This document shows positions 1 to 64,000 of a stretch of DNA of 64,000 bases, in pieces (position 1 is the stretch's first letter; each line of letters starts with the position of its first letter). The translations under genes and the position numbers were made by a program. A model generated the notes under the pieces. The model was not told where the DNA came from. It searched no databases and was given only the letters and a program-made list of their open reading frames with translations. Source of the DNA: Jaapia argillacea MUCL 33604 (Eukaryota > Basidiomycota > Agaricomycetes > Jaapiales > Jaapiaceae); NCBI GenBank assembly GCA_000697665.1, contig KL197715.1, positions 124,001 through 188,000 of the forward strand. Direction: 5' to 3'.

Positions 1-347
1 AGGCTGTCGAGCTGATTCCACAATGTGGTTGTAGACCACACACACAGTTGTTGGGAAGACGACGATCCCCTCACTACGCCGCTAAGCCATCTTTGATTAC
101 TATTGCTGTCACTGGTCGCCAATACGTTTACACTCATTAACTATGAATGATCATAAGGTCGCGATCCATCACAGGAGCACGGTGCAATTCTAGTTCCGGT
201 TACAATGTCAAACTATGGTCAATTCACGATTCCAGCACCTAGCGCCGAAGGCCCCAAAGCGCACAAGCCGGTGACCAGTCTGAACGGAGAAGACGAGGAA
301 TTGATCTTAGCACCAAGAGGGTCGAAATTGCAACCACCGAATACATT
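1..347. other. Left-edge sequence, no gene seen
   Basis: This stretch lies downstream of the SHQ1 stop codon. A serine-rich open frame on the + strand (205-540) runs across it, but that frame is antisense to the last SHQ1 exon and I do not regard it as a gene. Nothing else recognisable is present. Confidence 0.5.
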
Positions 348-2139
348 TTATAAAGGTTCAGCTGCCATGCGTTCAACTTCATCTGCAGACTCGTCGTCAC
401 TATCACTATCCCGTTCCAATTCACCCTGCACAGCCTCCTCCGATTCCTCTAAGTCCCATCCAGTGGATTCTTTGTCAAGTTTCAGAGCCCTGATACGCTC
501 TGCAAGATCTCGAAGGACGTCGTCACTAGATTCTCATTGATTTGAGTTATTTTGATTGCAGGGCAGCGTCAAAGGGACGGACGAACCTCGCATAAGCCTG
601 TACCCAGACACAAAAATCATCTGTCCACACTTTGCTGTAAACGTAGTACACCTCATGATGATCCAATATATGTTTCATTTCCAGTAAACATCGAGTGACG
701 AGACGCTTTCCCTTCGATAAAAAGTCTGCAACGTCTGTCCGACATTTTTCGGCGAGCTTCCATGAGCGGTAGAGCCCAAATGCAAGGGCACGGCGGTATA
801 CAGTGGTGAAGACAGCTGAAAGCTCAGCACAAGAGAATTCAGAGGGTGAACGTGGGAGTGGGGAGGTTGCGTAGGGAGGCGGATCAAGTGCGGAAAACGC
901 GGGTGTCAGCGAACAGATCGTCCATGCACTTTCTGGGGTGGGGTCCTGCTGAGTCGTCCGCGAGTCATACGCATACGAAAATAACAACGTGAGGAGTGTG
1001 AGGTAAAGGTTATGCGTTTGTACCGGTGTCGCGAGGTCTGAGATTACCGGCGCGGAGTTCAGAAATTTAGGCGGAAAAGTTGATGAGGTTAGCGCACGGC
1101 GTGACGATGGGCGGTCAAGTGAAATATATAGGCTGTACGGATTGACTTACATTCTTTGCGAGGAAGTCGGAGCATGGCAGCTTTCTCTTCTTCGGTATAG
1201 TTGAACGGATCTTGGGCGTCTATGAGCGCATGGGGATGTCTCCAGGCGATTAATTCCCGAATATAAGAGTCATCGGCGAAATCGGCCCTAGGTGAACCAT
1301 GCAAGTCAGATAAGCTGCGATAAAACGTTGGGGGTGTAGAGCAATGGACAGCTCACATGTAATATTCTTCGTCCCATTTCTCTTCCTCGTGCTTTAGTCG
1401 CATTTTCCTCCTTTGATCGATGGACAATGTATCAGCCAGGGAACCGAGTTCGTTCACTTCGTTTTCCGTATGTTCGACGTGAGCAAAGTAACCCGTGTAC
1501 ATGTCCAGGAATCCGTAGGGTTTCTGCAGGGACGTGTGCAACGCGGGAAGTGGGTCCGGAACCGATTGAGGTAGCTGCCAGTCGTTTTCGGCAGCTAAAG
1601 GGTAGCATGAGAGACTGTTCTTCGATGCGGAAGGGCTTGAAGGGCCTCACCTTCCAGGATCGTCTGCTGCTCCGAATCCAAGTTCAACTGGTTTGTTCTG
1701 TTTACCAAGTCTTCCTCTCCATCATCAGAGGTACTCTCTGAGTCCAGGACTTCTATCATCGGTTGAGAAGGTTGGTCTTTGCTCGGACGGGGAGCCAACA
1801 ACTTGGCCAACAAGTCCAGATCCTTGAATTCTTCTCCTTTCACTTCTTTGGTCAACGAAACTGTGAGGTATCCAGAGCTGGGATCATATTGAGCGGATGA
1901 TTTGTCGTCTTCGAGAATTCTTCCCGGAAAGTTAAGTCGAAGAAAGTAGGGGTTGATGTGGATGGTAAAGAGTGTTTCGTCAACGTTTATCTCGACGTCG
2001 GAAGCCTACTTTCTTTGGGATGAGCTCGATTTCGATAGGACGGTCGGGGTGGGGTGAGGCTTACTCTAACGGAGGGGCAGTACATTCGTACTGTGACTGA
2101 GGTGTCTGTTTGATTGCACGAAAACCGAGGTGTGATCAT
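348..2139 (-). CDS. SHQ1: Shq1, H/ACA snoRNP assembly chaperone
   Basis: Shq1 is a nuclear chaperone that holds dyskerin/Cbf5 before it enters H/ACA ribonucleoproteins, which carry out pseudouridylation and rRNA processing. The protein starts MITPRFSCNQTDTSVTVR, the hallmark start of the family's CS domain, and continues with FTIHINPYFLRLNFPG. The C-terminal helical Shq1 domain contains RRALAFGLYRSWKLAEKC and YVYSKVWTDDFCVWVQAY. Exons on the minus strand are 2065-2139, 1651-2005, 1357-1594, 1151-1314, 587-1037 and 348-525, giving 486 residues, close to the yeast protein. The last exon is an acidic tail (LERDSDSDDESADEVER). The gene is head-to-head with TRP2 across 264 bp. Confidence 0.93.
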
Positions 2140-2403
2140 ATTGGCTGATCGTGTCCAGTTATTCTACCCTAATGCAGGTGAGTTGAGGGTGGAAAGCTGG
2201 TTGGTGCACGACCTTCGGTTGGACGACTGGGGCAGATTGAGACCTGAGTGAGATTATTGAAGTCCAAGTCTAAAGAGGATCAAAATCGGATATGGGAAAG
2301 TGATCGACGTTGTCAAGATGACACCAGATCTCCTTGGACTTCATCAGATTCACCCTCAGGTGTGGCGAGTCATTCGAGTCCTTGGAGTAATATCTGCTTC
2401 CCA
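2140..2403. promoter_or_regulatory. Divergent promoter SHQ1 / TRP2
   Basis: The 264 bp between the two start codons must hold the promoters of both genes. I see no exact Gcn4-type TGACTCA site and no clear TATA box. If TRP2 instead began at the ATG at 2320, the shared region would be shorter. Confidence 0.5.
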
Positions 2404-4224
2404 ATGAATTCATCGGTCAGTCTACACACTACCACGCAAACTTTTTATTAACGTGAGACGAACGACTAGAAACTTCCAGCTTTCCCTCCTCTCGAGACGG
2501 TCGAAAAGATCATCATCAGGGAGAAACGCGGAAATTGCGTCCCTGTCTATGTCGAGTTGCCCGCAGATCTCATCACACCATGCATGGCATATTTGCGTAT
2601 AGCGAAGGACTCCAAGTACAGTTTCCTCTTGGAATCTGTCATTGGAGGGGAGTCTCTCGCCAGGTACAGTTTCATCGGTGCAGGTGTGTTCTCTCCTTCC
2701 ATTTGCCCATCTGCCCGATTCGAACAACTAAAACAATCCGGAATCCAGATCCCCTGAAGGTTATCAAGACAGGACCTAATGAAGAGATAACTGGAGACCC
2801 AATGCAAGTTCTCCAAAAAGAACTCTCCAACTACCAATACGTCAAGATTCCCGAAGTTCCGACCTTTACAGGCGGGGCAATCGGCTACGTCTCCTACGAC
2901 TGCATCCAACATTTCGAGCCGAAAACCGCACGAACCCTAACCGACCCTCTACAAATCCCCGAAGCAGTGTTCATGCTCGTCGATACACTCCTCATATACG
3001 ATCATCTCCACCAATCACTCAAGGTCGTATCCCATGTTTTCTGCCCGGGTAACACGGCTACCGTGAACTTGGCATTCATCTATTCCACTGCTGTTACGAA
3101 GGCGCGGAGGTTGGCTAGGGTGGTTCTTAGTACTGCCCTAGCAGAAGTGCCTCAGCCACCTATCAAGCTGGGTGGGGAGGCAGTTTCGAATGTGGGCAAA
3201 GAGGGATACGAGAAGTTTGTCACGAATCTCAAGGAACATATTGTCAAAGGGGATATCATCCAAGCTGTACCTTCACAACGACTTGCTCGACCCACAACCT
3301 TGCATCCTTTCAATGCGTATAGGAAGTTGAGGCAGATCAACCCGAGTCCATATATGTTCTATTTGGATTGTGGGGATTTACAGATTGTGGGCGCAAGTCC
3401 GGAGACCTTGTGTAAAGTGGAGAAGAATAAGGTGTTTAATCACGCTATCGCTGGAACTACGAAACGGGGAAAGAGTGTTGAAGGTGAGTCGTAGCCTTCC
3501 GGCGCATTCCTCGTTCGTGCCAGGACTGATGTGGGTGTAGAGGACGAGAAGTTGGGTCAAGAGTTGTTGAACTCCGAAAAGGATCGAGCGGAACATATCA
3601 TGCTGGTTGACCTGGCGAGGAATGATGTGAACCGTGTTTGCCAGCCCAAGACTGTGAAGGTGGACCATCTGATGCAGGTGGAGAAGTTTAGTCACGTTAT
3701 TCATCTGACCTCACAAGTGTCTGGGATACTTCGGGAGGGTTTGAACAGGTCTGGATTCCTCATATCACTTACCACAATATGTCGAAAATACTGACATCCT
3801 ACGATTATCTAGATTTGACGCTTTCCGGTCTATATTCCCTGCCGGAACTGTATCGGGAGCTCCGAAAATCAAAGCAATCGAGTTGATCTACTCGCAAGAG
3901 CAAGAACGTAGGGGCGTATACGCAGGCGCCGTTGGTCGATTTGACTTTGCCGACGATGAGATGGATACATGTATTGCTATCCGAACGATGGTGTTCAAGG
4001 ACGGCGTTGCGTATCTGCAGGCCGGTGGCGGGATCGTTTATGATAGTGTCGAAGAAGACGAGTATGTGGAAACTATCAATAAACTTGGTAGCAATCTCCG
4101 AACGCTTGAAGAAGCCGAGCGTGAGGCATCCCATTATTGGAGTGACAACGCATGGTCGCTGACGTTGTTGTCCATAGGTTATTGGCACGATTTCCAGAAG
4201 ACTCAACCGAGGACAGCTTATTGA
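2404..4224 (+). CDS. TRP2: Anthranilate synthase component I
   Basis: The enzyme converts chorismate to anthranilate, the first committed step of tryptophan synthesis, using ammonia from the glutamine amidotransferase subunit. The N-terminal half contains [11 protein letters not shown] and [19 protein letters not shown], which form the tryptophan-feedback region. The chorismate-binding half contains [21 protein letters not shown] split over the motif, [35 protein letters not shown] and [19 protein letters not shown]. Exons are 2404-2415, 2470-2683, 2749-3483, 3541-3748, 3813-4120 and 4178-4224, giving 507 residues, normal for the family. The 12-nt first exon is the least certain part; an alternative start at 2320 would also join in phase. 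The gene ends 73 bp from the convergent uS2m gene. Confidence 0.93.
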
Positions 4225-4297
4225 AGACTGGGGTTTAACTTAAGAGGCAGTATATAATGTATTAGCACCATTGATAAGGAACATCCTATCCTGCGTC

Positions 4298-5280
4298 TCA
4301 ACTCCTTTGCCGTCCCTCTCGAACACGCTGATGACCCTGCTGCTGATTCCCAGTGGCAGCGACCTTGTTCAACGCAACACCCTCCCTCCCCGCAATACTC
4401 AACACGCCGGCAATCAACTCTGCAGTTCGCGTGCTCTCGTCGTTTGCCGGTATTGGGTACATGACGATGCGGGGATCGACGTTCGAGTCGATAATCCCAA
4501 TAGTAGGGATATGCTCGATGGCACACTCGCGAATGGCGTGCATGTTGTTGAGAGGGTTGAGGAATATGACGAGATCAGGAATGATTCGTAAACCTCGCGA
4601 GACACCCGCGCCATGCATTTGGATTTTGTTGGTTAGAGTTCCAGGTAACCATTTTTCGCCGACATGGAAACCTTGAGCACCCATTCTACTCGCAGCTAGT
4701 TTGACGGCGGCCCGTAAGTCAGGACGAGTGCCCACGAATACGACTTCGCCATCTCGTGCGGCGACCGCTCGGACGAGGTTGGCTGCTCGGCGGAGGAGGG
4801 GGAGGGTGGTTTCGAGGTCGATGATGGTGACTCCTGCACGGACACCGTACGCGTATGGAATGAAGTTTGGGTTCATCAGGGATTTGGAGTGGCCAAAGTG
4901 GGCACCGGAGGCGAGGAGTGCAGATAGGGTAAGTTTGGAAGGACCCGGGGGTTTGAAGAGCGAGTGGTGGGGTTGGAAGGCGTTTTCGCGTGTCTGGGTG
5001 GATCCATACTCAGAAAAGTGATCAACTGCGTGTACTCCTCGTTAGCTTTCGGCTTAGGTTTACGGGATTGGACCAGAAACTCACGGAGAGCCTTATACTC
5101 TGTTCGTTTGACCTGAAACCGCGTCCAATCCTCCTTCGTCTCCAATAGTTGGTCCTCTTTCGGAGCCTCTCCAGTCGCAGCACCCCAGAAAGTAGAAGCA
5201 CTACGACTCCCACCTAGTGTTATGCGCCTTGAACATCTTGCAGGAGCTGTTAGCCACGGCCGAATCTGAGCAAGTGCCAT
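4298..5280 (-). CDS. MRP4: Mitochondrial ribosomal protein uS2m
   Basis: This is a small-subunit mitochondrial ribosomal protein of the bacterial S2 family. Family signatures are LLASGAHFGHSKSLMNPNF, YAYGVRAGVTIIDLETT, GEVVFVGTRPDLRAAVK and IPTIGIIDSNVDPRIVMYPI. The first ~40 residues (MALAQIRPWLTAPARCSRR) are basic and lack acidic residues, as expected for a matrix-targeting presequence. Exons are 5085-5280 and 4298-5025, joined by a 59-nt GT-AG intron, giving 307 residues. A longer in-frame start exists at 5412, but the presequence-like start is preferred. The gene is divergent from SSB over 195 bp. Confidence 0.92.
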
Positions 5281-5475
5281 AGTCAAGCCAGGGAAGTGAT
5301 GGCAGAAAATCAGAGTGGTCACGCTGTGACCAATGCGTGACGGGTCGTGGGATTCTGAAACCTTCAGCCATCGATTTTTTTTGCGAGCTTCGACAAGTCC
5401 ATCGACACCCACAACCCTCTCTCTTCCGTCTCTCTCCTTCCCTCTTCACCTTTTCTTTCTTCGTTTCTTATTAAA
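5281..5475. promoter_or_regulatory. Divergent promoter uS2m / SSB with pyrimidine tract
   Basis: The 195 bp between the two start codons serves both translation-linked genes. The SSB side has a long C/T-rich run at about 5409-5463, directly before the ATG, as seen at many highly expressed fungal genes. At 5353-5365 there is TTC-TG-AAA-CC-TTC, which keeps heat-shock-element spacing with one changed base; I treat this as weak. Confidence 0.5.
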
Positions 5476-7756
5476 ATGGAGGACGTGTACGAAGGCGCTA
5501 TCGGTATTGATCTCGGTACAACTTACTCGTAAGATGTTTGGCATCGGTTCAAGGTCACCAGATTGATTTTTTGGATCGTAGATGTGTTGGTGTATGGCAA
5601 AATGACCGAGTTGAGATCATCGCCAATGACCGTGAGTGATCTTTGCTATACCGCCCACATGATATGGATATGCTGACCCAATCTCAGAGGGTAACCGGAC
5701 AACACCATCCTACGTTGCGTTCTCGAACGAGGAGCGCCTCATCGGTGATGCCGCCAAGAATCAGGCTGCCATGAATCCCCGTAACACTGTCTTTGATGCT
5801 AAGCGTCTCATCGGCCGAAGATACGAGTTGAGTTGCCGATTCCAATATCCAGACGTTTCCTGACCATCTTTGTAGCGATCCTGATGTCAAGAAGGTGACT
5901 ATCGATGAAACAAAAGTTTGTTATATCCGCTCGAACTGAATGAATTGGTTTGTAGGATATGACCCACTGGCCGTTTGAGGTCGTTGAAAAGGACGGATCG
6001 CCACTGATCCAAGTCCAATACCTCGGCGAGGAGAAAACTTTCAGCCCCCAGGAAATTTCTGCCATGGTCCTCACAAAAATGAAGGAGATCTCCGAGGCCA
6101 AGCTCGGAAAGACCGTCAAGAAGGCCGTTGTCACGTAAGTTGTCTCATGGCTCAGCCTGAGGCTTCTGCTGACACCTTGATTAAGTGTCCCTGCTTACTT
6201 CAACGACTCACAACGTCTCGCGACAAAAGATGCTGGTGCCATCGCTGGTCTCGATGTTCTCCGTATCATCAACGAACCCACCGCTGCTGCTATTGCCTAC
6301 GGTCTTGACCAGAAGACCAAGACTGAGCGCAACGTCCTCATCTTCGATTTGGGGGGAGGAACTTTCGATGTCTCTCTACTCAACATCAGCGGAGGTGTCT
6401 TTGCTGTCAAGGCCACTGCTGGTGACACCCATTTGGGTGGTGAAGATTTCGACAATGCCCTCCTGGAGCACTTCAAGAAGGAGTTCCAGAAGAAGTCGAA
6501 ACTGGACATCTCAGATGATCCTCGTGCCCTCAGGCGTCTCAGGAGTGCTTGCGAGCGTGCCAAGAGGACGCTCTCCAGTGTTACCCAGACTACCGTTGAG
6601 GTTGACTCCCTGTACCAGGTTCGTTTCTTCAGCACCCCCTTCTGTTTGCGATCAGTTCTCCTCATCTAGATGCATCTAGGGTGAGGACTTCTCCGCGAAC
6701 ATCACTCGTGCTCGTTTCGAGGAGATCAATGCCACCATGTTCAAGCAAACGATGGACCCAGTCGAGCGAGTACTGAAGGATGCCAAGATGGCCCGTGAGA
6801 AGGTCGATGATATCGTCCTTGTCGGTGGTTCCACTCGTATCCCCAAGATCCAGTCCCTCGTTTCCGAGTTCTTCGGTGGTCGTCAATTGAACAAGTCGAT
6901 TAACCCCGACGAGGCCGTTGCCTACGGTGCTGCTGTCCAGGCTGCCGTCCTTACAGGTCAAACCTCAGACAAGACCGCCGATCTCCTCCTCCTTGATGTC
7001 GCCCCCTTGTCATTGGGTGTCGCCATGCAGGGCGATGTCTTCGGTGTCGTCGTTCCTCGTAACACCCCCATCCCCACCAACAAGTCACGGACCTTCACTA
7101 CCGTGGAGGACAACCAGACCACCGTCACCTTCCCTGTGTAAGTGATGAAACTTTATTAAATGCCATCTATATGCTCATGAGAGCTTCAGATACGAGGGTG
7201 AGCGTATGCAATGCCGAGACAATCGCCTCCTCGGAGAGTTCGAGCTCACTGGCATTCCCCCCATGCCCCGTGGCCAGGCTGAGTTGGTGACCACCTTCGA
7301 AGTTGATGCCAATGGTCTTCTCAAGGTCTCCGCCATGGACCGCACATCTGGCCGCAAGGCATCCATCAGTACGTTCTTCTCGTTCCCCATTCCAAACTTC
7401 ACCCATTGAGCGTTTCCACCCCTGCAGCCATCACTAATTCCGTCGGCCGTCTCTCATCCGCTGAGATCGAGCAAATGATCAAGGACGCCGAGCAATTCAA
7501 GCAAGCCGACAAGGACTTCTCTGCTCGTCATGAGGCCAAGTCCGACCTTGAAGCTTACATCCACCAAGTCGAGAACACCATCACATCACCCGAGATTGGT
7601 ATGAAGCTCAAGCGTGGTGCCAAGTCTCAGGTTGAGGGCGAGCTTGCCAAGGCATTGGAGAAGTTGGAGATTGAGGACTCAACTGCTGATGAGTTGAGGA
7701 AGGCGCAGTTGGGTATCAAGCGGGCGTTGCAGAAGGCTACTGCTGGGATTCGGTAA
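5476..7756 (+). CDS. SSB1: Ribosome-associated Hsp70, SSB type
   Basis: This is an Hsp70 that binds nascent chains at the ribosome exit tunnel together with the RAC co-chaperone. The start [19 protein letters not shown] is SSB-like, having a short N-terminal extension missing from SSA proteins. It carries the nucleotide-binding motifs [20 protein letters not shown] and [11 protein letters not shown]. The C-terminus ends [15 protein letters not shown] and lacks the EEVD tail of cytosolic SSA, as SSB does. Nine exons (5476-5528, 5582-5631, 5688-5826, 5876-5894, 5956-6134, 6186-6618, 6680-7137, 7190-7368, 7428-7756) give 612 residues, the usual SSB length. The fourth exon is only 19 nt. Confidence 0.93.
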
Positions 7757-8157
7757 TTTCCCTGGTGGTATGTGCTTGTTCTTTAGCGGAGGGAGGTGGA
7801 TTGTTGTTGCTTGCTGTGCTGTCGTCACCAAAATGAAGCTTTATGACCTTGTTCATGTTGTTTTCGAGCAGTGCTTGTTCTACAACTGTGTCTATGTATC
7901 TTGTTGTGCCATATCTGAATCTGCCCTTCTCTCGTGTATGGCGGCTATCGCCCCGCACTGAACTGAATCACCTTCGCCCACGACTTACTGGTTGCTAGAC
8001 TTGCCTTCGGAAAACACCTTGCCAGACTTTTGCATGTTACATAAGTGCTTATCGTGTGCGAGCCTTGCAGCATGAGCTCTGCTCTCATCTGAGTCCGAGT
8101 CAGCGAAGCGTGTCTTTCTTGCAACTATTATAGTAGCATGACTGGATATTTATCTCG
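7757..8157. other. Intergenic: SSB 3' end and peptidase promoter
   Basis: The 401 bp between two same-strand genes holds the 3' end of SSB and the promoter of the peptidase gene. I see no gene or clear motif in it. Confidence 0.4.
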
Positions 8158-10127
8158 ATGCTCCGAAGCTCCCTGTCCTTGAGAACCGCCCAGGCATCCA
8201 CCCTTGCTCGCGCTGCTCATCCCCTCTGTGTTCTCAGAGTCTTGACTCCTCCGGTGCTTCCAGTTACGCTCGAATTCAGCTCTCTTCGGTTATCTGTTAG
8301 GTCAATGTCGAAATTATCTCCTCAAATTCCCCTTTCCAAGGTTGAAAACGAGACATACACTGTAACGGGTACGGTGGTGTGTCCCCTCCACAATTGACTT
8401 AGTATTGAACATGTATTTCATGGACAGGCGACATAAAGATCGTCGAACACTTCTTCGACCTCCCGCTAGACTACGTCAACCCAACCGCTGAAAAGATCCG
8501 GATATTCGCTCGCAGCGCCATCCCTCGCGAGAAAGCCAAAACCCCAGAAGCAGAGTCCAAACTCCCTGTATGTGTATACCTCCAAGGAGGACCGGGCTTT
8601 GAATGCGGGCTTCCGACGGACTATGGGTTCACCAAGGCATTTTGGGAGAAGGGATATCGGATGTTGTTTTTGGATCAGAGGGGAACAGGTTTATCTACAC
8701 CGTTGAGCCCCTCGAGTATTGATAGAGCGATCGTCAGAGGAAAGAAAGTAGAGACTGATGAGCAGAAGGCAGAGTATATTGGGTTCTTCAGGGGAGATTC
8801 CATTGTGAGGGACGCGGAGGAGATCAGGAAGCTCATGCTAGGAGCGAAGGAGAAAGAGGTTCTGTGCACATCCAGTTCCTATCAACTGGAGAACAAGCCT
8901 AATTGTTCATTACCAACTAGGAAGATAGGAAATGGACGTTGTTCGGCCAATCGTATGGCGGATTCTTGATCACAACCTACCTGTCCTTCTTTCCCAACTC
9001 CTTGAAAGAAGTCTACATTACAGGCGGCATCCCGCCACTCGTCTTGGATCCTGATCTCGTCTACGAAAGGACCTATGGTGAATAACTGATTATCATTTAT
9101 TCATTAGGCTTGGTTGACCCTCGTGAAGAGAAGTTGCAGGAGCGCAATGCCTTATACTACAAGAAATACCCTCAGGACGTTTCTCGAGTGCACAAAATCC
9201 TATCTTTTTTGACCAAAGATGGTCGTGAAGGAATCCCACTTCCTGGAGAAGGAACTCTAACACCTGAACGATTCCTGGCGCTGGGGTTGGGAGTAGGGAT
9301 GCATGGTGAGCATTTTGATCGACTCTTTCACTCCCCCTTCATCCTGCGCAGATTTGGATCCTATCTCATGACATAAATAGGTGGTTTCGATGACCTACAT
9401 CAACTCGTTCTCCGAGGATCCAATGACTTGGATCTCTTCGGTGAAGTCAGCTACAAGTTCCTGCAAAGTGTCCGATCGCACTTGTCATTTGACGAGAATA
9501 TTATTTATGCGATCTTGCACGAATCTATCTATTGTCAAGGGTTTGTCATATCATTCTCTCTCCACCGCTAGCTCTTGTGTTTATGTGGGTTTCTTCCGTG
9601 CAGGAAGGCGTCGAATTGGTCAGCACAGAGACTGAAGCGAGACCCCCGATTTTCATGGTCTACCATGTCCCAAAAGGCGGAAGCGGAGCCCGTTTATTTC
9701 ACAGGCGAAATGGTCTTACTCTTTCCCGCTCCTCTCTTCCCTTGCATCACTGACCATTGCAAAGATCTACCCGTCATTCTTCGACGTATTCACTGAGCTT
9801 ATCTCACTCAAACCCGTCGCCGAGATTCTAGCACAAAAGTCGGACTGGCCAGCTCTCTACGACGAAGCACAACTGGCGAAGAACGAGGTCCCAGTCATGG
9901 CTGCCGTTTATATGCATGACATGTACGTGCCTCCTTGCTGGTATCAACTGGCTGCTGATGTCCGCCGGGTTAGGTACGTCTCGTTCGACTTGACCATGCA
10001 AAGCATAGCCAAGATCAAGAACGTCCGTCCATTCGTCACGAACTTGTTGTTCCACAACGCTGTTAGTCGGAAGACGGAGGAGGTTTTACCCAAGTTGTTC
10101 GAGCTTTCGCAAGGAGTTATCGAGTAG
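8158..10127 (+). CDS. Prolyl aminopeptidase (proline iminopeptidase), S33 family
   Basis: This alpha/beta hydrolase is expected to remove N-terminal proline from peptides. Landmarks in order are YLQGGPGFECG (oxyanion region), LFLDQRGTGLSTP, the nucleophile elbow LFGQSYGGFL, then GGIPPLVLDPDLVYERTYEK, GGFDDLHQLVLRGSNDLDLF and FTGEMIYPSFFDVF. Eight exons (8158-8368, 8428-8858, 8921-9077, 9129-9305, 9381-9540, 9604-9712, 9765-9922, 9974-10127) give 518 residues. Choosing the acceptor at 9128 rather than 9107 restores the family spacing after VYERTY. The first ~48 residues are rich in Arg, Ser and Ala and precede a second in-frame Met (MSKLSPQIP at 8305), suggesting a mitochondrial form and a cytosolic form. 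The gene converges on RFC2. Confidence 0.88.
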
Positions 10128-10282
10128 ATTGTCTGGTTCTGTCAGTTGCCCCTTTGTGACGATATGTCGTCAGAGCTATACCAGTGCACGGCTGTTTCTA
10201 CAGATATATTATGGATACAGTAAGGACGTTAAGAACAAGCAGCCCAAAGACAGCGACATATGGGCGGAGGTCTGATGAAATG

Positions 10283-11685
10283 TTATCTCGAATCAGAAAC
10301 TGCTTTCCAGACCCGAACACCGACTTCAAGTATCCACAATTCCTCATCTGCACCGTCGCATAGGGCTTTATCGGCTTCTGCTAATACAAGGGCACACTTG
10401 GATTTTGCACGGCTGGTCAGAGTTGGGTGGAGGATTATCATGTCGTGAAGCTGTGAGCAGAAGGTTGTGTCAAGGTGAGCCAAGGTAATGACAATAAAAC
10501 GTACTTGGAGAAGCAGTTGAGAAGCCGAATACCCTTCTCGAACGATTTCTCGAACCTTTGCCCGAATATCGTCAAACCCCTTCGCTTTCCCCTGCACAGG
10601 CTTCTCATCCACTTCCATCCCATCTTCTCCTACCTCTCTCTCAACTTCTACCCCAATAACTCCAGCGAAGTCAACCATAACTGCATCAGGCACAACACCA
10701 GCAATCTCCTGCACATCCCTGACAGTGATATCTTCTCTTGGTTGGGATACGAGGGCCAGCCGAGAGGCACTCTGTAAGTACGTGATGGCGCGACGAAGAT
10801 CGCCTTGGGAGGTTGAGATTAGGGTTCGGACGACGGGCTGGGAAAGGGGGATCGATTCGGCGGTGGCGATTTGGGAGAGGCGGGTTTCGGCGGATTGGGG
10901 TGCCAGGGGGAGGAAACGGAATTTGGAGCAACGGGAGGCGAGAGGCTCGATGATCCTAAGGCGCATTTAGTCGGTGTGGAGCCGAGATGCACGGGAGTGG
11001 ACTCGCCTGGTAACGTAGTTGCAAACCAAACAGAACCTCGTAATCCTGGCGTATGTCTCCATAATCCTCCGTAACGCAGCTTGTGCATCCTGAGTCATTG
11101 AATCCGCTTCATCCAAAATGATGATTTTGAAGGGTGGACAAGGATATGTTTTGCCATCCGATGAAGTGGTGATTGCCCGAGGAGTTTGTCGGGCGAAGTC
11201 TTTGATTTTTTCCCTGACTATCGAAATGCCCCGTTCGTCTGAGGCGTTTAGCTCGAGAACGCGAGTACGGAAGTTGTCTGGGCTGGAGGGGCGTCACGAT
11301 AGCCCTGGAGTAGGGATAAATTAAGGCCTACCCAAAGAGTTGTCTTGATAGAGCGAGGATAGTCGAAGTCTTTCCGTTGCCTGGCGGGCCGTAGAACAGC
11401 ATGTGGGGTAACTGTGACCACCAGGTCAGACTCTGGGCATATCACCAAGCGAAATAGCCATACATTGGATGACATGAGTGACTTTCTGAGAACCGCGACT
11501 GTGTGCTCCTGAGACGCGACTTCTTCGATGGTCTTTGGCCGACTGAACGCAGCGTTAGCTTCACGGAATTGGGGACAGCGAGTTCCCCACTATTTCTCAA
11601 CCCATGGCTGGGCTTCGGGTGTAGCAACATGTTTTTGCTGTTTCTGACTTGTGCGGGTGGTCTGAGGCTGGAAAAACTTGTCCAT
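10283..11685 (-). CDS. RFC2: Replication factor C small subunit (yeast Rfc2 type)
   Basis: This AAA+ subunit of the clamp loader places PCNA on primer-template junctions. It starts MDKFFQPQ, followed by [19 protein letters not shown] (RFC box II), Walker [33 protein letters not shown], Walker [21 protein letters not shown] and the SRC motif [13 protein letters not shown] short N-terminal extension and the C-terminal collar match the Rfc2/human RFC4 group. Exons are 11591-11685, 11464-11542, 11332-11411, 11007-11282, 10505-10955 and 10283-10450, giving 382 residues. The intron 10956-11006 only joins in frame with a GC-AG donor (AG|GCGAGT). The gene is head-to-head with the CAF-1 gene over 155 bp. 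Confidence 0.93.
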
Positions 11686-11840
11686 GTCGCTAAGGAGGAG
11701 AAGATCACTGGTAAGCCAAAATTGTCACCGTCGCGTAACGAGAACGCGTCGCGTCACACGTCACGCTCGCATCGCCAATTGCTTGCCGTCACCGCCTCGC
11801 TCCGTTGACCTTACACCACATCCGCCAAACGACGTCTTTG
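11686..11840. promoter_or_regulatory. Shared RFC2 / CAF-1 promoter with MCB box
   Basis: These 155 bp separate the start codons of two S-phase genes. A perfect MluI cell-cycle box ACGCGT lies at 11744-11749, with further GCGT-rich half-sites on both sides (around 11731 and 11751). In yeasts ACGCGT binds MBF and drives G1/S transcription. Use of the site here is inferred. Confidence 0.65.
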
Positions 11841-14800
11841 ATGGAAACGCCGTTCACGATGATGGACACTGATATTAACAAAGGTAAACCGTTTTCATAC
11901 CATGAGTTGCAGCTATCTCATTTTTGGATTGTTGCAGGGAAAGTCGAGCCTATCGTTGTTGGTGCGTTTTCCTGTCCAAGCACGCGTTTTTTTCTGTGGG
12001 TTGACGTGTTTTTAGACCAGGAACCCTCGGAAAAGCCTCCCAGACCGTCTATCATTGAGCTAAAGAATGGCAAGGTCATATTTAAGCAGAAGAGTATCTC
12101 GTTGGAGAAGCTATCAGAGACCATGCAAGGTATGTCCTCCCCGTTGATTCTGTCGTCCCTATTGACGCTGATGGTATGTATGCAGAGATTGTGAAGTTCC
12201 GTGAGATGCTCGAGGAACGCAGACTATCTCAAGCAGGCCCTCTCGACGCCATTCCGGAGGAACATAAACCGCTCATTGTCAAACTCGTACATGAAAGGTG
12301 CATCTCTTCTCATAGTCTACATATCTAGAATAGTGACCAACTGGAACTGTGCCACAGCGACAAGGCAATCGGCCCACTTTGCAGACACCTCCTCCACCTT
12401 CTGTTACCCTCTCCTGACGAAGACTCGCAAACGTTCATATCATCATCTCCCTCAATCATCCCCACTATCGCTCTAGAATCCGCTATCAAATCCGTTGCGA
12501 CTCGCACGAATTACGGCTTGGACTCTCCCTCTGAAGGAACCAAATTACCTGCTGCACTCTGTGTTTGGCGATGGGAAGTCAAAGAGGAGTTTCGGGACTA
12601 CTTACCTAAGGGCGCAAAAGAGAAGGCTGAAGTTAGGCTGAACGAGAGAATTCAGGTACGTCTGGGCGTCTCTTTTCCCTACTATGGATAATTCTGAAAA
12701 TGGTCATTCTCTAGGCAAAGAAAGACCTCCTAGCGGCTTTCCACGCTTTACCCAAACATGAGCAGGATTCGATTATCAACCCCAAAGGCTCCTCCAAGCC
12801 CTCTCAAAAGGAGAAGGAGAAAACACACAAATACACACAGTCGACAGCAGATGCCGCCCAACCTGATGCTAAGGACGCCTCGCCCAAGAAGGAGAAGAAA
12901 GTGGACGGGGAAGATAACGATGAGGTTTGTGTTGAGACCATTGTCTTTGCTTCCCTGGATTCTCGACTGACTTCAATTTCGTCCCTAGAATGGCTCACGA
13001 GAAGAAGGCTCCAGCGACAAGAAAAGCACGCCTCGACCGAAGAAAGCCGTCGATTCTGAGCAAGCCGCCAAGGTACGATCTCCTTCTCGACCTCTTCGAA
13101 TTTGACGGATAACTCACGGACGGAATCACCAGGAGAAGGAAAGACTGGAGAAGAAAGCTGCCAAAGCCGAGAAGGAAAAGAAACAAAAGGAAGCACAAGA
13201 TAAATCTCGTTCTCTAATGGCCAACTTTTTTGGGAAACCTAAAGGAGCCGCCACCAATGCTGCGTCCTCTTCATCTCGACCCTCACCGTCTGTCAAAGTT
13301 TTAGGCGACGGCAAGGGCAAGGGCAGCCCAGCCAGCCCCGGTCCACCGGAGCATCCCATCTCCGATTTCGATCGGACATTCAGGCCTTTCGCACTGAAGA
13401 AGGGCGCAGAGCTTGCACCCATCAACTGGTTTGTGGAAGATGCGAGAAAGAGGAGGGAGGGAAAGGGGAAGAAAAAGATGGTACCTGGAGAGGTTATAGT
13501 CATCGATTCAGATGACCCAGTGGAGGTGAAGACTGAAGAGGGAGATGTCGACATGAAAGAACCGGACGAGACAAGGGATATCGGCCAAATGAGCACACAT
13601 GGTAAAGCCCTCCGAGCTTCCCTTCGCCCCATTCTGACGCAATTTTAGAACGACTTTCTTCAATTCTCGCTTCGTTACCACCGTCTACCAATCCTTCACT
13701 CCGATTCCGTCCACTCCGCCCACATCTCAGAACTCACTCAACTCACAGTATCCCTGAACTTCTCACCCGGCTAACAGAAGCTGAAGTGACAGGCAATGTC
13801 CCACTCGTCCGACACTTACTATCCATCCTCTCCTCTCGTACCCTCATTCCCTATAAAGCCCTTTGTTTCCACGAAAATACCCGGCCAGGATATTTCGGCA
13901 CCTTCACCAAAACCTCCAAAGAAGTCGGCGGGAGGAGACCCTTCGGCAAAGATGTTGGCGTGATAGATTACGGATATGACAGCGGTGAGGAGTGGGTTGA
14001 GGAAGGTGAAGGTGAAGCGGATGATGTGGCAGAAGGGAGTGATGAGGAAGAAGGTGCAGGAGCCGGGGCAGATGAAGTGGATTCGGATGTGGATAGTTGG
14101 CTTGTTGATGATGATGAAATTGAGGAAGTTGGTACGCCTATTGAGGATAGGGCTGAATCGCCTGGGTTCTTACCTCCAGCTCTGAGCCTACTAGTAGAGA
14201 AGGAGAGGGAGATGGAGATGGAGAAGAGGAAGAAGAGGAAGGCGGCTGCAGAGAGAGGGGACGGTAGTCAGGGAAAGAAGAGAAAAGTCGTCGTTCCTCT
14301 CGTTCCCTTTATCAAGGGTCCTTGTTGGGACACTACCATTGGGAAGTGCGAATACGAGCCTTTCGAGGGATACAAGATCCAAGTGTTTAATGGCGAGTGT
14401 TCTCGTCGCTCTGGCTATGGTTCTTTTTAATCTGATGTCCACACCGCGTCTTTTCAGATACACCCTACCCTATAAACCCATTTACCTTTGTTTCATCTTG
14501 CCCAATAACGACCAAGCCGTCGACCTCGACCGACGCACAGTTCCTCGTCCCACCTCTCCCTGCACACGTCCAGCAATCGGCCTCTGTCGCTTTGGCATCG
14601 ACAGCGACTGAGAATACCTCGTCTGCCCCAAAACGACCTCCACCCCCACCAAAAACTGCCTTCCCCGACGCACACCTCCCCACGCTCCTCTCCAATATCA
14701 GAAAACTATCTACGTCAAATCTCACGGTTCTCGTCGAATCCATCAGGACAGCGTTACAAGAACAAGGTGTGAAAGTTAAGAAGAATGCTATTGAAGCGAA

Positions 14801-14891
14801 GGTCAAGGAAGTCGGGGAGAAGTGTAAAGTGAAGAAGGTTTGGGTCGTTCGGGGGGAAGGACAGCTTGGAGTTCAAGTTTCGCAACCCTAG
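11841..14891 (+). CDS. RLF2: Chromatin assembly factor 1, large subunit (p150/Cac1)
   Basis: This CAF-1 subunit binds PCNA and deposits H3-H4 behind replication forks. Ten exons (11841-11883, 11938-11961, 12016-12129, 12186-12297, 12358-12655, 12715-12924, 12989-13072, 13133-13601, 13649-14392, 14458-14891) give 843 residues. In order it shows a charged Lys/Glu segment around exons 6-8, the PIP-like SLMANFFGKPK, the family core KALCFHENTRPGYFGTF followed by DVGVIDYGYDSGEEWEE-type sequence, a long acidic stretch (13990-14130) that would contact histones, and a C-terminal winged-helix segment (FPDAHLPTLLSNIRKL). The junction 14392/14458 needs a GC-AG intron (AATG|GCGAGT). Start choice: a second Met pair lies seven codons downstream. 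Confidence 0.9.
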
Positions 14892-15161
14892 GTCTCGTTG
14901 TAATACTCATAGAAGGGGACCGGGACAATCTTGGTTATTGATGGAGGGAGGTGGCATTGGCTGTGTTTAAGTTTATTGTTGTCATATTCTTAAAGTTCTT
15001 GGGTTTCATATCACCCTGTTATCGTCCTCGCACATACATAAACTGACATCATTCAAGCCCTATGGGACCTCGAGTTCTAATCATGAAAACCGTCCAAAGC
15101 GTTACTGATACATATACTTAATACAACAACAAATACGGTGAGAGACGAGAGAGATGGGGGT

Positions 15162-15970
15162 TCACTTTGAGGCGAGATTCCAAAGGAGGTTTGCACGCTC
15201 GTACTCGAGTTTCCCGTCGTCTAATGGTATACAGTGGACATCACCTGACTGCGAACCTGCGACTAGCGGGTCAGCGCCGATGTTGAAGGGACACTGATTC
15301 ATGCCACTCACGGATAAGCATCTTCACAGGATTACCGTTCTTGTCGACGACGGGTTCGAAGCCCATACCTTTGAAGATAGCGAGCCGAAGTCTGCGAAAA
15401 CCTCAGGTGCAAAACTAGAGCTCGGGAGCGAATCTACGTACGTAGTGCCGTCCAGTTCACTCTCATGCTCAGCAGCAGGATCTGATTCTTCCAACCTCCT
15501 CGCTTCTTCCTTGAGCTGTCCCAATTCTGCTTCCTTTCCCGCCAACGAACTCTCGGCGTCATTAATGGCCTTCATAAGGGATAATCGCGTCTTGTCGAGT
15601 GCTGTGACATGGGCTACATGTTCGGCGGGTGTGGGAATAGACTTTGGACGAGTTGATGACGTCCGTGCTGCGTCCAATAGCTTTGCCAGTGCTAAATGCA
15701 ACGATTCGAGGATGAATGGTCAAGCCTGAACCAACAGGGGATTTGATAGGTTTCACCCTTGAGATTAGTTTGGGCTTCATCGAGCTCTTTCTTGCGAGAG
15801 GCTTCGATGGCTACCATATGTTCCTCTGCTTCGTAAATGGCCAAGAAATCGGCCTCTGGATTCATATTGACCTTCATCTTTTGGATGGCATCACTAAGGT
15901 ATACACTGTCAGTGTTTGGCTTGAGAAAGATAAGGAAGTCTCACATTGCTTCCCGAATTTCCACAGACAT
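15162..15970 (-). CDS. SPC24: Spc24, Ndc80 kinetochore complex subunit
   Basis: Spc24 pairs with Spc25 at the inner end of the Ndc80 complex, which ties kinetochores to microtubules. The protein begins MSVEIREAIDAIQKMKVNM with the fungal signature EADFLAIYEAEEHMVAIEA, continues through a long coiled coil (about residues 45-125) and ends in the small globular RWD-like domain LRLAIFKGMGFEPVVDKNG, SGDVHCIPLDDGKLEY and ANLLWNLASK. Exons 15945-15970, 15757-15893, 15442-15691, 15312-15391 and 15162-15256 give 195 residues, typical for the family. It converges on the CAF-1 gene and diverges from the U6 gene at 16141. Confidence 0.9.
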
Positions 15971-16140
15971 AATTGCAGCTCGGACAATGCAGAGGTTGAA
16001 CTTGATGTGAGGGTGACCTGCGGCTCGGACGACGCCAAGCGTCACATCACCTGTTCATTGTGACGCTACTCCTCGTGCATGCCCGCGAGTTGAACAATCC
16101 TCGCCGCCGTTTGGTTGATCCCCCAATCTTCCCTACTACT

Positions 16141-16263
16141 GTTGTCCCCCTCGGGGTGACATACGAAAACTTGGAACGATACAGAGAAGATTAGCATGGC
16201 CCCTGCACAAGGATGATACGCTTCTCCAGAGTGGAAGACCTATGGGTCTCGAAATTTATTCCT
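16141..16263 (+). ncRNA. U6 spliceosomal snRNA, copy A
   Basis: The invariant U6 core is present: AACTTGGAACGATACAGAGA, then AGATTAGCATGGCCCCTGCA and CAAGGATGA, preceded by a 5' hairpin (GTTGTCCCC / GGGGTGAC). A T-run at 16263-16266 fits a Pol III terminator, so the 3' end is approximate. The otherwise near-universal GATGACACGC reads GATGATACGC here, and the 3' region also differs from the second copy at 27816-27938. The ACAGAGA box is intact and there is no intron. Confidence 0.9.
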
Positions 16264-16961
16264 TTTGCTCCTAGATCCAAGGGTGTGCGTCCCACTCATT
16301 CATAATTTTGCGTACTGCTTTGTGCCTTGTTTCCCTATGGCGCAATATGGATGACTTGGAGTTGCCGAAACGTGTGTTTATCCCGTTTCCCCATTTAAAG
16401 ATGTCCACACCGGAAAACAATTCTTCTCCATTCCGAAACAGTGTCCGGCTGTACAGATGCTCCCTTCGGTCCCCCCTGGACTTTCTCAACCGGCCAATCG
16501 GGCTGTGGAGTATCACCACAAACTATTCAGAGGTCCCGAACCAGACTCGTACCCAGAGAAGGAGGAAAACATCAGGAGAACGGCGTGGTCGGCCTCCATC
16601 TGCTGCCTGAAAAACAGCAAGTACTTCTCCGCGACATCCGAGCGCGCTCCGACTCTATGGGTCGAAGCTGAATGGAAAGGGGTATAGGTACTTGGCTCGA
16701 GACCAAATGCTCGTTAGTACAGTATGAGGACGAAGCAGAATATCGACTTCTTCAGATTTTTGCCAACTACGATCATCGCGCTACGGACCAAGTTCAGTGC
16801 TCCCCTTCGAATACTCACCAGTCTCCTGGGTCCGTCCGCGGCGAACACAACACACTGCAACAATCGTCCGTTACAAGCCGACTCGGTGATGATACAACCT
16901 TGATACTGTACAACCCCGCCAAACGACCTGGACACTTCTAACAGTCTCCCGCCTTCAATCA
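16264..16961. other. Unresolved stretch between U6 and TMA20
   Basis: About 700 bp. Several open frames lie here, for example + strand 16457-16687 (MLPSVPPGLSQPANRAVEYH...), open upstream without a Met, and a minus frame 16714-16962. I recognise none of the products and could not build a spliced gene, so I assign none. Confidence 0.3.
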
Positions 16962-17713
16962 CTACACCTTCTGCAAAACCCAGAGGTCATCTCCAAGATG
17001 TGTAACCACCTCCACGCCCACACCCTTGTTGACTTTCTTAATCTCCTCGGTACTGAGTTTGGTGAGTCCGATCCCAATGGCATGTTCCTTCCCTTCCGCA
17101 TAGATCGCAACTGGTTTCTCCGCCAAAATCGCACTTTCTAAAGGGGGCAGATAACCTCCTTTTGAAGTGAATCCGGGACACATCATGTGTGCTCCGGCGA
17201 GGAGGAAACGGATGGCACCCCGATCTACTCGTACCATCGGCAAGATGAAGGGATCTGAGAGAGGTCAATTGTAGATTAGCAACGATCGGTAACATCTACC
17301 CATGCGTAAGTTGCAGGTCACAGGATGGCTCACATTTGTGAAGAAGTCGTAGAGTTGGATAGAAGGGTCCATCAAAGTGTTGGAAAAACAATGGCTCGCC
17401 ATGAAGAGTGAAGATCGATATATGTTCTCTGCTATCAGTGAAGACACAGCGACTGATTAGCTTGATTGAAAGGCTAAGAGGGTAGAAGAGCACAGACCAC
17501 TTGACTTGAATTACAGACTCTTTCTTTGGCCATATCGATTCAAGAGTTTCCGGGTCGATCTTCCATTGAGAGAGGATCGCAGCTCTGATTGACCTCTGCA
17601 CTGACGATTTGACAGCCGTTTGGCCAGAGATATCCGTTGAAGGCTGAAACCTTCCTCCAAGCGAATCAGTTGGAGACTCTGGAGAAGAGAGGTGACAGAT
17701 ACTTTTTGAACAT
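16962..17713 (-). CDS. TMA20: Tma20 / MCT-1, translation machinery-associated PUA protein
   Basis: Tma20 works with Tma22/DENR to recycle 40S subunits and promote reinitiation. The start MFKKFQPSTDISGQTAVKSS matches the yeast MFKKF start followed by the VKSSxQR segment. Then come LESIWPKKESVIQVK, ISIFTLHGEPLFFQHFDGP and the C-terminal PUA domain with VRVDRGAIRFLLAGAHMMCP and EEIKKVNKGVGVEVVTHLGD. Exons 17703-17713, 17498-17650, 17334-17431 and 16962-17254 give 184 residues, the family length. The first exon is 11 nt. The orthologue is a single small cytosolic protein. Confidence 0.92.
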
Positions 17714-18068
17714 GGTGGTACACTTTGAACCAAATCGGAGGCCAGAAATCGATCGGTGACGTCTTTGGAAAAGCTCGGCCTACGAAAACATATGTTTATT
17801 CGTCAGAAACGTTGTAACATGATATAATCCTATTTCTTCTACATTGTCTTCTCTTCCAGAGGTAGGGCTATTAGTACACTAGTGAATGCGGAGCAGTGAA
17901 CGCGAGACAACGACAGCAATGTGTAGACGACACTGGACGGGAAGGGGGGATCATAGAGTCGAGTCGTGACCTGAATACAATGAAGAATGAAGATCAAAGG
18001 CAAAGGCCTATGCAAATGTGCAAATATGAATGCGACATAACCCGACGAGAATAAATATATGCCAAAGA
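17714..18068. other. TMA20 upstream region and CRM1-A 3' flank
   Basis: 355 bp between the TMA20 start and the CRM1-A stop, both genes on the minus strand. It should hold the TMA20 promoter and the CRM1-A downstream region in opposite halves. I see no gene or distinctive motif. Confidence 0.4.
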
Positions 18069-21000
18069 TCAGATATCTTCGTCCCTGTCTTCTATCTGTG
18101 AGGGCTTAAGCATCCCGGGAATTCTCATAGCTTGTTCCCGCTCAGCTTCGGCCTTCCTCTGTGTTTCAAGTTCCTTCTCCTCAAGGAAAAGATCGGCGTT
18201 ATCACCGCCCGAAAACTCCTTGAGCTGGATGAGGAAGTCACGAAGAGCCATCTTGAACCGATTGATATCCCCGTGGTTCTCGCCAAGACTGATCACAAAG
18301 GCATGCACGCGAGGACTATAACAGAACCCTGGAGTAAGCGGATGTGAAGTGAAAAGCTGCATCGAACTCACGTCGCTACATGAGGGAAGGCCGTCTTGAG
18401 CAAGTTCGCACAATATTCCCGCAAGTAGATGGAATTCGTGATGTTGGGATCTGGGACTTGTGACGGGTCAAATAAGGGCGCTTGTAGCTGGCCGATTTCA
18501 GCAAGTTGGAACATGCGTGCCAGCATCAAGCTTTGCAGCTTGAAGCCGCTCTTGTGATCGGCATCCGTCAAGACGAAGAATATATCTTGGACGATGCTGA
18601 GGAAGTATTGCTGGAAGAAGGCGCTGGATACGGCTACATCGGCACCAGCGAAGTTGTTGACAACTTCCAGGCAGACTAGGAGAGATCAACAGGTCAATGG
18701 TAATCGACAAGGTGATTGCAGATGGGCTTACGATTCAAGCCGGTATCGGCGATATCTCGCATTGTGTGCTTGATGGCCCAGATAATGCTGTCCATAAACA
18801 ACTTGAATTGTGTTGGTGGGATGGTCAGGAGGGCTGTGACGATGGGTCAGTTCGGCCAAGAAATCGGTGAAAGGGCAGGTAAAATCTTACCGGGGAAGCA
18901 GTTCAAGTTGATCGCTCTTAGAAGCTTGAAGAAGCCGGCTCTGTGTTCTGGATATTCAGAGAAGTCTTGGTTGATCATATTTAGTGTCGGCTCGAAGACT
19001 GCTTCAAGAATGGCAGGGACCTGAGGTGTGAGCAACGGCTGCCAAACCAAAACCATTCAGAAGCCCGCTCAAACTCTGAGAGCGAAGATATATACCCACC
19101 CCAAGTCGACTCGTGATAGTGGCCATCACGTTCAACACCTCTGCGTCTCTGGCAGCAGGTACATTTCGATTATAATCACCCAATATTGCGTCCAATAATG
19201 GGGGGATGAAATTGCCGTTCACGGATTCCAGGTCTTCTGCCTTTCGGATGTAAGTCTCCATCAACTTCAATATCTCCTTCTTCACGGTTCGCAACTGTCG
19301 GACTTTCGGCGTCTTGGTTGCGATTAAGCCTGACGAACAAGGTGGCAAGGGATCGGTTTGAGAAATAGAATGAGAACAACGAAGGGGAACCAATCTACTG
19401 TACCTTCACGGGCGACGGTCTCGCTGATGATACTGCTTACTGCCTTGTACAACCCAAGCATGTCCAAGAATATGCGACCAATCTGGGGTAGATAGAAGCT
19501 TCCGATGGACGTGCAAGCCGCCGTGTTGGTTTTTAAGACATTGGCCAAGATCTTGATATTGTCCATGTTGCCCAATACATCCATATTTTGAGCTGCTTGT
19601 GTCATCAGCGAATCCCACTGCAACAATAACTTAGCCGCGTCACACATATCCAGCAAAGAAATAGCGTACCGCGTTATTTGGCAACTCCATCAACTTCGCG
19701 ATCAACTTCTCCTGCTGAGGTTTGTTGGGCTGCGCAGAGATCATATATCCAACAGCTTCGTAGAATGTATGCACCTATGAAATCGAAACAAATTTTGTGG
19801 ATTGTATCAGGGGCGCTTAAGTAGAAAATGGATCATGCGTACCTGCTGAGGGGACAAGTCGACTGTGATTCGATGCAGCTGCCTCAAAATCTCGTCAACG
19901 AACGGTTCCTGTTCGCCTGACTGTTGCATAACGAAATGTCTCCGACATTTCTGAGCGATCTTGATGAACGTATCGCAAGCCATATCTTGGACACCTACAG
20001 AGATAAGCATCAGTGTCGGGAGCTCAAATTATCAATCGGCAAGGAGGAAAGTGAACCTTCGTGTGTCTCGTGCATAAACTCAAACAGCTTGTTCACCACG
20101 GTCTTCAAAAACTTCCAATGAGCCTTGAGGAAACGTGGATACTGGCCAACGATATACATGATATCGGAAGCAACGACGGCCTTGTTGTCCTTTCCTCGCT
20201 TGAGCTCGCATAAGCCGAGAAGGTCTTTGATTACGGTCACTAAGAACCGCTTCTCTGTCTCCTCGTCTACCGCGGACGCCTTTAGTTAGGAATGGGGATG
20301 GGTGAAACAAGGGGGGACATACTCATAGCGCCAGATATAGAACCAATAGCCCAACAAAGAGTATTGAGGTTGTTCCACGACCACTCCGAGCCATCCACCT
20401 GCTTAGCAAGCTTTTCGGTGAGGATAGTCTCGGTATCCACAACGTCCAAATGGGTGAGATAAACCAATAACTCGCGCATGGACTTGTACAACACAATGGT
20501 GTCGCTCTCCTTCATGAACTCTCTCACAATCTCCCCTTCGTCATTCTCCACGATCAGGACCTGCAATACGGTCAGCCCAACCTAGTCAAAATGTGAAGAG
20601 TGGAGACAAGGACACCTACTTCCTCAGGCTTAACCATCCTCTCAATAACCACCAACCTCAAATTGGACAAAACATCGGAATAGATGTTTTTCCTCAACGC
20701 CATCCCATTCAGCATATTTCCCGCACCGATTCCCCCACTTCCACTCGTGCCGCCGGGCCCACCTCCAAGACTTAACCCCATCAACAACCCACTTTCCCCG
20801 ATCGGCAAACTCTGAATCTCCTCGTACAACTCTGCCACCAACTTCAACCAATATTCCAAACAAATCTTGAAAATCTCTCTCTCGTCCACTTGACTTATCT
20901 TCACAAGGTACAAATGGGCGTTCAGCAAAACGTCGCGATTGGGTTCGGATTCGACCGCGCGGAGGTGATTGCACAGGAAGTTGCAGAGGAAGAGAGCGAG

Positions 21001-22270
21001 GTTGAGGACGAGCTCTTGGCCCGCATCTCCTGCATTAGCGTAGGCCTGGGCGATGTTGGTAGAAGGGGGGACCATACGGTTTATCGAAGTCATGACCATT
21101 GCGAAGAGAATGCCAAATTTGGGGTCGTATTCAGGGCCAACGTTCAGAGCTGCAATTTCGGCTAGACACTTGAGAGTTACATTGCGAAAATCAGGAGCTT
21201 CGAGGAACTGGTTCAACGAATCAGCGAGCTGTAAGGAAGGGAACGAAAAGGACGTACGCGATTTAACAATAAATCAATTATGGTTGTCTCAAATATATAA
21301 CCCAAAGGAATCCAATTCAGGAAGCGCAAAAGCGTCTCCAAAGTAGCCTTTATCAGACTCGTCTTCTGCGCCTCTTCCAGAATCTCTTGACACAGTTTGA
21401 AGATCTCTGAAAACTCCCCACACATTTGATTCTTGAGAGTCTTGATCTTTGCTTGTGTCATTTGTTCTGAAGAGTAATCAAACACTTCTTCCGAGAGGAG
21501 TTTGAGGATCACCATGTTATTTTCGCAGAGGGAGAGGTTCGTTTTCGAGGATTCAACTAATTCTGATATGAAGGTGGGCCAGTTGTGAGGCCATTCCTGC
21601 TTGAGGATCTAGGCAAGTTAGAACTAGGTCAGTAGATAGAAGAGCCAAAGATGATAATGTTGAACGCACCTGGACAAGAGCAAGGTTCAACTTGTTAACA
21701 TAGGTCTTTTCCTTTCGCATGGTATTCTCATCCGATGCAACCTTCACCGTGATCCCGACGACAAAGTTTCGAATGCCTGCGCACAGGATGAGTTTTCGAA
21801 TTTGATCACGAGTCATGAAGACGTACCTTGTCTCTGACCATCCGGCAGGGTCTTCCATCGCGTATTGATTAACTTCTCAAGGATCTGGAGACCAATGTAC
21901 TGGTCGTAGAGATCTGTCAGTCCAGAGGTTGCATCCAGGGCATCGGAGAACAACGAACTTTGGTTTGGGGGAACGATGCATGTTCCAAGACGTCTGGTAT
22001 TCTCGTCCATGCGTCGGGGTTTTCTTGGAACTGAGTGAGCACTTGCTGTGCCAGTTGTTGCTGTGGCAAGCCGATTCAACTCTCTGATTCGCCTTCGCAA
22101 CAAGATGTACACGCACCTCTTGTCCAGAGCCTGTGAAAAAGGCCATAACGACCTTGTCCATCAACCCGACATCGAATTCTCTCGAGAAATCCAAAATCCC
22201 CTGTTGCAGATACGTTGTCCATCAACTTTGACGGTTAGAAATGAACAAGATCAGGATCACTGACATCCAT
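18069..22270 (-). CDS. CRM1: Exportin-1 / CRM1, copy A (leptomycin-type Cys retained)
   Basis: CRM1 carries leucine-rich-NES cargoes out of the nucleus with RanGTP. The protein starts [20 protein letters not shown], with a 6-nt first exon (22265-22270), and runs through HEAT repeats including [34 protein letters not shown] and [20 protein letters not shown], to the C-terminal [18 protein letters not shown]. The NES groove reads [20 protein letters not shown]; the Cys codon is at 20208-20210 and corresponds to human Cys528, which leptomycin B alkylates. A Gly-rich insertion (about 20690-20790) is shared with copy B. I found no frame break. It lies head-to-tail with copy B, with intron positions matching wherever I compared them. 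Confidence 0.93.
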
Positions 22271-22902
22271 GATTATGGCGACAATATATGTTCGCCGCTG
22301 TGTATTATGTCGAACAGAACGACGGCGACGGCGAAGTGGATAATGTTTACAAAGTTGAGGGCACTGACTGAGGTTGTTGGGCACAGGGCGCAACGTGACC
22401 CGCAAACATTCAACTCTGCAATCGAGGGTACAAATATTTATCTAATCTCCGGCCTCCGTTTAGCATATCGGGATCACTCACTCTCCCCACGTTGCTCGGC
22501 CCTCCAACGCATCTAGCAGAAAATCTTTGAGAAATGGCTCATGATATATCATTGGCAGTACCGCAGACAGTTCTCGAGTACAGGCATTGAACCATCAAGG
22601 CAACTATATATACAAACGTAGTGAATAATACATCCAGGAAGCCGAGCGTGTTTCCCTTGTTAGAGCGGGCGACATCGTGACATTCTTGAAAACTCCAGGA
22701 CCTCCCGTAGGACGTGAATGAACCCAATTACTGAGATTTAGATTCGTGAGCGGGTACGAGCGGCTGGAATATCAGAAGAACAAGGAACAAGTTGAGCTCG
22801 ACAACGAAAGAGGATGCTTACTAGAAAAATAGCATAAATTATCAGATCCATCATCACCTTGTCTCAGGGTACGGCTGTCATACTGGCTAGATTTCCCGAG
22901 GC
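22271..22902. other. Spacer between the two CRM1 genes
   Basis: 632 bp that should contain the CRM1-A promoter and the CRM1-B 3' end. Near 22300-22400 it shares short similarity with the region upstream of CRM1-B (for example AGGGCGCAACGTGACC at 22386 and 27199), so the duplication included promoter sequence. No gene is seen. Confidence 0.45.
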
Positions 22903-25900
22903 TCAGATATCCTCGTCTCTGTCTTCTATCTGCGAGGGCTTCAGCATTCCAGGGATTCTCATAGCTTGTTCCCGCTCAGCCTCCGCCTTCCTCTGCATTT
23001 CAGTTTCTTTCTCTTCAAGGAAGAGATCAGCGTTATCGCCACCAGAGAACTCCTTGAGCTGAATAAGGAAGTCACGAAGAGCGAGCTTGAATCGGTTGAT
23101 GTCTCCGTGGTTTTCTCCAAGGCTGATGACGAAAGCTTGTATGCGGGGACTATAACGAACCAAACTCAGGACAAAGCAGATCCAAAACCAAAACGCGAAC
23201 AAGACTTACGTCGCCACATGAGGGAAGGCTGTCTTGAGTAGATTCGCACAATATTCCCGCACGAAGATGGCGTTTGTAACATTAGGATCAGGCACTTGTG
23301 ATGGGTCGAACAACGGGGCGTTTAGCTGATTAGCCTCGACAAGTTGGAACATGCGTGCCAACATCAGGCTCTGTAGCTTGAAGCCGCTCTTGTGGTCAGC
23401 GTCCGTTAAAACGAAGAAGATATCTTGAACGATGCTGAGGAAGTATTGTTGGAAGAAAGCGCTGGAGACGCCCAAATCTGCGTTTGCGAAGTTGTTCACG
23501 ACTTCCAGACACACTAGAAGAGACCCATATGTCGATAGCGGACTTCAGTGAGGCTAAGAGATTGACTCACAATTCAAACCCGTATCAGCAATATCTCTCA
23601 TCGTGTGCTTGATGGCCCATATGATACTGTCCATGAACAGTTTGAATTGAGTCGGGGGGATAGTAAGGAGGGCTACATTCCCAAGTTAGGTTGGCCAGAA
23701 TATGGAAGAGACGGGTCGAAGGATCATACCAGGGAAACAGTTTAAGTTGATGGCTCGAAGGAACTTGAAGAAGCCAACCCTGTGTTCTGGGTATTCAGAA
23801 AAGTCTTGGTTAATCATATTGAGTGTAGGCTCGAAGACCGCTTCAAGGATGGCAGGGACTTGAGGCGTAAGTAATGGCTGCGGACGCAAAATGAGAATCA
23901 TCCGAAACCTGAGAATGGATACTCACCCCGAGCCGACTCGTGATAGTAGCCATCACGTTAAGGACTTCAGCGTCCCTAGCAGCGGGAACATTTCGATTAT
24001 AATCTCCCAAGATCGCGTCCAACAATGGGGGAATGAAGTTGCCATTGACTGCTTCTAGATCCTCTGCCTTTCGGATGTAGGTCTCCATCAACTTCAGAAT
24101 CTCCTTCTTCACGGTTCGCAGCTGCCGGACTTTAGGTGTCTTAGTCGCAATCAAACCTAAGAATTAATATAGCATTCGGGTAAATAGGGGCGGAAGGACA
24201 AACAGGGAGAAGGGGCAAATTCTACCTTCACGGGCGACAGTCTCGCTGATGATACTACTGACAGCTTTGTACAACCCTAGCATATCCAAGAATATACGGC
24301 CGATTTGAGGCAGGTAGAAGCTTCCGATGGACGTGCAAGCAGCCGTGTTGGTCTTCAAAACGTTGGCGAGGATCTTGATGTTGTCCATGTTACCCAAGAC
24401 GTCCATGTTCTGAGCAGCTTGTGTCATCAGGGAGTCCCACTTTGAAAAGTTCGAACTTTATCAGTAGCGATACAGGCGAAGAACACAACGACATACGGCG
24501 TTGTTTGGTAATTCCATCAATTTGGCGATCAGTTTCTCTTGCTGAGGTTTGTTGGGCTGCGCAGAGATCATATACCCAACGGCTTCGTAGAATGTGTGAA
24601 CCTATGCATAAGTGGGCCCGATCAGATAGAGGACATACAGCGAGCAACATAGAGTTACCTGTTGGGGTGACAAATCGAGAGTGATGCTGTGCAACGACCT
24701 CAAAATCTCGTCAACGAATGGTTCCTGCTCCCCTGACTGTTGCATGACGAAATGTCTCCGACACTTCTGTGCGATCTTGATGAAGGTATCACAAGCCATG
24801 TCCTGGACACCTAGATATCAAAATTGACGTTAGACGCAACAGTGTGGTCAGGGAGGAGATCATCAAACCTTCGTGCGTCTCGTGCATGAACTCGAACAGC
24901 TTGTTGACGACCGTCTTCAAGAACTTCCAATGTGCCTTGAGGAAACGCGGGTATTGGCCCACGATGTACATGATATCGGAAGCAACAACGGCCTTGTTAT
25001 CCTTTCCTCTTTTCTGCTCTGTTAAGCCGAGGAGGTCCTTGATTACGGTCACCAGGAACCGTTTCTCCGTCTCTTCGTCTGCCAAATATGCCACCAGTTT
25101 AGAACAAGATGTAGGGAAGGGAAGGGAACGTACTCATGGCAAGAGAAATGGACCCAATAGCCCAGCAAAGGGTATTGAGGTTGTTCCATGACCACTCGGA
25201 GCCGTCCACCTGCTTGGCAAGCTTCTCAAGGAGGATAGCTTCGGTGTCAACGACGTCCAAGTGGGTGAGGTAGACCAGTAGCTCGCGCATAGACTTGTAC
25301 AATACGATGGTATCGCTCTCCTTCATAAACTCCCTCACAATCTCACCTTCCTCGTTCTCCACAATCAAAACCTGCAACACCCATGAGCATCAATCCTAAC
25401 CAAGCAAATGAAGTGAACCGTCCAAACGAGCGACACTGACCTCCTCTGGCTTAACCATTCTCTCAACGACCACCAACCTCAGATTGGACAGAACATCCGA
25501 ATATATATTCTTCCTCAACGCCATCCCATTCAACATATTCCCTGCGCCGATTCCCCCGCTTCCACTCGTGCCACCAGGCCCACCTCCAAGACTCAGTCCC
25601 ATCAATAATCCACTCTCGCCAATGGGCAAACTTTGAATCTCCTCATACAACTCAGCCACCAACTTCAACCAATACTCCAAACAAATCTTGAAAATCTCCC
25701 TCTCGTCCACCTGACTGATCTTCACCAGATATAAATGCGCGTTCAACAACACATCACGATTGGACTCTGATTCAACTGCGCGGAGATGGTTGCAGAGGAA
25801 GTTGCAGAGGAAGAGAGCGAGATTGAGGACAAGTTCCTGACCGGCGTCTCCTGCGTTTGCATAGGCTTGAGCGATGTTGGTGGAGGGGGGAACCATGCGA

Positions 25901-27092
25901 TTTATCGAAGTCATGACCATCGCGAAGAGAATGACAAATTTGGGGTCGTATTCAGGGCCAACGCTAAGAGCAGCGATCTCGGCGAGACACTTGAGCGTCA
26001 CATTGCGGAAATCAGGAGCTTCGAGGAACTAGGTGGGAGAAGTCAGACGGCAAAAATAAGTGGGGTAAGAGCGACGTACGCGAGTCAACAGTAGGTCAAT
26101 GATCGTTGTCTCAAATATGTATCCCAAGGGGATCCAGTTCAGGAACCGCAGAAGAGTCTCCAGTGTAGCCCTGATCAGACTCGTCTTCTGCGCCTCTTCC
26201 AGAATCTCTTGGCACAGTTTGAATATCTCTGAGAACTCTCCGCACATTTGGTTCTTGAGAGTTTTGATCTTTGCTTGTGTCATTTGTTCTGAAGAGTAAT
26301 CAAATACTTCTTCCGATAGGAGTTTGAGGATCACCATGTTGTTTTCGCAGAGGGATAGGTTCGTTTTCGAGGATTCAACTAGTTCTGAGATAAATGTGGG
26401 CCAGTTGTGAGGCCATTCTTGTTTGAGGATCTGGGTAAGCCAGAGCGACGTGAATACAGGAGACAATGAATACGACGGTCATAGACCCACCTGAACAAGG
26501 GCGAGATTGAGTTTGTTAACGTAGGTCTTCTCCTTACGCATTGTATTCTCATCTGAAGCAACCTTGACAGTGATCCCGACAACAAAGTTCCGGATCCCTA
26601 GATACACAATAAGATACTAACTCGGACGATCATTGATTGTCACGAACCTTGCCTCTGACCATCCGGCAACGTCTTCCAACGTGTGTTGATCAACTTCTCA
26701 AGGATCTGCAGACCGATGTACTACGAACAAAGATCAGTCAGCACAGGGTTGCATCAAACATGATAGGCGGACAGACTTTGGTCTGGGGAAAGGATGCGTG
26801 TTCCAGGATGTCCGGCACTCGCGTCCACGCGTCTGGGTTTTCTTGGAACTGGGTGAGCACTTGTTGTGCCAGTTGTTGCTGTGGCAAGTCATATGAGGTG
26901 CCCCGCTGTTGCGATTTGGGCAGAAATAAAGACGTACCTCTTGTCCAGAGCTCGTGAAGAAGGCCATAACGACCTTGTCCATTAACCCAACATCGAATTC
27001 TCTCGAGAAATCCAGAATCCCCTAGAAGAAACGCGCTGTTCATCAACGTCCACGACCATCGAAGACAAGGAATCGATCCCACTGACATCCAT
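22903..27092 (-). CDS. CRM1: Exportin-1 / CRM1, copy B (Thr at the leptomycin site)
   Basis: This is a complete second exportin-1 with the same 6-nt first exon (27087-27092) and the same C-terminal residues [18 protein letters not shown] as copy A. By eye, roughly 30-40 residues differ over about 1,070, many conservative. The NES-groove helix reads [20 protein letters not shown]: the Cys of copy A is replaced by Thr (codon ACA at 25020-25022) and the residue two further on is Gln instead of Leu. Budding yeast Crm1 also has Thr (Thr539) here and is naturally insensitive to leptomycin B. The other groove residues I checked (Ile, Lys, Leu, two Lys, Ala, Met, Phe) are unchanged. I found no frame break, so it should encode a working exportin. 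Confidence 0.93.
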
Positions 27093-27815
27093 GGTTACAA
27101 GTAAATTTCTGTTCGCAGCAGGTCGAGGGGAATGAGGAGGAGGATGAGGACGACGAGAGTTACGAGATGAGGGCGCTGACTGAGGACTGAGGTTGGGCAC
27201 AGGGCGCAACGTGACCACAAACCTTCAACACCGCAAAGGCCTCCAACGTCATCTAATCTCCGACTCATTTGATCGGCGAAGGTTTATCTGCATTCGCTGG
27301 CTTGAACCCGCATCTACTAGCATCTACTACCTTCGGGGGGATGACATTGGTAGCTCCAGCCATCGTTGAAGCGCCCCCCTTCTCTAGCTCGTACACCAGG
27401 ACACCATTTTATGCGATCTCTCGATCGAGAGGACTCTGAACCTTTTTTCCTGGCAGGGTGCAGCGTCGAGTACTTTTATTCAGTAGGTTTTTACCACTAT
27501 TCGTCTCCAACTCATCTGGTTTCCAGCTTGCTGCCCAACCCTCGTACATGTATCCCAAGTTGGCTACCAGGATTCCATTCTGGGGAATTGTGGCGGATGG
27601 CAGGTCTATGTCGCGATGCTTACTTCGTTCTCTAGCTCAAAACTAAGGATTGAGTTGTAAACATATCCACAGAGTGGCCCGGGAGGTCTGTGAGTCAAAG
27701 GCTAAGATCCCTATCAGTTAGAGCCGACTGTAGTGCCATCCTTTGGATATAAACATGACTGCAATGCCAGAGAGTTCGTCCTGTGATAGTGTACCCCGAA
27801 GCGCACAAGAAAAAA
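27093..27815. other. CRM1-B upstream region
   Basis: About 720 bp between the CRM1-B start and the 3' end of U6 copy B. It holds the CRM1-B promoter, part of which resembles the sequence upstream of CRM1-A. I see no gene. Confidence 0.4.
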
Positions 27816-27938
27816 GTGCATAAATCTTGAGACCCGTAGGTCATCCACTCTGGAGAAGCGTGTCATCCTTGTGCAGGGGCCATGCTAATCTTCTCTGTAT
27901 CGTTCCAAGTTTTCGTATGTCACCCCGAAGGGGACAAG
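27816..27938 (-). ncRNA. U6 spliceosomal snRNA, copy B
   Basis: Read on the minus strand, the same 5' hairpin (TTGTCCCC / GGGGTGAC) and U6 core appear, with AACGATACAGAGAAGATTAG and CCCCTGCACAAGGATGACAC, here with the canonical GATGACACGC. A run of six T (27810-27815) supplies the Pol III terminator. It lies in the opposite orientation to copy A, about 11.7 kb away, so the pair forms an inverted repeat around TMA20 and the CRM1 genes. Ends are accurate to a few bases. Confidence 0.9.
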
Positions 27939-28152
27939 AGACAAGGAGAACTTTTAGGTGCAATCGAGCGTGCAGCGGATTTTGTTCGATGGGCAGGGAG
28001 GCCTTCGGGATTTGCCGACATAAGCGTCTTGGCCTCGGAATTGAGGTGCCGTTCAGCTTCGCAAGCCCTCAACTCATCAGCACATTTGCGAACAACAACC
28101 ATGGGGGGCTAGATGTGCCGACCGAGTCTTTCGTTCCTCATCCCCTACCGCT

Positions 28153-29476
28153 ATGCCATCGAATATCCCTGGCGTCCAACAAGCATGGCGGGCCGTTGGT
28201 AGAGGTACCCCGTCTGAGGCTCTCAGATTTGAGACGAACGTACCCGTCCCTCGTGAACTTGGTGAAGGCGAAGTCTTGGTGAAGATTCACGCAGCCTCTA
28301 TCAGTCAAGCGTACGCCCCCGTATCATCTCTGCTCGACTCTCCGTTCTGACCTTTCTACAGAGGATGGAAGATAATGAGATGGATGCCTTGGATATTCAT
28401 TCAAAGACCCTACACACCAGAATTCGATTTTGCAGGTGTCGTTGTCGATCACAACAATACGCACTTCTCGGTCGGTGATAAGGTGTTTGGTACTGATGAC
28501 AACCGTCAGTGTCTATCGCTCTTTCCCAGTCTCAACCTTCATTGACCAATTATTCTAGTGCCAACAAGTTCGTTACACCAAGGTACTCTAGCCCAGTACA
28601 TCCGTATTCCAGCTTCAAAAGTCCTTCCCCTCCCATCAGACACCACCCCTTCCCAAGCTTCTGGTATTCCTGGCTCAGCACTGACGGCTTACCGAGGCCT
28701 CTTCGAAGTCGGTGGTCTCGAAGCGGGTCAGAGCGTCTTTATAAATGGGGGAAGTTCAAGTGTAGGGATATTTGCGATCCAATTGGCAAAAGCCAAAGGA
28801 TGTAGAGTTGTCGCCAGTGCTAGTGGGAAGAATGAAGAGTTAGTTCGCAGTCTGGGTGCAGACGACGTGAGCGGGCTTGCCGTTCGACTAGTTTCAAAAT
28901 ATTGACATCGATCCCGAGTTCATTGACTATACTCTCGCCCCTTTGTCCCAAACACTTTCCTCTAATCCGCAATATCCCAAATTCAACCTTATTTTGGACG
29001 CAGTTGGCCTCGTCGACCCATCCCTTTATACCTCATGTGAAGCCTATCTTGCACCAAACGGGATCTTTGTCTCAACAGGTCCACAACCCCAAGTTTGGGG
29101 CGAAGTGTTGACAGTGTTCAAGTTGTTTTGGAACGTGTCGATGAGGCCGACTTGGTTGGGTGGTGTCCGACGGAAGTGGACGTGAGTTTCGAGTCGTCGT
29201 ACTCTGGTATCATATTCTGATGGATCATACTACAGATTCTACTCGACGGGCCTCAAGCCAGAAGTCCTTGAGACGATCACTCAACTTGTTTCGGACGGTA
29301 TGCTGTTTTCTCAAATTTCTCAGATTGAAACTCACCGTCATCCCGCCATAGGCAAGGTCAAGCCCATTGTTGACTCCGTTTATCCGTTCGAGGACGTTGT
29401 CAATGCCTATGAGCACCTCATGACATATCGAGCTGGAGGGAAGGTGATTGTTATGGTTGATCGCGAGGCGAATTAG
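28153..29476 (+). CDS. MDR-family NAD(P)H reductase, zinc-free quinone oxidoreductase type
   Basis: A medium-chain dehydrogenase/reductase without the catalytic zinc ligands of alcohol dehydrogenases. The N-terminal GroES-like half shows GEGEVLVKIHAASISQAGWK and FDFAGVVVDHNN; the Rossmann half shows INGGSSSVGIFAIQLAKAKG followed by NLILDAVG and GGKVIVMVDREAN. Six exons (28153-28310, 28362-28504, 28559-28866, 28919-29181, 29236-29297, 29352-29476) give 352 residues. It most resembles fungal zeta-crystallin/RTN4IP1-like reductases; the substrate cannot be told from sequence. It starts 214 bp from the U6-B gene. Confidence 0.85.
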
Positions 29477-32400
29477 CCCACCCTTTGTTGGATGATACCA
29501 CTGGAGACCACTGCTCCTGACCACTTCGTTCGCCCCATTTAGCGTGGGGTTCTTCTCGTTGATCTCGAATATCGAAACCATATTCTGGTTTTCGTCGTCA
29601 TGCCTCTGCTACAATATCGCCAAATTTCATTCGATGAACTAAGAACAAACTGGGTGTTGCATAATTCTCGGATGTGAGAGAGTGTGGGATGTACAGTACG
29701 ACGGATTGTTTCACAATGCGTCACGAGGCTTGATGACGGACGTCATGGATATGGCGAACTTTTAGTACTATTTCGGGAGAGGGAAGGTGATGTCACGTAT
29801 AAGATAGAAGGATGAATCTAGGGAAGATCTAGAAGATGGCCGCTAGCTTGAAGCTTGAAGCTTCGGAGTGGGCTTCAGGCTTTGGGGTGAGACATGGAAT
29901 GGGGAGGAAGAAGGGGATCGGTACAAAGTCCGTCCACCGACGAGAGGAAAGGAAACAAGAGGAGCCATGAATCTCAAGCATGACTCGCAAGGTAAGGTTC
30001 CGATGAGCACTCGAGTCAAGAGGTGCGAAAACGAATACGATACGTAAGATGAGCGGAAGGTGGCAGCATAGTTTGAATACCGACTAGGCAATCAACTTTA
30101 TGGTTCAATCGCCATCAAACACCCCATAACTCTGGGTGGCTAGATTGACTAGATTGTCCAACGTTAGGTCGTTTTCAGTGGTTTCAATCCGGAAGAAGGT
30201 TGGGATGTTATGGGGGGGATGGTGTGATTGTGTGGGGTTGCGATTCGAGAGTCGAGACGTGCCAGTGATCGAAAGTAGCCAGGTTTCATACAGGCATGGG
30301 TCCCAGTTTGTGGCGAAACATGTCGCCAAGCCAAGGCGGGCGATGGAGATACCGATAAGCTGACCACGAAACGTAAACAAACAATACTCCGGGGTATGAC
30401 ACTGCAAATGAAACCTTCATGGACCCTAGGGAATCCAGAAATAACAGCCTGATATTTTCTGACTCATTAAGCGGGTGGTTTGCTTCATGGTGAGGAGGAT
30501 GTGGAATGAGAAGAAACAGCTGGAAGGTGGTTAAAGACGATGGGTCTTCTTCTGATGTAGTCATCGGGCGTCGAAGTTTCGGGCGATTGAACGCCAAGAC
30601 GCTCCAGGGATTAGGGACGGTTCCTCAGTGTGAGGTCACCGGTGAGGCAACGTCGGCGGGATACAACATCGGTTAAACCAACGGAGAGGATTCCGCTGAA
30701 AATCACCGAAGTTGTTGGGAGCTGTCGCACCTGACGCAGTCCGCCAACAAGTGCCTGCTGGTGCGGGACCGATAGCCTTGAGTTCCTTCTATATCCACCA
30801 GACCGATGCAGTCACCAAATGTCAGAGCCACGTTTGGAAATCGGAGAGGTGCTACCCGGGTGCTCGAGGCAGATGACTGTCGCATCGTTCCACCGCGGGG
30901 AGGACAGGATCAGAAAGGATGATCCAACAATCAGCCAACTGGAACGCCCCGACACCGAGGCGAAACATGAGTGAACTCAGAGTGGACGATCGTCGAACCT
31001 TCTGCTATTCTTGTCGTCCGAACGCCACGATGCGCAAAGTGGTGATAGTCGGACGTAACTGAGCCTACATGGCTAAAGCCACGCTCTATTCAGGAACAAG
31101 GATAAGTATTAGGAAAGTGACTGCCAAACTCGGGGAAGGTAATTTGGGAGTCACAAATAGGACCCCACAATCACGACGAGTCGACGAGCTTTTGGAACGA
31201 AGAGCACGGCGAGGTGCAACTCTCGGATCTACCTCCCTGAACCAGCAGACAACGATGACTACTTGAAGTTCCGCTCGGGTACCACAGCTCCGTTGGTCAT
31301 GTGGAACGAATTGTCGGAGCCACGGTGGCGTGAAAGGGAGGTTAAAGATTAAAGGTAGATGTAAGGCTGATTGCCGTACCTCACATGCTCATCATCCAAT
31401 CTTCCGCTCGTGGGTGCCACGAGTTAAACAATAACCAGGTATTCCAACAAGGGATCAGCTGGATTGGTATAACAGTCGGAACATAGTCGTGCCCTGACAC
31501 TGGTAGGAAAATGGTATGGCCCACAGGTGCGCGGCGGCCCCTTCAACGGAGAGTACGGCTAAGTAGTTCTGGTCCCGTGAATGAATCGAGGGATTCGGAA
31601 TAGACAAAATGAACTAAAAAAATGAACGGATGAGTGAGCTGGCTTGTTATGCTTGATCAGGTGGACCGCGGGAGAAGGACTTGAAGGGAAATCACCGACG
31701 AATGAGTGCAAAAAGAAGTCTTTCCCTTCCAATACGTTATTTTATGATGACGCTGGGGAGAATTGCTGGAGGAGCGGAAACAGTTGTATGGACTTGCGGT
31801 GTAGTTGCTGTGACTTCCTCTGCGTTTTGATGCCTCAGAGACACGAAGTTTATCCTTGGAATGTTGTCAGTCCATAGCGGACAGCTTGTCCAATTACAAT
31901 CAACCCTCACTCGGAATTTCATCATTACTCGTGCGTCTGATTGGCTCAGTTGGCTCATTTCTCGCCTCCCTTGCGAACAACAACGACCTGGCGCAATTCT
32001 GCTCCATGTTTTGCCGTCTCGCCAATTGTGGATCCACCAAACGTCAATGCGCTAATATCGCTGGGATATTGCCAGCAGCCCTTCCTCGAAAGATTCACGT
32101 CATACTCGAGTCGTGTTGCGAACCATTCCTCCCAGCATCAGCAGGTGTCATTGTAACTTCAGTACTTCCGCGGAACAGGAGTGGGGTCGTGTGGACGATC
32201 TCCATCAGCCCTAGAAGAAAGATTCCCAGATACACAAACTGCCTGTGCTTGTAGACTGTGATACTTTGCCGTAAGTTTTCGATCTTTTTTTCACATCCGC
32301 TCCCTGCATTGCTCGCGAGATATGAAATCGATTGACCACGGAGAAGGGAAAGGTGCAGGTGGCTGGGTTGCACAGCAGTTTTTTTTGTTGCAGAGGCGGG

Positions 32401-32943
32401 GCTTGGTTAGCCAGTCCAGGTGATACACCCTCGACCTTACTTTCCCCTTTGCATCCTGATCATTCTTCACCCTATCAATTTTGCCCGACTCGTATACTTG
32501 TCCGAAACCTTGCCCGAGTCTAAGACTTCCATTGTGGGTTCTCATATCAAGTTCTCCGGGTTCTCCGACGCTTCAGTTCGATTGCCTCATGCCCTCCCCA
32601 ATACAAAGTTATCACACGATCTTCAAATTTTCACCAGGAGGTTGCTTATCGGTTCCCGAGGGCCAGTGTGTTTGTTTGAATAGGGTCAACGCAACACCTT
32701 ATCTATCGAGAACTAGGCTGCTGGAATCGTTATCCCTCGTGGAAAGGATTCCATTCTGACGTCTAGGAGTTACCAACGATAAGAGTAGATTAATTACATG
32801 ATGATAGCAACGCTGCTGAGACTGCACAGCCGATACCAATTCCCAAGACAGTGGAAAGACATGAGGTACAAATTTGAATAGAATAGTACAGTAAGCAAGG
32901 ACTATAGTGGGAGAGGTGGGGGAGCGGGGAGCGACAAGAGGGT
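29477..32943. other. 3.5 kb without a convincing gene
   Basis: The longest gene-poor stretch in the window. Open frames of about 60-130 codons occur on both strands (for example minus 30105-30407 and plus 31856-32254), but none shows a recognised domain or a believable splice chain. There is no terminal repeat or transposase-like sequence. A short GGCTCAGTTGG at about 31944 resembles a tRNA D-arm but no cloverleaf can be drawn around it. Confidence 0.4.
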
Positions 32944-33858
32944 CTAGCACTCTTGGAGATCAAAAAGAGGTGAAGGGTGAACATGGACGTCAGCAAAAGG
33001 AAGGGGGTCGAGCTCGAAAGGATAGAAGTAAGAATCGTCCGTGTCGATGAATATCTGGGGATGGAAACGGGATCGCGGGCGTTCCGACGGTAAGGGGATG
33101 GAAGCGGGGTCAACGAGGGAGGATGTGGAGCGTGTGAAAGGGGTGGGTGGTGCGTCGGATTCGTCATCCGAGGTGTCTTCGATGGCGTCGGGGACGGAGA
33201 GGTCATCGATATCGTCCGCGTAAGGGAGTGGATCGTCACATGTAAAATCACAGGAATGGAGGGGAAGGGATGTGGAGTCGAGCTCGAATGGATGAATAAG
33301 AGGAGGGTGGAAGGCTGGATACGGCATAGGTGGATAAATAACTGGAAGCGATACAGTTCTTGGTGGAGGCGAAGTATATTGGGACTGGCTGATAAGATCG
33401 TCCGACGAAGACATGGGCGAAATTGGGGGACTGAATGGCTCGTCGTCGTAATCCGTTGGCGAGACCGATAATTGTACGTCCATGTCGTCCTCATCCTCAT
33501 CACCCAAACTTTCCAAAAGAGAATCTAACCACTGGGCTTCGGAAGACTGGACAGATGCTTTCCCGTTGTCAACGAAAACGCCAACGTCAGGAAATACGAA
33601 CATGTCTTCTTCGTCCTCGACGACCGAGTCTTCTTCTTCCTCTTCCCGCTCATCACATCTATGTACAGTGAAATCATGAATCTTGTTGGTTTCGACGGCA
33701 GGAACATTAACTGGTTGCGATCGAATAATTGAATTTTTGAGGAGCACCCAACGGTGCAGACTGCAGTTATCCTTGACGCCGCTCCCGACGACTGAGTTCA
33801 TCTTGGAGCGGGCCATAGTGAAAAGACTGGGTGATGATGAGGAACCAACAGAGAACAT
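32944..33858 (-). CDS. Acidic, disordered orphan protein
   Basis: A single open frame of 304 codons without an obvious intron. The N-terminal ~50 residues are basic to neutral (MARSKMNSVVGSGVKDN), then comes a run of Glu/Asp (REEEEEDSVVEDEED), a possible short helix QWLDSLLESLGDEDEDDMD, Ser/Pro-rich segments (PFSPPISPMSSSDDLI) and repeated PFELD motifs near residues 190 and 280. I recognise no domain. Low complexity and the conserved-looking islands suggest a regulatory, largely unstructured protein; an intron near the start cannot be excluded. Two ACGCGT boxes lie just upstream. Reality of the gene is likely, function unknown. Confidence 0.65.
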   Translation of the reverse strand: MFSVGSSSSPSLFTMARSKMNSVVGSGVKDNCSLHRWVLLKNSIIRSQPVNVPAVETNKIHDFTVHRCDEREEEEEDSVVEDEEDMFVFPDVGVFVDNGKASVQSSEAQWLDSLLESLGDEDEDDMDVQLSVSPTDYDDEPFSPPISPMSSSDDLISQSQYTSPPPRTVSLPVIYPPMPYPAFHPPLIHPFELDSTSLPLHSCDFTCDDPLPYADDIDDLSVPDAIEDTSDDESDAPPTPFTRSTSSLVDPASIPLPSERPRSRFHPQIFIDTDDSYFYPFELDPLPFADVHVHPSPLFDLQEC

Positions 33859-34568
33859 GGACGATATTGTGGTCTAAAGTCTCGATACGCGTGCAGGGGG
33901 CCTGGAAGGGGAAGGGCGTTGAGGACGCGTGTCGTGACTCCGGAGAGGGGAGGTAGGAGAAAAGACGTACTGTGAGGCCAAAGGTTCCTTTACCGGTGTA
34001 TACGATGTACGTTCAAGGGCTCAAACAAAGTGGTACCGTTCTTGGAGGTACGGGCAAGTAAGGCAATCATACTTGTTTCTAGCTCCCGCCAGAATGATAG
34101 TGAAAGGGATGGCGACAAGACAGAGACTGTCTGTTGAAGACGCGACGAGGGAGGGCACGGACCACTTAGATGGACATGGTGGCGAAGTGACGATGATGGG
34201 GGGTTATGTGGTTGATAACTCGGCCGCGCCTCCTTTATATTGTGCGGCGAAGGCACTGTGACTCAATCAACCAATAGAAGGTTGTGGCTTCTTGCGCCAC
34301 TCCCTTGGTCCAGGGCCGAGATGACAGCAGTCCAGTCGGGACTATTCGGGCGAAAATGACCCAACACAGCTGATACGAGCACCAAACAAGCCAAACCTTG
34401 TATTGTCGTGTGATATGTCTCCGTTTGCTCATCCCTGACGCTCTCTGACCCCGGCCTTGCCAACGGCAGGACTCCAAACCAATATGATATGTGCTGTATG
34501 TACAAATTGTCGAAAGATTCTCGCGCAAAAGTCCATCAAATTGCGCGTGAAAAGGCGTCACCGTCGCA
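33859..34568. promoter_or_regulatory. Upstream region of the acidic orphan, two MCB boxes
   Basis: This 710-bp stretch lies between the orphan's start and the CDC27 stop. Perfect ACGCGT boxes occur at 33887-33892 and 33925-33930, 29 and 67 bp upstream of the ATG. ACGCGT is the MBF site of G1/S genes in yeasts. No further gene is seen. Confidence 0.5.
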
Positions 34569-37492
34569 TCAGCCCTCATCCATCTCCTGGTCCGCGTCTT
34601 CATCTTTCACCGTGTCAACCAACTTCTGCAATTTATTTAGGCTCTTCGGAGACACATCGCGAGCGATGGCGAGCAATTGCGCGGACTTCAGCTCATCACC
34701 CATGAGTCGATATACCTTGGCGAGCTGGAAGATCACATTTGACTCGTCCGGAGTCGCATCCCGCAGGAATTCGAGGTCTTTGACGGCCAGCTAGATAACG
34801 TGGGGCACGGCAATCAAAAACCATTGAGCGTTCGGTAACGACAATTCAGTTAAGTCACGGTGACTCACCGCGTATCGTCGCATTGAGATAAGAATCTTTG
34901 CTCTCCGATAGCGCACTAAAGCATTCTCTGGGGAGAGTTTGACTGCATCATCGTACAATGATAATGCCTCATCTCGATCCCCACGTCGTTCGACAGCCTG
35001 TGGATTAACGTAAAAAATAGTTGACTGGTCTGCTGATGTGAGAATATGAGACAAAACTCACCAAACCCACGCACCCCACCAGGACGGCATTGTAAGGGTG
35101 TATGTCGGCTGCTTTGCGATAATGGTATTCCGCCATTCGAATCTTGCTCATCTTCATGTAGCATGTCCCCAGCCCATACCTGCCACCGAAACGAGGTTAA
35201 TTCTTGTTCCTCGTGGCAAAGGCTTCTCACCCCCAAGAAGGAAGTTGATTGACCAAATACGGATTTGAAGCACATACCAGGCATTATAGTGCCGCGGATC
35301 CGCTCGCAGAGCTGATTGAAAGAAGTTGATGGCCTTATCGAGGTCTTCGTCCAATGTCTCGTGCCCGCTGAGGGTGTACGCGTAAGCGCATGAAGGGTCC
35401 AATTGGGCTGCCCGTCGAAAACACGTCAATGCCTGCGCGCGTTCCTTCTGCAGAGAAAAACAATTCCCAACGGCGATCCAAGCTTGAGGCGATCGAGGGT
35501 TGATCGAGAGTAACTCTTGAGCCAAAAAAGATAATCCAACGTTCCGCTGGAGATGCCATTGGAGGGTGGAATAGACTTCCATATCCCACAAACGATACGG
35601 TTCCAACGCTCGCACGGCTTGAAATGCGCGTTCAGCCTGTAATCAGACAACATGAGGATGGCATGCACCAACCGGAGAAGGAGGGGAGATAAGGCGTAGA
35701 TGAAAGACATACAGCTGCATACTCCGTGCTTTCGTAATGGGCCTTGCCCGCCATTGCCATCACCCATGGCGATCGCTGGTGCACATGTGGTAGCTTCTCT
35801 AGCTCCAATAAGCAAGTCTTGGAGTCGTACAAAGCTAATGATCTCGTTGCACTGGCGAACAGCCGAACAAGGTCATAAATGTATTGGTCCGCACATTCGA
35901 GTTCGTATGTTTCTTGAGCGGCCTGTTCGTCGGCTGCAGTCCAACTGCTGGGAGCAGGAGATGCTTCTGATCGTGGAGATAGGGCGACTGAAGGGGGGGA
36001 CGGTGGAACAGCAACATCGTTCTGACCGATGTCGTCATCCATCTCTGACTCTGTTGATCGAGTTCGCAGGTGGGCAGGCTGTCGCCGTCGATCTCGAGCG
36101 TATGCGGTCTAAATGCAGAGTTACACAGATGGTCACAGATAGTAATTGCTTAACAAAACTTTCTGACCTTGGTGGTATGATTCGGCTTGGTTGTGGTACC
36201 ACTCAGGAGGCGGGTACTCCGTCTTGTAGGAGCAGCATTGATTGGGTTGTCACTCTTAACGAGGCTGGGCACTGCTCGAGCAGGCAAAGGCTTCGACTGA
36301 GAATCACGACCCGAAGATGAGAAGAAGTTAGCAAGCATCAAGGCCGGGCGTGCGCGTGCCTTTTTCAAGCGGTCATCCAACGCTGCTGTTGGTTTCGTTG
36401 ACTTCGCCTCCTCGCCTATTCGCTGTCGTGCAGTTGATCTCAACTTCTTGGGCACGGGTCCGGTTTCATCTGCTGACGATAACGGTCGTGAGATTGCGGG
36501 TTGGGAAACAGTGGGGATGACGGGTTGGGATCGACTAGGTCGGATGTGGGAGTCGAGTATTGAGTTATCGGGGAAGTGAAAAAAGGAATCATTCGTCACA
36601 CTAGAATAGGAGAGGTTAGTCGATTGATAGGTTTGGGAAATGAAAACGCAAAGACGAACAGGGAGTCGCGTGGCCGAGCAGGAGGGTCCATACGAAACGG
36701 TTGTGGCTGACGAAACAAATTTCCTCCCCCTCCAGCGTCTGGTGTAAAGAAACCAGCTCCCGTGGCCATTGGTATTATTTTGGGAGGATACTCCTCAGGT
36801 GCTGAACGCTTCACGGGTGGGGGTCGATGGGGAAAGAGGTCTTCGACTGGGGGAACAGTGCCTAATTCGTAGATGTGAGAGCCGATCCATTGGGCAAGTC
36901 ACAGAAAGAACACACCAAGAGTACATAGCCCTTCAAAAGCTTCCCATATCAGAGGATTGGCTGCCAGAGCTTGTTGGAAGCTGGAGCCAGCAAGGTCGTG
37001 CAGATTCCCTTTCATAGCCATGCTCCCCGATTTACAATGCAACACCGCCTCCTCTGGGAATACTTTCGCGGTTCTTGAGTTCATGGAAGCTGTGGAGAAG
37101 CATCAATCATCTCATCGCCATGATAACGAATGATTCTGAGACTTACGCGTCGGTGAATACCCTGGATCCTTCAAACATTCCTCTAACGCGTCGCGAGCCT
37201 GTCCATGTCGACCAAGAGCCGAGCAACACCGTGACTTGACTTCTAGGCAACCACTGCATCGTACATCTGCGGCGACTTGAACGAGACAGAGTGCTGAGTG
37301 GGGTTGTCCAGCAGCGAGAAGGGCGATTGCGTAGAGGTGTCGGGCATCGTGGTTTTCCTGGTCCACAGCGAAGTATCTCTCGCCATAGAATATCGCTGAC
37401 CTATGCAACTCTGCATCTAGACATGACCAGATGAGACTGCTGAATCGCTGGTGCAGAGCAGGGAGGAATGATGGCGAGCTTTCTGGTTGCAT
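34569..37492 (-). CDS. CDC27: Cdc27 / Apc3, TPR subunit of the anaphase-promoting complex
   Basis: This APC/C subunit forms a TPR superhelix that binds Cdc20/Cdh1 IR tails. The start MQPESSPSFLPALHQRFSSL leads into the N-terminal TPRs (SAIFYGERYFAVDQENHDAR), a long low-complexity linker (about 36150-36800) and the C-terminal TPR array with SPQAWIAVGNCFSLQKER, LDPSCAYAYTLSGHE and ALRADPRHYNAWYGLGTCYM. The order of N-terminal TPRs, disordered linker and C-terminal TPRs is diagnostic for Cdc27. The tail is acidic (KDEDADQEMDEG). At least seven introns interrupt it; I joined exons by eye and not every boundary was checked. The promoter side (37493-37917) faces the CCT1 3' end. Confidence 0.9.
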
Positions 37493-37917
37493 GGATTGTT
37501 CTGGCGCATGAATAAATTTGCCGAAATTTGGAGGAAAAGAGGAGATAATATTGGGCAGATATGCGAGTCAGACGAAGCAGTTCAGGATGAGGTGGCGGTC
37601 AGAATAAAAGTCGGGGTGGCCAGAGGGCGAGATCAGCGTCCAAGTCAGTGGTCGGGATTTCTGTAAACAAACCGCGCCCTCTCACGTGACTTTGTCGGGG
37701 CGTGTGCCCTTTGCATTTCACATTTTCACAGTGCACCCCCTCTGAACAGCACAGATATGGAGAAATTGATCCCCGACTTGATGCGCATCGACAGTCACTC
37801 CGACAAGTAGAGGCACAAGCTGCATCTATGCATCATGTCTGCATGGAATTAGGATGAACTACTTTTCAACTCTACTCAGACACGCATGCCCCGAACCACA
37901 CTTAAGGCAGAACCGAT
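37493..37917. other. CDC27 upstream region
   Basis: 425 bp that should contain the CDC27 promoter and the CCT1 3' end. A CACGTG E-box-type palindrome lies at about 37683. No gene is seen. Confidence 0.4.
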
Positions 37918-39967
37918 TTAATGGTCATGGGGATCGGGTTCCTTCGACTCTGGAGACATCCAAAACATGAGAAAGAGCGGAAGATATAGGGGACAGCGAT
38001 GCTCACCGGGAACGCATTGGATCGCATCATCAATCCGTAACAGAGATACTGCCGCCTCAAATGCCGACTTCAGGCTACGAACTTTACTAACCGTTGGTTC
38101 CAAGATACCCGCGGTGACGTTATCTCGAACTTCGCCATTGAGCAAGTCCAATCCGTATCGGAGGAGGGCCTTCTTCGGATCACCTACAGGGGCGTTGAGG
38201 GCGGCATTGTGATAGGATCGGAGCTTTGCAACTAGGTCTGTCGAATCCTTCGCCGCATTAACGGCGAGGGTTTTCGGAATAGACAACAGCGCTCCTGCGA
38301 ACTCTGCAATAGCAAGCTGTTCTCGGGAACCCTGGATCAAAGAAGGAAGTGAGAACATATCAGCCGAACTGCGGGACATCTATACTCACCAGCGTCGTGG
38401 CAAAATTCTCCAAGTAGATACTCAGAGCACTCTCAACTGCACCCCCTCCAGGAACGACGGAACCACTTTCCAAGGTTCGCTTAATCACAGACAGCGTGTC
38501 ATGTAAAGCCCTCTCCATCTCGTCGAGCATGTAATCATTGGCGCCACGGAGAACAATAGACGCCGAGCTGACGACTTTCGTTCCCTTGATCAGGATGAGC
38601 TCATCATCCGAGATCCTCTCCTGAACTACCTCATCTGCAGTGCCCAGATAGCTCGCCTCGAACGTCTCTTCTCCCTCAAGATTCGCAAGACTTGACACGA
38701 GTGTCCCTCCCGTAGCTTTGGCGATACGGCGAAGATCCTCCTTCTTACAACGACGAACTGCCATCGCGCCTGCTTCCACGAACTCTTTGAGGCAAAGGTC
38801 GTCAATGCCCTTGGTTGTGAGTACAACATTGGCTCCAGCGGCAAGAATTTTGCGAATGCGCTCCAACGTGATATCGGACTCGCTGTGAATAGGATGAGGT
38901 GACGGGACACGATGAAGGAAAGAAGCAACGTACCGCTTACGGATCTCCTCAAGCTGGTTAGGATCCTCGACCAAAATCTGTACTCCCAATTGCATTCTTG
39001 CTTTCTGAAGGTTGATGTCCAGACATGCAATTTTAGCGTTAGTTATCCGCTTTTTCATGGCTTTAAAAAAAACAATTAGCTGGTGTCAAAGGATTCGCCC
39101 ATGACGTGTACCTTGGCTTGCAACCGTGCAGTTGAGGGCATAACCTTTGACGAAAAGGGACTCTCTAGCACTCCGTCCATGTGCCTTCAGAACGTTGACG
39201 GCCTTGACCGGATACTTGATATCCCCACGACTGTTAATCGTTTTGACCGCCAACATAGCATCAACAGCCATAGGTGCAAAGCGATCATCATCCCTAAAGA
39301 CCAAGGCGGTAAGCGACAAGGGGAGAAGAAAAGAGGTCCACACAAATTACTCACCCTCCGATGATCTTGCTGGACATACTCGTCTTGGCGGCATTGATTA
39401 AGGCTTCCCTCCCCAAAGTCTCCACCTTTACGCTCAGCTGATCCTGCATAAATTTACACGCCTCTCGACATGCAAGCCTATATCCAGTGATGATAGTTGT
39501 AGGATGAATCTTAGCCTTGACCAATTCGTTCGCGCGTCGAAGGAGCTCAGCGGCGATGATGACCACGGAGGTTGTGCCATCGCCAACCTCGCGGTCTTGT
39601 TTTTGTGCGAGATCGACAAAGATCCGACCTGCAGGATGATCTACGGAAAGCAAAGAGAGAATGGTTGCACCGTCGTTTGAGATCGTTACTTCCTATGAAG
39701 ATCAATTAGTCTGGGTCCTGGTTGACCATCCACTGGTAGTACGAACCCCAATGTTATCTACGAGCATCTTATCGAGTCCCAGTGGCCCCAGTGAACTTTT
39801 CACGACATTTGCGATGGTTTGTGCCGCAAGTACTGTTGTTGGTGAAGGGTTTGCGAGATGATGGGTACGGATAGGATATGCTGCGTACCATTCTGATCTC
39901 GGATATCCTGCCCTGATATCCTGTCACCTCCTAAGAATGCTCCGGCTCTGGGATCGCGTTGGAACAT
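37918..39967 (-). CDS. CCT1: CCT alpha, chaperonin T-complex subunit 1
   Basis: A subunit of the cytosolic TRiC/CCT chaperonin that folds actin and tubulin. It starts [20 protein letters not shown] and carries the chaperonin signatures [49 protein letters not shown] and, near the end, [16 protein letters not shown]. The C-terminus ...[13 protein letters not shown] matches the CCT1 NPESK ending and requires removal of a short intron whose donor follows the CVPG codons. The exon carrying the ATP-site motifs is 39351-39690 approximately. It is transcribed in the same direction as CDC27. Confidence 0.93.
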
Positions 39968-40465
39968 GATCCTTGGAGGGCGAGAATGAATTTAAGGGAT
40001 GAAAGCGAGACGAAAGTGAAATCGCAATGTCAAGAAGACGCGACCGTGACTGCAGCGGGAGTTGAAATTGCATCACTTGGATGTCTTCGACGACCATCTT
40101 CTGCTGGGCTCCTTGACCTTCACGTTTTTCTGCTTGGAATATCGGGGACTAGGACGCAGATGGATCCATATTGAAGGGTTGCCGAGGGGGTGAACGGAGT
40201 TGGATACTACCCGCAAGATTTGACGTAGCCAGGCTGCCTACATGTCCACCCAGGTCTCACACTTCTGCGAACAAACGCTCGAACCAATAGCTGGCGTTTC
40301 CCACTGACATGGCCAATATTAAAGATGACAAAGATAGAAGAATACAAGAAGGTAGGAGGTATGTCTATTAAGGTCCATCTACAAGTCCTTGGGAGAGTAA
40401 CATTGTCCACAGCATAGCACTGGCTGAGACTAAATCTTCCCGAATACATGAATTGTCTCGCCCGT
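39968..40465. other. CCT1 upstream region
   Basis: About 500 bp between the CCT1 start and the 3' end of the orphan gene beyond it, both on the minus strand. It contains the CCT1 promoter. No gene or clear motif is seen. Confidence 0.4.
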
Positions 40466-41818
40466 TTACTCTTCGAGGTGTGATTGATACCACTCGCTGC
40501 GGATGGTGAAGGGTGTGGACGGGATGTTCACTCGCAAATAGTCTCGAGTGGCTTGGCAGGGTATCTGAATGTCTTCTCCGTCAGTCGAAACTAGATACTC
40601 ATTCTGGTTCCTTTCCCCAACACGATACAGGGACTGAAGCTTCCCCGGGATTGGACAATCGCAGAGTGAGCTCGTGTGTGAGAGGAAATATGCGTCTGTA
40701 GGTGATGGGGATCTCGGCGATGGTGTACCACCGCACTGATCTCCTAGGGTTCCTGTCGCCTCATCCTTTTCTGCGTCAAAAACCTCCGCCTGGGACGGGA
40801 ACACGGTGCAGCCTGGTTTCGGGGTGGTAAGTCGAGGGCAATGCACTCGAACAGATCGAAACTGAATGCTTTCCGAAGAGGTTTCCTCGTCAAGTGGTAC
40901 AGGGCTCGGTATTTCTTCGGCCGCCGCGAAGAGGGCGTTCTCGAAACTGAAGATGTTTCCTGGACCACTGAAACTCGAGGGTACGATGGAGGCAGAGACA
41001 CTGCGAGCTCTTGTGACACCGGAGGATCGTTGCAATTGGCTGCGGTGGAGACATCCAGTGGCAATTGCCGTTGCTGCTATTCTCTTTCCCTGGTAATTCT
41101 CAGCAATGAGCCTCGCTATTTGCATCCACTACTTACCTCGATACTTTTATCCAGCAATGGCGCCTCCGTGAGATCGGTCGCTATTGGGCGGCAGTACGTG
41201 ACCTCAATACGCTTCTTCAAATGGATGTGACCGAGCTGCATGATGCTGTCGCTGAAGACTCTTCTCGACTTCGCAATCTGCGGGTTTCACTTTCAGACGG
41301 GTCTATGCTGGGAAGGTTTGTCGCAAAATAACCACCACTCACGGGCTCGCCTGCCATCAGCTTTCGTGCCAAGTCTGAATTGTTATATTTGTCTCGGGAT
41401 CTTCGGTCGTTGCCCTGCGATGAAGATCGGTGAGTAGGCGATCGTTGATGCAGGGGATATTCTCACCTGCGACTTCATCACCTTCGCATACCCCGTCTTC
41501 TCTTTCTTCTCGAATATTGCAGAGAAGGAAACCATGATAGACTTGGGCTGATGTTGGAACCCTCTTGCCCAAACCATTTGATGTTATAGACAAATCGCTG
41601 TGGCTGTTTAAGCGTCGATCCGCCATACACCCGCTCGCGGATAGGATCGACAGTCGGACTGATTCACCTCTGCTGACTGACCGTGTCCCAATCACAATTG
41701 ACCCACTTGAGTACTCTTGAGTCGGCCCCCAATGGTCCATGCTTTCAACATAGGCGTACTTAGCGATAGTTTCAGGCACTTGAGCCCGAGTGGCGGCAAT
41801 TCCCAAATTGGACTGCAT
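40466..41818 (-). CDS. Orphan multi-exon gene, product not recognised
   Basis: A chain of minus-strand exons joins in phase: one ending EKKEKTGYAKVMKSQ, then NDRRSRDKYNNSDLARKLMA (about 41365-41438), then KSRRVFSDSIMQLGHIHLKK to LLDKSIE (donor GTAAGT near 41140), then a 3' exon of about 210 codons ending TIRSEWYQSHLEE. The 5' end, starting MQSNLGIAATRAQVPETIAK at 41818, is open but its link to the rest is not resolved. No domain is recognised; the C-terminal half is Ser/Pro-rich with short hydrophobic strands. A + strand frame over 41130-41300 also looks coding-like but has no consistent neighbours. The gene is divergent from the MIT-like gene. Confidence 0.5.
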
Positions 41819-41927
41819 CGCTCATGCGGGGTAACTGCGGTTAGAGGCGCGGACCACGAGCTGCACAGGGCCACAGGGTACACGAACCTTGGAATAATAC
41901 CAACACCTTGCATTCCATTCTGCGTCT

Positions 41928-43585
41928 ATGGCCACAATTTCTTCTCCTTTAACGACGGTATTTGCGCCAGACTCTGCAGCGTTTGCGTTCTCCATTCTGA
42001 AGTTGCCCAATAGGCGCATCAGCATGCAGCCAACGCCGACGATTTTACTATGCGAGGCCTGCTCATTCCAGCAGCTGAAGCTCATTACGAAGCTGCTCAA
42101 GCCTTTCTAACCTGCATAGAGCAGTCTAACGATGAAAACGTTCGGGGTTTTGTCGTTTAGTAGCCTCCTTGATCATGCACTCAATGATGTACTTTAGGCC
42201 AAGAGGACCCTCAGGATGTTATACAATGACCATTGCAAAGCTGGCAAGGAGACTCAGAGGAAGATCGCTAAACTACGGGAGGAGGGTAAAGACCCTGCGT
42301 TGCCCCAGAAGTCAAGTCCTCCACGAAACCCCGTTCTGTCCATTCCTCGATCAACGGCCTCGCCACCGCCCAACGCTCAAGGGCGGTTGTCGGATTCCCA
42401 AAATACTGGGGATGAATCTTTCATGTTATTGGGACAGAGGGTACGTGTTGTTGGCACATATCCTCGTCTGTCCAGGCTCAAATGGTGTTTAGTCTGACCC
42501 TGGCGACGCATTCAATCAATTTTGGAAGATCATGGAGGGGATGCTTGATAACCTTTCACAGCCTGTTGCATTTGCGACGGCGCCTTTGGGACCTGCTGCT
42601 TCCACTACTTTGCAGCGGAAGACAATTGGGAGGAATGAGAGTTTCAGCAGTGATACAGATCTGGAGGATGGAATAGGCACTCGACTGTCTCGTCGGTTTG
42701 GCTTGGGCAAGAGTGTTAGAGGTGTGGGTCGCGATGGATCTCCAGCAGCCGCAAATCCAGGCATCACGAAGTTTCCACCGAGAGCTCATGTGGAAACACC
42801 CGTTGTTGATTTGCGAGATGACCTAGAGGAGGTACACGCCGACGATTGTAAGCAGCCCCCGTTTCCCTTATACCTACGCTAGATTGATCGGTGTCGACTA
42901 GGGGACCTTACAGAGTCGTTCTGCCTGATACCATCCTCGAGCTCCGAACCTCCTATATCCGTTCTCAAGAAAGAGAATGCATCTCTTAAAGCTGAGATCG
43001 AAGGAATGCAGCAGCGTCTAGCTGCTACTGAGAAAATGCTCAAGATTCGTTGCGAACAGGATCAGCACTTGCGAGATAGCATCCTGCTTGCCCGCAAGGA
43101 GGTGCGTTAAACTTCACTTTGCCACGAACACGGTTTGACACCAGGTCACTGAAGGCGCAGAGGGCTATGGGAGCATCTACGATAATGCAACGTACGGGTC
43201 AAATCGCAACTGATCTATCCGCTCTGAACATCAACATTCCTCCCGTCCCCCCGCCGGTAGCCGCTTTGAACGCGGGGAGAGATCGCGAAGCTCAGCTTGT
43301 TCGTCGAGTCAGGGAACTCGAAGAGGACGTCCGTGTTCTGCGGGTCGATAACGAGAAGCAGGTTCGCGATTTACACCGCCTCATCTTGTTTCAGTGTGTT
43401 GTTAAAATTTCCCACAGAAAGCTATGATCGTCCGATTTAGGGAGCGGTGGGAGAAGCTTAAGGAGTCGGCGAAGAAGAAGAAGAGTGCGAAGGCTGCTGC
43501 TGAAGCTGCGGCCTCTCCTGTACGAGAACGTATAGAGGAGGAGCCTGAAGCGGAGGCGGAGCTCGATGAACATCAGTCACCCTAG
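41928..43585 (+). CDS. MIT-like, coiled-coil protein (possibly Atg38/NRBF2-like)
   Basis: The N-terminus after MATISSPLTT is a helical hairpin resembling an MIT domain: AHQHAANADDFTMRGLLIPA, EAHYEAAQAFLTCIEQSNDE, then RMLYNDHCKAGKETQRKIAK. A Ser/Pro linker follows, then coiled coil (VLKKENASLKAEIEGMQQRL, LVRRVRELEEDVRVLRVDNE) and a basic C-terminal helix (FRERWEKLKESAKKKK). Exons 41928-41957, 42014-42139, 42198-42440, 42493-42847 and 42902-43101 join in phase; two more run to 43585. MIT plus coiled coil is the layout of Atg38/NRBF2, a PI3-kinase complex I linker in autophagy, but the resemblance is architectural only. Confidence 0.7.
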
Positions 43586-43917
43586 GATCGTCCTATTTCC
43601 TCCTTTCATCCTCCTTGTGTATCAATAGTCTCTGTCCGGTTTTGTACTCCTCGAAAGTCTCTCATCTATTGGACATGTTCTGGTGCTCTTGACAACCCCC
43701 TGCAAATCGCATCAGCCGGATTGTAAGGCATTTTCAAGCGGTCGAAAATTCCTTAGGAAAGTGGATCTTAGCGACCTCCGCAACCGTTAACTTGTTACTT
43801 CGGCGGTCGTCGCGAGCTTGAATTGGGGCTTACGGTGGAAACAGATGAGATCCATCTTCGAGATCCCGAAAATAACATGTCGAAGATTGGTGGGGGCAAA
43901 AATATTGTCTTCATTGC

Positions 43918-44589
43918 TCATGCAAATAGGTCGAACTCAAGAATGCGCAAAGATATTGCAGCGACATCGAAGTCCTTCTTAACCTTCAAGAACTCTTCCT
44001 CTCCAACCGCCCCGCTATCAACTGCTTTCACGGGGACATTCCAGGTGAGCACGAGATCAACACCCTTGTCCTTCACCCTGTAAAGAGCGAGCAAAATCCG
44101 AACTTCGTCCGGAATAGTGTGATTGAATTTCGGTATGAATTGGGTGCCAGAGAGGACGATAGGCGACGGCGTGTCGTCACCGCGGTCATTTGGTATGATG
44201 ATGATCCCGTGCACCTCGTTGGATGAGGCCGCATTATCGGTAGCTAGTGAGTCGAAATGAAATCTGAACCCAGATCACATATTCGTCAACGGACTGGCTC
44301 AGACTGGATCTTGATTTTCAACCACTAACCTTGCGGCGCTCAGAGGGTCGGCCTCGTCAACCCCTTGGAGGATCTCGACTATGATGCTGACGCTGGAAGA
44401 GCGATATAGAAATACTTCCTGCGAGTCAGGAACTTCGCGGATATCTCTAACATGGCAAGAATATCACATCAGCAACCATCGTGGTCTCCTCAGACGGAGA
44501 GGATAGCCATGAAGAACCTACGACGCATCGAGGAGATCAGTTGGAAAATCGGCGATGATAGCGCCTCCAAAGAGGGGTTTGGGTGGCAT
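43918..44589 (-). CDS. MOG1: Mog1, Ran-binding nuclear import factor
   Basis: Mog1 binds Ran/Gsp1 and promotes nucleotide release during nuclear import. The start MPPKPLFGGAIIADFPTDLL matches the family's LFGGAI start, followed by DIREVPDSQEVFLYRSS, the defining REVPDxQEV motif, and IIVEILQGVD. The C-terminal exon ends ISLRILEFDLFA, like the yeast VDTSLFA end. Three or four exons are needed; the 3' exon 43918-44214 is certain. The length is near 200 residues, as expected. It shares the window, though not a promoter, with two exportins. Confidence 0.88.
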
Positions 44590-47349
44590 TTCTGTGCGTG
44601 TTGATTGTGTTTCGATAAACTGTAGGGGATCAAGGAAATGTAGTGTCGGAAACCATGTTATTCATTCTAACTGCAATGATTAATGATTGATGGTACTTGG
44701 TGTGACTCTACGGTCAGAGTCACAATGTGACGGCGTTCTGAAGCCAACTCACTCCACCGCAACCCAAGCAATCAGTGGCGACCACCAACGTCCACCGTAT
44801 CAACTTGTCTGTCGCTTTCCGCCACAAGAACGAGGCAGCTCCTACTTAGCTGGTTTTTTTTGCTGAGCTATACTATGTGTAGCAGGAACTCTAAATGCAG
44901 CGTCCCAGTCGAGATCGCCCTGATAGAGAGTGAAGCTGGTGAGCGTCCTCGTTTCATGGGTTTTGTGCGTGTTTTATCGGATGGAGAACTTTCCAGAAAG
45001 TGTTTGGGCAGGTCGCCACCCGAAACGTCTTGGTCCTGCGACTCTCAGTGGTTGATTCCATTGGAGCTTGCTTATTTTCCCGCGTGTTACTCGCTGCCCT
45101 GAACAGGGTCTCCTCCGACGCCCTCTATTTACAGAAACCGGGAGTTTGCAGGCTTGGCGTTGGAAGTGAATAACATTGGCTGGATCTCCACCCACAGTGT
45201 AATCTGGGAATAGCGAGGTCATTGGTGGGTCTTTGTCTCGGTTGAACAGTTGCGCCAGTTTCAAGCTTCCACTTCTCTGCATTGTAGAAGCAACAGGAAT
45301 TTGGAGAGGCTCCTTCGAGTGAAACATTGGCGGCTGGCCTCCAATAGGAGCTCACACCTCCTGCGGGCCATACTTCCCTCTCGACAAGAGGACCAGTGGG
45401 TTATCTCGCCTCAGGAGTGTAAGATAGTCCAATTGACCGCCTCTTGGCATTGAGCGAAACCACACATGCCGTAGGTCTGTTCGTCTAGCAAAAAGCGATC
45501 CACATGGATTCAACATCAGCCTATCCTTTGCCTTCACACCGGAATATACAAATCATCAATGATAGGCACAATGTATGCCATTACGCGGGAAATGGCGACA
45601 CCCACGGATAGGGTACTGCGGCTCTCATCATAACCGCAGCCTCGATGCACGGCAGCTCTGCTCAATCCCGACGATGACATCGGTTGACAGTGCCTTCCGC
45701 TTCTCTTCTCAGAGTGCCACCCACCCATTGACTCGAAACCGGGCTGTGAATGTCCACACATATCGCCTGGCCCGCTCTCTTGCTGCGCGGCTCCGTCTGC
45801 GCCGTCTGCGGTCCCTCTTTGCAGTTCGCTGATGTCTCAACGTGACCGGACCCTTGAAGAACATTTCATCTGTGAGATAACACCAGGCCAGATTTGTTTA
45901 TTTTTGAGAGTTCGTCTTTGATGGTGGTTTCATTCACAAGCTTTGTCTCCAGAAATATCCTCCCAATTTCATCTACCGCCCACAGCGGATCCGTGAGGTT
46001 TCAATTTTCGAGTTCGAGGGAATGTACCACGGCCCGTCGGGATACTGCTGTGGTGTCGCATGGTTGGCACGCGATATGTTCAAAAAGCAAATCATCGTTC
46101 GTTCAGTCTTCTCAGTTCGAACGGCAGAAACGGTGATCCGGCTCTCGTCCTTCACTTTCCAATGTCTATCTTTGACCGTGGATCCATATACAGGCACCGT
46201 GGTAGAGGTTGCTTGAAGTTTATCTGAAGAAGACCTCGGTACCTGAAGCACTCGCGCATATCCGAGAAGAAATTTCGCTTCCGAGTACGCTGGAGACTCC
46301 GGTGTTGTTATTTCTGCGTTCACTGGGAATATACGGGGTGGTGTCTCTGCAGAGACTGTCAGAGCCCTCCTCTTCGAGATTCAGGCTTAGCACCAACTCT
46401 ACGACGCCGTCATCGTCAGGATACGGTGATTTCATGATCTTTGATGGGGTTGCGCAATGTCTGTCTACGTTGTTTCACAGTACTGTCCATTTGAAGTGAC
46501 CCCAAATATGGCTTGCTCCTCCATTGGAGGGATCGATCTATTTGTGACTTTCTCCTTCAATTTCTTCTCGCGGTGGGTGCAGAGCCCTCATCGATCTGTA
46601 ATACTGAGAGTGTTGCGCCTTTTCAGTCCTTGAGAAATTGGGAAACGTGCGAGAATAGGCTTCTTGCTATCACACCTCGTGCGAAGTACCCTCCACTTTG
46701 AGTGCCTTCGGTGGGACGGTCGAAGAAGTGTTACGTACGTTGATATCAGTTTTGACGGATTCTGGGCTGTGTCGTAACATGATCTTCTGTGCGTTCATTT
46801 CCAATCAACCTTGGCCGCGCCCACTGATGCTATCGTTTCTTACCTCCCGGATATAGCTCGGCTATAACGCTCCTATTCACCTCCCGGGCGGTGCGTTGGA
46901 GGAGAATTGGAGAAAAGACACGCTGAATCATTGGAACATTATTCTTCCGGATGCTCTGATGCGCGCATCGATTGTTCTCGATCTCAAACAACGTGAGCAC
47001 CCATGCCCGTCCTTTGACCCATCACTTGCATAGATTATTCTCAATGTCGGGAAGTCAAGTTGACAATCCCTGTGGAGCGGAAGTATGACCGGGAGCCTCG
47101 TCCTCGGCATTTGTTACCACGTCTCTTTTTGGTTTGCGTTCTTCGAGACCTCTCCCCCTGGGTACGTCGGATGTTTCCCATAGATTATCTTTGTCCCATA
47201 TCTACTCCCCCTTGTGGGGAAGCACCAACGTATTTAAGCCGACCTCTATGAGCTTTTGATTCTCCGGCTCCCCTCGTTGTACAAGTTGCTGAGGCTTCAC
47301 ACTAGATCTCCTTGCTTCTAGCGTCTCGCTCACTACTTTTTTTGCTCCA
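44590..47349. other. 2.8 kb with unresolved gene-like segments
   Basis: Coding-like pieces occur on both strands, but I could not assemble a gene. On the + strand 46864-47250 reads as two exons in phase across a short intron (NAPIHLPGGALEENWRKDTL, then VKLTIPVERKYDREPRPRHL). Further + frames at 44860-45100, 45905-46216 and 46209-46499 may belong to it. A minus frame 45973-46323 (ESPAYSEAKFLLGYARVLQ...) competes with them. I recognise no domain. It may be one rapidly evolving + strand gene, a decayed gene, or two genes. Confidence 0.4.
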
Positions 47350-49449
47350 ATGTCTGCCCCCCGTGCCCCCAACTCAGCCGCTCCTCCGTACGACGACCCG
47401 GAGAAGGGTACTCTGGAAATACAAGCGGTACACCCTACGGTGGTTACCCTTGGATTGAGTGACAAGAAGGGCGATACGACTATCTCGACCGAGGTGGTCC
47501 CCGCTCCTCCGGTCAAGAAGGAGACTCCGGCCATTCCCCCGGCCAAGAAGCCTTCCCCGAAGCAGTTGTCTAGTTGGACCCTGCTGAAGCTATGGTACAA
47601 TACGTACAGGTCAGTACCCGTTTCAGGATGAATGACTTGGCTATTAATGCGGTGCTACAGGAAGTTTTTCACTGTCGTGTTCACGTTGAACATGATCGCC
47701 CTCGGATTCACGATTGCGGGTTACTGGCAATACCCTGTCCGTTATCCTGGTGCTCTCATCGTCGGTAACATCTCCTTCGGAGTGATGATGCGCAACGAGT
47801 TGTTTGGCCGTACCTTGTACCTCATCGTCAACACTCTCTTTGCCAAGGTTCGATTCTTTCTATCATATGAAAGTTCCTCAGTCTCAACATATCATTCAGT
47901 GGTCACCCATGTGGTTTAGGCTTGCTTGCACATCCACACTTCAGGTAAGCTTATTTTCCGCTGCTCGAAGAACCCGCCTGACATAAATTATCATCAGCAC
48001 CTTGGTGGAATTCACAGTGGATGCACCATCAGCGGCATTGCTTGGTTGATCTGGAGAGTCGTCACCGTTTTCAAGGAACACCGCATCATGCCGAACTCCA
48101 TTTTGACTATGGGCGTTATTTCCAACTTCATTCTCGTCATTTGCGCCATCAGCGCCTTCCCGTGGGTGAGAAACACGCACCACAAGTAAGTTTGATCCCA
48201 ATCTACTGACTATTTATCTGAACAATATTTTTCAAGTGTATTCGAACGTCACCATCGTTTCTCCGGGTGGTCTGGCCTTGGTGCAACTTGTAAGCCACCT
48301 TCTGACAGGTTCAGTTATCCAGACCTGAAGCGTTTTTTGTGTTTCAGGGATTTTCGTCATCTTCAGTGACTTGTATGACACCGAAACTGGCACCTACAAC
48401 TTTACTGGTCCCCATATCGTTCGCCAACAAGACTTCTGGTTTGTCTTGGCCTTGACGTTCTTGTACGTATTGTTCTGGCCCTTTTTAGTACTCCGCTCAC
48501 CGAGGCGCTCTCAGCATCGCCTGGCCCTGGATGGTCACTCGCAGGGTTCCTGTTGATATCGAACTCGTAAGTCCATTTCTGTACAAATGTCGAGCAGAAT
48601 CTGACTCGGATCAAATTCAGCCCTCCCCCAAAGTCGCCGTCATCCGCTTCCAACGGGGAATGCAACAAGGTCTCCTTTCCCGCATCAGTCGCAGCGCTGT
48701 TTGGGAGTACCATGCCTTCGGTGTCATCTCGTGAGTTCTGAGTTTTAGGTTACATTACTATCGGTTGACATTAATGATCTCGACAGGGAGGGACCCCACG
48801 CCAAGTACCACTACTTAATCGCCGGTGTACAAGGTGATTTCACCCGCAGCCTTGTCAACGACCCTCCCACCCATTTGTGGACCCGTCAATTGAAGGTGAG
48901 ACTCCCCGTAAGCACGACGACGCCAAATCACTAATTCAAATATCAGGTCGCTGGTGTCTCCAACACTTCCAACCTGTACAGGCGAGGGTAAGTTGCCTTC
49001 TCGATAATTCAATCGGAGAATATTGAGCTCAACGTTGTGAATCATTAGCATCCGTGTTTGCACTGGTACTGGTTTGGGAGCCGCGCTCGCCACTTGCATC
49101 CAAAGTCCTTATTGGTACCTCATCTGGATTGGCTCTGACCAAGAGAAGACTTTCGGTCCCACCATCTCTGGCCTCATCCACAGGCACTTGGGCCCCGAGC
49201 GATACACTCTCTGGGACTCTAAGCAGCGCGGCGGACGTCCCGATGTCATGAAGATCGTCAAGGAAGTACATGCCACTTGGCAAGCCGAGGTCGTTTTCAT
49301 CACCTCCAACTACCAGGGCAACCAGGAAGTGATGGCTGGCTGCAAGGAAGCTGGAATTCCTGCCTTCGGCACTCTTTGGGATTTCGTACGTGTTTTCAGT
49401 ATTCTTTTGCCTGCTATGATCACATTCTCATCCATTATTCTCTCAGTGA
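47350..49449 (+). CDS. TmpA-like integral membrane oxidoreductase
   Basis: After a Pro-rich cytosolic start (MSAPRAPNSAAPPYDDPEKG, PAIPPAKKPSPKQLSS) there are about six membrane spans (FTVVFTLNMIALGFTIAGYW; TISGIAWLIWRV; LTMGVISNFILVICAISAF; FWFVLALTF and others). The C-terminal half resembles a ferredoxin-reductase-type nucleotide module: EGPHAKYHYLIAGVQGDFTR, CTGTGLGAALATCIQSP, WLIWIGSDQE-like sequence and PAFGTLWDF. This is the architecture of the Aspergillus TmpA/NRPS-like membrane module, a predicted redox protein involved in developmental signalling. About eleven exons; the last intron (49386-49446) places the stop codon TGA directly after PAFGTLWDF. No adenylation domain is present. 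Confidence 0.75.
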
Positions 49450-50011
49450 TTGTGGTTTCGAAGCACATCGCGCCTCGGGTAGAAACGATGGGTCCTCTAT
49501 GTATCGAGTTATTGAGTGAACACCACTGCTGTCCTTGTCCATTCCCTTCTGTATCACCTTACTACCTAATTATGCAACCCGCTCTAGACGCTGGTGGGTC
49601 TATTATTCTTTCATTCGCCCCCCAGGAGTCATTATTTGTGAAAGGACCTCTTCTGAGCCCATTTGGATCTCCGGCCTGGTAACTGGATGTACTATTATTT
49701 CCGAAAAACACTACATTCTACCGTTGCCATTTCTCATCTCTCGAACCCCGAAGTTTATCGGACGGGAAGGAAAGGCTATTTCTGTAGAGCCTCCCATATG
49801 GTCACGGGTATCGTTAGAGGGTTGCGAGTCAATCATGAGAATCGAAGAGCAACAGCCACTGATAGGGTCCTCGTCGAAGCCTTTCGCTTTCCAACACCCA
49901 AAATAAGTTCGATTGGCATTGCAATGAGGCAAAGAATCTTGATCATCCATACGAGACGTCGTGCGCGTGGGTTCAAATGGACGGAGGTCCAACGTGCGAT
50001 GGATAAGAAGT
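49450..50011. other. Intergenic, convergent 3' ends
   Basis: About 560 bp between the 3' ends of the TmpA-like and ERI1-like genes. Open frames occur (for example + 49535-49906) but they lack splice partners or known motifs and are most likely 3' untranslated sequence. Confidence 0.4.
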
Positions 50012-51403
50012 TCAAGTAATGTACTCTTCAAGAATTTCCCCAGGCTTGCCCATCCATTGCCATCGGCGTCTAGGATGGATCACGTAGTTTGGTTCTAACC
50101 GGACGCCCCTCCGTCCAAGTTCTGATATAATCCTCGCGATATTGCGTGTATCCTGCATCACCGAGCACAAAAGAAATCGCATGTCAAACGCTGTGAAAGC
50201 AATGACGAGGGAAGCGACATACGTCGATTCCACTGTGTTGCCGACCTTCGAAGGGTGGGAGTCCGAGGAATTTGAGCTGTGCAGGGATATTGAGGGATAT
50301 TCGCCTTGTGAAAGTGGAGGTCTGTGGGTGAGGGAAAACGGACGTCTCAGATAGAGCCACCTGTGGGATCCGAGCCACTCGATACTTTCCTTGCGGCGAT
50401 CTCTCTCCCTCCCGTACGAAAGGTTAGAAACGATCTTCCTGACATCCATGATGTCTCCTGTGATCCAACTCGGCATCGTCATCTGTGCCCAACGGCAGCA
50501 AGAATACAATCAGAACATATACACACGACTCCACTTGAGGATGGCAGTGCCGACGGACCTTGGATATGAAGCATTGCTTCACAACAAAATCTCGGACGTC
50601 GAACGGCCCATCGCTACACCAGCAAAACCGTTCCAGGCGTTTCCCAGTACCGGGATGGACCAACCCGTTGGCAGATAAGAATTCGGAGAACATTTTCATA
50701 ACTTCTGAGAAGGTTGGTGCTGTGTCAACTTGTTCCTGTGCATATGGTGTCGGTGACAACCTTCATTATCATCGAAGGACGAAAGCAGAACTCGGAGCGC
50801 TGCGGCGAACTCACTTGTGTGATACCAGTGAGCTGGGTACAGAACTGAGATAGGGTAGGTCTCCATGTGGGTTTCACGAAGCTACGAAATTCTGCCACAA
50901 TCTCCAGCTGGCTGGCTTTCCCCTCCTCATCCTTATCTTTCCACCGCATGAGACAGACCGGCCATTCCTGTCAAAGATAAACTGGGTGGTGGGTCAAGAT
51001 CTATGGGCTCGCTTACAATGATTTCATTTGGATAATCAAAAGTGGTCCCTGACATACACGTCCCTTCGACGTCCAAAACTAGGAGAGCGTCGTATGGTTG
51101 CTTCACTTTAACCACGGCTGTTTCTTTGCCGCCTACTTCTTCTGTGGCCACCTGAAGGGGCTTCGGATCGGCAGGTATGCTCGTGTCCTCTGATGAATGT
51201 CCCCGTCCCACCGGGGACAGGAGCACCCCAAAGATTGAGCTCGTTGGTGTAAGGGGGTTCGCAGATTTATCGTCCACTGATAACGACTTTCGGGGTCGTC
51301 TGTTTATCACAAGAGCGCCTATTACGGCTAAAACGACAACCGATCTGGCGGTCCAAGAGGAGGATAAATCCAGTAGCGAGGACATGATACGAGAGTAAAA
51401 CAT
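50012..51403 (-). CDS. ERI1-like DEDDh 3'-5' exonuclease with N-terminal membrane anchor
   Basis: The catalytic domain shows Exo I YDALLVLDVEGTC (Asp and Glu retained; most relatives have DFEAT), then NEIIEWPVCLMRW, FCTQLTGITQ, Exo II CWCSDGPFDVRDF and Exo III with the ERI1-type QLKFLGLPPFEGRQHSGID followed by DTRNIARIISELGRRG, supplying the His and last Asp. The 3' end is VIHPRRRWQWMG and a short tail. Unlike classical ERI1, which is soluble, residues about 15-32 (TARSVVVLAVIGALVINRR) form a likely membrane span. ERI1 nucleases trim histone mRNA, 5.8S rRNA and small RNAs. About five exons; start at 51403 or at the Met six codons further in. Confidence 0.85.
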
Positions 51404-51800
51404 ATTTACGTTGCCCTTTGTCGGTCGAGGACAACATGCATCGTCCTCAAGGCCTCAATTCGAGCATCGAAGAGGTACTTGACCAAAAAGGGCCTTCACA
51501 ACCCCACGTGGATTTGATTCCATGTGGTGGCTGTGCTTTACTATACCTAGCGCCAAGACAATGAGACTTCGCATACACATCTCAACCTCCCCGAAAGCGA
51601 CTTCATGGGTATCTATTTTACACAAGAGGGTACAAGAGGCTACTATATGACCGTCTCCGAAGAGCTAATAGTAATGTGTGACCGCCGTGGGGCATCGGCG
51701 CACTCGGAAGGTGTTGTTGCCTCAGGCTGTTTGAGCTGCTGTCCCAAAAGGACTCTTTACTCGAACGCGGATTCGAGTGTGACAAGGATCAGCATATCGT
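51404..51800. other. ERI1-like gene upstream region
   Basis: About 400 bp holding the promoter of the ERI1-like gene and the 3' flank of the potassium transporter. No gene is seen. Confidence 0.4.
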
Positions 51801-54800
51801 TCAAAATATCGCACTTAGCCTATCACTACGAGGATTTTTCGGCAGGGTAGTGTCCATGCTACGCCCACCAACATCACTCATTCCGTACATCTCATGAATG
51901 ATTTCCTTGCCCTTCCCTTCCCTTCGAAGCTCCACAGGCACCATTACGGCTCTATCAAGTGCAACTGGTAGACCTCGATGTCTGCCTCGAAGCATGACAG
52001 CACATAGCACCAATTTCGATGTCGTGTGTAGCGCTCCAGAGAACGAATGATTTGCCTGGGAATGCTTATCAAAAATGTAGTCGAGGTGAACACTGACAAC
52101 TGACGTTCGGAATGCCTAAACTCAACCCGACCGTCCCGTAGGCAGAGACAATTTCAAAAGCTGGAGCCCATCAGATCATGAAAATCAATGTGCAAAACAC
52201 GCGCGTACCTAGTTGGAAAATATTGAACCAAGTCGAGTTGGCGCTGTCGTTCAGGTTGGCACGCTGGGGAAATACAAGAGTTGTTCAAGTCTGCGAAGAG
52301 ACGGGCGACCTTCGGAGCATGGAACAAACCTCAAGGATACAAAGCAGAAATAACGCCGCCGCAAGCCACCACATATCTGAACACAAATACTTCAGCTCCT
52401 GGTTCACTGTCAATAATCTGTCCTCACCAAAAGACAACTGTCTCCTCATATGGCGCAACAAGTACTTGCCCCATATGGACGCGCGATTCCAATTGGTCGT
52501 AGTCGTATACCGCGTCGGGCTCTTCAGGTTCTTCTCCGTAGACGCCAAGTGATTTTTCTTCGTATACATTAGTGAAGCGAACACTAAAACATACGTGAGC
52601 GACGATACGTTTGATCCGAAACCAAGGTAGGAAGTACCTCATAGCGATGGGGTAGATGGAGATGTACATCATGACGAGATAGAGAACTCTTCGAGGCGGT
52701 TAGCGATAAAAATCGATCCTCAGAACGGGGTGACGTACTTGACAGCGGGTGCCAGGCCCAACAATACTACGGACTGAAAACCCGCTGTACGGACAGCACA
52801 CGCTTGCAAAAGTCCGAGGACGATTCTGGTCCCAACAGGTATCGAATCAATGGATGGATTGCCGATATCCAGGATGAGGAAAAAGAACCAGTCTGTGCAG
52901 CTGAGAAGAATTGGGTGAAAGATTTGATAAGCAACGGATCGCACATACTTCAGGATTATCAACACAGTGAGAAGAAACCAAGTTTGTCTTTCAAAAGCGT
53001 TAGATTGGTGCGCTACATACGTGGAGCGAATGAGCCTGACCTTGACGGGAAAAGATATATGAAACACCGCCGTGGATGATCGAGAAGGAAGTGCAAAGTT
53101 TCATGAAAGCGCGAGTGTTTAGGGACACATCTACTCATCGTCCATCTTCACGAAATTTGGTCGGACGAGCCCAAGCCGTAACAATGATAGACTCACATCA
53201 TCAACCGAAGGCTACCGGCTCATATGCGTCAGCGTTGCGCACGGGATCACCTAATGGCTAACAACTTACAAGATTGGCTGATGTTGAAAAGATCTCAGTA
53301 ATAACAACGGAACAGACGCATATGGGAGACTTACAAACGCAGTGTTCCCAGCCAAGATACACAATATGATGAAGAAGATCATTGGGTATGCTGTTTGGAA
53401 GGGGATCATATTCTGGTCGACTAAAGACATGCCTGTGTTGGCCCAAGCAGCCACGATGATAAAGGCTGGGAACCTTCGTCAGGTACTAGGCATCAGTGAC
53501 AAACGCGTTAGATATGAGTCAAGATGACGGGCTTCATACCAGACCTCATTGACGGATCGGTGTTGCTGAGGTGGCACAAAGTTGCTTTTCCAGCGTGCAG
53601 CGGACATATACGGCCAAATCACTACGAAGGAGATAGCCAAGATCCCAAAATAATACTGAAAATTATTAGTCAAAGCCTTCGGGAGCAGGTCAAGTATACA
53701 CACCAACGGAACAATCCACAACAATGCATGTAGAGCTCTGTACTCAACACCCGTTAACTCCTCAACCTCTTCTCTGGATAACTTGTGGAAATGTGAGTCT
53801 CGATCCGCGACGGCATTGAAGGATAGGTATGGCGCAGGTCTTGCCTGAAGAGGTCTGTCTTGGCCTGAGACTCCCACAAAAGTGAAGGTGCGGGGCATTG
53901 TGACAGCGTGCCTGTATTTATGGTAAAACCCAGGAGCAAAGGTCTGGATTAACTTCCAGAGAACATGCGCAGGGTGAAACCCGCCAAAGTGCGCCTCAGG
54001 AGCTCCGGTTGCGAGTTCTTCATCTCGACTCGCTGACATTCTCCGTGGCGCTGCGAAATCATAAGAGGTCTCGTGATGACCTACGGCGGCTATGTTCTTA
54101 CTCGGCGCAACTTGGACGGTGACCGGTTTCATGACGGATTTGGTGAACCCAATACCACGAGGGACGCCTTGATTGCGTTCCTCCGCGATAGTCCGTACAG
54201 GACGGCTGGAGGATGATGTCTGCGAGATACTTGTCTCCCGCGATGGAATATGAATGTTGTGGACCTCGTCGTTGTGGATTCCCATGGCCATCGATCCAGC
54301 GAAACATGGCACCGTATCAGAGCTGCTCGATTCCGGATACGCGATTCCAGCATGATCTCGAGAGCAATTTCCCAGAGTATCTGGGTACTCAAGAACCTGT
54401 GAGCGCTTCCCATTAATTACGCCGGCTGTCCGTCTGTAAGATTGAGAGTCTGCAAGTCGAGCTCCTGAAGGGTCCCCCTCCTTGCGTCGCATTGCTCTGG
54501 CCCTTGTGCGCTCCAATTCGGCGTCTATAATATGCGACAAATGACGAATGAAGAACCGTCTGATTCGCCCATCGGACTGAGGTAAACCTTCGAAATTGGA
54601 CAGCGCTCACCTTCGAACATACACTGTGACCCAAGAAACTGTGGCCTACGTGGGAGTCAGTCGTCTTGGGGGGGGATCGGTACGAGGAGCACTTACCGGT
54701 GTCCCTAGCATGGATATTATGAACAATATCGCTTGCTGCTATGGAGTCAAGTAACTGAGATCCACTGTGTATAGACCCGTTCCCGTCACACAGCTCACAC

Positions 54801-54982
54801 AAAGAAACAATGCATCGATATATGCGACAGGGAATCGTCCTTGGCAAGCCCAAAGGATCGCAGACGCGACCAGTGGACAGAGTATGCTTGGGAGAGGATC
54901 ATTACCAGCCATCAAAGACCAAGGAATAGCAAACCCACAAGAAAAGGAGATGGATTCGAAAGAAGTTAAAAGTTACAGCCAT
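51801..54982 (-). CDS. TRK1: TRK-family potassium uptake transporter with an in-frame TAG
   Basis: This is a plasma-membrane K+ transporter with four M1-P-M2 units. Segments in order are MAVTFNFFRIHLLFFILCPL, YIDALFLCVSCVTGTGLYTV (first filter), ATVSWVTVYVRR, a long cytosolic loop (53800-54540), WFAAWANTGMSLVDQNMIPF, ILAGNTAF, HETLHFLLDHPRRCFIYLFP, CTDWFFFLILDIGNPSIDSI, NSTWFNIFQL, FEIVSAYGTVGLSLGIPN (last filter) and KLVLCAVMLRGRHRGLP. At 54739-54741 a TAG stands where relatives have an aromatic residue before QQ (LTP-stop-QQAILF). No other break was found; two exons are only 8 nt (53270-53277) and 15 nt (53197-53211). Alternative: a 51-nt phase-0 intron removing the TAG, but that would also delete the first filter. 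Confidence 0.85.
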
Positions 54983-55940
54983 TTTCAATCTCGTGAGGGC
55001 GGCGAGAATGAGGGCTTGTGACGGTCAGTGCTCGCAAAAGGGTCTGCCAAGTCGGTACTGGGTAGAATCGTTGGTAGGTCTGCGGGGAGTATAGCCCTGC
55101 ATGGCCGCATTTTATTCCTATGAACAAGGCCTGCTTCGCTACGCTTCAGCGATTAATTCATATATTTGCAAAGAATCTCTGCTCAGCGGAAGGAAGAGAT
55201 TTCCCGTATGATTTGCCCTCGGAATCAGCACAGTGTGCACCTTGCGTGCATCTAAGGACTCGTCATGAGTTGCCGAAGGGCCTCGGGTTTATTGGGTTTG
55301 GCAGCGCCGAATGTCAAACCATGATCGCCACCTATCAGCCTATCACAAACAGCTCGAGATCGTTGACGAGATTTCGACGAAGGCGGAGCTGCAGAGGTGG
55401 AATCGATAATGGTCACCACATCCAATAAGTATTTATCAAAAAAAATGTAGTGTGGAATATGCACAGAGGGGAATGTAACTCCAGCTCCGCGACATGAAAA
55501 CAATAGCCGAGAGTGAGGATAATAAGCCCCCAGACGACACATAGTTGAAGCACAGTAGCATGGCTCAGAGGAGGATTGATCACAGGGAAGACGTGAGGAC
55601 CAATATAAATGCAGACAAAAGGTGAGGGAATCGTTGCATCGCGACATAGCACAGAGGGGAATGTAGCCCCAGGCCCGAGACATGAAGACAATAGCCAAGA
55701 GTGAGGCAAACAGATGCAAATGAAAGCGGGCAACATGGATAATATACGAGAAGTATGTAAGTATGGGCGAGTTTTGGCCATTCGTGTCACAGCGGGTTTG
55801 GATTGTTCCCTTCGAGCCATGAGATGGACGGACCAAGTGACCCAGGCCACACCTTCCGAATTCAGACATTGTGAATTTCGCGTCTTCCACCTCTTCGCGC
55901 ATACTCTGCTTGTCTATTTCTGAATATTTTTCTGTCTGCA
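54983..55940. other. Intergenic, TRK and CMS1 divergent upstream region
   Basis: About 960 bp containing the promoters of both flanking genes. A long minus-strand frame (55252-55941) runs through it, but it overlaps the CMS1 start and contains the duplicated 58-bp unit, and its product has no recognised domain. Confidence 0.45.
55461..55706. repeat. Imperfect 58-bp direct repeat
   Basis: Two units, 55461-55518 and 55649-55706, begin GCACAGAGGGGAATGTA and end AGAGTGAGG, with about 7 mismatches by eye. They lie 188 bp apart in the CMS1/TRK intergenic region. No terminal inverted repeats or target duplications accompany them. Confidence 0.75.
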
Positions 55941-57081
55941 ATGTCAGGGAAAGCGGATGATCTACAAGACGACTTTGTTCCCGATGAGACTATTGTCCTC
56001 TCTGAAGAAGAGGATGTCAGCGACGACGGTCCTGAGTCTATGAGTGGCGGCGATCAGGATCAGGAAGGAGAGTCAAGCCACAAAGTTCAGTCTTCTGATG
56101 ACAAGGAAAAGAAGAGAAAACGCAGAGAGAAGGAGAAGGAACGTAAAGCAAAGGTATGCCCGGTCATCGAGCCTGTTCCCATCGTTCACAGCACTGATTT
56201 TTACCATGGACGTACGCTACCAGAAACGCAGAATGGCGGAAACACTTGAACCTGCGCAACCCATGTCAATTGCATTCCAACCACCAACACAACTAGCAGA
56301 GTACCTATCATCAATGCAGGCTAAAACCTTCTCCAAGATGTCTTCCATAGAACTAGTTGATATGCAAATACCTGGTGGGTGTTCTTTGTTTCCCCTCTAA
56401 TACGTTCTTATGTTGACTCCCAGACAGAGAGTTCCATAGCGGATACTACTATCTGGACAGGACCTAGAACTCTAGATGAACTCGTAGATTTCATTCCCAA
56501 AGGTACGCTTGTGATTCCTTTCTTGTTCCATGCGTATAATAACTTCCATACAATCTGTGTTGTTGCCTATGATCCAGTTCTCCCCGCGCTCAAAGTCTCC
56601 ATGGCCCAGCGACCCAAACTCAATGGTACACCTTGTCTCATCTTCGTAGCAGGTGCCGCTCTTCGAGTCGCCGATGTCACAAGAGTGCTGAAGACGAAGA
56701 AACTGAGAGGGGAGAAGGGAGGAGAGGTAGCGAAGTTGTTCGCGAGGCATTTCAAGTTGGAGGAGCATGTCACGTATCTGAAGAGAACAAAGATTGGTGT
56801 TGCTGTGGGTACTCCTGGGCGTCTTGGGAAGCTGTTGTGCGAGACAGGTGACCTTTTGACCCCCATTATTTGGCCCGTGTGGACTGGCTAAGACCTCCTT
56901 AGATGCTGTCAATGTCGCGAAGGTAACCCATGTCATCCTTGATGTTTCGTATCAGGACGCGAAGAAACGGACGTTGCTGGACATCCCAGAAACCAGGGAT
57001 GAGGTATTCAAGACAGTTCTGGGCGCACCGAAGCTTTTACAGTCGATAAAGGCCGGAAACGTGAAGGTCGTGTTATTCTGA
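55941..57081 (+). CDS. CMS1: Cms1, 90S pre-ribosome associated protein
   Basis: Cms1 belongs to the U3-containing 90S pre-ribosomal complex that builds the small ribosomal subunit. The N-terminus is acidic and then basic (MSGKADDLQDDFVPDETIVL, KEKKRKRREKEKERKAK), as in nucleolar proteins. The C-terminal half is a degenerate helicase-like fold: GTPCLIFVAGAALRVADVTR, KLFARHFKLEEHVTYLKR, GVAVGTPGRLGKLL (like DEAD-box TPGR), THVILDVSYQDAKKRTLLDI and GNVKVVLF at the end. The protein is around 260-280 residues from about five exons. It starts 960 bp from the TRK gene and precedes SF3A1 on the same strand. Confidence 0.85.
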
Positions 57082-57805
57082 TGGGGATACTTTGCGATGA
57101 CCCAAGTGTAATGAAGATGTCTAGACCTGTAGATTATGATACGATTCGAAGGAATACAATAACACCTGTATACGCGTCAGAAACCCAGAGGATTTACTCG
57201 GTGCGTGATCTGAAGAGGTCGGAGGGGGTCAACACCACTGAAAGGAAGATTTCTCGAATGAACGATTGATTGCTCACCCGCGTGAATTTTGGTACTTTGT
57301 GAATCCCCTTTCGATAGCCCCGAGCATGAGGAGAAAAGACTGTGTACTTGTCCCTCGCCGGCATTTCGTGCTCTTTCGGCAGTTCCAACGCTCGTGTCTA
57401 TCCGCGAGATGAAAACAACGTCCAGTACAGAAAGTATTAGTGGACTCACCAATGCACCACATTGGATACCGCTGGCTCGAACAGTTTCAATCACTGCATC
57501 GACCTTCTTTAACCGAGCTCTCTGGTTGGCTTTTCGGGTTCGGGAGAGTTTCCAAGGGACTTTCCTGAACGAAATTTTGAGTCACAGATTCGTATAGAGA
57601 GGCACGGGAAAGGATATTCACCAGAGCAGACCACCCAGTCGAATCTCGGTCGGGAACATAACTGCAGGTAAAGAAACAGGTTTGAAGGCAGCCTGACTTT
57701 TGCCACCTCCACAAATAGCGATTATGTAAGCAGCTTGCCTCTCCCATTCCGAGTCCCACTTCCCTGTTTGAAACTTGTCACTGCTTGCCTGCATACGACG
57801 ACAAT
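57082..57805. other. Intergenic CMS1-SF3A1
   Basis: About 720 bp between two same-strand genes. Several minus-strand frames of 60-105 codons occur (for example 57177-57494), none recognisable and none with convincing splice partners. Confidence 0.35.
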
Positions 57806-60499
57806 ATGGCTGTCGAAACGCAGACAATGCCAGCCATGAATGGTCTTAACGGCGATGGCGACGTGCATGCCAGCGGTTTTGGCCATGACGGTCTGCCCAG
57901 ATTTTCCAGCGGTCTCATTCTCCCTCCGCCAGAGATCAAATGTACGTGTTCTGTCTCTACTTCGTCACTATCGAATCCTCATCTAATTCTTTATTTTCAT
58001 AGCCATCATCGACAGAACAGCATCTTTTGTAGCCAAAACCGCCAATCCCCCTCTGTTCGAAGACAAAATCCGCGAAAACCAGCGTAATGACCCCAAGTTC
58101 TCGTTCCTCCACCCGGCGGACCCTTATCATGCTTATTATAGGCATCGCCTTGACAAAGTCGCAAGGGGCGAGGAGGATGAACCTATGGCTCAGGGCCAAG
58201 TGAAAGAGGACGAAGGCGTTCCGGTGGAGGTGAAGGTGGTTGATGTTGGACTCGAGCCTCCCGTGACGGAGTTTATTTTGGACTTGCCGAACATTAGTGC
58301 CATTGATTTGTGAGTCCTCGTTCTTGGTTTTGAATATCTGAAGTATGTGCTTATTGGTATTGGGATATCAGGGATATTATGAAACTGACCGCGTTGTTCA
58401 CCGCTCAACGAGGTCGAGGCTTCCTTGCTGCCCTGTCAAACCGGGAAGGTCGGAACTATCAATTCGACTTTCTTCGACCGAATCATTCATTGTTTGGGTG
58501 TTTCAATCGACTTGTGGAACAATACCGGAGAGTACTCTTTCCGTCCAAAGACATCTTGGAAACACTCAAGTCGCGTGCTCAGGAGAGTGATCGGTGGAAA
58601 ACACTGGATCTCGGAAGGAAGTACGCGAAATGGGAGAGGTCAAAGTTGGAGAAAGAAAAGAGGAGGGAGGACGATAAGGAAGCTGAGCGAAGTGAGTGGT
58701 CAACCCTCCTTTATGTTCATTACGATCCTGAGCAAAGTGTGCAGTTGCCTTCGCCGAGATTGATTGGCACGACTATGCTATCGTGCAAACGATCGAATTC
58801 ACTGCAGCCGACGTTCAAGCCGAGTTGCCACCACCTATGAGCGTCCAAGAAGTCGAGAACATGACATTAGCTCAAAAGCGAATGGCAGCTATGGTCATGG
58901 AGAACACGGCGGAGGACGTTGAGGCTCATCGTGCCAAGCAAGCTGCTGCTGAGGCTGAGGCAGCAGCTGCCGTTGGTGCTGCTGGTGAAGCAGATGGGGA
59001 TGCTGCAATGGAGGAAAGTGATGACGAAGATGGGGAGGCGCAACAGAGGAAGAGACGCGAGGATGAGGAGAGGAGGAGAGAAGAGGAGCGGGCTAGGGCC
59101 ATTCAGGCGAGTTCTCTGGAGGCTGGAGGTCCGATGAAAATCAGGACAGATTACGTACCCAAAGGTAAGTCGCAACTGCCCCCTCGGTTTGCAAACTACC
59201 TCGCTGATTACTGAATTGTCGTCAGTCGGAGCCAAAAGCAAACAAGCTGCTACAACGACCTGTAGCATTTGCGGCCAACAAGTTCCCGTTGATGAGTTGC
59301 AGGAGCACATGCGTATCGAATTACTCGATCCCCGATGGAAGTCTCAGCGTGATGTATTGGAAGCGCGAAAAGCTCAAGCCTCCGAACTCCAACGCGGAGC
59401 AAACGTTGTATCATCGCTCAAGAATCTCGCCCGTACTCGTGTTGATATCTTCGGCGAAGAAATTGATGAGGAACGGAGGAAGCGAGAGGAGGAAGAGGAA
59501 CGGGCGAAGAGGAAAGAGAGGGAGAAGGTCGTTTGGGATGGTCACACTGCCTCAAAAGCCAATACTCTGGACAAGTTCTCGACGAATGTCAATTTCGACG
59601 AACAAATTGCAGCTATCCATCGTTCGAAGGGTCTTGGCCCGTAAGTCTCTCCTTGCATTTTATATTACTCTCAATCTCAACTTTGTAATCGCAGACAAGA
59701 AGTTGGTGCCATTGGCCCTGGTATCGGTCCCGTAGCTGCACCCCCACCAGCCATGACTTCTCTCCCACCTCCTCCAGTTTCTCTTCCAGCTCCCCCTCAA
59801 CAAGCCCCCGGCTACTCTGCGGCTACGATCTCTTCAGGTCCCCAACCTGCTTCAATGCCTCTCGCCCAACCCACCCCCGTTATGCTACCACCCCTTCATT
59901 ACCAAGGCCTCGGGGCTTCTCAGCCTTTCGGTTACCAACCTCCGCAACAGACATCAATGTCGCCTTCTATGCCCATGGGAATGTCACCTGCGGGTAGGAT
60001 GGGAGCCGTGGGCACTCCACCGCAGACTGGTATGGTGAGATCTGCGGATGAGATGGAAGGAGGCGGTGGGGATGAGATGCCTCCGGCTAAGAGGCAGAAG
60101 GTGGCCAAGTTGCCTGGTGGACAATTGTATCCTGAAGCGGATTGGATTGCTATGCACCCTGTGAGTAATGATTGATCGCGCTGATGTGTGTCCATTCATT
60201 GATGAGAGATTTTCTAGCACCCCATTTCCCTCCAAGTCCAACTTCCCGACGATCCCTCGAAACCCGAGTGGAAACTTGATGGGAAAATCGTCGTTATCCC
60301 CGACTTGCCTCTGAATCTTTTTGTTTCGACTCTTCGTGATCGGATTTTGCAAGTTACCGGGAGCAGTGTTGCGGCTTCGAAAATTAGGCTGTCGCAGGGG
60401 GGGAAGATGTTGACGAACGCCAACTCCATTGGGAGCTATAACTTGGAGGATGAGGATCTTGTGGTGTTGAGTGTGAGGGACCCTAAGAAAAAGGCGTAG
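57806..60499 (+). CDS. SF3A1: SF3A1 / Prp21, U2 snRNP splicing factor
   Basis: A subunit of the SF3a complex of the U2 snRNP. Two SURP domains are visible: TASFVAKTANPPLFEDKIRE followed by DPKFSFLHPADPYHAYYRHR, and LTALFTAQRGRGFLAALSNR followed by FDFLRPNHSLFGCFNRLVEQ. Then come IDWHDYAIVQTIEF, a charged coiled region, a CSICGQQVPVDELQEHMRIE zinc-like motif, a Pro-rich segment, and a C-terminal ubiquitin-like domain (LFVSTLRDRILQVTGSS, GSYNLEDEDLVVLSVRD) that binds U1 stem-loop RNA in human SF3A1. About seven exons. Full-length domain order for the family. Confidence 0.93.
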
Positions 60500-60781
60500 G
60501 CAACGTTTGGTCTCTCATGTATTTCCTGGCATTCCGATTCAAGAGTTCAGTTATTCCTTCTTTCAATGAAGTCCCTAACTGTCAATCCACGAATTGAACG
60601 AGATCAAGATGTCGATTCTGAAGCTCTCAAGGCCAACAGTAGTAATAGATACAGTATATGTAAGGTTCGGGAAACATTTCGTGATGGAATAAGTTACAGT
60701 TGCTCGGATAATACAGTCAATATCCACCCCTAAGACCCAATGAAATGCAGTCGTCTATGGTTTTGTTGGCCGTGCGCCGAG

Positions 60782-61222
60782 TCATATAGGGACAGTAGAG
60801 GGTGAGGAGTCCCAAAACACATGTGGGAGGGGGATGAGGGGTGGTGATTGTGGTGGTGACTGTGGTGACATGGATCGAGAGCGGAAACCTGTCCGCGGGT
60901 GTGTCGGACCCTTCCTCGACGCTCCCCCTTCTTCTCCCTCATTATGCTCGTCCTCGAAGCTATGCCCCAATGTGCGATCCCGCGATGATGAATCGCCCGA
61001 CGAAATAGGCACGGTGTCAGCCAACCATTGTTCGTCTTTTTTGGTGGGTAATGCTGGGGTTGTGCAGACTCGACGAAAGACGCTGCGCGGTGATGTCAAG
61101 AGTGGCGACGATACGAGTGATGGGGGTATAGGGACAGCGATTGAGTGTTTTTGGAGGTTAAGATGTGATTTTCGACGAGTCTGGCTCGGAGGGAACTCGT
61201 TATGGGGTGATAACGAGGGCAT
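60782..61222 (-). CDS. Small Ser/Pro-rich orphan protein
   Basis: A single minus-strand frame; with the Met at 61222 the product is 146 residues (MPSLSPHNEFPPSQTRRKSH). A tight central block, SVFRRVCTTPALPTKKDEQW then LADTVPI, stands out against low-complexity Ser/Pro/Arg flanks, ending SSPSTVPI. I recall similar small basidiomycete proteins but cannot name a function. An antisense + frame of similar length (60834-61442) exists; the minus frame has the more protein-like composition. Confidence 0.5.
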   Translation of the reverse strand: MPSLSPHNEFPPSQTRRKSHLNLQKHSIAVPIPPSLVSSPLLTSPRSVFRRVCTTPALPTKKDEQWLADTVPISSGDSSSRDRTLGHSFEDEHNEGEEGGASRKGPTHPRTGFRSRSMSPQSPPQSPPLIPLPHVFWDSSPSTVPI

Positions 61223-61791
61223 TTGTGAGGGTGTAGTGGCAGTGGTGAAGGGGATGATAGAGATGAACAAAGGGAACCGAACACGAGTTATGTGCGGCTC
61301 CGTGCGGGGTGGATTTGGTGAGGCACCCCACATATGCAGCGACCACTTTAAATGTTCCCTGGGACGCGAAAGGATCGGGCCTGAGCCTACATTAAGCCTG
61401 TTCGCAGATCCCGACGTTAGCACCGAGACGGCCTCCGTTTGATCGAGATGCGACCAGATTGCATTTCCCGTGTCAGCCCCGGCGTAAAGAAACCAGGAAT
61501 TCGTCTCACCAAGCCTTCATACACGAACAAAACAATTCGGAGAGACGCTACGGTTGACACTCATGACCCGCGAAGTTTATTCACACAGGGCCTCGACTTC
61601 GGTCGCGGCAGGAAGTCCCCGTGCTGTGTCGGGGCTTACTGTGGCAGCCTGTGGGCGTTCCAGTAGAATCGGGCTTTGACAATCATTATTACCAAGGCAG
61701 CAATCCGGCTATCAATCAACGTTCATGTAGGTGACAGTACAGTGAGTATACAAGAAAATCTACTACAAGAAGGGAACAATGTCCTGTGAAT
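61223..61791. other. Intergenic between orphan and E2 gene
   Basis: About 570 bp between the start of the small orphan and the 3' end of the E2 gene. No gene or motif is recognised. Confidence 0.4.
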
Positions 61792-63096
61792 CTACAAAAC
61801 CCTGCGACAAACGAGAGCGAGTACTAAGACGAGGAGGCAGCATATGGCAGTGTCCAGCAGGATGGGAGGTCGGGGCGATCTCGAGTTGCCACCGGCAACA
61901 ATGCCGACGTGGTATTCAACTGGGCGTGAAGGTCCAATGGCATCGGAGCTTGAAGGTGATTGGCGGATCGGAGCACTCGCAGAGACGGCTTCGGCTTGCT
62001 TGGGCGTTTCGGCATCAGTGGTTGTAATTATCATGGAAGCCGGAGGTGGCAGGACGGCGGGTAGAGCAGGTTCGGTCTGCATAGGCGGGATTGGTGACAC
62101 ATCCGTCGCAGCTGCTGCGGGTTCCGTTGCGGTTGTGGAAGGGGAAGGTGCAGAGGTCGGCGCAGTAGTGGCGGTGTCGGAGGAATCAGCATCTGTTGGA
62201 TCGGGAAGACATTCAAGATTCGATCGAGCGCAATGGGGGCAGACCCAATCTCTTGATCTGATACAATTCAGAGGGCCAATAAGGGGCTATCCAATCAGGG
62301 CTTGGAAACAGACTTACAAAGCTGCTAGTCGTTTCCGTTCGACCACGGGATATTCCAAAGAACCAACGCCGACTGCGGCTTGGCCTTTCAAAGGGAAAAA
62401 ACCTTGGAGGCCGACGATAGCTGAGAACGCAAGGGTTATGAATCGTCCTAATAATGCTTGGAAGAAATGCTCACCGGTCCGCACACCCCAGGCGGGCTGC
62501 CATAGCTCTTCGTGATCTGCGGATGATCAGGGCCACGTTCTTAATCGAGCAATATAACTCACAGTTAGTAAAGCTGATGCAAATCTACCGATCACCAAAC
62601 GGATGAGTATACGATTATCAAGCGAGGTAAACGGAAATAATCATACCTTCGTATTCAGCTCGAACCGACCGCTCGGTGTAAGCATCATGATGGATGGCGG
62701 GCGAAAGGGGTATTCAGCGGGAAGGAGTATACGAAAATGGTACAACCCGCCCTCAAATTCCGTGCCAGGTGGTCCTCGCAGCGTGCAGTGCCATTCCTAT
62801 AATCACGGTCAATATCGATTACCAACCAACGATGAATCACAAGACCAACTCACAAAGATATCATCCTAGAGGCGCCCGAGGACCATAATGGTCAACCTCC
62901 GCTTAAAAACAAGCAGTATTCAGACGCACTTCTAAGGGAGCAGCTGAGTAGTCCGTTGAAGGGTCGTTTGCAAGTTCTCGGGCCTCCTGCATAATGCGTT
63001 TGACCGCTTACAGCATCGCAAGGCGTCAGGGCCGGGGGGGCCAAGGTATGGAACGGTGTGCAACATACCTGAGTTGTTCCGATTGAATGTGGCCAT
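61792..63096 (-). CDS. UBC6: Tail-anchored ubiquitin-conjugating enzyme, UBE2J/UBC6 type
   Basis: An ER-membrane E2 for ER-associated degradation. It starts MATFNRNNSA, then VKRIMQEARELANDPSTDYS, GGLYHFRILLPAEYPFRPPS, MLTPSGRFELNTK and ICISFTN, whose Cys is the thioester site, then HEELWQPAWGVRT (family signature) and GSLEYPVVERKRLA. A Cys pair in REWVCPHCARSNLEC follows, typical of fungal UBE2J-like proteins, then a Ser/Thr/Pro/Ala linker and a C-terminal tail anchor LLDTAICCLLVLVLALVCRR. About six exons. It is head-to-head with the mS37 gene over 279 bp. UBE2J1-like naming would be equally valid. Confidence 0.88.
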
Positions 63097-63375
63097 ATCG
63101 TCCAAATTCTGGGGATATCGGTCCCTTGAAACTGTGAAAGTGATGGATGAGAGACAATAGGGATAACTAAGAGGTTAAGACGCTGACGGACCGGCGACGT
63201 GGAGGTACAAGGTTGTGACGACAACGTGACCTGTGACATCCCGACGTGACATGGAGGCAAATTTGGAACAGTCAGGTTTTCGTTGGACACTGAAAGCCTC
63301 GCTCGACCTACGCGCTGATATCCAAGGCTTGAGACCATCCCGTCGCTTGGTTAATCACTAGGGCCCTGGGAGAAA
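63097..63375. promoter_or_regulatory. Divergent promoter UBC6-like / mS37
   Basis: 279 bp between the start codons of the E2 gene and the mitoribosomal gene must serve both. A near-palindromic CCTGTGACATCCCGACGTGACATGG-like segment around 63230-63253 contains repeated GTGACAT; I cannot name a binding factor. Confidence 0.4.
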
Positions 63376-63726
63376 ATGCATATCAAAAGGATTAAAGTCC
63401 GGCCCAAGAAGAGTTCGTGTCGCAATAAATCCTACTTGACTTCTTCCGGAGCTCATCCCGTTGCCAGATGTCACCGTCGCTCCTTGTGGCCCCGAGTTGG
63501 CGAGTATGCTAGGTTGTTGGGCGGCAAATGGTGATTTGCACTCTATAAATGCATGTTCTCAAGCCTCCCAAGCGCTGTTTGAGTGTATGCGGACCGCTGT
63601 ACGTGAATGTTTCCTATACTTTGAATGTCTGGTTGATCTGAGGTTTGCTTGTAGCCAATGAAAATGGCTGCGCGAAGACCTACCATCAATTACCATCTTG
63701 CGCGACTCGGGAAGAATCTCAAGTGA
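63376..63726 (+). CDS. MRP10: Mitochondrial ribosomal protein mS37 (Mrp10)
   Basis: A small CHCH-type subunit of the mitochondrial ribosome. Exons 63376-63412, 63468-63598 and 63655-63726 give 79 residues. It starts MHIKRIKVRPKK, then CGPELASMLGCW and, after NACSQASQALFECM, RTAPMKMAARRPTINYHLAR. The cysteine spacing (C-x9-C in each helix) fits a twin-Cx9C protein imported through Mia40, and the TINYHLARLGK end is diagnostic for mS37. Its GTTCGT donor matches that of the last SHQ1 intron. Confidence 0.9.
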
Positions 63727-64000
63727 AGGCAAACGTCCCTTTGTTGCTCCGTACGAGGACACTTTTAGACCTTTCAGCGCGTTGTCGAGTGGGATTTGTC
63801 GGTGGGGCGTAGAGAATCTGCAGGCCAAGACTAGTGAGGACTATTGAGCTCGCTGTTGATCGGTTGACTCAGTCCACGGTGCAGATATACTGACTCCCTT
63901 GTATACTGCTACATAATATCCATTCAACCAGGTCTTCGTGGCTACTTTGTAAATCTGACACGACTTCAACCGGGCCGTTGAACCCACTTCTGCCTGCAAC

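Follow-up and report, generated by a model that had tools for sequence, protein, structure and literature searches.

A 64,000-nucleotide stretch of the Jaapia argillacea genome (the window) carries two intact exportin-1 (CRM1) genes, head to tail and both on the minus strand, one with Cys and the other with Thr at the position of the leptomycin-reactive Cys528 of human exportin-1. We consider it probable (roughly 60%) that the pair goes back to an old tandem duplication and that two working export receptors have been kept, most likely through dosage combined with a partial division of labour. Drug insensitivity would be a consequence of the Thr copy (copy B) and is not proven to be the cause of its retention.

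The exon-intron models of both genes were obtained by splice reconstruction guided by the alignment of the two copies, the donor of intron 2 in copy A being placed to agree with copy B (Table 1). The Pfam domains Xpo1, CRM1_repeat, CRM1_repeat_2 and CRM1_C scored above cut-off in exons of both copies (10 exon stretches analyzed, 4 from copy A and 6 from copy B; CRM1_repeat_3 was checked in copy B only). A single match to mTOR_dom in these exon stretches was below cut-off and was disregarded. In a search against solved structures with copy B as query, residues 13-1083 matched exportin-1 chains. The combination of Xpo1, CRM1 repeat and CRM1_C in a full-length protein assigns the genes to exportin-1, and both copies would be predicted to export NES cargo in a Ran-GTP-dependent manner. 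Fifteen families of direct repeats, with two copies each at a spacing of 4811-4839 bp, run across the pair, a likeness far beyond chance. Two intact tandem CRM1 genes, as proposed by the first-pass annotation of this DNA, were thus recovered with exactly the same boundaries.

Table 1. Features of the exportin-1 pair and its flanks (positions within the window)
Feature	Position	Strand	Details
Exportin-1 copy A (Cys536)	18069..22270	-	17 exons, 16 introns, 1086 aa
Exportin-1 copy B (Thr536)	22903..27092	-	17 exons, 16 introns at copy A places, 1086 aa
Cys536 codon TGC, copy A (human Cys528, leptomycin-reactive)	20208..20210	-	Sequence (plus strand gca); alignment and codon
Thr536 codon ACA, copy B	25020..25022	-	Sequence (plus strand tgt); alignment and codon
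24-nt upstream block of copy A, 107 bp before ATG	22377..22400	-	Identical to copy B block
24-nt upstream block of copy B, 101 bp before ATG	27193..27216	-	Identical to copy A block
U6 spliceosomal RNA gene, left of pair	16144..16248	+	Rfam RF00026, 80.5 bits
U6 spliceosomal RNA gene, right of pair	27831..27935	-	Rfam RF00026, 82.2 bits

The two proteins differ at 37 of 1086 residues (96.6% identity), and the coding sequences are 85.6% identical, with a dN of 0.021, a dS of 1.156 and a dN/dS of 0.018. At fourfold sites, 194 of 410 positions (47%) differ. The genes had been described as nearly identical, which is true of the proteins but not of the DNA. The dS of 1.16 together with the low dN/dS indicates that the duplication is old and that the copies are not allelic. 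Purifying selection on the Thr copy, which had been named in advance as supporting evidence, is in keeping with this strong constraint between the copies. Constraint on both does not, however, show which cargo each would carry.

Both copies are equally distant from exportin-1 of Chaetomium (62.0% identity for A, 61.8% for B), mouse (57.2% for each) and yeast (53.1% for each). The 24-nt block upstream of each gene has only these 2 matches in the window at ≤3 mismatches and none in 100 shuffles, and the upstream regions as a whole align with a score of 66.5, whereas 300 shuffles reached 30.5 at most. Equal outgroup distances and the common upstream block suggest that both copies are functional. 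The downstream flanks of the copies showed no similarity (score 12; shuffle mean 16.8). The two U6 genes that bracket the pair are alike over a 128-nt inverted repeat, consisting of the 105-nt U6 gene and ~20 flanking bases; as their likeness is confined to this repeat, they lie outside the exportin duplication.

Polarization of the 37 differing sites, based on three outgroups only and with the Chaetomium letters stopping before the last 9, assigned 11 changes to the A side and 11 to the B side and left 15 unpolarized. The tip lengths of the two copies (0.015 and 0.018) indicate even rates. Residues 914-1056 hold 16 of the 37 differences (p 0.001 in a 143-residue scan, p 0.0005 in a 60-residue scan; the C-terminal comparison used a boundary at residue 900 that was set after inspection of the data). 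This cluster in the C-terminal repeats suggests the division of labour and points to a wider divergence of the copies. Within residues 500-624, A and B differ only at positions 514, 536 and 538. Synonymous differences are less frequent in codons 1-300 (96/278) than in the remainder (303/723; Fisher p 0.037), a mere hint of gene conversion between the copies; scans for synonymous differences gave p values of 0.029 (40 codons), 0.026 (80), 0.457 (120) and 0.134 (200).

At residue 536 the Cys and Thr codons are exactly where they had first been annotated, and they differ in all three bases. We compared the NES cleft at 27 positions that we take to represent the cleft region. Copies A and B agree at 25 of these, differing at human position 528 and at 530, where A has Leu and B has Gln; the claim that the other groove residues are unchanged therefore holds except for position 530. 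As expected of a conserved NES cleft, 23 of the 27 are identical across A, B, Chaetomium, mouse and yeast. Lys is present at human positions 522, 534, 537 and 568 in both copies. With Cys at human 528 and basic residues nearby, copy A has the features of a leptomycin-sensitive exportin, whereas copy B, with a residue other than Cys, has those of an insensitive one.

Published work on yeasts bears on these assignments. Cys529Ser makes fission yeast resistant to leptomycin, and budding yeast, having no Cys there, is insensitive to it (PMC7221118). The fission yeast mutant C529T was obtained by leptomycin selection and is viable, as are C529A, C529S and C529V; three of the four substitutions resisted high concentrations of the drug, the available part of the report not specifying which (PMC6008054). 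Docking of the cleft ligand Mto1 was lost in the S, T and V mutants and kept in A (PMC6008054), suggesting that the residue matters beyond the drug. Thr536 is expected to block alkylation of copy B by leptomycin. Both copies are predicted to be expressed and to transport NES cargo, copy A being open to alkylation at Cys536 by Michael acceptors of the leptomycin type. Copy B would be proof against alkylation because Thr has no thiol, and a cell expressing it should therefore continue export amid such poisons.

The residue at this site varies between fungi, so that the swap could be explained without any drug: Thr is found in two ascomycetes, budding yeast and Chaetomium, and Cys in fission yeast, with Cys in mouse. 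Aspergillus reportedly has Thr here too (crmA T525C). The host presumably falls outside the group of budding yeast and Chaetomium. When the fission yeast Cys is included from the literature, the site requires 2 changes from a Cys ancestor but 3 from a Thr ancestor (hand count); Cys and Thr tie when it is omitted. One of two scans of genome contigs for exportin-1 yielded a single eukaryote-like stretch (L001) in a bacterial bin, 44% identical in its best segment, with Cys at the site but a long branch and odd composition; the other, and both scans of viral contigs, found no exportin-1 gene. Among the literature matches listed (titles and openings of abstracts), we found no description of a fungus with Cys and Thr exportin-1 side by side.

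Two alternative explanations concern the cause of the Cys/Thr difference; they overlap with the account of an old duplication, so the odds do not sum to one. Residue 536 may have drifted, neutrally or with compensation, its link to a drug being a coincidence with a well-studied, variable site. This is possible, at somewhat less than even odds. Position 538 changed as well, and of the 28 differing sites with letters from all three outgroups, 23 vary among them, including 536 itself. On the other hand, the surrounding segment is nearly frozen, and the swap requires at least two amino-acid-changing steps in one codon of a gene with such a low dN. Alternatively, cysteine-reactive CRM1 poisons of soil bacteria could have favoured Thr in one duplicate, with the Cys copy retained for those roles of the cleft that depend on Cys. 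The swapped residue is the leptomycin target, a Cys ancestor is the cheaper one when fission yeast is counted, the shortest paths from Cys to Thr run via Ser, which is resistant in fission yeast (PMC7221118), and the loss of Mto1 docking in C529T (PMC6008054) would explain retention of the Cys copy. We nevertheless regard such drug escape as rather unlikely, given that the site varies between fungi, that without fission yeast the ancestral states tie, and that it is one of 37 differences, the densest cluster of which lies elsewhere. Were copy B fixed by drug exposure, dosage and division of labour would understate the role of the drug.

The first-pass annotation had also suggested self-resistance by target duplication, in which copy B would shield the fungus from a CRM1 inhibitor of its own making. 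Genome mining does use as a signature an essential gene with a duplicated, resistant homologue (PMC10320164), and a zinc-binding dehydrogenase lies close to the pair. However, the pair dates far back, and constraint acts evenly on its two members. Most of the neighbours that could be identified are housekeeping genes, and the scanned stretches (part of the window) contained no polyketide, peptide-synthetase, terpene or P450 domain. In these stretches the second copy thus shows no sign of a biosynthetic gene cluster around or beside it; the first-pass annotation had likewise seen none in the window, and self-resistance appears very improbable. What stands of the proposed resistant duplicate beside a sensitive one is the intact Cys/Thr pair, with the insensitivity of Thr following from the yeast work. 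Heterozygous assemblies can yield tandem near-copies, but with dS above 1, nearly half of the fourfold sites different and unrelated downstream flanks, it is hardly credible that the assembly placed allelic or haplotype versions of a single gene in tandem.

Under the preferred reading of two retained receptors, a more specific system can be envisaged, although we think it unlikely: the Thr536 copy would be proof against cysteine-reactive export poisons, its Cys536 twin would serve Cys-dependent cleft ligands, as in the docking of Mto1 in fission yeast, and the C-terminal repeats would have diverged for a division of cargo or release. If so, the cell would tolerate poison without losing Cys-dependent functions. 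CRM1, the receptor hit by leptomycin and selinexor-type drugs, is essential. With the drug-reactive residue present in both states within one genome, the natural pair allows the role of the cysteine to be tested directly, because fission yeast survives drug-proof changes here, though at the price of a cleft interaction in three of the four tested. The pair would be relevant, too, to the question of why some fungi have Cys and others Thr at the site.

Among known systems, the exportin-1 in PDB 4fgv, which we take to be that of Chaetomium thermophilum, is 62% identical over 956 aligned residues and shares Thr at the leptomycin site with copy B, in contrast to the Cys of copy A. Budding yeast Crm1 (presumably PDB 5xoj; 53% identical) likewise has Thr; chains of this protein with Cys at the site (e.g. 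4gmx) are taken to be engineered. The mouse and human proteins (presumably PDB 3gjx and 3gb8; 57% identical for 3gjx) have Cys like copy A and, two residues further on, Gln like copy B; Thr was not among the letters read at the site. Fungal self-resistance genes that arise by target duplication similarly combine duplication of an essential gene with a residue of the resistance type (PMC10320164), but here the copies are old and evenly constrained, with no cluster seen nearby. The state of copy B is reproduced by the laboratory C529T mutant of fission yeast, an engineered single gene (PMC6008054), whereas in J. argillacea both states occur in natural paralogues.

Two complete exportin-1 (CRM1) genes, copy A and copy B, were found head to tail on the minus strand at 18069-27092. 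Each contains 16 introns of 49-74 nt, with positions and phases matching between the copies, and codes for 1086 residues; the gene models are splice reconstructions steered by aligning the copies to each other, with the intron 2 donor of copy A set to agree with copy B. Pfam recognized Xpo1, CRM1 repeats and CRM1_C in the 10 exon stretches submitted, and solved exportin-1 chains matched residues 13-1083 of copy B in a structure search. At 27 positions that we take to represent the cleft region (human numbering), the copies differ only at 528 and 530; within residues 500-624 they differ only at 514, 536 and 538. Residue 536, equivalent to human Cys528, is Cys in copy A and Thr in copy B, confirming the intact tandem pair described in the first-pass annotation. 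Cys528 occupies a central position in the NES cleft, where leptomycin is fixed by Michael addition and lactone hydrolysis (passages of PMC4588050).

Features at and around the exportin-1 pair
Feature	Position	Strand	Evidence
U6 spliceosomal RNA gene, left flank	16144-16248	+	
Cys536 codon TGC, copy A	20208-20210	-	sequence, alignment
Thr536 codon ACA, copy B	25020-25022	-	sequence, alignment
U6 spliceosomal RNA gene, right flank	27831-27935	-	
Zinc-binding dehydrogenase	28261-29452	+	ADH_N, ADH_zinc_N_2
Mog1 domain	44032-44451	-	E 1e-25

The copies are 85.6% identical in coding sequence and 96.6% in protein (37 differences). Nei-Gojobori estimates gave a dS of 1.156 and a dN of 0.021, and 194 of 410 fourfold sites have changed. 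The duplication is old and, with a dN/dS ratio of 0.018, under strong purifying selection; the first-pass annotation had named such selection on the Thr copy as support for its reading. An allele pair as the origin of the copies is ruled out by the dS and the fourfold changes. Copies A and B are equidistant from three outgroup rows, PDB chains presumably from Chaetomium (62.0 and 61.8% identity, respectively), mouse (57.2% for both) and budding yeast (53.1% for both). Polarised against the outgroups, 11 of the 37 differences fell to the copy A side, 11 to the copy B side and 15 to neither, with no Chaetomium letters for the last 9 sites. In a tree of six rows, among them the long branch of a distant exportin-1 row (L001), the copies joined each other (support 91/88; tip lengths 0.015 for A and 0.018 for B) separately from a Chaetomium-yeast group (98/98). 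Synonymous difference dips at codons 124-208 (p 0.026 in the 80-codon scan, no significance in wider ones), which hints at ancient gene conversion towards the 5' end.

An identical 24-nt block lies 107 bp (copy A) and 101 bp (copy B) upstream of the ATG and does not recur in the window with up to 3 mismatches allowed. Local alignment of the upstream regions scored 66.5, where 300 shuffles reached at most 30.5; for the downstream flanks the score was 12 (shuffle mean 16.8). Because about half of the fourfold sites have changed, the block is probably a retained control element, which points to expression of both genes. Two oppositely oriented U6 genes bracket the pair and a pre-PUA gene, their likeness forming a 128-nt inverted repeat that covers U6 and ~20 flanking bases.

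Residues 914-1056 hold 16 of the 37 differences (143-residue scan p 0.001). With a boundary at residue 900, picked post hoc on data already seen, differences between the copies occupy 12 of 110 mouse/yeast-differing sites from there on versus 16 of 430 before (Fisher p 0.006), and 4 of 65 versus 5 of 436 mouse/yeast-agreeing sites. The cluster falls in the C-terminal repeat region, which has a part in cleft regulation; candidates for functional divergence are thus not limited to the drug residue.

The site is Thr in Chaetomium and yeast, and Cys in mouse, human and L001. This contig (1-3270; 26% GC), binned as Clostridiales bacterium UBA7001, codes for an exportin-1-like protein and is apparently eukaryotic contamination of the bin. 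Fission yeast stands at the base of the ascomycetes, and for parsimony the window fungus was placed, by inference, outside them. With fission yeast, which has Cys (excerpts of PMC6008054), the count is 2 changes from a Cys ancestor and 3 from a Thr ancestor; leaving it out gives 2 from either. This mildly favours Thr as the derived state in copy B, on rows from outside its close relatives.

The likeliest reading of these comparisons is a pair of old, working exportins, of which one is proof against cysteine-reactive poisons, incidentally or adaptively. Drug-driven fixation is possible but less probable. Target-duplication self-resistance is far less probable still: the signature sought in genome mining is a resistant duplicate of an essential gene inside a biosynthetic cluster (as outlined in part of PMC10320164), and no secondary-metabolism synthase, P450 or other cluster domain was detected in the scanned ORFs and frame stretches of the window. 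The first-pass annotation had likewise seen no cluster, which holds for these stretches. Among 55 stop-to-stop ORFs of at least 150 aa, 40 were Pfam-scanned (15 with a match, 25 with none), 2 more are CRM1 exons and 13 were left out as such; frame scans (stops as X) covered both strands at 27.9-37.8 and 39.0-48.9 kb, minus only at 48.7-58.6 kb and plus only at 8.0-17.9 kb. Neighbours matched SHQ1, anthranilate synthase component I, ribosomal S2, HSP70, replication factor C, CAF-1 subunit A, pre-PUA protein, zinc-binding dehydrogenase, TPR/APC3, TCP-1 chaperonin, Mog1, TrkH, mitochondrial L31, CMS1 and a Surp/PRP21-like splicing factor. The dehydrogenase is directed away from copy B, with a U6 gene between them. 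Mog1 is Ran-interacting, and its sharing a window with two Ran-dependent exportins is probably coincidence.

Fission yeast C529S confers leptomycin resistance, and budding yeast, without Cys at the site, is insensitive (sections of PMC7221118). The four substitutions C529A, S, T and V came from leptomycin selection and were viable; three of them, which the excerpts do not name, resisted high concentrations (PMC6008054). By these results, leptomycin should alkylate copy A and spare copy B. In the same excerpts, docking of Mto1 at pores is kept by C529A and lost in S, T and V; residue 529 thus influences a cleft ligand, and this may be a reason for retaining the Cys copy alongside the Thr copy.
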